Shown: positions 1-35,673 of the stretch, piece after piece
How the letters are laid out: each line of letters begins with the position of its first letter
How positions within the stretch are numbered: position 1 is the first letter of the stretch
Source of the DNA: Anaerolinea sp.
Lineage (GTDB): Bacteria; Chloroflexota; Anaerolineae; Anaerolineales; Anaerolineaceae
DNA length: 35,673 bases
NCBI GenBank assembly: GCA_013824385.1
Contig: PNNU01000001.1
Span: 1-35,673, forward strand
Reading direction: 5' to 3'
Made by a program: the position numbers and the translations under genes
The notes under the pieces: generated by a model
The model's database searches: none
What the model was told of the DNA's origin: nothing
The model's input: the letters and a program-made list of their open reading frames with translations, nothing else

Positions 1-52
1 GCGGGTTTGATATACAATTCAATTTAAACAATATTCCAGAAAGGCAACTGAT

Positions 53-574
53 ATGTTAACCATCCCCAAACCCCAACCTGGCGAATACGCCCCTTATGCC
101 ATCATGTACATCGACCTGCTGCCGGATGACGGCGACCCCATGAACCACTTGATCAAAAACCAGGTCATCGCTTTTGAACTGATCAGCTCCATACCGGTTG
201 AAAAACTGGATGTGCCCTGCGCCCCTGGCGAATGGACCGTCAAGGAGGTGCTCAGCCACATCATGGATACCGAGCGCGCTTTCAGCTACCGCGCCATGCG
301 CTTCGCGCGCAATGACCCCACCGAGCTCCTCCCGCTCGATGAGGATCTCTATGTCAAAAACTCCGGGGTGAACTTCCGTTCAATCGAAGACATCATGGGC
401 GAATACACCGCCATTCGCCAGGCGACCCTGACCTTGTTCAACAGCTTTGAGGAGCAGGCTCTCACCCGCTCAGGGTTGGTCAAGGGCAACAATGTCAGCG
501 TCCGCGCATTGGCGTGGTTGACCCCCGGGCACGAATTGCACCATCTCAACAGCATTAAACAGAATTATTTCTAG
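53..574 (+). CDS. DinB-like four-helix-bundle protein
   Basis: This 173-residue protein resembles the DinB/YfiT superfamily of metal-binding four-helix bundles, a group that includes thiol-dependent transferases and many proteins of unknown role. Seen directly: the segment WTVKEVLSHIMDTERAFSYR carries the typical early histidine, and the C-terminal GHELHHL supplies the clustered histidines that usually complete the metal site. Length is normal for the family. The start is ATG with a modest GAAAGG upstream. The gene is 21 bp upstream of the SDR gene on the same strand and probably co-transcribed with it. The substrate cannot be read from the sequence. A 20-bp perfect palindrome covers the stop codon. 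Confidence 0.75.
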   Translation: MLTIPKPQPGEYAPYAIMYIDLLPDDGDPMNHLIKNQVIAFELISSIPVEKLDVPCAPGEWTVKEVLSHIMDTERAFSYRAMRFARNDPTELLPLDEDLYVKNSGVNFRSIEDIMGEYTAIRQATLTLFNSFEEQALTRSGLVKGNNVSVRALAWLTPGHELHHLNSIKQNYF

Positions 575-582
575 AAATAATT
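563..582. repeat. Perfect palindrome across the stop codon of the DinB-like gene
   Basis: AATTATTTCT and its exact complement AGAAATAATT abut to form a 20-bp palindrome. The TAG stop at 572-574 lies inside it. There is no T-run, and the ribosome-binding site of the next gene (GGAGGG) follows within 10 bp. It could be a weak mRNA structure or a protein-binding dyad; no function can be assigned. Confidence 0.6.
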
Positions 583-595
583 CCCTGGAGGGATA

Positions 596-1807
596 ATGCA
601 AATCGAAAATTCATTGGTCATCTCAAAGATTGGCCTGAATTCAAACGCGTTAAAAGATAAAACTGTGATCGTGACGGGTGCCGGCGGCGGCATCGGGTAT
701 GAGACCGCCCGGGCGTTGTTGTGGCTGGGCTCCAATGTGGTGATAGCAGAGATCAACGAGCAAAATGGAGAGAAAGCCGCAAGCGACTTGTCCTCTGAAT
801 TTGACTCCAAAAAAGTCTTGTTCGTCCGCACTGACGTGGGTGATGAAGCCAGTGTTCAGAATCTTTTCACTTTGGCTGAACAGGCTTTTGGCCAAGTGGA
901 CGTGGTGATCAACAACGCCACCATTGCCGTTTTAGGCGCGGTGAAGGATGTTCCGATTGAGCAATGGGATGCCAGTTACCGGGTCAATTTGCGCGGTCCG
1001 GTCTTGATGGCAAAGGCTTTTCTGCCCGGTATGATCAAACGGGATCACGGTGTATTCGTGTGTGTCTCATCCGTGGGCGGGGCATTCCTGGGCGGATACG
1101 AAACCTTTAAGGCAGCCCAGGTGCATCTGGCCAACACCCTTGATGCTGAACTTGAGGGTACCAATGTGATCGCCTACACCATCGGGCCAGGCCTGGTCCC
1201 CACCGTAACCGCCACCAACGCGGTGGCAGAAATTGCTCCACTCATGGGCATGAGCCTGGATGAATTCTATAAAATGAACAAAAATGCCATGCTCAGCGTT
1301 GAAGAAGCTGGCGCCGGTTTTGCAGCTTCGGTCGTCTTTGCCGAAAAATTCCGCGGACAGGAGATCTCGTCCATGCAGGCGCTCAAGGCTGCCGATATCC
1401 AATATGGAGGCGAAGAATCCGAGAGCGGGTCAGCCGGGCTGGTTGGGGAGAAGCTCGAACAGGTTAAGCAGGCACTGGCTTGCGTCCACACCACGCTCAA
1501 GGAACAATCCGAAGGCTGGAAGTCCCGTTCCATCTTTGAGCGGCAGTGGGTCATCCGTGATTTCAAGAAAACTGCGGGCATGCCGGTGGAAGAATGGTTG
1601 AACGCTCTCGAGACCTTGGAAAACGAGCTTTCAGGCAGCGGCGTGATCAAGAACTTGCCGCCCTTTGAAAAATTGGCCGGATACTACAACCATATGGCGG
1701 AATTGGCCAAGGGATATGAAAAGAACCCCGCCAAGCTCGAAGAAAACCTGAAATTCGTTTATGCATGGAAGGCTGAAGTGGATCAATTAATTGCTGTAAC
1801 AAAATGA
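596..1807 (+). CDS. SDR-family oxidoreductase with an extra helical C-terminal domain
   Basis: The first ~255 residues form a classical short-chain dehydrogenase/reductase fold. The cofactor motif TGAGGGIG is at residues 27-34, D80 follows the beta3 strand, NNA is at 106-108, N131 lies in VNLRGP, serines are at 158-159 and the YxxxK pair is Y168/K172. The spacing between the serine and the tyrosine is a few residues shorter than usual. Classical SDRs end near 250 residues. Here about 145 more residues follow, rich in Glu, Lys, Leu and Ala and apparently helical (roughly 260-403), and I do not recognise them. The ATG has a strong GGAGGG site three bases upstream. The substrate is unknown. It is probably co-transcribed with the DinB-like gene. 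Confidence 0.85.
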   Translation: MQIENSLVISKIGLNSNALKDKTVIVTGAGGGIGYETARALLWLGSNVVIAEINEQNGEKAASDLSSEFDSKKVLFVRTDVGDEASVQNLFTLAEQAFGQVDVVINNATIAVLGAVKDVPIEQWDASYRVNLRGPVLMAKAFLPGMIKRDHGVFVCVSSVGGAFLGGYETFKAAQVHLANTLDAELEGTNVIAYTIGPGLVPTVTATNAVAEIAPLMGMSLDEFYKMNKNAMLSVEEAGAGFAASVVFAEKFRGQEISSMQALKAADIQYGGEESESGSAGLVGEKLEQVKQALACVHTTLKEQSEGWKSRSIFERQWVIRDFKKTAGMPVEEWLNALETLENELSGSGVIKNLPPFEKLAGYYNHMAELAKGYEKNPAKLEENLKFVYAWKAEVDQLIAVTK

Positions 1808-1839
1808 CTAAAAATAGTTCTAATATGAGATAAGTAAAG

Positions 1840-2385
1840 GTGACCGAAAAAAATATTCACCACCGCCGTTCTATCCGCCTTGTGGGATATGATTATGCCT
1901 CAGAGGGAGGATATTTCATTACCATTGTTACTCATAATAGAATATGTTTATTTGGTTCGGTTAAAGATGATGAAATGCGATTAAATGATTTTGGACGCAT
2001 CGTGAAAAAGGAATGGTTTAATACAGCAAAATTGCGCCCAAATATTGAATTGTTGGAAGATGAATTTGTGGTCATGCCAAATCATGTCCACGGCATTATT
2101 TGGATTAATGATGATTTTGGTAGGGGTTCGTTGCAACGAACCCCTACGGTTGAACAATTTCAAAAACCAGTAACGAATTCTATTCCAACGATAGTTCGAT
2201 TGTTTAAATCAACGATAACCAAACAAATTAATATTCTTCGTCACACTCCAAACGAACCTGTTTGGCAGCGCAATTATTATGAGCACATTATCTATTCTGA
2301 AAAAGATTATGAAAATATCGCGAATTACATAGAGTCCAATCCCCTCGCGTGGCAAACAGATAAAGAATATTTGGAGGCTCCATGA
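1840..2385 (+). CDS. REP-associated tyrosine transposase (RAYT, Y1/HUH family)
   Basis: This 181-residue protein is a single-domain HUH endonuclease of the IS200-like Y1 transposase fold. RAYTs process single-stranded REP palindromes. Seen: GGYFITIVTHNR near the N-terminus, the HUH pair H82/H84 in MPNHVHGIIWI, and a tyrosine-rich helix VWQRNYYEHIIYSEKDY (about 142-157) that holds the catalytic Tyr. The start is GTG preceded by TAAGTAAAG. The coding region has lower GC than its neighbours, and its residues 95-103 are encoded by a perfect palindrome (see the repeat entry). No flanking IS ends are seen, so it looks domesticated rather than a complete insertion sequence. Its last bases overlap the patatin gene by 4 bp (ATGA). 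Confidence 0.88.
   Translation: MTEKNIHHRRSIRLVGYDYASEGGYFITIVTHNRICLFGSVKDDEMRLNDFGRIVKKEWFNTAKLRPNIELLEDEFVVMPNHVHGIIWINDDFGRGSLQRTPTVEQFQKPVTNSIPTIVRLFKSTITKQINILRHTPNEPVWQRNYYEHIIYSEKDYENIANYIESNPLAWQTDKEYLEAP
2120..2147. repeat. Perfect 28-bp REP-like palindrome inside the RAYT coding region
   Basis: GTAGGGGTTCGTTG is followed directly by its exact reverse complement CAACGAACCCCTAC. The palindrome is in frame and encodes residues GRGSLQRTPT between the HUH motif and the tyrosine helix of the transposase. The TAGGGG end resembles other palindromes in this window (4325-4374, 22597-22650 and the 16384-16642 cluster), as expected for a REP sequence mobilised by a RAYT. Confidence 0.85.
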
Positions 2386-3182
2386 AATGGCTTGAAACTT
2401 TGCTCAAACGGAATCAGAAAATCGGTATTGCCCTCTCCGGAGGTGCAACCCTGGGTGCGGCGCACATCGGTGTGCTTCAGGTGTTGGAACGTGAAGGCAT
2501 CCGACCGGACTTCGTGGCGGGTACCAGCGCGGGCGCGCTGGTAGGCGCGATCTACTGTGCGGGGATTCCGCTGAATGAGATGGAAAAGATATTTGTCAAT
2601 TTGAAATGGCCAAACTTGCTTAGGATTGTAATCACCGATCCCATCTCATTGTTTGACATGCAGCCCTTGGATGGGGTGATCAAGAAGATCATCGGGGATT
2701 GTGATTTCAAAGACCTGGATATCCCATTTGCCGCGATTGGCTGCGATTTGATGACCGGCAAACGTGTAGTTTTGGATCATGGTCCTGTAGCACCCGCCAT
2801 CCGCGCCAGTGCCTCGGTGCCAGGGATATTCGCTCCGGTTGAAATTGACGGTCGCTTGTTGGTGGACGGCGGTTTGGTAGATAATCTGCCGGTTGAGCAA
2901 TTGCATCTCATGGGAGCAAATTTTACAATTGCGTCAGATGTTTCGAACAGGGGGGAGGCATCAAAACGACCCGAGCATATGTTTGACGTTTTGCAGACCA
3001 TGTTCAATATCATGCAAGATAGGGGAGCTTTAATCAATGCGGATGAATGCGACTGCTATATCCGTCCTGAAGTGACACAATACTCCTGCTGGGGGTTCTC
3101 GGATGGCGACCAGATTTTGGCAGAAGGCAGAATCGCTGCTGAAAGAGCCGTATTTCAATTGAAAAAGAATTTACGCAAATAA
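2382..3182 (+). CDS. Patatin-like phospholipase (RssA-type)
   Basis: A 266-residue serine acyl hydrolase of the bacterial patatin family, which uses a Ser-Asp dyad to cleave acyl esters of lipids. Seen: the glycine-rich oxyanion motif GGATLG at 20-25, the nucleophile elbow GTSAG at 47-51 (Ser49), and the aspartate motif DGG at 162-164 followed by LVDNLPV. Length fits the RssA/YjjU size class. There is no signal peptide, so it is probably cytosolic or membrane-peripheral. GGAGG lies four bases before the ATG, and the ATG overlaps the stop of the transposase gene (ATGA), so translation may be coupled. Natural substrate unknown. Confidence 0.88.
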   Translation: MKWLETLLKRNQKIGIALSGGATLGAAHIGVLQVLEREGIRPDFVAGTSAGALVGAIYCAGIPLNEMEKIFVNLKWPNLLRIVITDPISLFDMQPLDGVIKKIIGDCDFKDLDIPFAAIGCDLMTGKRVVLDHGPVAPAIRASASVPGIFAPVEIDGRLLVDGGLVDNLPVEQLHLMGANFTIASDVSNRGEASKRPEHMFDVLQTMFNIMQDRGALINADECDCYIRPEVTQYSCWGFSDGDQILAEGRIAAERAVFQLKKNLRK

Positions 3183-3192
3183 GAACACAAAA

Positions 3193-3221
3193 AAGAGGGA
3201 GGCTCACAGAGCCTCCCTCTT
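3193..3221 (-). terminator. Intrinsic terminator of hom (may act on both strands)
   Basis: A 13-bp perfect stem (3193-3205 with 3209-3221) with a 3-base loop sits between two convergent genes. Read on the minus strand, the stem is followed by CTTTTTTG, a proper T-tract for the homoserine dehydrogenase gene. On the plus strand the downstream TCTCTC is a poorer tract but may still stop patatin transcription. Confidence 0.85.
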
Positions 3222-3224
3222 CTC

Positions 3225-4253
3225 TCAACGATAAATTGCCAGAATATCTTCAATCACCGCGTAGCCGGTGGGTAAACGCCCGGCCCCCGGGCCGATCAGG
3301 GTGACTTCGCCGACATAATCCGTGACGAAGTGTGCTGCATTGGTGGCGCCAGACACTCCAGCCAGCGGATGAGTGATGGGCAGGCGCAGCGGTTTCACAC
3401 TGGCAACCAACTTGCCATCCACGCACTCCAGGCTGCCGATCAGCTTCCAGCGTTCGCCGGCGTCTTTGGCAGAGTTAATGTCTTCGAGGGTCAACTTTGA
3501 GATGCCGGTGCGGTCCACATCTTCCATGGAAATTTGTTCATTCATCACCAGTCTTGCCAGAATGACCACCTTGCCGGCCGCATCAAAACCTTCCACGTCG
3601 CCGGTGGGGTCTGCCTCGGCGTAGCCCAGTTTTTGGGCTTCGGCCAGCGCGTCGGCATAGCTCATGCCGCTTTCCATCTGGGTGAGAATATAGTTGGTGG
3701 TGCCGTTAAAGATGCCCATCACCTTGCGGATCTTGCCCGCAGATAGAATCTCGCGCGCCAGGCGCAGAGTGGGCGTGCCGCTCATCACCGTGCCTTCCAC
3801 GCCGATCTGCACACCGTTTGCCTCGGCCAACGCCTCCAATCTTGAATAATGCAGCGCCACAGGGCCTTTATTGGTGGTGACCACATGTTTCTTTTGAGTT
3901 AATGCTTCAATTACGTGATCAGTGGCGGGCTGGCCTGTTTTGAGGTCGGTGTAGCTCATTTCAACGATCACATCCGCATTGCATTCGCGGATCAGGGTCA
4001 GCGCGTCCCAGTCGGGTTTGGCAGAGGATAGATGCTTGAGAGACCCTTTTTTTGATACATTTTCGAGCAATTCGCCGATATCCAGACCATCGGCATCATA
4101 GAGGCTTCCAAAGCGCGCATCCGAAATAGCCGTGATCTTGAAATCCAGGCCGTGTTTATCAAAATAGTCACCATGAGATTCTTTGATGATTTGGGCCAAC
4201 CCCTGACCCACGTTGCCAAAACCAATCAATCCGAGCCGCACCACTCTGGTCAT
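3225..4253 (-). CDS. hom: Homoserine dehydrogenase
   Basis: NAD(P)-dependent reduction of aspartate semialdehyde to homoserine, the branch step towards threonine and methionine. Seen: the N-terminal Rossmann motif GFGNVG at residues 11-16, the catalytic-domain sequence ending GYAEADPTGDVEGFDAAGK that matches the homoserine dehydrogenase signature, and a C-terminus without an ACT domain. This is therefore the short, probably threonine-insensitive form (342 residues). I chose the ATG at 4253 because GGAGGG lies four bases upstream and MTRVVRLGLIGFGN is a normal beginning. An in-frame GTG at 4277 with its own AAGGGG would add eight residues. It stands alone, followed by a strong terminator. Confidence 0.93.
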   Translation of the reverse strand: MTRVVRLGLIGFGNVGQGLAQIIKESHGDYFDKHGLDFKITAISDARFGSLYDADGLDIGELLENVSKKGSLKHLSSAKPDWDALTLIRECNADVIVEMSYTDLKTGQPATDHVIEALTQKKHVVTTNKGPVALHYSRLEALAEANGVQIGVEGTVMSGTPTLRLAREILSAGKIRKVMGIFNGTTNYILTQMESGMSYADALAEAQKLGYAEADPTGDVEGFDAAGKVVILARLVMNEQISMEDVDRTGISKLTLEDINSAKDAGERWKLIGSLECVDGKLVASVKPLRLPITHPLAGVSGATNAAHFVTDYVGEVTLIGPGAGRLPTGYAVIEDILAIYR

Positions 4254-4324
4254 TGTTCCCTCCAAATTTTGTTTCACGGATTATCCCCTTAAGCGGGAAA
4301 ATATGCAAGTCAGTCTGATCCTAA

Positions 4325-4374
4325 GTTAGGGCAATTCATTCAACAATTGGATGCTACACGTGAATTGCCCTTAC
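4325..4374. repeat. REP-like inverted repeat between hom and the sigma factor gene
   Basis: GTTAGGGCAATTCA (4325-4338) faces TGAATTGCCCTTAC (4361-4374) with one mismatch over 14 bp and a 22-base loop. It lies between divergently transcribed genes and has no T-run. The arm resembles the TAGGGG-type arms of the other palindromes here, so it is more likely a REP remnant than a terminator. Confidence 0.65.
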
Positions 4375-4488
4375 CTTTACTCATATATTATGATTACAAA
4401 GTGGGGTTTTGTCCCTTTTTCTTCAAATGCTCGATATCCTTAGTGAGCTCAAATTCAGATTATTTGCGCAAAGAACGGATAAGGATAA

Positions 4489-5049
4489 ATGACCGAAAAC
4501 ATACTCAATCAGACCATTGACCGGCAGGAAGAGGAACGACTGGTGCGCGCCGCCCAGATGGACACACGCGCCTTTGAAGCCCTTTATCTGCGCTACGTCA
4601 AGCAGGTTTACCGCTATCTCTACAGCCGCATTGGCAGCCAGACAGACGCCGAAGACGTCACCGCACAAACTTTTCTTGGCGCCATTGAAGGTTTTGGCCG
4701 CTACCAGCATCAAGGTTATTTTGGCGCCTGGTTGTTTGGCATTGCCCGCCGGAAGGCAGTTGATTATTTCAGGCAGGAAGGGCGTGTGCAATTTCTGCCC
4801 GATGATCTGCCAGCACTCGACCCTGATCTGCTGCAGCAGGCCGTGCGCAGTGAACGACTGCACGAACTGCGCACACTCCTGCTTGAATTGGATGAGGACG
4901 AACAGGAGATGCTGCGACTGCGTTATGCAGCACAACTCAGCTTTGGCGAAATTGCTCGCCTGATGGAGCGCAAGGAAGATGGACTCAAGAAAAGCCTTTA
5001 CCGGCTTCTTGACCGGCTGCAAAGCCGGCTGGAGGATATTAATGACTGA
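4489..5049 (+). CDS. ECF-type RNA polymerase sigma factor
   Basis: 186 residues with the two-domain layout of extracytoplasmic-function sigma-70 factors. Region 2 lies at about 25-95, with DAEDVTAQTF at 53-62 and the -10-binding helix around WLFGIARRKAVDYFR (81-95). Region 4 lies at about 126-180 with a helix-turn-helix (LSFGEIARLMERKEDGLKKSLYR; note EDGLKK where most have EGAVKS). AAGGATAA precedes the ATG. The stop overlaps the next start by 8 bp, and that gene encodes a membrane protein with an N-terminal cytosolic stretch, the usual arrangement for a sigma factor and its anti-sigma partner. Confidence 0.9.
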   Translation: MTENILNQTIDRQEEERLVRAAQMDTRAFEALYLRYVKQVYRYLYSRIGSQTDAEDVTAQTFLGAIEGFGRYQHQGYFGAWLFGIARRKAVDYFRQEGRVQFLPDDLPALDPDLLQQAVRSERLHELRTLLLELDEDEQEMLRLRYAAQLSFGEIARLMERKEDGLKKSLYRLLDRLQSRLEDIND

Positions 5050-7279
5050 ACAGATTTATAGTCAACTTGAACAAGAACTCGGCGCATTATACGCTTCCGC
5101 GCCGTTGACAGATACTTTTATCAATTCGCTGAAGTTTCAACTGAACAGCAAAGTCCGAGTGCAATCCGGACCGCAAACGCGTACTTTACGGCTGCAGCCT
5201 GCCTGGATAGCATTGATCGTTTTGCTTGCTGCGGTCATTTTGACCACCCTGATCATCGGACCGGATAAAGTGTATGCCGAAATGCGCCGCCTGTTGGGTT
5301 ACATCCCAGACGTGGGGCTGGTGGATACAAATGTACCCATCCGCGTGTTGGCAGAGCCGGTGGAACAAACTCGCTACGGCGTTACCATCACTGTCACCAG
5401 CGCCACGCTCACCGCTGATCGCAGCCACATTGAATACCGTGTTTTCGGTGTTCCACGTTCGGCTTATCCGAATGATGAAAGTGTCATCGGCTGCATCGTG
5501 CAAGATTACCTTTTGCTGCCTGACGGAAGTAAATTGGAATGGGTGAATGATTTTCCGGCCATCCCTATGGGCGTAAATGATGCTACCCTGGTCATCCCTT
5601 GTATCTCAGGAACCATGCCGGGTTATGCCCCCGAGAATTGGGAATTCCCACTCAAGTTTGTACCTGCTCCTACTGATTTGACAGTCATGCCTGTTATTGA
5701 GATCACTTCTACAGCGGTGCCGACTCCCAAGCCGGTCAGCTTGTCTCAGCCTACCGAAATCGTGCAGGATAATAGTGTCAGTGTGACTCAGGTGATCGAA
5801 ACCGTGACGGGCTATATTCTGGTAGGCGAGTTTAAACCGCAGAAACAAGAGAGTGAGTTTATACAGACCACCGGTATGCCTGTCATCACAGATGCAAAGG
5901 GGTTGAATGTACCCCTAAAAATAAACCTGGACGCCATGAACAATATAGATGCCGGACCGGATGGTTGGGTCTATGAGATTGACACGGTTGGGGTGAGCTT
6001 TCCAATTACGATCACTTTTTCAGGTGTCTCGATCAGCCAGCCAGAACCCGGGGCGAGCGTGGAAATCCCCTTTGTTTTTGGCAGCACCGTGGTGCCTGGT
6101 CAGGAGTGGAAACCGGAGCTTGAGTTTGATCTTGCAGGTCACAGTATAAAACTGGCAACCATTTTGGCAAATTCACAGGGTGGATACCATTTCACTCTAC
6201 TAGTGGATTCCAGTGTCAATGGATTGAGTGTTCAACTCAAAGACCAGAAATCCATAGGTGGCGGAGGTGGCAGCGGACTGATCAACGGAGAATTAAATAC
6301 CGGTTTATCGTTTGCCCAGCTTCCTGTTGGAAAGCAAACCCTGGTGTTTTCAAAATTATCAGTTATCAGCGACCCATTGAGCTGGAGCGGATCTTGGTCT
6401 CCCAACGAGGTTCACACGGATATGCCGGCGGTCGGTGAATTGCCTGCAGGCACTTGTGGCAACGCCAACACCATCCAATCAGCTCCTGTGCTGCCTGCGA
6501 CCATTAAAGGGAAAGCCTTAACGTATGAGCAAATTACGGACAGCTCGATGGGCGGTCTGGTGCTATCCGATCTTAACGGCACAGGTAGAACAGTAATTAC
6601 TTTTGCTGGAAACTGGGGAGCAATGAATACAACAGGCACAAGAATTTCCTTTTCCGCGGAGGATGGATTGGCAATCTATGATGTTGCCAATGGAACCACA
6701 TCCATTCAAACCAGTGGAAGCGGATTTGATCCGGCTTGGTCCAATGAGGGCAATCGCTATGCTTATGTGAGTGAAGCTGCTGATGGAATTTTGGTTATGG
6801 ACCTGGCTACTGGAAAAGCAACGAAGGTCTCATCATTGGCGTTTGAATTTACCGTGGGATGGCTGCCCGATGACAGCCGCTTGATCACCGCCGCCATGTT
6901 TAGCGGAGGCACTGCCTGGCAGATCCGTTCGATAAATCCTGAGTCTGGAGAATCAGAAGACTTGTTTGTGATTGAAGATGGATCGTACAAATCACTCGGC
7001 GCAGCTTTATCCCCTGACGGTAAGTGGATTGCCTACCGCGGGCGTAATAACAGCGATATTCGCTTGGTTAATTTGGACGGCAGCGAGAATCTTCTAGTTT
7101 TTGATAATCCATCAGTGGCAACAAGTGGACCAGTGTGGGCAAGTAAAGGCTGGCTGGGATTTAGTCTGCTGCAAGTAGATAATTCGCATCAAAAAACGAT
7201 CCTTGTGAACCCGGTAACCTGCACGGTTTATGAGTTGTCAGGCCTGAAGGGAACACTTGAAGGGTTCATCATTGAATAA
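5042..7279 (+). CDS. Membrane anti-sigma-like protein with extracytoplasmic beta domains and C-terminal propeller repeats
   Basis: 745 residues. A short cytosolic N-terminus (1-52) is followed by one membrane helix (about 53-72, WIALIVLLAAVILTTLIIG) and a large exported part. Residues ~80-230 (MRRLLGYIPDVGLVDTNVPI then beta-rich sequence) resemble the DUF4179-type region of sigma-linked membrane proteins. The C-terminal ~230 residues contain TolB/PD40-like blades such as GFDPAWSNEGNRYAYVSE and ALSPDGKWIAYRGR. GGAGG sits six bases before this ATG, inside the sigma gene; an upstream in-frame ATG (4979) lacks such a site. Inference: it holds the sigma factor and senses an envelope signal or ligand. 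No zinc-binding anti-sigma HxxxCxxC motif is visible, so the anti-sigma role rests on context. Confidence 0.78.
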   Translation: MTEQIYSQLEQELGALYASAPLTDTFINSLKFQLNSKVRVQSGPQTRTLRLQPAWIALIVLLAAVILTTLIIGPDKVYAEMRRLLGYIPDVGLVDTNVPIRVLAEPVEQTRYGVTITVTSATLTADRSHIEYRVFGVPRSAYPNDESVIGCIVQDYLLLPDGSKLEWVNDFPAIPMGVNDATLVIPCISGTMPGYAPENWEFPLKFVPAPTDLTVMPVIEITSTAVPTPKPVSLSQPTEIVQDNSVSVTQVIETVTGYILVGEFKPQKQESEFIQTTGMPVITDAKGLNVPLKINLDAMNNIDAGPDGWVYEIDTVGVSFPITITFSGVSISQPEPGASVEIPFVFGSTVVPGQEWKPELEFDLAGHSIKLATILANSQGGYHFTLLVDSSVNGLSVQLKDQKSIGGGGGSGLINGELNTGLSFAQLPVGKQTLVFSKLSVISDPLSWSGSWSPNEVHTDMPAVGELPAGTCGNANTIQSAPVLPATIKGKALTYEQITDSSMGGLVLSDLNGTGRTVITFAGNWGAMNTTGTRISFSAEDGLAIYDVANGTTSIQTSGSGFDPAWSNEGNRYAYVSEAADGILVMDLATGKATKVSSLAFEFTVGWLPDDSRLITAAMFSGGTAWQIRSINPESGESEDLFVIEDGSYKSLGAALSPDGKWIAYRGRNNSDIRLVNLDGSENLLVFDNPSVATSGPVWASKGWLGFSLLQVDNSHQKTILVNPVTCTVYELSGLKGTLEGFIIE

Positions 7280-7292
7280 ATATTAATTGCAA

Positions 7293-7360
7293 GGCGTATG
7301 GCATGTTATATGCATATTCAAGATGTTTCAGAGTGAGCAATGCCATACGCCCAAATTTTT
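7293..7360 (+). terminator. Terminator after the anti-sigma-like gene
   Basis: GGCGTATGGCAT (7293-7304) pairs perfectly with ATGCCATACGCC (7340-7351). The 35-base loop is longer than usual. A CCAAATTTTTT tract follows the right arm on the plus strand. It ends the sigma/anti-sigma unit just before the convergent CBS gene. Confidence 0.65.
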
Positions 7361-7803
7361 TACCTTCCAAATGCAGAACCGAAGATGTAACTTTGCAGGT
7401 TGTCAATCAGCAAGTCTTTATCTTCGATCATATTCTTGACGATATCTCCGATGGAGATAATGCCGACCAGATCATCCGCCTGCATCACAGGCAGGTGACG
7501 GATGTGTTTATTGGTCATAATAGCCATGCATTCATCGATTGTGGAGGAGGGCGTTACACAATAAAGTTCTTTGGTCATATAGGTTTCGACCGGCATCTTT
7601 AAAGTGATACATTGATCTCTCGAGACTTCGCGCACAAAATCACGTTCGGAAAAAATCCCAACAGGTTTGCCCATATCTAAAACCATAATGGCTCCTATGT
7701 TTTTTTCTGCCATCAATTGAAGGGCTTCAGCGACCATCGCATCCGGGGTGACGGTTACAACCTCATTTCCTTTAGCCTTGAGAAGCATACTGACGAGGAT
7801 CAT
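7360..7803 (-). CDS. Tandem CBS-domain protein
   Basis: 147 residues made of two CBS motifs (a Bateman module) and little else. CBS1 is about 12-68 (VVTVTPDAMVAEALQLM ... GIFSERDFVREV). CBS2 is about 76-132 (LYCVTPSSTIDECMAIM ... VGIISIGDIVKNMI). Such free-standing pairs bind adenine nucleotides and regulate a partner, or act as energy sensors; the partner here is unknown. AAGGAG lies six bases before the ATG. The promoter reads away from the TetR gene. Confidence 0.92.
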   Translation of the reverse strand: MILVSMLLKAKGNEVVTVTPDAMVAEALQLMAEKNIGAIMVLDMGKPVGIFSERDFVREVSRDQCITLKMPVETYMTKELYCVTPSSTIDECMAIMTNKHIRHLPVMQADDLVGIISIGDIVKNMIEDKDLLIDNLQSYIFGSAFGR

Positions 7804-7844
7804 GTTTTTCTCCTTTTGTAATTAAGACCATTATTGTATGAATT

Positions 7845-7873
7845 AGTATATGACAATTTTGGCTAAGAATCAA
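7845..7873 (-). promoter_or_regulatory. Promoter of the CBS-domain gene
   Basis: Read on the minus strand: TTGATT (7868-7873), 17-bp spacer, TATACT (7845-7850). It lies about 42 bp before the ATG and is divergent to the TetR operon promoter. Confidence 0.6.
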
Positions 7874-7914
7874 TTGTTTGGGGTCTATGTTTATATAGAA
7901 TTAATAATTCCTAC

Positions 7915-7959
7915 TTGACATTGTGTTTAATTGCGCTAGAATAAGAACGAACGTTCGTT
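7915..7959 (+). promoter_or_regulatory. Promoter and palindromic operator of the TetR-led efflux operon
   Basis: TTGACA (7915-7920), 16-bp spacer, TAGAAT (7937-7942). Immediately downstream, covering the probable transcription start, is the perfect 14-bp dyad AACGAACGTTCGTT (7946-7959). This matches the kind of operator bound by AcrR/TetR repressors, so the operon is probably autorepressed by its first gene and induced by a ligand. Confidence 0.78.
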
Positions 7960-7975
7960 TTTATTTGGAGGATAC

Positions 7976-8590
7976 TTGACTAAAATTGAAGCACTTTCCA
8001 AAGGGGAACGCACCCGCCAGGCGGTTATTGAGGCTGCCCACCAACTCTTTGTCGATCAGGGTTTTGCGGCAACTTCCATGCGCCAAATTGCTGAAAAAGC
8101 CGGGCTGGCTTTGGGTGGCATCTACAATCACTTTCCCACCAAGGAATCCATCTTCTCTGAAGTCATTCTGGCTTACCATCCGTTTCATCAGATACTACCT
8201 CTGCTTAAGGATGCTCAGGGCGAAACTTTCGAAGCCTTTGTGCGCAACGCCGCCAGAGGGATGGTGTCTGAATTGGGGCGCAGACCCGACTTTGTAAAGT
8301 TGCTTTTTGTTGAATTGGTGGAATTTGAAGGCAAAAACATGCCAAATATGTATAAATCCATCTTTCCACAGGTACTGCCTCTGGTCAAACGCTTCACAAA
8401 TCTCAAGGGTGAGTTGAGAGGGGTAAATCCTTTTGTGCTTTTTCGCTCTTTTTTAGGGTTGTTCTTTTCTTTCTTTATGACCGAGTTGTTATTAAAAGAT
8501 ACCCCGGCAGCACTCTTCCAAAAAGGATCACTGGATGATTTTGTCGAGATCTATCTGCACGGTGTTCTTTCTGAAAGGGCGAAAAAATGA
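7976..8590 (+). CDS. TetR/AcrR-family transcriptional repressor
   Basis: 204 residues. The N-terminal helix-turn-helix is classical: RTRQAVIEAAHQLFVDQGFAATSMRQIAEKAGLALGGIYNHFPTKESIF, about residues 12-62. The rest is a helical ligand-binding domain that I cannot tie to a known effector. The start is TTG with GGAGG four bases upstream; no better start exists before the conserved domain. It overlaps the permease start by 4 bp (ATGA). The dyad in its own promoter is the probable target. Such regulators next to ABC-2/HlyD genes usually control efflux. Confidence 0.92.
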   Translation: MTKIEALSKGERTRQAVIEAAHQLFVDQGFAATSMRQIAEKAGLALGGIYNHFPTKESIFSEVILAYHPFHQILPLLKDAQGETFEAFVRNAARGMVSELGRRPDFVKLLFVELVEFEGKNMPNMYKSIFPQVLPLVKRFTNLKGELRGVNPFVLFRSFLGLFFSFFMTELLLKDTPAALFQKGSLDDFVEIYLHGVLSERAKK

Positions 8591-9717
8591 ATTCACGACT
8601 GATCTCTATCATCCGCAAGGAGTTTATCCAGATCCTGCGAGATAAACGGGCACTGGCGATCATTCTGATCATCCCCATTATGCAACTCTTTTTACTCGGA
8701 TACGCCGCCACCAATGATGTGCGCAATATTCCCCTGGCAGTTTATGATCAGTGCCGCTGTGCGGAATCGCGTTCGCTGCTGGATGCCTACCGGGCGGCGG
8801 ACTACTTCCGGTTGGCCTATTCAGTCACCTCCGAAGACGAGATCCGTGCCCTGATTGAAAACGGTGAAGCTCGTGCCGCCATCATCATCCCTCCTGACTA
8901 CAACACCCGGCTGGCCAAGGGGGATGCCCAGGCAGCCTTCATCCTTGACGGCTCGGACCCCACCTCAGCCTCCACGGCCTATTCCGCTGCCCTGCTGATC
9001 GGGCAGGCTCACTCGACCCAACTGATGATGGAAAATCTGCAGCGTGCTGGCGTCAACACCGCCCGCTTGCAGCAGCCGCTGGAGATTCGCACCCAGGTCT
9101 GGTACAACCCTGATTTGGTCAGCAACTATTTCATGATCCCCGGCGTGATTGGCATGATCCTGTTCGCCATCACTTCCATCCTCACCGCCACATCGGTGGT
9201 GCGAGAACGCGAACGCGGCACCATTGAGCAGTTGATCGTCACTCCCATCCGCCCTTGGGAATTGATTGTTGGCAAAGTCACCCCTTATGTGATTCTGGCG
9301 CTGATCAACACCTTCGAAGTGTTGGCTGTCGGACACTGGTGGTTTGGTGTGCCGATCAGAGGGTCGTTGACCTTGATTGTGGCAACCTCCGGGCTGCTGC
9401 TGCTCTCCGGTCTGGGCATCGGGTTGTTCGCCTCCACTATAGCCAACACCCAACAGGAGGCCATGCTCACGGTGTGGATGACCTTGCTGCCTTCCATTTT
9501 TCTCTCAGGTTTTTTCTTTCCCATCGAAGCCATGCCCGCGGTGCTGCGCTGGTTTTCGGCCATCATTCCGCTGCGCTATTACCTGGTGATCATCCGTTCA
9601 GTCATGCTTAAGGGTTCTGGAATTAACTCCATTTGGATGGAAACCCTGGCGTTGTTCGCCTTTGGCGTCGTGATTCTGCTGGCTGCTTCTTTGCGTTTTC
9701 GCAAACGTCTCGATTAA
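8587..9717 (+). CDS. ABC-2 type transporter permease (YbhS/YhhJ-like)
   Basis: 376 residues. One N-terminal membrane helix (about 23-41) is followed by a ~130-residue extracytoplasmic domain, then five helices from about residue 180. The signature RERERGTIEQLIVTP (about 207-221) precedes the membrane block, as in drug and unknown-substrate exporters of the YbhS/YhhJ group. SGFFFPIEAMP near the end is also typical. The E. coli Ybh system has two permeases. Only one is present here, so a homodimer is likely. ATPase partners are the two genes at 14445-16278, separated from it by six genes. Confidence 0.9.
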   Translation: MNSRLISIIRKEFIQILRDKRALAIILIIPIMQLFLLGYAATNDVRNIPLAVYDQCRCAESRSLLDAYRAADYFRLAYSVTSEDEIRALIENGEARAAIIIPPDYNTRLAKGDAQAAFILDGSDPTSASTAYSAALLIGQAHSTQLMMENLQRAGVNTARLQQPLEIRTQVWYNPDLVSNYFMIPGVIGMILFAITSILTATSVVRERERGTIEQLIVTPIRPWELIVGKVTPYVILALINTFEVLAVGHWWFGVPIRGSLTLIVATSGLLLLSGLGIGLFASTIANTQQEAMLTVWMTLLPSIFLSGFFFPIEAMPAVLRWFSAIIPLRYYLVIIRSVMLKGSGINSIWMETLALFAFGVVILLAASLRFRKRLD

Positions 9718-9744
9718 TTTAGATTTTGTAAACTGGAGTTGATG

Positions 9745-11088
9745 ATGAAAACAAAACAGCTTCCCAAGTTCGTAATTCCTGTAGTAATTCTGCTCCTCGC
9801 GGTGGGTGTATATTATTTGGTCACTGCGTTGTCTTCAAAGGTTAATAAAAACCTGTTGGTCTCCGGCACCATCGAAGCGGAAAGCTCCATCATCTCCCCC
9901 GAGATCGGCGGTAAAGTCACAGCGGTGAATGTCAACGAGGGTGACAGCGTCAAGACCGGCGACACCCTGTTTACGATTGATGACACTCTGCTGCAAGCGC
10001 AGCGTGCCGTGGCAGAAGCTAATCTACTTCTTGCTCAAGATGCCACAGCAACCTCTCAGGCTGCCGTGCTGTCTGCAAAGGCTACTTACGACCTTGCACT
10101 GGCCGCGAGCAGACAGGAATCAGCAACACTACGTGCCGCAGATTGGTCAAGCGCCAACCCGCAGGGTTACACCTTGCCTGGCGGATCATTCACGCCGCAG
10201 GAGTTAATAGCAGCGGCACAAACCGAAATAGATAACGCCATTGGTTCCAAAGCTGATGCAGAAGTAGCGCTTTCGAAAGTATTGACTGACTCTGACAACA
10301 GCGATTTTGTGAAAGCGGAGAGTACTCTGCTGGAACTTAAATTTGAAGTACAGGCTGCCTCCGATGTGCTGGCAAAGGCCAATACTTCTACAAACACAGA
10401 CCTTAAAGATGCTGCCCAAACAGTTTTTGATGACGCTCAAACCAAGCTTGAGGATGCTCAAAAAGCTTATGACGACTTGAAGGAGTCTGATTCCGCCATT
10501 ATTGTTCTTGCGGCCAGGCGCGACCTGGTGTTGGCTACTGAAAGAGTGCAGGCGGCACAATTGAGGCTGGCGGCTCTTCAGACTGGTGAGAACTCATTGA
10601 AAGTGCAATCAGCACTTGCTGTGTTGACACAAGCCACTACAGCCGCCAATCAGGCGCAGGCATCCATTCAACAGGCGCAAGCCAACCTGGACTTGCTGGA
10701 TGTACAGCTCTCCAAACTCTCCATCACCGCACCCTTTGAAGGCATCATCCTCGGACGTTCGGTTGAGGTCGGAGAGGTGCTTTCACCCGCAGCGCCAGCC
10801 TTCACCCTTGGGCAGTTGGACCTTCTTACCATTACGGTCTATGTCCCTGAAACCGAGGTGGGTCTGCTTTCGATCAACCAACAGGCGTCACTCTCCGTGG
10901 ATTCCTATCCCGGCGAAACCTTCTCTGCCGTAGTCATCCACATCGCTGATCAGGCCGAGTTTACCCCCCGCAACGTGCAAACTTCTGAAGGACGTAAGAC
11001 CACCGTCTTTGCAGTCAAACTGCAGATATCTAACCCTGATGCCAAGCTTAAACCTGGCATGCCCGCGGATGTTACTTTTTCAAAATAG
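9745..11088 (+). CDS. HlyD/MFP-family membrane-fusion adaptor (YbhG-like)
   Basis: About 448 residues. An N-terminal membrane anchor (residues 9-29) is followed by the first half of a lipoyl-like domain (ISPEIGGKVTAVNVNEGDSVKTGDTLF) and a long Ala/Gln/Asp-rich alpha-helical hairpin (~80-310). The second lipoyl half (ITAPFEGIILGRSVEVGEVL) and a beta-barrel region complete the protein. Adaptors of this type connect an inner-membrane pump to the outer layer or collect substrate. Three starts are adjacent (TTG 9739, ATG 9742, ATG 9745); GGAG is best spaced for 9745. If the organism lacks an outer membrane, the adaptor may act alone at the cell wall. Confidence 0.9.
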   Translation: MKTKQLPKFVIPVVILLLAVGVYYLVTALSSKVNKNLLVSGTIEAESSIISPEIGGKVTAVNVNEGDSVKTGDTLFTIDDTLLQAQRAVAEANLLLAQDATATSQAAVLSAKATYDLALAASRQESATLRAADWSSANPQGYTLPGGSFTPQELIAAAQTEIDNAIGSKADAEVALSKVLTDSDNSDFVKAESTLLELKFEVQAASDVLAKANTSTNTDLKDAAQTVFDDAQTKLEDAQKAYDDLKESDSAIIVLAARRDLVLATERVQAAQLRLAALQTGENSLKVQSALAVLTQATTAANQAQASIQQAQANLDLLDVQLSKLSITAPFEGIILGRSVEVGEVLSPAAPAFTLGQLDLLTITVYVPETEVGLLSINQQASLSVDSYPGETFSAVVIHIADQAEFTPRNVQTSEGRKTTVFAVKLQISNPDAKLKPGMPADVTFSK

Positions 11089-11103
11089 TCAGGCAAGGTG
11101 TTG

Positions 11104-12318
11104 ATGAAATTGCTTATCCCATTATTTTCACCGGCGACTGGCACTTGGGGCGGATTAACCCGTGTGTTGGCAATTGCTGAAGCCGCAAAGAATGCTGGCC
11201 ATATGGTTACTTTTTGTGCATCTGGTTCCCTTGAAAAAGCTCTTGTGCAACGTGGATATTTGGTTTATTCCATGCCCGAACCCACCATGTTTGGGCTTCC
11301 GAAACCCGTTTCCAGAATAATGGAAAAACGGTCCCAGAGAGCGTCAATTCCTGTAAAGCCAGGCAAAGCATTTGGCAGTATCTGGTTGGTGCTGGCTCTC
11401 TCGGGTATGGCAAATTCAGATTATCTCGAACGTTTGGTCAAGGCTCAACGGCAGGCTGTCGCGGATTTTGGCGCCGAGATGCTCTTTACCGACCTGGATC
11501 CCGGCGCTTTTATGTTGGCGTCCATTATGCGGCTGCCCATTGCTTCAAACTATGCCAGCATCATCACGACCGGGATAGGTAACATTTTTTGGAAAGCTAT
11601 GGAACGAGCAGTTAATTCTGTGCTAAAGACCTATTCAATCCGACATAAGGATCCGCATGAATTATGCTTCTCTGAAAATATCCTTAAAATCATCCCCTCG
11701 ATACCTGAATTGGACGACACGGATCCCGGCAGACCTGATGTGTGTTACGTGGGGCATTTGCTTGGCGATATTCAAACGGGTCAACAGTTTCAGCCTGAAT
11801 CTGGTAAACGTTACGTTTTTGTTTATTCCGGTACCGGTTCGGTTCCATTATCTAAATTGGAAGAAGTCTTGCCAAAGGTTTTCCCGGCTGAGGGGCCTTA
11901 CATCTGCCTTGTTGGAGCACAATCTGTGCAAAAACCCTATCGCCTGGGAGGCGTTGAGTTTCGACCTTATGTTCCGGCAGAAGAGGTGTTGGCGTATTGC
12001 GATTGGACGATTTGCCACGGCGGACAAAACACGATCATCCAGTCTTTGCGACGTGGAGTACCCTTAATTATTTTTCCCGGTCCAATCTTTGAGAGACGCT
12101 ATAACGCCCAAAAAGTACAGGATACTGGCGCGGGTGTCATGGGTGAGTTGGACCAGTTCACCCTCGAATGGCTGCAGCAGGTTCTTCTTTGTCAGGCTAT
12201 CTATGCAATTGGAGCCAAAAAGCTTGGTGATCAGATTTTATCGCTGGGAGGGGCGCCAGCCGCCGTAAGAAACATGGATGATTGGTTTATAAAAGTAAAA
12301 CACCAAGCCGAAGTGTAA
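11104..12318 (+). CDS. GT1-type glycosyltransferase (UGT/macrolide glycosyltransferase-like)
   Basis: About 404 residues with the GT-B fold of family GT1. The N-terminal acceptor domain begins MKLLIPLFSPATGTWGGLTR. The C-terminal donor domain carries CDWTICHGGQNTIIQSLRRGVPLIIFPG followed by FERRYNAQKV, corresponding to the nucleotide-sugar binding signature (HGG...E/Q) of bacterial UGTs. Members glycosylate macrolides, polyketides, terpenoids or lipids. The gene sits in a TetR-controlled efflux operon, so modification of a toxic compound or of an exported product is plausible. The ATG at 11104 has AAGG five bases upstream; GTG at 11098 is an alternative. Confidence 0.85.
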   Translation: MKLLIPLFSPATGTWGGLTRVLAIAEAAKNAGHMVTFCASGSLEKALVQRGYLVYSMPEPTMFGLPKPVSRIMEKRSQRASIPVKPGKAFGSIWLVLALSGMANSDYLERLVKAQRQAVADFGAEMLFTDLDPGAFMLASIMRLPIASNYASIITTGIGNIFWKAMERAVNSVLKTYSIRHKDPHELCFSENILKIIPSIPELDDTDPGRPDVCYVGHLLGDIQTGQQFQPESGKRYVFVYSGTGSVPLSKLEEVLPKVFPAEGPYICLVGAQSVQKPYRLGGVEFRPYVPAEEVLAYCDWTICHGGQNTIIQSLRRGVPLIIFPGPIFERRYNAQKVQDTGAGVMGELDQFTLEWLQQVLLCQAIYAIGAKKLGDQILSLGGAPAAVRNMDDWFIKVKHQAEV

Positions 12319-12333
12319 AAAAGGACGGTTAAT

Positions 12334-13116
12334 ATGAAGATTTTGGCAATCAATGGCAGTTATCGCGGTCAAAAGGGACAAACCAGCGCCTTCCTTGAGT
12401 TGCTCTTTTCCGGCGCCAGAGAGGCAGGTGCGAATTGTGAAGAAATTGCCCTCTCGAAATTCAAGATTAATCGTTGTTTGGGCTGCGATACCTGTCACAC
12501 CCCTGAGCATTATTTGAATTGTGTCTATTCCGACAAGGATGATACCGCTCTGATCTTTTCAAAAATGGCAGATGCGGACTTGTTGATTTACGCCACACCC
12601 GTCTATGTCTTTGGCATCTCCAGTTTGCTCAAATCCTTTTTGGATCGTTTATATGGCATCAGTGATGTCTACAAGATGTGTGTCACTCACAGCGGCTTGA
12701 TGTTTCATCATGTGGAGCAGGCTATTTGTTCCAAGCCATTTGTTTCTTTTGTGTGCTGTGACAACATGGAAGCCTTGACTCCTCAAAATGTACAGGAGTA
12801 TTTTAAGAATTTCAGCCGCTTCATGGACGCTCAACGGGTCGGAGTATTAACCAGGAATTGTGTCCGATTTTTTGAGAATGCCAAAAAACCTGAGATCCTG
12901 GCGAACTTCCCGAAAATTGCGGAGGTGGTTGAAGCCTATAAACAAGCCGGACGTGAACTGGCTTCTTTAGGGAGTATTCAACGCCGCACTCAGAAACAGG
13001 CCAATCAAGAGATTGTTCCGGTACCATTTTTTAGATTTCTAAAAGGCTTGAAAATGATCAAGCCCGTCATGGTTCAAAAGGCAAAAGAAATGCTGCCAAC
13101 CATTCTGCATGATTAA
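12334..13116 (+). CDS. Iron-sulfur flavoprotein / NADPH-dependent FMN reductase family
   Basis: 260 residues. The N-terminus MKILAINGSYRGQKGQTSAFL is the FMN phosphate-binding loop of the flavodoxin-like reductases. Cysteines follow as CLGCDTCHTPEHYLNC, a C-x2-C-x2-C-x8-C pattern close to the [4Fe-4S] motif of iron-sulfur flavoproteins. ATPVYVFGISSLLKSFLDR is the usual second flavin loop. It probably moves electrons to a small-molecule or protein acceptor in the cytosol. It ends 8 bp inside the next gene, so it is translated in a packed operon. The exact acceptor is unknown. Confidence 0.82.
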   Translation: MKILAINGSYRGQKGQTSAFLELLFSGAREAGANCEEIALSKFKINRCLGCDTCHTPEHYLNCVYSDKDDTALIFSKMADADLLIYATPVYVFGISSLLKSFLDRLYGISDVYKMCVTHSGLMFHHVEQAICSKPFVSFVCCDNMEALTPQNVQEYFKNFSRFMDAQRVGVLTRNCVRFFENAKKPEILANFPKIAEVVEAYKQAGRELASLGSIQRRTQKQANQEIVPVPFFRFLKGLKMIKPVMVQKAKEMLPTILHD

Positions 13117-13567
13117 TTTGATTTCTTTAAACGGACGACTTGTGCATAATCAAAAGAGTGTTCCCTGGCTTTACCTCGCGCTTGGATTGACCCAGGCCGC
13201 TCACAGCGTTGAAGAAGTACTCACCGGCCTGTGGAAAAACCTGCCCGCGTTTTCAGGCTGGATTCATACCAGACTGCCTTTTGTACCGGTGCTTCAATGG
13301 TCCGCTGAAGGCTTTGCGGCGGCTAACCTGGTGATTGTGGCGCTATTACTGGCATTCAGCCCTTTTGTGTTTCAAAACCGCTCATGGGCTTTGAGAGTCG
13401 TCCGCGTTGTGGCCGTCATCGAAGTGCTCAACGGAGCAATCCACATCGTCCCTGCGATAGTCAGAGGCAGCTATTGGTCAGGCTGCATTTCGGCTCTTTT
13501 TCTGTTCTGCATTGGTTTATTTATCTTGATCAAGATGGGACATACACATGAACCCCAAAACCTTTGA
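13109..13567 (+). CDS. HXXEE-domain membrane protein
   Basis: 152 residues with four hydrophobic segments. The defining motif H-x-x-E-E is seen at residues 32-36 (AHSVEEVLTGLW). The family is widespread and uncharacterised; the charged residues inside the first helix suggest metal or proton handling. It overlaps the flavoprotein stop by 8 bp and the next start by 20 bp, so translation is probably coupled. No strong ribosome site is visible before its ATG. Confidence 0.75.
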   Translation: MINLISLNGRLVHNQKSVPWLYLALGLTQAAHSVEEVLTGLWKNLPAFSGWIHTRLPFVPVLQWSAEGFAAANLVIVALLLAFSPFVFQNRSWALRVVRVVAVIEVLNGAIHIVPAIVRGSYWSGCISALFLFCIGLFILIKMGHTHEPQNL

Positions 13568-14024
13568 TTGGCGAAAGATCAAACCTGCACAAAATTTACA
13601 CCGTTTACTTTATGCCCTAGGACTCGGACCGATTGTCGGCAAGATTATTCTTCTCTTGACTACCACTGGCCGAAAAAGCGGACTTCCCCGCGTCACACCG
13701 CTGCAATACGAACTTATTGACGGCAAGTACTACCTGGGTGCTGCGCGCGGCAAGAGTGCAGATTGGGTGCGCAATATTGAAGCGAATCCCAAAGTGCAGA
13801 TCAGGGTCAAGCGATTGAATTTCTCGGGCACGGCCAGGGTGAGCAGTGATGTCAAAGAGATCGCGGACTTTCTCGAAATTCGGCTGAAGAGGCATCCATT
13901 TATGATTGGGTTCATGATGGAGAAAATTCATCATTTATCCAAAAGACCTACTCGTTCTCAACTGGAAGAACTGGCAAGCGAAGAAGCCTTGGTGATCATT
14001 AACAAGGAGGAAAATTGTGACTAA
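13548..14024 (+). CDS. Ddn-like F420-dependent nitroreductase-family protein
   Basis: 158 residues of the split-barrel family that includes mycobacterial Ddn and other deazaflavin (F420)-dependent reductases. Seen: LLLTTTGRKSGLPRVTPLQY, the conserved cofactor-binding block, then YYLGAARGKSADWVRNIEANPKVQIRV. Members reduce nitro groups, quinones or enones with F420H2. This implies that the host makes F420 or that the protein uses another flavin. It sits between membrane proteins inside the efflux operon; a detoxification role is inferred from that context. Confidence 0.85.
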   Translation: MNPKTFDWRKIKPAQNLHRLLYALGLGPIVGKIILLLTTTGRKSGLPRVTPLQYELIDGKYYLGAARGKSADWVRNIEANPKVQIRVKRLNFSGTARVSSDVKEIADFLEIRLKRHPFMIGFMMEKIHHLSKRPTRSQLEELASEEALVIINKEENCD

Positions 14025-14448
14025 GCGGATGATTTTCTGGCTGCGCGCGAGTTATTGGGTTGGGGCTTTTGTAGATGTTGTGGCTGGTTTGATAATGAGT
14101 GTTCCTGCACTTTATGCACTTTTCAATCAACAAACGGGATTCACAGCCACACCTGCTTTTCTCAATGTTGCATGGATGGGTGCTCCGTTGATGTTTGGTT
14201 GGACTGTGCTTTTACTTTGGGCAGACAGAAAACCGGTCGAACGCAGAGCCGTTTTACTCATTACCTTGATTCCAATTATCGGAAACGCAATAGATCAGGT
14301 GGTTAGTGTTTATACCGGTTTTTATCCATTAAGCGTCGCCATTCCACAATGGTTCATCCAGGCGATATTGATTACTCTGTTTACCTTTAGTTTTTTCTAT
14401 GCTTCCAGAACAATGAGCAGAAGTAAGTCAACGGATTCAATAAAATGA
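14017..14448 (+). CDS. Small four-helix membrane protein, function unknown
   Basis: 143 residues with about four hydrophobic segments (roughly 10-32, 46-68, 77-98 and 106-128). The GTG start has a strong AAGGAGG upstream and overlaps the Ddn-like gene by 8 bp. Its stop overlaps the next ATPase start by 4 bp (ATGA). I do not recognise a named domain. Its position directly before the ABC ATPases makes an accessory membrane role possible but unproven. Confidence 0.7.
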   Translation: MTKRMIFWLRASYWVGAFVDVVAGLIMSVPALYALFNQQTGFTATPAFLNVAWMGAPLMFGWTVLLLWADRKPVERRAVLLITLIPIIGNAIDQVVSVYTGFYPLSVAIPQWFIQAILITLFTFSFFYASRTMSRSKSTDSIK

Positions 14449-15374
14449 CATTAATAAACGCTGTAAATTTATCGAAATCCTTCGGCGCCACGCATGCCGT
14501 GGACCAACTCAACCTCTCGGTTGAGGCTGGCGAGATCTTCGGCCTGGTCGGCTCGGATGGCGCGGGCAAGACCACCACGCTGCGCCTGCTGGTCGGTGCC
14601 TTGCGACCGGATGCGGGTTCGGTCAGTATCTGCGGCTTTGACATTTTCACCCAAACCGACAGCGCACGCGAAAAGATCGGTTATCTGTCTCAGCGTTTCT
14701 CAATGTATGAAGACTTAAGCGTCCTTGAAAACATCCGTTTCTTTGCCGAGGTGCGAGGGCTGGAACTCAAGGACTGGAAGCCGCGCTGTATGGAACTGCT
14801 GAAATTTGTCGGTTTGGAAAACTTCACTGAAAGAAGGGCTGGTCAGCTCTCCGGCGGCATGAAGCAAAAACTAGGGCTAGCCTCCGCGCTGGTCTCGAGG
14901 CCGCAGATTCTGTTGCTTGACGAACCCACCACCGGCGTGGACCCGGCCACCCGCCAGGATTTCTGGCAGTTGATCATCCGCATCGTTGCCGCGGAGGGCA
15001 TGGCGGTCATCCTCACCACACCTTACATGGATGAAGCCGTGCGCTGCAACCGGCTTGGTTTCATGCGCAACGGAAGAATCATCGCCGAAGGCACCCCCAC
15101 CCAACTGCGTGACCGCTTGAACGGGCGCATCATCGAACTGCAGACCGATCATCCCATTCAACTGCGTGAGCAGGCGCTTCAGATTGCCGGGGTGGAAGAT
15201 GCGCGCGCCTTTGGCGATAAACTGCACCTGCGTGTTTCACCCGAACGAAGTGAGGGCGTGATTAATCAGCTACGTTCCATGAACGGCAGTTCTCATGCCA
15301 GGTTGATCTCTGCCACGCTGGAAGACGTTTTTATTTCACTGACCCTGGAAGAAAAAGGGGGTTTCCATGACTGA
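14445..15374 (+). CDS. ABC transporter ATP-binding protein, first of two (YbhF N-half-like)
   Basis: 309 residues. Walker A is GSDGAGKT at 36-43, the Q-loop is YLSQRFSMYEDLS, the signature is LSGGMKQKL and Walker B is ILLLDEPTTGVDP. The switch (H-loop) position reads ILTTPYMDEA, with proline where an active ATPase normally has histidine (TTHYMDEA in the sister gene). It may therefore be the catalytically weaker half of a heterodimer. The C-terminal extension (~220-309) matches that of drug-type ABC-2 ATPases. Together with the next gene it mirrors a fused YbhF protein split into two chains. It starts within the preceding stop codon. Confidence 0.9.
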   Translation: MTLINAVNLSKSFGATHAVDQLNLSVEAGEIFGLVGSDGAGKTTTLRLLVGALRPDAGSVSICGFDIFTQTDSAREKIGYLSQRFSMYEDLSVLENIRFFAEVRGLELKDWKPRCMELLKFVGLENFTERRAGQLSGGMKQKLGLASALVSRPQILLLDEPTTGVDPATRQDFWQLIIRIVAAEGMAVILTTPYMDEAVRCNRLGFMRNGRIIAEGTPTQLRDRLNGRIIELQTDHPIQLREQALQIAGVEDARAFGDKLHLRVSPERSEGVINQLRSMNGSSHARLISATLEDVFISLTLEEKGGFHD

Positions 15375-16278
15375 AAACGTGGTGATTGCCACCAACCTTA
15401 CCCGCCGCTTTGGCGATTTCACCGCTGTGGATCACATCAACTTCGAGGTTAAAGCCGGCGAGATTGTTGGTTATTTGGGGCCGAACGGCTGCGGCAAGAC
15501 CACCACCATCCGCATGCTGTTGGGGCTGCTTGAACCCACCGAGGGCAGCGCATCCGTGCTGGGTTACGATGCCTTCAAACAAACCGAAGAGGTGCGCACC
15601 CGCTGCGGATATATGTCTCAAAAGTTTGCCCTCTATGATGACCTGACCGTGCTTGAAAACCTGGTCTTCTACGGCGGCGTCTACGGCATCAAAGATAAAA
15701 AACGCATTCTTGAAACCCTGGCCCTGGTGGGGCTGTCTGGCCGGGAGCGTGAACTGACCAAGGGGCTTTCCGCCGGTTGGCGGCAGCGCCTGGCCCTTGC
15801 CATCGCTTTGGTTCATCAACCGAAATTATTGTTCCTGGATGAGCCGACCTCGGGCGTGGATCCCGTGGCCCGGCGTGAATTCTGGGAGCTGATCTATCAA
15901 CTCGCTGCGGGCGGTGTGACCATCTTCATCACCACCCACTACATGGATGAGGCCGAATACTGCCACCGCGTGGGATTAATGAAAGATGGCAGACTGCTGG
16001 CTTTTAACCAACCCTCCGCGCTCAAGCAGACCGTCATCCGCGGCGAAGCCTGGGATGTGGCCGCCGCCTCCCTCACCGTCATGGTCGAAAAGATCAACCA
16101 GATCGAGGGCGTCATCCAGACCAGTTTGCTGGGCGACCTCGTGCATGTCATTATCGACCCTAACCGAATTTCAAAGGAACAATTACAGTCGAGCCTGTCG
16201 CAGTTGGGTCTGGGCGAAGTCACACTATCCGCCGGGGAGATCACGCTTGAAGACGTGTTTATGAGACTTACGAAGTAA
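15367..16278 (+). CDS. ABC transporter ATP-binding protein, second of two (YbhF C-half-like)
   Basis: 303 residues. Walker A is GPNGCGKT, the Q-loop YMSQKFALYDDLT and Walker B LLFLDEPTSGVDP. The H-loop TTHYMDEAEYC has its histidine. The signature is LSAGWRQRL, a departure from LSGGQ. The canonical catalytic residues are here, and the neighbour's signature is more canonical (LSGGM), as is common in asymmetric pairs. It overlaps the first ATPase gene by 8 bp and has AAGGGGG as ribosome site. Last gene of the TetR operon; a strong hairpin follows after two bases. Confidence 0.92.
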   Translation: MTENVVIATNLTRRFGDFTAVDHINFEVKAGEIVGYLGPNGCGKTTTIRMLLGLLEPTEGSASVLGYDAFKQTEEVRTRCGYMSQKFALYDDLTVLENLVFYGGVYGIKDKKRILETLALVGLSGRERELTKGLSAGWRQRLALAIALVHQPKLLFLDEPTSGVDPVARREFWELIYQLAAGGVTIFITTHYMDEAEYCHRVGLMKDGRLLAFNQPSALKQTVIRGEAWDVAAASLTVMVEKINQIEGVIQTSLLGDLVHVIIDPNRISKEQLQSSLSQLGLGEVTLSAGEITLEDVFMRLTK

Positions 16279-16280
16279 GA

Positions 16281-16314
16281 ATTCCGGGAGTCTGCTTTTA
16301 AAGACTCCCGGAAT
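16281..16314 (+). terminator. Hairpin at the end of the efflux operon
   Basis: ATTCCGGGAGTCT (16281-16293) pairs perfectly with AGACTCCCGGAAT (16302-16314) across an 8-base loop, starting two bases after the last stop codon. No T-run follows (CTGGGG), so termination may be inefficient or it may be a 3'-stabilising hairpin. Its right arm and the following ~20 bases recur at 16684-16712. Confidence 0.7.
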
Positions 16315-16383
16315 CTGGGGTTAATCAAACTCAATTTCACATTCTGGTATTAAGAATCCAATTTAGCTTGATTGCAACATTTA

Positions 16384-16463
16384 CTCGTAGGGTGGCGTCA
16401 ACGATCCGTGGATCATTGTTGAAGATCACCAATTTATGACAGATCGTTGACCCACCATCAACC
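16384..16463 (+). repeat. REP-like element, copy 1
   Basis: An 80-bp unit starting CTCGTAGGGTGG. Its arms GTCAACGATC and GATCGTTGAC, with outer GGTGG/CCACC, form a long hairpin. Copy 2 at 16563-16642 has the same length and differs at about nine positions by my alignment. Confidence 0.8.
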
Positions 16464-16472
16464 ACGAATAAA

Positions 16473-16545
16473 GGTGCGTCAACGTCCCTTACATAGGTGC
16501 ATTTTGTTTTTGGGTTGTTGGTGGGACGTTGACAGCACCCTACGG
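16473..16545 (-). repeat. REP-like element in inverted orientation
   Basis: GGTGCGTCAACGTCCC (16473-16488) pairs with GGGACGTTGACAGCACC (16523-16539) apart from one bulged base. Read on the minus strand it begins CGTAGGGTGCTGTCAACG, clearly related to the flanking copies but with a different loop. The orientation order +, -, + is that of a BIME-type cluster. Confidence 0.72.
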
Positions 16546-16562
16546 TGACTTATTCCCATTTT

Positions 16563-16642
16563 CTCGTAGGGTGGTGTCAACGATCCATGGATAATCGCTG
16601 AACATCGCCCATTTATGACGGATCGTTGACCCACCATCAACC
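16563..16642 (+). repeat. REP-like element, copy 2
   Basis: Second 80-bp unit beginning CTCGTAGGGTGG and ending GACCCACCATCAACC. It has the same hairpin arms as copy 1, and most differences fall in the loop, as expected when the stem is under selection. Confidence 0.8.
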
Positions 16643-16782
16643 TTGTAACAATTTCAAACAAAAATTCCGTGAATCTTTATGATTCCCGGAATCTGGGGTT
16701 AACCATACTCAATTATTCGCCTCATTATATAACAATAAAAATCTTGAAGGTCAACTCATTGCGTGTTGTCATCCACTCATGG

Positions 16783-18489
16783 TTAATGAGGAATTTCCAC
16801 ATAAAAGGTTGATCCAACCCCGACCTGGCTTTCAGCATATACTTTTCCGCCCAAACGTTCCATGGTTTTCTTCACCAGCGCCAGACCAATTCCGGTTCCG
16901 GGGTATTCTTCTGACTGATTTAACCTTTGGAAAATATCAAATATTTTTTCTTGAAACTTTAAATCAAATCCTACTCCATTATCTGAAATAGATAAAACTG
17001 CATTCTTTTCATTCTTGGCGCATCCAAGCAAGATTTTTGGATTGGGATTTGCCTTTGTAAATTTGAATGCGTTATCTAACAAATTGCGTAAGACCAAAGT
17101 GAAACCTTCTCGATCAATAAGTAAATGCTCGCAATTCAAGTTTTTAACAATTGCAATATTTCGTTTTGATATTTCCTCTTCATATTCCAATAGCAAGGTA
17201 TCAAAAAGAGCGTTCAAATTAACTTCAATTTTATTAATCTCATTTCTATTTGCTTTGGTATAGACTAACAAATCCTGTATGAGTTGGTCCATGCGGTGTG
17301 CTGAATCGTTTATTTTGCGTAGATAATCCATCCCTGTTGGATCTAGTTGATTTGCATGGTCGTTGATCAACAAATTTGAATACCCTGATATTCCCCTCAG
17401 GGGTGATTTTAGATCATGCGAAACCGTGTAGTTAAAAGTTTCCATATCTTTGTTCTTTAATTCGAGTTCTCGGGTTCTTTCAATAACCCTTTTTTCAAGT
17501 TCAATTGCATTTTGCCGGGCAGATTCAAGGAGTTTGGTTGCTGTTTCTTCCTCTTTACGATGTTCACGCTCGTTTAAAATACTATGCGTAAAATAAAACG
17601 CAATTATCGAAAGGAGAAGGATCAACACCATCAAAATTGATATAACGATGACTTTTGTCGATCTTCCTTGAAGATACAAATCTCGAGGATTTTCAACTTG
17701 CAAAACAATATTGGGACTACTCCGCAAATCTGATAAATACTTGTAACCGGTTATCGAATTGATGTTACTTGGGAAAACAAATACATTGTCTTTAAGTATT
17801 ATCTGCTCCGGAATAGTCGGCGCGTCTTTCAACGGGGTTTCAACTGAATATATTTCGAGGTTCCTTAATGTAATGGTTGATAAAACACCAATTCTATGCT
17901 CATCAAGCATTTTTATGAAAACAATATTTCCCTGAGGAGGGCCTTCATTTAGACTCGTTAAAATCGGATTTGAGGCAATGACCATGACATGCCCTTGAAA
18001 GTTAGCCAGCCCTTTATAGCCTTCAGGCGCATTCATATCGGATAATTCCGGATAAGCCGCCAACAACAAAGAAAAATCAACCGGTGAATCGATTATCGTT
18101 TGTGTATCATCATCAAAATATTCTGCATAAATAATTTGATGAGATTTATTGAGCACAATGATTGAATTAACATCCAGATTGATATAAGTGGCAGCGGAGA
18201 GGTTGTTATCGATATAATCCTGGTTTGATTTTTCAGCGAATAGATAAGTATCGTTCCAATTCGACCAGTCACTTAGAGTATTTGATGTCCGATTGATTTC
18301 ATATTGAAGAAGATTTTCAACTCGAATGACTTCCAATTCGGTGTACTTCTTTTCCCCGTTTTTTACAACCTGATTAATACTGATAATCACCAGGGGTAAA
18401 ATAACGAGTGAAACGCTAATTCCCAAACCTACAGCAATTAATACGGATGTGTTTTTCTGTAATGTATTTCTTATTTTTTCGAATACCAT
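16783..18489 (-). CDS. Sensor histidine kinase with CHASE4 extracellular domain
   Basis: 568 residues from the ATG at 18489 (TTG at 18501 would add four; TGGAA supports the ATG). The order is: membrane helix 1 (~16-38); a CHASE4-type sensor (NRTSNTLSDWSNWNDTYLFAE, then NLSAATYINLDVNSIIVLN) to ~270; membrane helix 2 (VIVISILMVLILLLSIIAFYF); a coiled coil; HisKA with NYTVSHDLKSPLRGISGYSNLL; and HATPase with N-box LVLRNLLDNAFKFTK, DNGVGFD and GTGIGLALVKKTMERLGG. The kinase half resembles the phytochrome-like HisKA group. No response regulator lies nearby, so it is an orphan kinase. The ligand is unknown. Confidence 0.93.
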   Translation of the reverse strand: MVFEKIRNTLQKNTSVLIAVGLGISVSLVILPLVIISINQVVKNGEKKYTELEVIRVENLLQYEINRTSNTLSDWSNWNDTYLFAEKSNQDYIDNNLSAATYINLDVNSIIVLNKSHQIIYAEYFDDDTQTIIDSPVDFSLLLAAYPELSDMNAPEGYKGLANFQGHVMVIASNPILTSLNEGPPQGNIVFIKMLDEHRIGVLSTITLRNLEIYSVETPLKDAPTIPEQIILKDNVFVFPSNINSITGYKYLSDLRSSPNIVLQVENPRDLYLQGRSTKVIVISILMVLILLLSIIAFYFTHSILNEREHRKEEETATKLLESARQNAIELEKRVIERTRELELKNKDMETFNYTVSHDLKSPLRGISGYSNLLINDHANQLDPTGMDYLRKINDSAHRMDQLIQDLLVYTKANRNEINKIEVNLNALFDTLLLEYEEEISKRNIAIVKNLNCEHLLIDREGFTLVLRNLLDNAFKFTKANPNPKILLGCAKNEKNAVLSISDNGVGFDLKFQEKIFDIFQRLNQSEEYPGTGIGLALVKKTMERLGGKVYAESQVGVGSTFYVEIPH

Positions 18490-18501
18490 TAATATTTCCA
18501 A

Positions 18502-18766
18502 TAAAGTGAAATTTGTGTTAATAGAACACCAAATTTATAAAGACGTTATTATTTAATCTACCCATGATTAATATGGGAATCTGCTTATTGTAAAAGTTAA
18601 ACGCGATTGTATATAGTGACAAATTTCATCCAAATTTCACATTAACATATGGAATTTAATGATACTTTCTTGCGCAAAGAGTTGTCTAATACCGAATAGG
18701 TATCAGATGGAAAACAATAATTTTCCCAAATGGTTTATAAAGGTAAAAGGTTATACGAATATCCTC
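18502..18766. other. AT-rich intergenic region with no gene seen
   Basis: Between the divergent histidine kinase and the small-protein gene. It should hold the kinase promoter, but I could not pick a convincing -35/-10 pair on the minus strand. No reading frame or RNA structure stands out. Confidence 0.5.
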
Positions 18767-18822
18767 TTGACATAATAGAACATAAGTGCTATTAAATAGA
18801 GACTGGTTCTCCTTCAAGGAGG
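18767..18822 (+). promoter_or_regulatory. Promoter, possible operator and ribosome site of the small-protein gene
   Basis: TTGACA (18767-18772), 17-bp spacer, TATTAA (18790-18795). An inverted repeat, TAATAG (18773-18778) and CTATTA (18789-18794), fills the spacer edges and could be an operator. A near-ideal AAGGAGG (18816-18822) precedes the ATG by four bases. Confidence 0.6.
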
Positions 18823-18826
18823 TCGC

Positions 18827-19171
18827 ATGACTCAATTCTCAGATCAAGATTCAATATCCAAACGCCCTCGTGGCGCGCAGCCCGGTAACCTCAACGCCCT
18901 CAAGCACGGACGTTACCTCACCTCCGACCACCTGCCTGACGTTATGCCCCTGGACCCTACCCACTTTTCCGACCTTGGCAAATACATCGCCATGATCAAA
19001 AAGTTCATGCAGTTCACCTACGACGAAGGCATGAACTCCACCCACCCCCAGGAGGTCAGAGACACCCTGCATCTGCTCAGTCTGGCGGGTTTAAGCATCT
19101 CCCGCCTGGCCAACCTTCAACGCCGCATGAAGCGCCAGTCTGCTAATGAAAAAGCCGCACAAATAGATTAA
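18827..19171 (+). CDS. Small protein with a GxxxGNxNALKHG motif, unknown function
   Basis: 114 residues. The N-terminal part RPRGAQPGNLNALKHGRYL (about 13-31) matches a short basic motif (RGAxxGNxNALKHG) that I recall from many small bacterial and phage-associated proteins. The remainder is a helical stretch (DLGKYIAMIKKFMQFTYDEG ... LSLAGLSISRLANLQRRMKRQ). It may bind nucleic acid, judging by the basic residues, but no fold is certain. It stands alone with its own promoter and an ideal ribosome site, so it is likely well expressed. Confidence 0.7.
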   Translation: MTQFSDQDSISKRPRGAQPGNLNALKHGRYLTSDHLPDVMPLDPTHFSDLGKYIAMIKKFMQFTYDEGMNSTHPQEVRDTLHLLSLAGLSISRLANLQRRMKRQSANEKAAQID

Positions 19172-19189
19172 CAGGTTAATTGTTTCGAA

Positions 19190-19259
19190 TTGTTTTTGAT
19201 TTCGCGATCTATGCGCCCCCGAGCGAAGCGAGCGGGGTTATGCTTTGAATCAAAAACAA
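19190..19259. repeat. Nested inverted-repeat element downstream of the small-protein gene
   Basis: TTGTTTTTGATT (19190-19201) and AATCAAAAACAA (19248-19259) are exact complements and enclose a GC-rich core with CCCCG/CGGGG around GCGAAGCGAG. It may be a terminator or a small structured element. The rest of 19260-19480 has only a repeated TAAATTAATGAGGT (19261-19274 and 19392-19405) and no gene. Confidence 0.55.
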
Positions 19260-19481
19260 ATAAATTAATGAGGTGGGTATAACCGCATTGGTGTTGACTT
19301 TTTATATAAAAAATTTTTGTGTATTTAGAAATTTTCGCGTGGTTCGTGGTTAAAGATTTTGTTATTATGATGTTGTTAATTGCCCACTGGGTAAATTAAT
19401 GAGGTACTTGGGGGTTGCCACGCCCCGACCATTCATGGAGCTTTATTAATCTTTTTTTTCGGAGCTCGCAATGACAGAATT

Positions 19482-19534
19482 TGGTGTTGTACACCACACA
19501 ATTAAGTTGACAAGGCCACATTCCTCTCTATAAT
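19482..19534 (+). promoter_or_regulatory. Promoter for a leaderless transcript, with upstream dyad
   Basis: TTGACA (19507-19512), 16-bp spacer, perfect TATAAT (19529-19534). The ATG of the next gene is the seventh base after the -10 box, so transcription should start at or next to it, and no Shine-Dalgarno sequence is present. The dyad TGGTGT-tgt-ACACCA (19482-19496) lies just upstream of the -35 box and could be an activator or repressor site. Confidence 0.68.
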
Positions 19535-19540
19535 CAAAGC

Positions 19541-21229
19541 ATGTCCCCAGAAAAAACCATAGCTTTACTTGACGTCTCTTCGCTTGCTTATGGCCAGCGT
19601 GCCTGTGCAGCCGCCGTCCAGGGGCTGCTCAATCGCAGTGGACCGAAGGTCTTTCTGGATTACGGCTATTACGACGATCCGCTGTCGCGCCGCACCAATG
19701 AAGTCTTCATGGATGACGATTTCTGGTATGGTAAATACCGCGCCATGCTCGGCAACCAGGATCAGAACAATTTGCACTATTACCAACACGAGCATGGATT
19801 CGATGTTCAGCCGGTTAAGAACCTGGATGAACTTATTAAACAAAATCTCTCCGCTTTTAAGGGCTACGTCGTTTGGGATGACGCCCAGCCGGACACCATT
19901 AACCTGGCCGTCATGCTCGCCGGTCTGGACGAATTGATCGCCATCAGCACAACCCGTGAAGCCTGGGTAAAGCAATTCAACCTGCCCAAAGTGCACGATC
20001 TGCATGGCAAGTGGCAGGATCGGGTCGAAATTTATACCTGGGCGTTTGAGAACTTGTTCCCCCGCTGTAAAAAGGGCATGCTGGCCTGCATCGAACCAGG
20101 CTGGGAACGCCCTGAATTTCTGGATTATGCGGTGCAAAACAATATTTTCATCTACAACCTTTCGAGCACATTCAAAGGTTTTGGCAGCACCGTCTTGCTG
20201 CTTCTAGCTTTCGGTCCGCCCTGGTTGCGCGAATTGCTCTTCGCCCTGCGCCTCGACGGCGCCCTTAAACGTCTGGCGCTCGCATGGATGGGACGAAAGT
20301 CCGCTGAAGTGAAGCTCTCCAATCGTATTCAGGCTTCGATCGAAAGTCTGCCCTACCCGACTATTTTTGGCTGGCACACCAAATGTGATGACGAACTGAC
20401 CTTCATGCTGCAGCTTTCATCCAACGGCATGCGCCTGGTGCCCTCCCATCTGGCCGGCAATTTCTCTTTCCACAGCCAGGTAAAGCCGCTGGGTGAGTTC
20501 AAGGCCGACCCGATCCCCGAGGTCAAGCTTGACCCGCAGGGCACCTATGTGACCTTCACCCTCTCGGATGGCGACCAGTTGATGATGATGAACACTGCCG
20601 AATTGGGCAATTGGAACAGCGCCGCGAGAGGCACTATCCCATTCAACTGGGAATGTCAGCCCCTCTTGTGCGAACTGGCCCCCGCTTTGCTCGAGCGTTT
20701 CACCCACACTAAAACGGCCAATGACTGCCTGGTGGCAGGGCCTTCAGGCGCCGGTTACGTGGTGCCGCCGCTGGCGGCTCATTTCACGGATTACATGAAC
20801 TCCACGGCGCAGACCTGCAAAAAGGCGGGTATTAACGTGGTCACCACTTATGTCGCTGATCCACCCCGGCGGGTGCTTAATCAGCTCGTCAAGCACAAGG
20901 GTCACCTGCTCGGTTTTCTCAGCGGCTACGCCATCGTCAGCCGCTCTCCCCAGCTCTTGGTGCAGGGCACGCCTGTCTTCGCCAACGAGATTCCCGAGGC
21001 TGCCCATATTTGGGATACTGACGATCAACTCCTGTCATGTCTGGAGGGGCTAATCCTGACTTCGAATGGGAAACCGCGTTTTATCGGCGTCCATCTATTT
21101 GCCTACCACACCAGCATTGATGACGTATCGGTTTTCATCCAGAAACACAGCGCGGAACACCTCCATTTTGTCCGCGCAGACGAATTTTTACTATTAGCAC
21201 GACAGTACCTGAATAATCCATCGAAGTAG
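19541..21229 (+). CDS. GxGYxYP-family putative glycoside hydrolase
   Basis: 562 residues. The N-terminal ~200 residues (RACAAAVQGLLNRSGPKVFLDYG ... YVVWDDAQPDTINLAVMLAGL) match the GxGYxYP N-terminal domain in style. The C-terminal half has the family motif as GAGYVVP at residues 403-409, with valine in place of the second tyrosine, then LAAHFTDYMNST. The family is predicted, not proven, to act on glycans. No signal peptide is seen, so this copy would be cytosolic, unlike many secreted relatives. It is followed after 10 bp by a sugar symporter, which suggests that an imported glycoside is its substrate. Confidence 0.75.
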   Translation: MSPEKTIALLDVSSLAYGQRACAAAVQGLLNRSGPKVFLDYGYYDDPLSRRTNEVFMDDDFWYGKYRAMLGNQDQNNLHYYQHEHGFDVQPVKNLDELIKQNLSAFKGYVVWDDAQPDTINLAVMLAGLDELIAISTTREAWVKQFNLPKVHDLHGKWQDRVEIYTWAFENLFPRCKKGMLACIEPGWERPEFLDYAVQNNIFIYNLSSTFKGFGSTVLLLLAFGPPWLRELLFALRLDGALKRLALAWMGRKSAEVKLSNRIQASIESLPYPTIFGWHTKCDDELTFMLQLSSNGMRLVPSHLAGNFSFHSQVKPLGEFKADPIPEVKLDPQGTYVTFTLSDGDQLMMMNTAELGNWNSAARGTIPFNWECQPLLCELAPALLERFTHTKTANDCLVAGPSGAGYVVPPLAAHFTDYMNSTAQTCKKAGINVVTTYVADPPRRVLNQLVKHKGHLLGFLSGYAIVSRSPQLLVQGTPVFANEIPEAAHIWDTDDQLLSCLEGLILTSNGKPRFIGVHLFAYHTSIDDVSVFIQKHSAEHLHFVRADEFLLLARQYLNNPSK

Positions 21230-21239
21230 AGGAGCTTTC

Positions 21240-22586
21240 ATGTTAGCCAAACTACCCCTGAAGACCAAATTAGCTTATGGTATCGCAGATTTGGGTATCT
21301 CTTTGCTTACCGCGTCCATCCAATTCTTCCTGCTGTTTTATTACACTGACATCATTGGCATTGATCCCGGGCTGGCCGGCACGGCGCTTCTGGTGGGTAA
21401 GCTCACCTGGGATGCCATTAACGATCCCCTGTTTGGATTCCTAACCGACCGCACCAAAAGCCGCTGGGGCAGGCGCAAACCCTACATGCTGTTTGGCGCG
21501 ATCCCCTTTGGCTTGACCATCTGGCTGCTTTTCTCACTGCCGGCTGGTATGACTGGCGCAACCGCCTTCCTGGCCGTCTTGGGTTCATTCCTGCTCGTGG
21601 ATACCTCCCAGACCCTGGTCAGTGTGCCTTATTATGCGCTATCCGCGGAGTTGACCCGCGATTACGATGAACGAACCTCGCTGATCTCGATTCGCATGAT
21701 CTTCACCGTGCTGGGCTATATCATGGGCGCTGCACTCACCACCATGATCGCGGGCATCTTCATGAATATGGGCTGGTCAAAGACCGCGGCTTACAGCGGT
21801 ATGGGCGCCGTCTTTGGTATTGTCGCCATTGTCACCGCCTTGATCACCACCTTTGGGGTTAAAGAAACCCCCAACCCTGACCTTGAACCAGCCAAAATGC
21901 CGGCGTTCTCTCAACTCAAATATGTTTTTAAGAATCGTCCTTTTGTGCAGTATATGATCATGAGCACCATCATCAGCATCAGTTTTACGCTGTTGACCGC
22001 TTTGCTGCCATATTTTTTGACCTACCAACTGCAGATGACTACCGAAATTCCGTTGGTCATGATGGTTATGCTGGTTACCATCGCCGTGTTCCTGGTTCCC
22101 TGGCGTTTCGCCTCACAAAAACTTAATAAAGGCCCTGCTTACGCGCTTGGTCTGGGCATTGCCAGTATTGCCATCATAGGCGCATTCTTTTTGCCCCCCG
22201 GACCTACCCCGCTGATCTACGTGGTGGCTTTTGTGGCGGGCATGGGCTTTTCGGCGCAATATGTCTTCCCGTGGAGCATGATCCCCGATGTGCTCGAAGT
22301 GGACCAGGCACAAACCGGCGAACGACATGAAGGCGTCTATTTTGGAGTGAACAACTTTTTGGGTAAATTGACCGGCGCTATTGGCATCGCCGCCAGCGGA
22401 TGGGCGCTCAAATTGTATGGCTACATTCCGAATGTGGCACAAACCGAACATGCCCTGTTTGGCATCCGCTTCTTCTTCGCCATCGTACCGGTGATTGCTT
22501 TCATGGCGGCGCTGCCGCTTTTGATCTGGTATCCGATCACCCGGCAGAATCACGACAAATTGATCGCCGACGCGGCGAAGAAATAA
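21240..22586 (+). CDS. GPH-family sugar:cation symporter (MelB-like MFS)
   Basis: 448 residues with twelve hydrophobic segments. It begins KLPLKTKLAYGIADLGISLL and contains DAINDPLFGFLTDRTKSRWGRRKPYMLFGA, the loop signature of the glycoside-pentoside-hexuronide:cation symporters. Further family features are DTSQTLVSVPYYALSAELTRDYDERTSL and a C-terminal GERHEGVYFGVNNFLGKL. These permeases import sugars or glycosides with Na+ or H+. AGAGGAG precedes the ATG. It forms a two-gene unit with the GxGYxYP protein; the substrate is not predictable. Confidence 0.92.
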   Translation: MLAKLPLKTKLAYGIADLGISLLTASIQFFLLFYYTDIIGIDPGLAGTALLVGKLTWDAINDPLFGFLTDRTKSRWGRRKPYMLFGAIPFGLTIWLLFSLPAGMTGATAFLAVLGSFLLVDTSQTLVSVPYYALSAELTRDYDERTSLISIRMIFTVLGYIMGAALTTMIAGIFMNMGWSKTAAYSGMGAVFGIVAIVTALITTFGVKETPNPDLEPAKMPAFSQLKYVFKNRPFVQYMIMSTIISISFTLLTALLPYFLTYQLQMTTEIPLVMMVMLVTIAVFLVPWRFASQKLNKGPAYALGLGIASIAIIGAFFLPPGPTPLIYVVAFVAGMGFSAQYVFPWSMIPDVLEVDQAQTGERHEGVYFGVNNFLGKLTGAIGIAASGWALKLYGYIPNVAQTEHALFGIRFFFAIVPVIAFMAALPLLIWYPITRQNHDKLIADAAKK

Positions 22587-22596
22587 AATCATAATA

Positions 22597-22650
22597 AAGT
22601 AGGGGAGGTTCACGCGAAGCGTCCGCTTGCTGGATGAACCTCCCCTACTT
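22597..22650. repeat. REP-like hairpin between convergent genes
   Basis: AAGTAGGGGAGGTTCA (22597-22612) is perfectly complementary to TGAACCTCCCCTACTT (22635-22650), a 16-bp stem with a 22-base loop. It lies between the symporter and the convergent inhibitor gene and may end transcription from both sides, though there is no T-run. The GTAGGGG end links it to the palindrome in the RAYT gene. Confidence 0.75.
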
Positions 22651-22664
22651 GGTGGATTGTCATC

Positions 22665-23054
22665 TTATTGAACGACAATATTTACTTCAAACGTCTCCAC
22701 CGGAGGATTCTCCGGTTCAAAGGTGCGCCAGTATTTTAACTTCAAAGCTGTGGTACCCGGGTTCAGGGCGGTGAATTTGAACTTATAAGTTCCGCCTGAA
22801 CCGACCATCGCCGAATCGGACTTGTAATCTGGCTCGCCTGCGGATTGCAGGATGTTCTGATCCACGGACTCAACTTCCCAGGTGTAGCCGGTGGTGGGGT
22901 TGCCGTTAATTGAAAGGTACAGTGTTTCTCCCTTTTTCATCTCAATGGTGCTGCCATTGTCGTCCGCGTTAATCTTAATTGTCTTTCCAGAGCAAGCGGT
23001 GAGAACCAAAGCGGTAACGATTACCAAACCAAAAAGTGGAATTATACGTTTCAT
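22665..23054 (-). CDS. Chagasin-like protease inhibitor (MEROPS I42) lipoprotein
   Basis: 129 residues. A lipoprotein signal ends at VLTAC (Cys near residue 21), so it is probably anchored outside the membrane. The inhibitor loops of the I42 family are visible: NPTTGYTWE, GSGGTYKFKF and LKYWRTFEP. Chagasin-like proteins block papain-type cysteine proteases; bacterial ones may protect against host or self proteases. GGAGG lies five bases before the ATG. It is downstream of the DUF998 gene on the same strand. Confidence 0.88.
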   Translation of the reverse strand: MKRIIPLFGLVIVTALVLTACSGKTIKINADDNGSTIEMKKGETLYLSINGNPTTGYTWEVESVDQNILQSAGEPDYKSDSAMVGSGGTYKFKFTALNPGTTALKLKYWRTFEPENPPVETFEVNIVVQ

Positions 23055-23117
23055 TTTTCCTCCAAACTGAATCGATAACTACAAGACGACTAATCGCGTA
23101 AAAGGGTTCCCAAAAAG

Positions 23118-23801
23118 TTAGTAGATAAGTATCAGCGAAACACACAGGAACCAGGCAATGGTGGCAAAGAACAACAGCCACTCCAAAAAAGGTGTGCGCC
23201 AAAAACGCGGACGCGTTTTCTTCTCGGTAGGATCGAGCAGGTAGTTTTCCTGGCCTTTTTTGTCAGTCTTTTGGCTGACAATCACCAAAAAAGCCGAGTA
23301 TGAGATGATGGCGAGAATGCCAAAGATGTTTACTGCCAGCGGAATGAACCGCTGCTCTGCGGGTTGAGCGAAGACTGCGATGGTGAAGAAGAGCACGGTC
23401 ACCAACCCCGATCGGAAGAAGGTCATGGCGGCTTTGCGGTGCGGAACGAGTCTGTCCATGGAAAAAACGCCCACCAGTATGCTTGAAACCGCCGCCAGCA
23501 AACCGGCTGCCATGCCGATGTACGCCCAAATTGTGCCAAGCACAATGCCCAGGCCGGCGATGAAGGGCAGAAAGAGCACTCCGCCGATGATCATGCCGAT
23601 GTTGAAAACCATGGCCAGTTTTGAGACCCCGATCTCGCCTAATTCCGAGATGAAGTGGTTCAGAACCGAATACCGTTCGGTGATCCGTCCGCGGTAAACC
23701 AACCCCGTGATTAGGCTTCCCATAAGCATCACAACGCTGCCCGCCCATCCAAAATGAGCATAAACATGGAACGGTAACGAGAGGAAAATATTCTCTTGCA
23801 T
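23118..23801 (-). CDS. DUF998-family membrane protein
   Basis: 227 residues with six hydrophobic segments. HFISELGEIGVSKLAMVFNIGMIIGGVLFLPFIAG is the conserved DUF998 core (ISxLG followed by a small-residue helix). The function of the family is unknown. AGGTGA precedes the ATG. It may be co-transcribed with the I42 inhibitor 63 bp downstream. Confidence 0.8.
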   Translation of the reverse strand: MQENIFLSLPFHVYAHFGWAGSVVMLMGSLITGLVYRGRITERYSVLNHFISELGEIGVSKLAMVFNIGMIIGGVLFLPFIAGLGIVLGTIWAYIGMAAGLLAAVSSILVGVFSMDRLVPHRKAAMTFFRSGLVTVLFFTIAVFAQPAEQRFIPLAVNIFGILAIISYSAFLVIVSQKTDKKGQENYLLDPTEKKTRPRFWRTPFLEWLLFFATIAWFLCVSLILIY

Positions 23802-23882
23802 GACTCACCTGAAAATTGCATTTTAATGTATTATCAAGCTATTAGTGTTGATTTTACACTGGGTTGAGAGAAGGAAGTCATA

Positions 23883-24653
23883 ATGTACGACCAATTTGCA
23901 TCTGACTATGACCGCTTTGTCAACTGGGATAATCGCCTCGCATTTGAAATCCCCTTAATTGAGAGGGTCCTCGACGAAGTGAAGCGCCCAAATGGGGAAC
24001 CAATTCAAATTCTCGATGCGGCTTGCGGAACCGGCATGCACGCTCTGGCGCTTGCCAAAGCCGGGTACCAGGTTACCGCAGCCGATTTCAGCGCTGAAAT
24101 GATCAAAAAAGCACAGCTCAACGCAGCTTCTGCCCACATGGAATTGCATTTTGAAACGACCGGCTTTGGATCACTGGCATCCGTTTTTGGTAAAGCTCGC
24201 TTTGACGCGATCTTGTGCCTGGGCAATTCACTGCCGCATCTCATTCAGGACGAGGATGTTGACTTTACGCTGATCGATTTCTATGTCTGTCTAAAACCAG
24301 GCGGGTTGTTGCTTATCCAGAACCGTAATTTTGATGCGGTGATACAAAAACTAGATAGATGGATGGAGCCGCAGGCTTTTCAAGAGGGCGTGGATCAATG
24401 GGTTTTTGAGCGTTTCTACGACTTTAATCCAGACGGAACCATTGGCTTCAACATCGTCAATCTGCACCGCAACGGTCTTTCAGAATGGACATCAGAGGTG
24501 GTTTCAACGCTGCTTAAACCGCAGTTGAGAGATGATTTGCAGCATAGGGTCACAAGAGCCGGGTTTTCCAACGTGCGCACTTTTGGCACTTTAAGCGGAG
24601 ACCGTTTCGATCCGCAGGCAAGCGGCAATTTGATCATCATTGCAAGAAAGTAA
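23883..24653 (+). CDS. Class I SAM-dependent methyltransferase
   Basis: 256 residues. Motif I is ILDAACGTG (43-51), the acidic residue after beta2 is D68 in VTAADFS, and motif IV is around FDAILCLGNSLPHL. The fold is the common class I methyltransferase; similar proteins act on small molecules such as glycine or sarcosine, but the substrate cannot be set here. GAAGGAAG precedes the ATG. Confidence 0.88.
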   Translation: MYDQFASDYDRFVNWDNRLAFEIPLIERVLDEVKRPNGEPIQILDAACGTGMHALALAKAGYQVTAADFSAEMIKKAQLNAASAHMELHFETTGFGSLASVFGKARFDAILCLGNSLPHLIQDEDVDFTLIDFYVCLKPGGLLLIQNRNFDAVIQKLDRWMEPQAFQEGVDQWVFERFYDFNPDGTIGFNIVNLHRNGLSEWTSEVVSTLLKPQLRDDLQHRVTRAGFSNVRTFGTLSGDRFDPQASGNLIIIARK

Positions 24654-24727
24654 GGTTATCTTTCCAATAATTTTGATTTTCATCCAGATTTGAAAATTTA
24701 TTAATCCAATTCTATTACGGAGTAATC

Positions 24728-25840
24728 ATGGAGATCATTCAAGTCAGCACCTCGCAAGAACTGAAAGCATTTATTAATCTTCCTTATGAACTGTATCGCA
24801 ATGACCCAGTCTGGGTGGCGCCCATGCGCTCGGAACAAGCCGGCCAATATGTGCCAGAAAAGAACCCCATGCTGCAGCACTGCACATACGCTCTATTCCT
24901 GGCCAAAAAAGATGGCAAAATTGCAGGCCGCATTTCTGCCTTTGTAGACCGCCTGGCTGTGGAGCACTGGAAGCAGCCTGTAGGCCTTTTCGGCTCGTTT
25001 GAGAGCAGCAACGACCCTGAGGTCGCCAATGCCCTTTTAAACGCAGCCAGGGGTTGGCTGAAGCAAAAGGGGATGACCAGCATGCGAGGTCCGTGGAGTT
25101 TTGCTTCACAGGAGTGGGGACTTGTGGTTGAAGGGTTTGAACCTTCCCCCGTGATCATGGCGCCTTACAATCCGCCCTACTATAACGACCTGCTTACTGG
25201 TTTCGGCCTGCAGAAAGCGGAAGACTTGATGGTATACGTGATTGACGCCAGCGAGGGTTACACCTTCCCTGAACGTTATCTCACCCTGACGGATATTGTC
25301 AAAAAACGTTACGGCGTCAGCGTCCGCGAATTGGATATGCATCACATCGAGCGGGATGTGGTTACCATTCTGGAGATGGCGAATGTCTCCATTTCTGATA
25401 ACTGGGGGTTTTACCCGGTCACCAGAGATGAAGCCAAGACCATGGCGCGGGATTTGAAGCAAATCGTCAACCCCAAAGGTGTACTGATTGCAGAGACGCA
25501 AGACGGCAAACCCATAGGGTTTGCCATGACTCTGCCGGATGTAAACAAGATCATCAAAGGCCTGGACGGCCGTTTGCTGCCTTTTGGCTGGTTGAAATTG
25601 CTCAACGGGCTGCCCAAACTGCACCAGTTCCGAATGTGGGCGTTGGGGGTCATCCCTGAATATCAGGGCAAGGCGATTGATACTCTGCTTTACCGTGCAA
25701 CCTATGAAAACCTGTTTACAGATGATATCCGCCTGGAGATCAACTATATTCTGGAAGATAACGACCGAATGAACAATGCAGTCTATAAATTGGGAGTGAA
25801 GAACTTGCGGCGTTACCGGGTGTATGAGCTGCCCATGTAG
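24728..25840 (+). CDS. GNAT-like acyltransferase, YghO-type
   Basis: 370 residues. The first part (SQELKAFINLPYELYRNDPVWVAPMRSEQAGQYVPEKNP) and the C-terminal block (PEYQGKAIDTLLYRATYENL ... DRMNNAVYKLGVKNLRRYRVYELPM) are typical of a conserved bacterial GNAT-superfamily group of unknown substrate. The middle RGPWSFASQEWGLVVEGFEPSPVIMAPYNPPYY is a hallmark of the group. The role is unproven. GGAG is seven bases before the ATG. The stop lies inside a short tandem repeat. Confidence 0.75.
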   Translation: MEIIQVSTSQELKAFINLPYELYRNDPVWVAPMRSEQAGQYVPEKNPMLQHCTYALFLAKKDGKIAGRISAFVDRLAVEHWKQPVGLFGSFESSNDPEVANALLNAARGWLKQKGMTSMRGPWSFASQEWGLVVEGFEPSPVIMAPYNPPYYNDLLTGFGLQKAEDLMVYVIDASEGYTFPERYLTLTDIVKKRYGVSVRELDMHHIERDVVTILEMANVSISDNWGFYPVTRDEAKTMARDLKQIVNPKGVLIAETQDGKPIGFAMTLPDVNKIIKGLDGRLLPFGWLKLLNGLPKLHQFRMWALGVIPEYQGKAIDTLLYRATYENLFTDDIRLEINYILEDNDRMNNAVYKLGVKNLRRYRVYELPM

Positions 25841-25868
25841 CGGGCACGGTGTGCCCATGTAGCGGGCA
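25831..25868. repeat. Short tandem repeat over the stop codon of the GNAT-like gene
   Basis: GCCCATGTAGCGGGCA occurs at 25831-25846 and again at 25853-25868, a 22-bp period. Each copy has GCCC/GGGC complementarity, so alternative hairpins can form. The first copy contains the TAG stop. Confidence 0.75.
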
Positions 25869-25872
25869 TATC

Positions 25873-25901
25873 TTGACTTCGTATGGTGAAATGTCTATAC
25901 T
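25873..25901 (+). promoter_or_regulatory. Promoter of the small helical protein gene
   Basis: TTGACT (25873-25878), 17-bp spacer, TATACT (25896-25901), predicting a start near 25908 and a leader of about 100 bases before the ATG at 26012. Confidence 0.65.
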
Positions 25902-25907
25902 GAAAAT

Positions 25908-25992
25908 GACGAAGATCATCATTGACAGCTCAATTCATACCATAAATCAGAAGACGCTTCAGGGCTGTCCGTGTTGAACGGGCAGCTTTTTT
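25908..25992 (+). ncRNA. Attenuator leader or short RNA ending in an intrinsic terminator
   Basis: The predicted transcript reaches a hairpin, GCTGTCCGT (25964-25972) with ACGGGCAGC (25978-25986), containing one G-U pair, followed at once by six Ts (25987-25992). The gene's ribosome site follows at 26000. GACAGC at 25924-25929 is complementary to the left arm (25964-25969) and could form an antiterminator. Either the downstream gene is attenuated or this is a separate ~85-nt RNA; no known riboswitch class is recognised. Confidence 0.5.
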
Positions 25993-26011
25993 GTCTCATA
26001 AGGAGGATGCG

Positions 26012-26209
26012 ATGATACACCTGGAACTTGATGAGGAAGAAACAGCAATACTTCAGCAAACGTTAGAAGATTGCCTGTCAGATCTGCGCGGCGAGATATC
26101 AGACACACACAGCCTTGATTACAAGGCGATGCTGAAAAGTAAAAAGGTCTTACTGATAAAAATCCAAGACGCGCTTATTGAGTCCAAACTGCAACCAGCT
26201 ATCGAGTAA
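26012..26209 (+). CDS. Small helical protein of unknown function
   Basis: 65 residues, acidic and predicted to be two helices: HLELDEEETAILQQTLEDCLSDLRGEI and YKAMLKSKKVLLIKIQDAL. Similar short proteins starting with an ELxxEE segment are common in bacteria and uncharacterised. The start at 26012 is set by AAGGAGG (26000-26006) five bases upstream; a longer frame from 25991 would begin inside the terminator T-run. Expression may depend on read-through of the leader terminator. Confidence 0.72.
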   Translation: MIHLELDEEETAILQQTLEDCLSDLRGEISDTHSLDYKAMLKSKKVLLIKIQDALIESKLQPAIE

Positions 26210-26254
26210 AGACCGAGTCAGGCAGTGCTCGTGAGAATGCCATTTAAACGAATC

Positions 26255-26275
26255 GGGCATGCCATTCGCATGCCC
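26255..26275. terminator. Hairpin between convergent genes
   Basis: GGGCATGC (26255-26262) pairs with GCATGCCC (26268-26275) over a 5-base loop. It lies between the small helical gene and the end of the peptide-transport operon. No T-run follows on either strand, so terminator function is only possible. Confidence 0.4.
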
Positions 26276-26307
26276 TGAAAGTAAACAATTGATATTTTGG
26301 GATTAAT

Positions 26308-27237
26308 CTATGCTGATCTTGAGCGGGTTAATCTTGGATCTAATGCATCTCGCAGACCGTCGCCGAGGAGGTTGAAAGCAAGAACGGTCAGCATAATGGC
26401 AATACCCGGAAAGATCACCAGATGTGGCGCGCTGAAGATACTGTTCTTTTCTTCACCCAGCATCAAACCCCACTCAGGACGGGGAGGTTCCGCGCCAAGC
26501 CCAAGGAAGGACAAAGCGGCTGCATCTAAAATGGCAGTGGCAATACCAAGGGTACCTTGAACGATCAGGGGAGTAATGGCGTTGGGCAGGATGCGTCTGA
26601 AGAGGATATGCATCGATGATCCGCCCAGGGCTTTGGACGCCTGAACATATTCCAGCTCTTTCACAGACAATACTGTCGAACGTACCAATCGCGCAAAGCG
26701 CGGAATGGACACAATACCGATCGCCAGCAGGGCGTTAATCAGACCCGTCCCCAATACAGAAACAATGGCGATAGCCAATAGCAAACTTGGAAATGCCATC
26801 AGCACATCCATCGTACGCATTATTAAATTATCCAACCAGCCACCGACAAAACCTGCGATTGAGCCAATAAACACGCCAATTATGATGGCAAAGCTCATTG
26901 TGATTAGCCCAACTTGAAGGGATAATCGGGAACCGTAAATAACACGAGAAAACAAATCGCGACTATTTCCATCGATGCCAAATAAATGTTCAGGTTGGTC
27001 TTTTGGGCACCCCAACAAATGTACACAGGGCGGTGATCTTCGTTTCTCTTGTTTTAAAAGTATAGTGGGATCGTATGGGGCAATCAGGGGAGCAAATATT
27101 GCAACCAGAATTAATATACTTAGAATAATGATCCCTGCTCTGGCTGAGGAATGGTGAAATAAATGCCTGAGGACTTCGCGAGTCGGTGACTTGCGGTTAC
27201 TTGACTGATCTGATTCTAATAACGAAGTGTTTTCCAT
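26308..27237 (-). CDS. Peptide ABC transporter permease, DppC/OppC type
   Basis: 309 residues, last gene of the peptide-import operon. The N-terminal cytosolic stretch and first helix are followed by a ~50-residue loop containing HLLGCPKDQPEHLFGIDGNSRDLFSRVIYGSR, the usual DppC feature (GTDxxGRDxxSRxxxG). Five more helices and the coupling sequence EYVQASKALGGSSMHILFRRILPNAITPLIV complete the BPD-transporter domain. The gap to the DppB gene is only 12 bp and AAGGTG precedes the ATG. It forms the membrane channel with DppB. Confidence 0.93.
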   Translation of the reverse strand: MENTSLLESDQSSNRKSPTREVLRHLFHHSSARAGIIILSILILVAIFAPLIAPYDPTILLKQEKRRSPPCVHLLGCPKDQPEHLFGIDGNSRDLFSRVIYGSRLSLQVGLITMSFAIIIGVFIGSIAGFVGGWLDNLIMRTMDVLMAFPSLLLAIAIVSVLGTGLINALLAIGIVSIPRFARLVRSTVLSVKELEYVQASKALGGSSMHILFRRILPNAITPLIVQGTLGIATAILDAAALSFLGLGAEPPRPEWGLMLGEEKNSIFSAPHLVIFPGIAIMLTVLAFNLLGDGLRDALDPRLTRSRSA

Positions 27238-27249
27238 GACATTTTCACC

Positions 27250-28326
27250 TTATTCAATACGGATGCGAGGATCAAGATACGCATATGACAAGTCAACAAT
27301 GAGGTTAACCAATACGAAAATTAGGGCGATGACAATTGTAAAACCTTGAACCACCGGATAATCTCGAGCAAGAATCGCTCCGACTAATCCAGTTCCAAAA
27401 CCGGGTAAAGAGAATACGGTTTCGGTAAGAACAGCGCCTGAGAGTAAACTTCCAGTTTCAATACCAATAATCGTTACAATTGGAATCATCGCATTACGCA
27501 TTGCATGTTTAGTGATAACTTTACGTTCGATCAATCCCTTTGCGCGTGCAGTTCGTACATAATCCAAACCTAATACTTCCAGTAAACTTGACCGTGTCAT
27601 ACGGGCTATGATCGACATTGGAATTGTGCCAACGGCGACGGCTGGTAAGATCAAGTGTTTTAACGAGTCCCAAAAAATAGTCCAATTACCTGTGATGATG
27701 CAGTTGATCAATACGGAATTAGACATCATTTCCACTAAAAACTTCTTCATTCCTGTCAAATCAGTTAATCCCCAATAGATAGACAAGTCTTGCAAAGCGA
27801 ATCCTGCAGTAAACCTGCCTGAAGGGGGAAGAACAAAAGGAGTGCCTTTTAAAAGCAACGCAAAAACATAGGCGAGTAACAAACCCAACCAAAACACAGG
27901 CATTGACACACCTATATTCGCAATAATCATCGTGATAGTATCAATAAAAGAATTTCGTTTAATCGCAGAAATAACACCTAACAAAACCCCAATACTTGTT
28001 GAAAAAGCCATTGCAAGAAAGGTTAATTCCATGGTTAATGGAAGTCTTTCTGCAATCATATCAGTTACAGGTCGGGACCATTTAATTGAATCACCGAAAT
28101 CACCTTGGGTAAGATTACCAAGATACCGGCCAAATTGAACAAAGAGATTGTCATTTAGACCGTATCGTTCCATAAAGGCTTCACATCTTTCAGGTGTAGA
28201 CCTCTCTCCTAACATCGCCACGCATGGATCGCCAGGAATCAAACGAACGATCATAAAGGTTATGAGAACAACACCTAACAAAACGGGTATTAATAATAGC
28301 AAACGTCGGCCGATGAATTGAAGCAT
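27250..28326 (-). CDS. Peptide ABC transporter permease, DppB/OppB type
   Basis: 358 residues with six membrane segments. It begins MLQFIGRRLLLLIPVLLGVVLITF, the standard DppB first helix. RYGLNDNLFVQFGRYLGNLTQGDFGDS is the conserved periplasmic start. The coupling motif is DYVRTARAKGLIERKVITKHAMRNAMIPIVTIIG. It is slightly longer than average because of an extra loop around 165-205 (LLKGTPFVLPPSGRFTAGFALQ to the GMKKFLVEMMSNS part), which is common in relatives. A strong hairpin lies upstream, between it and the binding-protein gene. Confidence 0.93.
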   Translation of the reverse strand: MLQFIGRRLLLLIPVLLGVVLITFMIVRLIPGDPCVAMLGERSTPERCEAFMERYGLNDNLFVQFGRYLGNLTQGDFGDSIKWSRPVTDMIAERLPLTMELTFLAMAFSTSIGVLLGVISAIKRNSFIDTITMIIANIGVSMPVFWLGLLLAYVFALLLKGTPFVLPPSGRFTAGFALQDLSIYWGLTDLTGMKKFLVEMMSNSVLINCIITGNWTIFWDSLKHLILPAVAVGTIPMSIIARMTRSSLLEVLGLDYVRTARAKGLIERKVITKHAMRNAMIPIVTIIGIETGSLLSGAVLTETVFSLPGFGTGLVGAILARDYPVVQGFTIVIALIFVLVNLIVDLSYAYLDPRIRIE

Positions 28327-28350
28327 ATTTTGTCTCTCAGGTAATATTTT

Positions 28351-28377
28351 GGATGGGGTTGTTGATCAACCCCATCC
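28351..28377 (-). terminator. Intercistronic hairpin after the binding-protein gene
   Basis: GGATGGGGTTG (28351-28361) pairs with CAACCCCATCC (28367-28377) over a 5-base loop, 24 bp past the stop of the binding-protein gene. There is no T-run on the minus strand. It probably stabilises the upstream mRNA or partly reduces transcription into the permease genes, giving more binding protein than channel. Confidence 0.6.
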
Positions 28378-28401
28378 ATATTTATTGGACTTAAGAATCG
28401 A

Positions 28402-30129
28402 TTAAGGAACTGAGTATCCTGCTTGTGTAAGAGCTTCTTTGGCTTTAGCTTGATCGAAATCATACCAAGGGATATCTTTACTGGCGCCAGGATAAACAAA
28501 GGCCGGGACAAAGTTAATTGCAACACTTGATCCAGCTGCATAATATTGATCTACGATACGTTGACGATCAATAGCGTATGAGATGGCTTTACGAACTTCA
28601 AGATTATCAAACGGTGCAATATTGTTGTTCAAACCAATGTAGAAGATATTGAAACCGTCACGGGGATAAATCGCGAGGTTTGAATCGGCTTCAATGGTTG
28701 CCACATCATCAGGACCTGGATTGTCAATACCATTGACAGTGCCTGCCTGAAGTTCGAGCAGACGTTGGGCAGATTGTTCAGACCAGCGGAAGATCAGGTT
28801 CTTGGTCAAAGCTTTATCACCCCAATAATTGGGATTGGCTTCGAATACAACACTGTCGCCGCGGTTCCAAGCTTTTACGGTGTAGGGGCCAGTTCCATTG
28901 GGTGCAACGCTCATCTTCATGGAATCGCCATTGTTGGCATCCAAGAAATCTTTATCTTGGATGTTGAAGGATGAGAAAGCAACCTTGGAAGGGAAGGCGG
29001 GATCTGGGGCGCAAAGAGTGAATTTCACAGTCTTGGCATCCACGGCTTCGATGGATTTGAATTCGCCACCATAAGAGCAGTCAGGGGCGCTCATGGAGAG
29101 CAAACCATCGGTATCAACTAACTTAACGTCAGATGATTCATTGTTAATCGTGCTACCAAAGAAACCGCCCATGTAATAGAACTCAGCAGTTCGTCCAACG
29201 TGATTGGGGCTCTTGGCATCCCATTGTGCAACAAAAGTTGCAACAACATCATTAGCGTCAAAATCGGCGCCATTGTGGAATTTGACACCTTGTCTCAGGT
29301 TGAAGGTGTATTCGGTCAGATCTGCATTGGTAGCATAACTTTCAGCAAGTGCAGGAATGACGTCGGTACCACCCACGCTAAAAGCGAGCAGGGATTCGTA
29401 AACTTGCTCACAAGCGCGAAGGGTTTCGCCATCAGATTCATCACCACACCACAGAGAAGCAGGTTCTCCGTTCTGCATCCAGACAAATTGGTCAGTGCCG
29501 TTTGAAACAACGCTGAACACTTCGTTCCCAAGGGGGCTGGAATGAGCGCCTTCGACATTGGCTTGATATGCTGTTGAGGAACCACCATGTGCAACAGGAA
29601 TCATGACGACATTATCTTTGAGTAATTGGTTTACAGCGTCATAATGGGTCTGTCGTTCGGCGGGGTCTGATAGTTGGGCTGCAGCAGAAATTTCAGACAA
29701 TAATGCGGGGTCCATGGTGCCAAATTGTTTGCTTTCGGCATTGAAATGGACGTCGTAGAAGTTGGTTGCATCAGGGTAGTCTGCATTCCATCCCAGAAGG
29801 TAAAAGCCCTCATTACCGGCATTTGCGGAATCTACAAAAGCTGCGGATTCTTTTTCTTCAAGGGTTACTTCAATGCCTACCTCTTTCAATTGAGCCTGAA
29901 TTTCTTGGGCTACTTTATCAGGATAAGGCAGGTAAGCGCGATCCACCACTCTGAAAGACAGGGTAATCTTGAGTGGGTTGTCAACAATAGGTGCCGCGGT
30001 TGTTGCGACAACAGGGGCTTCAGTGGCAGGTGCCTCTGTAGCCACAGGGGTCGCTTTAGCGCAAGCTGCGAGCACCATGGTGACAATAATCAAAGTGCTA
30101 AATATTACAAATAACTGACTTCTTTTCAT
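28402..30129 (-). CDS. Peptide-binding lipoprotein (SBP family 5) with an apparently permuted domain order
   Basis: 575 residues. The signal peptide has a lipobox LAAC (Cys23), then a TEAP/VATTAAP linker to ~50. Residues 53-210 (LSFRVVDRAYLPYPDKVAQEIQAQLKEVGIEV; LLGWNADYPDATNF; DPAERQTHYDAVNQLLKDNVVMIPVAHG) look like the part that normally ends such proteins. The usual mature N-terminus starts only at ~213 (DQFVWMQNGEP; CEQVYESLLAF; ALAESYATNADLTEYTFNLRQGVKFHNG). The protein then stops after FDQAKAKEALTQAGY, which normally leads into the segment found at 53. I chose ATG 30129 because GGAGGAG is just upstream; earlier starts would bury the signal peptide. It captures peptides for DppBCDF. Confidence 0.85.
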   Translation of the reverse strand: MKRSQLFVIFSTLIIVTMVLAACAKATPVATEAPATEAPVVATTAAPIVDNPLKITLSFRVVDRAYLPYPDKVAQEIQAQLKEVGIEVTLEEKESAAFVDSANAGNEGFYLLGWNADYPDATNFYDVHFNAESKQFGTMDPALLSEISAAAQLSDPAERQTHYDAVNQLLKDNVVMIPVAHGGSSTAYQANVEGAHSSPLGNEVFSVVSNGTDQFVWMQNGEPASLWCGDESDGETLRACEQVYESLLAFSVGGTDVIPALAESYATNADLTEYTFNLRQGVKFHNGADFDANDVVATFVAQWDAKSPNHVGRTAEFYYMGGFFGSTINNESSDVKLVDTDGLLSMSAPDCSYGGEFKSIEAVDAKTVKFTLCAPDPAFPSKVAFSSFNIQDKDFLDANNGDSMKMSVAPNGTGPYTVKAWNRGDSVVFEANPNYWGDKALTKNLIFRWSEQSAQRLLELQAGTVNGIDNPGPDDVATIEADSNLAIYPRDGFNIFYIGLNNNIAPFDNLEVRKAISYAIDRQRIVDQYYAAGSSVAINFVPAFVYPGASKDIPWYDFDQAKAKEALTQAGYSVP

Positions 30130-30247
30130 ATTCTCCTCCATCAAAATTGAACGTTTAATGAGCTTCTTGTTTGAAACCCAACTCATCCATATTAGTCTGA
30201 TCTAAACACCACCTCCTTTTCGAAATATCACTAAAATGCAAAAACAA

Positions 30248-31243
30248 TTAAACGCGCCAACAAGCTACGAAATGATCATGATTCTTTTCCACAAAGGGAG
30301 GTTCCTTAACAGAACACTCCTCCACGGCGATTGGACAACGCGGATGAAAACGGCAGCCTTTTGGCGGGTTGACCGGGCTGGGGACATCCCCTTTAAGAAT
30401 GGTTCGTTCTCGTCTCAGCTTTGGCTCCGAAACTGGAATTGCAGATAATAAGGCTTTGGTATATGGATGCATTGGATTCACGAAGAGATCTTCCCGACTG
30501 GTGAGTTCCACCAATTTGCCCAAGTACATCACGCCCACGCGGTCTGAAATATGTTCCACCACGCCCAGGTTATGCGCAATAAACAGATAAGTTAATCCCA
30601 GATCTTTTTGGAGGTCTTTAAGCAGGTTTAAGACCTGTGACTGAATGGATACATCCAATGCAGAAACAGGCTCATCACAAACAATGAACTGGGGATTCAA
30701 GGAAAGCGCACGGGCAATGCCAATTCTCTGTCTTTGGCCGCCAGAAAATTCGTGAGGGTATCGTTTGGCGTGATATTCTTCAAGGCCAACTTTTTTCAAG
30801 ATTTCAATGGCCATCGGGTAACGGTCTTTTCTGGAGCCGATATTATGAATATTAAAGCCTTCCATCACCGAATCTACGATTGGAACGCGTGGATCAAGAG
30901 AGGCGTATGGGTCTTGAAAAATGATCTGCATATTTTTGCGGATCTTTTTCAAATCATCGCCCTTCAAAGCTAAAACGTCTACGCCTTCAAATTCGACCGA
31001 GCCGCTTGTGGGTTCAATCAAACGCAGGATGGTTCTGCCAATGGTGGTTTTTCCGCAACCTGATTCACCCACCAACCCCAGAGTTTCACCTTTTTTAATT
31101 GTGAAACTGACGTTATCCACTGCCTGAACATGGGCTGTGACGCGTTGAATGACCCCGCTTTTTATAGGGAAGTATTTCTTTAGGTTTTTTACCTCAACCA
31201 GGGTTACCTTGTCTTTTGGCTGTGCAGTGCTTAATTCACTCAT
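30248..31243 (-). CDS. Peptide ABC transporter ATPase, DppF/OppF type
   Basis: 331 residues. Walker A is GESGCGKT (59-66), the Q-loop is [14 protein letters not shown], the signature is [15 protein letters not shown], Walker B is [14 protein letters not shown] and the H-loop is [11 protein letters not shown]. The C-terminal oligopeptide/dipeptide ABC segment has [16 protein letters not shown] with clustered cysteines. It pairs with the DppD-type ATPase 23 bp upstream. GAGGAATT precedes the ATG. Confidence 0.95.
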
Positions 31244-31266
31244 AATTCCTCAATAATGATCGCCAT

Positions 31267-32301
31267 TTACAGCTTGATCGGCGCAGAATGTCCATCTGAA
31301 TCTTGATACAACCAGCAGCGAACGGTATGGCCTGGTTTGACTTCACATAAATCAGGATCTTTTTTGGTGCAAATCTCAAGCCCATATTTTTCACGCATTT
31401 GGCATCTGGGCGCAAAACGGCAGCCAACCGGTAAGTCGATCAAATTTGGCACCAATCCCGGGATGACTTCAAGACGATCAACAATTTTGCCCAAGACGGG
31501 TATTGAGCCGATCAAACCCTTGGTGTAGGGATGGAGCGGTTCAGCAAAAATGGGTTCAACATCCGTGTATTCCACAATTTGGCCGGTATACATTACGGCA
31601 ACCCTATCAGCCATTTCTGAGATCACACCCAGGTCATGGGTGATTAAGATCACGGCCGTGTTGGTTTTTTTGCGTAAGTCCCTGATCAGATCAAGGATCT
31701 GAGCCTGAATGGTCACATCGAGGGCAGTGGTGGGTTCATCCGCGATTAAAAGCTGCGGTGAGAGTGCCAAAGCCATGGCAATCATCACACGTTGGGCTTG
31801 ACCACCTGAGAGCTCGTGCGGATAAGCCAGAGCACGCCGCCCCGGGTCAGGAATGCCTACCTGGGTAAGCAGGTCAACAGCTTTATCCCAGGCTTCTTTA
31901 TGCTTCATACCTTTGTGAATTTGTAAAACTTCAGCCACCTGATCGCCTACCCTGAAAACCGGGTTCAAGCTGGATTGAGGCTGTTGGAAGATCATCGAAA
32001 CACGATCTCCACGGATTTTGACCATTTCATCTTCTGAAAGGTCAAGTAGAGATTTTCCATCAAAAATGATTTTACCGCCGGTTATTTTGCCTGGAGCACT
32101 TACGAGGCGCATGATGGTAAGACTGGTCACGCTTTTGCCGCATCCTGATTCACCCACAAGACCCAGCACTTCACCTGGTTTTACTGAAAAATCAACTCCA
32201 TCAACGGCTTTAACGACACCATCTTCAGTATAAAAAAAAGTTTTTAAGCCTTGAACACTTAGCAGGGACCCTTCAGCAGGATCTTTTTTGACACTCTCCA
32301 T
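31267..32301 (-). CDS. Peptide ABC transporter ATPase, DppD/OppD type
   Basis: 344 residues, first gene of the operon. Walker A is GESGCGKS (50-57), the signature LSGGQAQRVMIAMAL, Walker B LLIADEPTTALDVT and the H-loop VILITHDLGVI. The C-terminal region has RCQMREKYGLEICTKKDPDLCEVKPGHTVRCW, four cysteines in the pattern reported to hold an iron-sulfur cluster in some DppD/OppD proteins. The gene order D-F-A-B-C differs from the E. coli order A-B-C-D-F. GGAG lies eight bases before the ATG, and a ~215-base leader precedes it. Confidence 0.95.
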   Translation of the reverse strand: MESVKKDPAEGSLLSVQGLKTFFYTEDGVVKAVDGVDFSVKPGEVLGLVGESGCGKSVTSLTIMRLVSAPGKITGGKIIFDGKSLLDLSEDEMVKIRGDRVSMIFQQPQSSLNPVFRVGDQVAEVLQIHKGMKHKEAWDKAVDLLTQVGIPDPGRRALAYPHELSGGQAQRVMIAMALALSPQLLIADEPTTALDVTIQAQILDLIRDLRKKTNTAVILITHDLGVISEMADRVAVMYTGQIVEYTDVEPIFAEPLHPYTKGLIGSIPVLGKIVDRLEVIPGLVPNLIDLPVGCRFAPRCQMREKYGLEICTKKDPDLCEVKPGHTVRCWLYQDSDGHSAPIKL

Positions 32302-32473
32302 AAAGCTGCTCCGTTAAATTCGATTAATAGTTAATAGCGCTAACACGATGCAATGATCTGATGATTTCTGCGATGATCAAACAAAAAACGGATTAAGGTA
32401 GAAAATCTCAACAAGGAGAATGATTATTTAATTGAAAATCATCTAACTTCAAACGTTGGGCAAACAATAGAGA

Positions 32474-32506
32474 TAAAAAAATGCTGTTTGAGCTGCCAAC
32501 CAGCAT
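32474..32506 (-). terminator. Terminator-like hairpin in the leader of the peptide operon
   Basis: Read on the minus strand: ATGCTGGTTGG and its partner CTCAAACAGCAT form 6+4 bp with one mismatch and a 4-base loop, followed by TTTTTTT. The hairpin starts about ten bases after the predicted transcription start and ~180 bases before the first gene, so most transcripts might stop early unless it is relieved. Confidence 0.55.
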
Positions 32507-32523
32507 AATAGATTAATTAGTTT

Positions 32524-32552
32524 ATTATAGAAAGTATTTGTGCAAATTACAA
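32524..32552 (-). promoter_or_regulatory. Promoter of the peptide-transport operon
   Basis: On the minus strand TTGTAA (32547-32552), 17-bp spacer, TATAAT (32524-32529). The leader from ~32517 to the ATG at 32301 is long, contains the hairpin above and has no reading frame I would call a gene. Confidence 0.65.
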
Positions 32553-32580
32553 CCTTATTTACTACTGATTAAACTTAAAA

Positions 32581-32614
32581 AAACCACTCCAGACGGTCTT
32601 GTCTGGAGTGGTTT
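32581..32614 (-). terminator. Intrinsic terminator of the GIN-domain gene
   Basis: AAACCACTCCAGAC (32581-32594) is perfectly complementary to GTCTGGAGTGGTTT (32601-32614) over a 6-base loop. On the minus strand it runs into a TTTTTTT tract, 17 bases after the stop codon. Confidence 0.9.
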
Positions 32615-32631
32615 GATGGAGTTTGTTTGAT

Positions 32632-33498
32632 TTAGTGTTCGCCGAGTGAATTAACCTTGCCAAAACCGGTCATTGTCTGGGTTACTTTAGGGCTGCCGTA
32701 GTATTCCAGATTACCGCTGCCTGTGATGGTGACATCTAAATTAGTCTTGGCCCATACTGTGGCGTCACCGAAACCAGTGATCTTGACAGAAGCGATTTCG
32801 CTTTCAAGATCCTGACCGTGATAATTGCCTGAGCCTACAATCTGAATTTCCTGGTCATTGGTTGTGCCGGTGATATCTGCGTTGCCAAATCCGCTGATCT
32901 TCAAATTCATGGTGACGGCTTGCAATTTTTTTACGTCGATATCGCCAGAACCGCTAATCTCAAGTACGGGTTGATCCACTATCATTTCTTTCACATTAAT
33001 GTTGCCAAATCCACTTACGCGCAATAAAGCGTTTTCAGATTTCAATGTACCCAGAGTCATGTTGCCAGACCCAGAAAGTTTGATTTCCATATCTTCGGCG
33101 TTTAATTCGGCGGCGTTAATGTTGCCGAAGCCCGATAGCACTACGCTTGACAATGATTTTACGGTTAATGTGTATTCAATGTCGCGAGATGGATCAAGCG
33201 AAAGATTGGGTTCCATTCCGATTTCGAGGGTATCGTTGAAGACTTCGCTAGTGATGTATTGCATCACATTATCGTCTGCCTTGATGGTGAGTGACTCTTT
33301 ATCACCCTCAATAATAGTCAGGTTGCCAATGCTTTGCAGATCCACTTTATCAAACCCGTTTACAGAACGATCTTCTGTGACGATGGTGCCTGATCCGTTG
33401 ATATGCTCGCTATTAAAAGTAATGGAATGTCCATTGATGGAGCAAGCTGACAATGCAAATGCTAAAACCATTAAAACTACAGCAATTTTTTTAATCAT
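32632..33498 (-). CDS. GIN-domain (DUF2807) lipoprotein with alternating GFG/GSG beta-helix repeats
   Basis: 288 residues. The signal peptide VLMVLAFALSAC gives a lipidated cysteine near residue 19. A conserved entry segment follows (RSVNGFDKVDLQSIGNLTIIEGDKESLTIKADDN), then a row of ~20-residue turns. Turn centres read SGFG, SGSG, SGFG, SGSG, SGFG, VGSG, TGFG, TGSG, TGFG: a strict alternation over nine turns. DUF2807 proteins form a right-handed beta-helix at the cell surface; function unknown. The ATG at 33498 is set by AGGAG upstream and the signal peptide; a longer frame to 33594 has no support. Confidence 0.85.
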   Translation of the reverse strand: MIKKIAVVLMVLAFALSACSINGHSITFNSEHINGSGTIVTEDRSVNGFDKVDLQSIGNLTIIEGDKESLTIKADDNVMQYITSEVFNDTLEIGMEPNLSLDPSRDIEYTLTVKSLSSVVLSGFGNINAAELNAEDMEIKLSGSGNMTLGTLKSENALLRVSGFGNINVKEMIVDQPVLEISGSGDIDVKKLQAVTMNLKISGFGNADITGTTNDQEIQIVGSGNYHGQDLESEIASVKITGFGDATVWAKTNLDVTITGSGNLEYYGSPKVTQTMTGFGKVNSLGEH

Positions 33499-33557
33499 CG
33501 TATTTCTCCTGTTTGGTATGCAAAATATACGCAGGGATGACAAAATGGTTGCATAAA

Positions 33558-33591
33558 AAACACTGGAGAGAAATGTTCGCCTCCAGTGTTT
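33558..33591 (-). terminator. Intrinsic terminator of the DUF362 gene
   Basis: AAACACTGGAG (33558-33568) pairs with CTCCAGTGTTT (33581-33591) over a 12-base loop. On the minus strand a TTTTTT tract follows. It separates the DUF362 gene from the GIN-domain gene, which therefore needs its own promoter. Confidence 0.85.
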
Positions 33592-33611
33592 CAAGTTGAT
33601 AGTGATTAGGG

Positions 33612-34775
33612 TTATTTAGCTGATATATAGTATGAGCCTGAGGTGCGGCTGCGTTCGTAAGGCAGAACGTCCACTAATTCGTAATCCTGGCTGCCAAGGC
33701 CGAGTTTCTCGCCATATCGCAGTACCAAATAAGGATCTTTGTAGGGACCATGTAGTTTGGCGTAAGGGTGGCCATCGATGTCCTGGGCTTCCATGCAATC
33801 CGGGATGTTTTCAAGCAGCAGGGGCAGGTTGGCGGTTTTATCCAACACGGCTTTTTCCACAGCCACGATATCGTCCCCGCCGAAGACGCCCTCATCATTC
33901 AAGATTGGCATGCCAGTAAAGCCGAAGCAGTCGCAAACCGGGGTCTGGTGGGTGGCGAGGGCCATATGCACCATTTTTTCCCTGGCGAAAGTGGATAGGG
34001 TGATCGCGGTGGAAATGGCGCAGGCCTCCTGGAAGGAGTGAAAATTCACCGGGTCAATCTTTAAACTGCCGGCCGGGGCAACTTTAAGGCAGCGTCCGCA
34101 CTGATTGCAGGGTTCAAAGTGCAAGTGAAGTTCACTAGGGTCCTTTTTGTCGAAAACAATAGCTTCAAATGGGCAGGCATCCACGATCTTCTGCATTGCA
34201 TCGTGGTCAGGACAATTTTCTTTGAACCAGTATTTATCGAAATGGTTGGTGTCGTGGATCTTGCCGCGGGTATCACCCACCATACAGCCGAGGGCAATGT
34301 TTTTGAAGACGCCGCCAAATCCGCACGAGGGATGTCCTTTAATATGAGCGAAGTTGACCAGGAACGAGGCGTCTTGAACCATACCGGCGACCTTCCAGGT
34401 CTTGATATTCTTGTATTCCCACTCGTGTTCGTAATAGAAAGTGTCTTTCAAACCTGCAGCGGGGAAGACCGGGCAGCCGAGTACCTCGTTGGTATAGCCG
34501 CGGGTTTCGCAGCCGGCTACATCCCAGTCCACATCCACAATAAAGGGTTTGCCGCCGCCGTCTTTAATAGCCTGAACTACTTTACGCACGAAAACCGGGT
34601 GAATCACAGAATAGCCGATGTTGTTGCCCACATGCAATTTCAGGCAAACCAGTTCATCCTTGACGCGGTCGCGCAGATGCAGTTCGTTGAGGATGAGGTC
34701 CAATTTGGCGGGTAAAGTTTCTGAGGCAGACAAATGAGCCTGATGCGGAGAGCCGTAGAACACTTTAGATGTCAT
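33612..34775 (-). CDS. DUF362 iron-sulfur protein
   Basis: 387 residues. The N-terminal DUF362 domain (VCLKLHVGNNIGYSVIHPVFVRKVVQAIKDGGGKPFIVDVD; FAHIKGHPSCGFGGVFKNIALGC) is followed by a ferredoxin-like insert with ACPFEAIVF and CNQCGRCLKVAPAGSLKI. In this second motif the fourth cysteine, which normally stands before the proline, is alanine, so at least one [4Fe-4S] site is incomplete or has another ligand. The family is linked to redox functions but no reaction is settled. The ATG at 34775 is six bases after AAGG; ATG 34778 is adjacent. Confidence 0.85.
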   Translation of the reverse strand: MTSKVFYGSPHQAHLSASETLPAKLDLILNELHLRDRVKDELVCLKLHVGNNIGYSVIHPVFVRKVVQAIKDGGGKPFIVDVDWDVAGCETRGYTNEVLGCPVFPAAGLKDTFYYEHEWEYKNIKTWKVAGMVQDASFLVNFAHIKGHPSCGFGGVFKNIALGCMVGDTRGKIHDTNHFDKYWFKENCPDHDAMQKIVDACPFEAIVFDKKDPSELHLHFEPCNQCGRCLKVAPAGSLKIDPVNFHSFQEACAISTAITLSTFAREKMVHMALATHQTPVCDCFGFTGMPILNDEGVFGGDDIVAVEKAVLDKTANLPLLLENIPDCMEAQDIDGHPYAKLHGPYKDPYLVLRYGEKLGLGSQDYELVDVLPYERSRTSGSYYISAK

Positions 34776-34811
34776 CATTCACCTTCTTATATTGAGTTGG
34801 AATTTGATCTG

Positions 34812-34839
34812 ATTATATCAAGTGAAAGAGTTGTTTGAA
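34812..34839 (-). promoter_or_regulatory. Promoter of the DUF362 gene
   Basis: On the minus strand TTCAAA (34834-34839), 16-bp spacer, TATAAT (34812-34817), about 37 bp before the start codon. Confidence 0.55.
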
Positions 34840-34933
34840 GGTAAAATGAAGGTGTTATGAGGTAGAAAAAATAGAGTTGAAGCGCGGAATAACATCCGAT
34901 TATGCCAATTTTGAAATTGGTCTGGTTTTACCC

Positions 34934-34961
34934 TTGACAGCCTCAAAACCGAGTGTATAAT
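34934..34961 (+). promoter_or_regulatory. rRNA operon promoter P1
   Basis: TTGACA (34934-34939), 16-bp spacer, TATAAT (34956-34961): both boxes are perfect consensus. It is the most distal of a series ahead of the 16S gene. Another TTGACA at 35013 has only a poor -10 partner. Confidence 0.7.
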
Positions 34962-35108
34962 CTGACCTCGTTGCGTGAATGCAACCACTATCTCGCCCTC
35001 ACCGGCAGATACTTGACAACCCAACACCAGAAATTACAGATGTAACCCCGGTGGCAAGAATTGAATCCGATGATGAAAAACTCACCGGAATTTCCATTCG
35101 AAATACCC

Positions 35109-35137
35109 TTGACACAGAAAAATAACGGGCTTACAAT
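35109..35137 (+). promoter_or_regulatory. rRNA operon promoter P2
   Basis: TTGACA (35109-35114), 17-bp spacer, TACAAT (35132-35137). Transcripts from here pass through two hairpins, the second with a T-run, before reaching P3. Confidence 0.7.
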
Positions 35138-35211
35138 AGTGCTCCCAAGTGAGTTGAAGATTTCGCTTTCAAAGGCAGATCGATAACAAACGAAAGCGTC
35201 AATGAGACAGG

Positions 35212-35251
35212 CCGATGACGTCCTGCAAAACGAGTGTCATCGGATTTTTTT
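35212..35251 (+). terminator. Terminator-like hairpin inside the rRNA leader
   Basis: CCGATGAC (35212-35219) pairs with GTCATCGG (35236-35243), followed by ATTTTTTT to 35251. It lies between P2 and P3, preceded by a second hairpin CGCTTTC/GAAAGCG (35164-35170 with 35192-35198). P1/P2 transcripts may stop here unless antiterminated, or the ~105-nt product may be a separate RNA. Confidence 0.6.
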
Positions 35252-35257
35252 CGCCTC

Positions 35258-35286
35258 TTGACAAGGGAACCAACAGGAAGTAGAAT
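35258..35286 (+). promoter_or_regulatory. rRNA operon promoter P3
   Basis: TTGACA (35258-35263), 17-bp spacer, TAGAAT (35281-35286). It is the promoter closest to the 16S gene and lies downstream of the leader terminator. CTTAACAA at 35311-35318 loosely resembles a boxA antitermination site. A small GAAA-capped hairpin (35383-35396) ends just before the 16S 5' end. Confidence 0.65.
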
Positions 35287-35399
35287 CTGGCCTCTGGTTG
35301 ACAACAGAACCTTAACAACTGAAGAGTAATAGGAAGACGATGCCCTGTCGTTTCAAGTAATACAAGTAACTCCGTACTTTTTACACCGAAAGGTGTTTT

Positions 35400-35673
<274 letters not shown>

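Follow-up and report, generated by a model that had tools for sequence, protein, structure and literature searches.

The window, by which we mean the whole stretch of 35,673 nucleotides analysed, contains a gene for a family-5 solute-binding protein (SBP) in an operon with the order OppD-OppF-SBP-OppB-OppC by Pfam. Its features are given below, where N, M and C denote the sequence blocks of the canonical chain, which runs N-M-C, and the basis of each assignment is stated in brackets.

28402..30129, minus strand: type A (C-N-M) circularly permuted family-5 solute-binding lipoprotein gene, 575 aa (ORF, Pfam, phmmer, AlphaFold2 model)
30133..30139, minus strand: ribosome-binding site GGAGGAG, upstream of the ATG at 30129 (sequence)
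30061..30129, minus strand: signal peptide with lipobox LAAC (residues 20-23) and predicted lipidated Cys23 (sequence; C23 conservation)
29974..30060, minus strand: T/P/A-rich tether, residues 24-52, mostly of low pLDDT (sequence and AlphaFold2 model)
29500..29973, minus strand: block C, the canonical C-terminal part, residues 53-210, containing D117 (phmmer and profile alignment)
29503..29514, minus strand: junction of ~4 residues (206-209) where the former C- and N-termini meet (C-to-N gap counts)
29140..29502, minus strand: block N, the canonical N-terminal part, residues 210-330 (phmmer and profiles)
29098..29139, minus strand: N-to-M linker, residues 331-344, read as a scar of type B termini (absent from the canonical rows counted)
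28411..29097, minus strand: block M, residues 345-573; the chain ends in the M/C loop (phmmer, profiles and structural match)
27250..28326, minus strand: permease of OppB/DppB type (PF00528 and PF19300)
26308..27237, minus strand: permease of OppC/DppC type (PF00528 and PF12911)
30248..31243, minus strand: ATPase of OppF/DppF type (PF00005 and PF08352)
31267..32301, minus strand: ATPase of OppD/DppD type (PF00005 and PF08352)

Judged from its sequence, the SBP is a bacterial lipoprotein, with a signal peptide and a lipobox cysteine in a VLAAC context that is followed by the T/P/A-rich tether. C23 is invariant in all 16 of the 16 aligned type A proteins. Adjacent OppB and OppC permeases and two oligo_HPY ATPases characterize the system as an Opp/Dpp-type importer, and the complete transport operon described in the first-pass annotation is indeed present, with all four partners found beside the SBP gene by Pfam. 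A DUF2807 (head GIN domain) lipoprotein-like gene is located upstream of the operon (32632-33594, minus strand).

Circular permutation of the window protein

The blocks of the window protein follow the order C-N-M, as opposed to N-M-C in canonical SBPs. When aligned with HbpA (PDB code 3m8u) by phmmer, residues 239-322 match 30-119 (i-E 2e-13), residues 356-572 match 125-342 (i-E 3e-30), and residues 59-201 match 352-498 (i-E 6.7e-8), which shows one fold with the last block placed first. The same swapped picture is seen with HbpA2 (3tpa) and DppA (5f1q), and none of the solved-structure matches listed by phmmer is a full-length linear alignment in the normal order. Residues 53-210 could in principle have formed another domain, but the match of residues 59-201 is to the C-terminal block of canonical SBPs. 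Pfam PF00496 scores 283.1 bits against a cut-off of 32.4, in two stretches; by homology the protein is a family-5 SBP with a DppA/OppA-like fold, but it lacks the single linear N-M-C alignment of a canonical member. The NF043070 equivalog for canonical DppA gives 182.6 bits, far below its cut-off of 1005. Because of its C-N-M order, we assign the protein to a permuted sub-family, neither DppA nor OppA.

The AlphaFold2 model has a high confidence (pLDDT 92). Its input alignment also contained cut pieces of canonical SBPs. The VIA-align match covered residues 209-575, so the placement of block C rests on the sequence alignment and the confidence of the model. The new termini are in the loop between M and C, and the canonical termini are fused by about four residues, the C-to-N gap being 4 in every one of the 82 type A rows (70 distinct proteins). 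Circular permutation of the window SBP, proposed in the first-pass annotation, is confirmed by the swapped phmmer blocks and the confident model. The frame, coordinates and block limits proposed there were correct, with residues 53-210 at bases 29500-29973. Two details need adjustment: the normal termini are fused, but at the junction near 206-209 rather than near residue 211, and KAKEALTQAGY is near the C-terminus, but the actual end is AGYSVP, beyond AGY. The chain would fold into the usual family-5 Venus-flytrap, as a circular permutant.

As for DppA/HbpA-type SBPs (1dpp, 3m8u, 5f1q), all blocks align with the window protein over most of its length, the GW..D motif retains its Asp, and the operon partners are of opp/dpp type. 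The window protein differs in its C-N-M order, the new termini at the M/C loop, the fused old termini and the N-to-M insert. D117 in block C is aligned with the Asp of GWSGD in HbpA, and the corresponding Asp of an OppA-like permuted protein (locus L231, see below) with that of GWCAD in OppA 1b05 (D419 by our own count), a residue that holds the peptide amino group. The aligned Asp is what favours peptides as the substrate of the window importer.

Three rotations in one clade

Three rotations occur in the clade of the window protein: type A (C-N-M), type B (M-C-N), which is the commonest, and type C (M2-C-N-M1). Among 241 proteins from separate database entries, i.e., the best 120 matches of each of two homologue searches and the window protein, 68 are type A (the window protein included), 156 type B and 17 type C. 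The named members are Chloroflexota, in agreement with the sub-family of this phylum suspected at the outset. After rotation to one order, and counted over at least 80% of the shorter row, the best identities are 84% for A-B, 82% for B-C and 56% for A-C, and permuted rows share about 30% at most with canonical rows of the same set.

With 68 of 241 proteins in C-N-M order from separate entries, the arrangement is very unlikely to be an assembly error. A mis-assembled or broken gene could be suspected from a chimeric-looking contig, L003, but the probability is negligible given the separate entries for all three rotations, the purifying selection in the six pairs compared (dN 0.13-0.22; dS 1.8-3.1 in four and beyond measure in two), and the permuted SBPs that stand on Dehalogenimonas contigs of ~2 Mb. 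Contigs carrying C-N-M proteins reach 594 kb. In L003 (5242-6933, plus strand), a permuted SBP gives way after its first 179 residues, in frame, to unrelated sequence that runs to the contig end, probably an assembly chimera.

Two rooted trees were calculated. The first contains 88 rows, drawn from type A (15 of 72 rows), type B (43 of 220), type C (14 of 19) and the canonical proteins (16 of 25). The second contains 80 rows (type A 9, type B 53, type C 7, canonical 11), with closer canonical outgroups of 30-38% identity. Both separate the permuted clade from the canonical proteins with a support of 100, and in both type B is paraphyletic at the base of the clade, with A and C nested within it; B as a single clade is rejected (AU p=1.9e-7). 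Type A forms one side of a branch with supports of 92 (88 rows) and 63 (80 rows), i.e., modest for monophyly. Type C corresponds to two changes on the trees, and a single C clade is compatible with the data (p=0.37).

The C-to-N junction comprises 3-5 residues in rows of all three rotations, and the M-to-C junction has a median of 4 in canonical, B and C rows. At the N-to-M junction, the median is -11 in canonical rows (15 rows, 12 distinct), and the values are +15 in type A (82 rows, 70 distinct) and +9 in type C (21 rows, 18 distinct). The extra residues, about 26 in A and 20 in C, are located exactly at the site of the type B termini, and the A and C linkers resemble the tail of a B protein followed by a B tether. 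One type C linker reads FLEKPPATATDTKYESPDC, and among nearby B proteins P0146 ends in FLNPPPATP and P0144 has TATDTMYAAADC before M; the type A protein P0041 retains a TPTPAPVAP stretch in its linker. From the trees and the extra N-to-M residues we infer that the termini moved from the canonical position to that of B, and then from B to A and from B to C. The C-to-N fusion common to all three rotations would also suit an origin of B and C from type A, but such a course is highly improbable considering the basal paraphyly of B and the presence, in A and C only, of extra residues at the cut site of another type.

Circular permutation can arise by gene duplication and fusion, and each move from the canonical order through B would go by tandem gene duplication, in-frame fusion of the copies and trimming of the ends. 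A fused tandem copy was not seen in the clade of the window protein, and tblastn revealed no relic second copy in the window (best extra match E 0.18). Frames of 776-1386 aa, considered as N-M-C-N duplication intermediates, were rejected, since the profiles identify them as type B proteins preceded by other sequence. Five loci of the phylum (L226-L230) contain a pair of adjacent family-5 SBP genes in the same orientation, in canonical order in four of them; L229 was scored by its M and C blocks only, with N unscored. Such tandem pairs are plausible raw material for permutation by fusion.

Several type B proteins are fused to other modules, which were named by Pfam for L155, L164 and P0239 only; SBP_bac_3-like, Peripla_BP_6-like and LGFP-like labels elsewhere were given by eye. 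In L164 (2290-5115, plus strand), one frame of 942 aa combines a protein kinase domain (PF00069), what looks by eye like a transmembrane stretch, and a type B SBP. A type B SBP on its own and OppB-OppC come next; a solute-sensing kinase is a possible reading of this arrangement. In L155 (2939-5788, plus strand), three modules form one chain: an SBP_bac_3 domain and a CxxCH region, which matches the haem-binding PF09098 (30.7 bits, cut-off 25.2), precede the type B SBP. L165 and L166 have the same arrangement by eye. In L156 (6266-10276, plus strand), a 1337-aa frame with, by eye, two branched-chain-type binding domains ahead of a type B SBP adjoins a 957-aa relative with one such domain, and a single OppB-OppC pair comes after. 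Four further type B SBPs (P0182, P0184, P0191 and P0227) carry about 220 N-terminal residues made up of two GGLAQQGFPIS-like repeats; the front part of P0182, the one of the four tested, has no Pfam match.

With respect to distribution, a pattern scan of genome contigs was a poor bait: of 80 loci kept from 445, L001 and L002 are type B, L003 is the fragment described above, and for the remainder the scores indicated canonical order or just one or two of the blocks. A threshold of E<=1e-40 with a type B query was an unspecific marker of the permuted clade. It matched 42 of 149 genomes in the phylum of a Lentilactobacillus genome and 32 of 144 in the phylum of G763, and all 12 checked of these 74 matched genomes are canonical in order; none of 148 matched in the phylum of a Chitinophagales genome, and none of 47 in the class of Ktedonosporobacter. 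The closest canonical-order relatives found (L192-L195 and L235-L245, 30-38% identical to the type B query) come from the two matching phyla, and are linear N-M-C without the N-to-M insert in the rows counted. A type C profile at E<=1e-90 matched 42 of 301 genomes in the phylum of Ktedonosporobacter, and the order, checked in 38 of 43 listed matches, was type B in 32, OppA-like in one (L231), and canonical or partial in five. Given these match counts and partial order checks, we do not claim that the permuted order is restricted to Chloroflexota.

Permuted proteins in an OppA-like branch

In the protein of locus L231, the block profiles first scored C then M only. Its alignment with Bacillus subtilis OppA (234-573 with 19-356, and 68-195 with 366-493) identifies it as C-N-M in a separate, OppA-like branch. 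Its best 120 homologues comprise 12 C-N-M and 107 canonical proteins, and one (P0281) that the block script left unassigned and whose single linear Pfam stretch indicates canonical order. By source names, the permuted carriers include Dehalogenimonas formicexedens and D. etheniformans, and Dehalococcoides mccartyi has a canonical relative in the same branch. Block by block, the D. mccartyi proteins P0329 and P0333 are 59-62% identical to the L231 protein, but unlike the permuted proteins they are linear N-M-C; they lie outside the clade of the window protein.

In a tree of 52 of the 119 rows, the permuted proteins form three separate clades of 7, 3 and 2 rows; one permuted clade appears in 0 of 200 bootstrap trees and is rejected (AU p=2.4e-5). 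The cut in all 12 permuted proteins follows a KAKQLLxEAGY-like and precedes an LPxLKFQ-like sequence. The OppA-like branch has reached C-N-M apart from the clade of the window protein, in three clades and at the same M/C loop. A class-wide search matched 26 of 197 genomes: in 3 the blocks matched in permuted order, and in the other 23 the match was confined to the N-M part; 3 of these 23 were fetched, and all three are canonical. The three permuted and the three fetched canonical loci have the common gene order SBP-OppB-OppC-OppD-OppF.

Function, anchor position and known permutants

The OppD-OppF-SBP-OppB-OppC order of the window recurs in six of seven fetched type A loci, and the contig of the seventh ends before OppC. 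In 25 of the 31 loci of type B (L164 and L189 being the same place), OppB and OppC come after the SBP, and in the other six no permease was detected in the stretch; both type C loci have SBP-OppB-OppC-OppD, and one also OppF. The permuted SBPs are most likely working components of peptide importers with a relocated lipid anchor. The window SBP would capture peptides or similar solutes and pass them to the neighbouring OppB/OppC as its canonical relatives do, with its lipid anchor at a different position on the fold. Our best overall explanation, held with high confidence, is a permuted SBP of an Opp/Dpp-type importer that arose in the order canonical, B and then A or C, that probably serves in transport, and whose anchor position may be a target of selection.

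The reasons for the permutations can be viewed in two ways. They may merely be tolerated, with the anchor position carrying no functional weight, canonical termini that can be joined by few residues, and tandem SBP genes as raw material. The short C-to-N junctions in all three rotations and the tandem pairs agree with such neutral drift, to which we assign close to an even chance, but the M/C loop is the cut site in type A and in all three OppA-like clades, four lineages in total, which can reflect selection or merely a permissive loop. Alternatively, a tether moved to another face of the SBP could make the SBP better at supplying the permease or more readily fused to other modules, and hence be selected. 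We consider selection for a new anchor possible, although short of an even chance: at least six moves are inferred on the trees, and type B SBPs stand behind other modules in L155, P0239 (SBP_bac_3) and L164, but the canonical-order P0281 also has an N-terminal fusion (DUF4382). Anchoring has been raised before as a possible cause of permutation, by the authors of a report on TpMglB-2 (PMC4990184).

TpMglB-2 (Tp0684) belongs to the "Cluster Bc" SBPs of treponemes and Gram-positives, which are naturally circularly permuted and probably tethered (PMC4990184). This permuted cluster B SBP is the nearest known case. Its fold is the sugar-binding type I/cluster B one, and a single permutation has been described for it, as compared with family 5, three rotations, re-permutation and repeated origins here; the listed best structural matches of both our models are family-5 SBPs. 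Among titles and abstract openings in the open literature, we recognised no paper on permuted family-5 SBPs, and the permutation is concealed by routine annotation, the names in search results being family-5 or ABC transporter substrate-binding proteins.

To our knowledge, natural circular permutants are usually old single events at low identity. In this clade, three rotations of one binding protein survive, with pairs at 82-84% identity and scars that suggest the direction of change, and in the Dehalogenimonas branch two named species carry permuted SBPs, whose operon layout matches that of canonical relatives. Such close pairs of different order lend themselves to studies of the origin of permutations and of the influence of chain order and anchor position on protein folding, on ligand binding and on the transfer of ligand to an ABC importer. 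Tentatively, relocation of the termini may be a recurrent evolutionary mode of lipid-anchored family-5 SBPs in Chloroflexota, with at least six permutations at three sites, including re-permutation and three parallel OppA-like conversions, and with the exit point of the tether as the selected trait.
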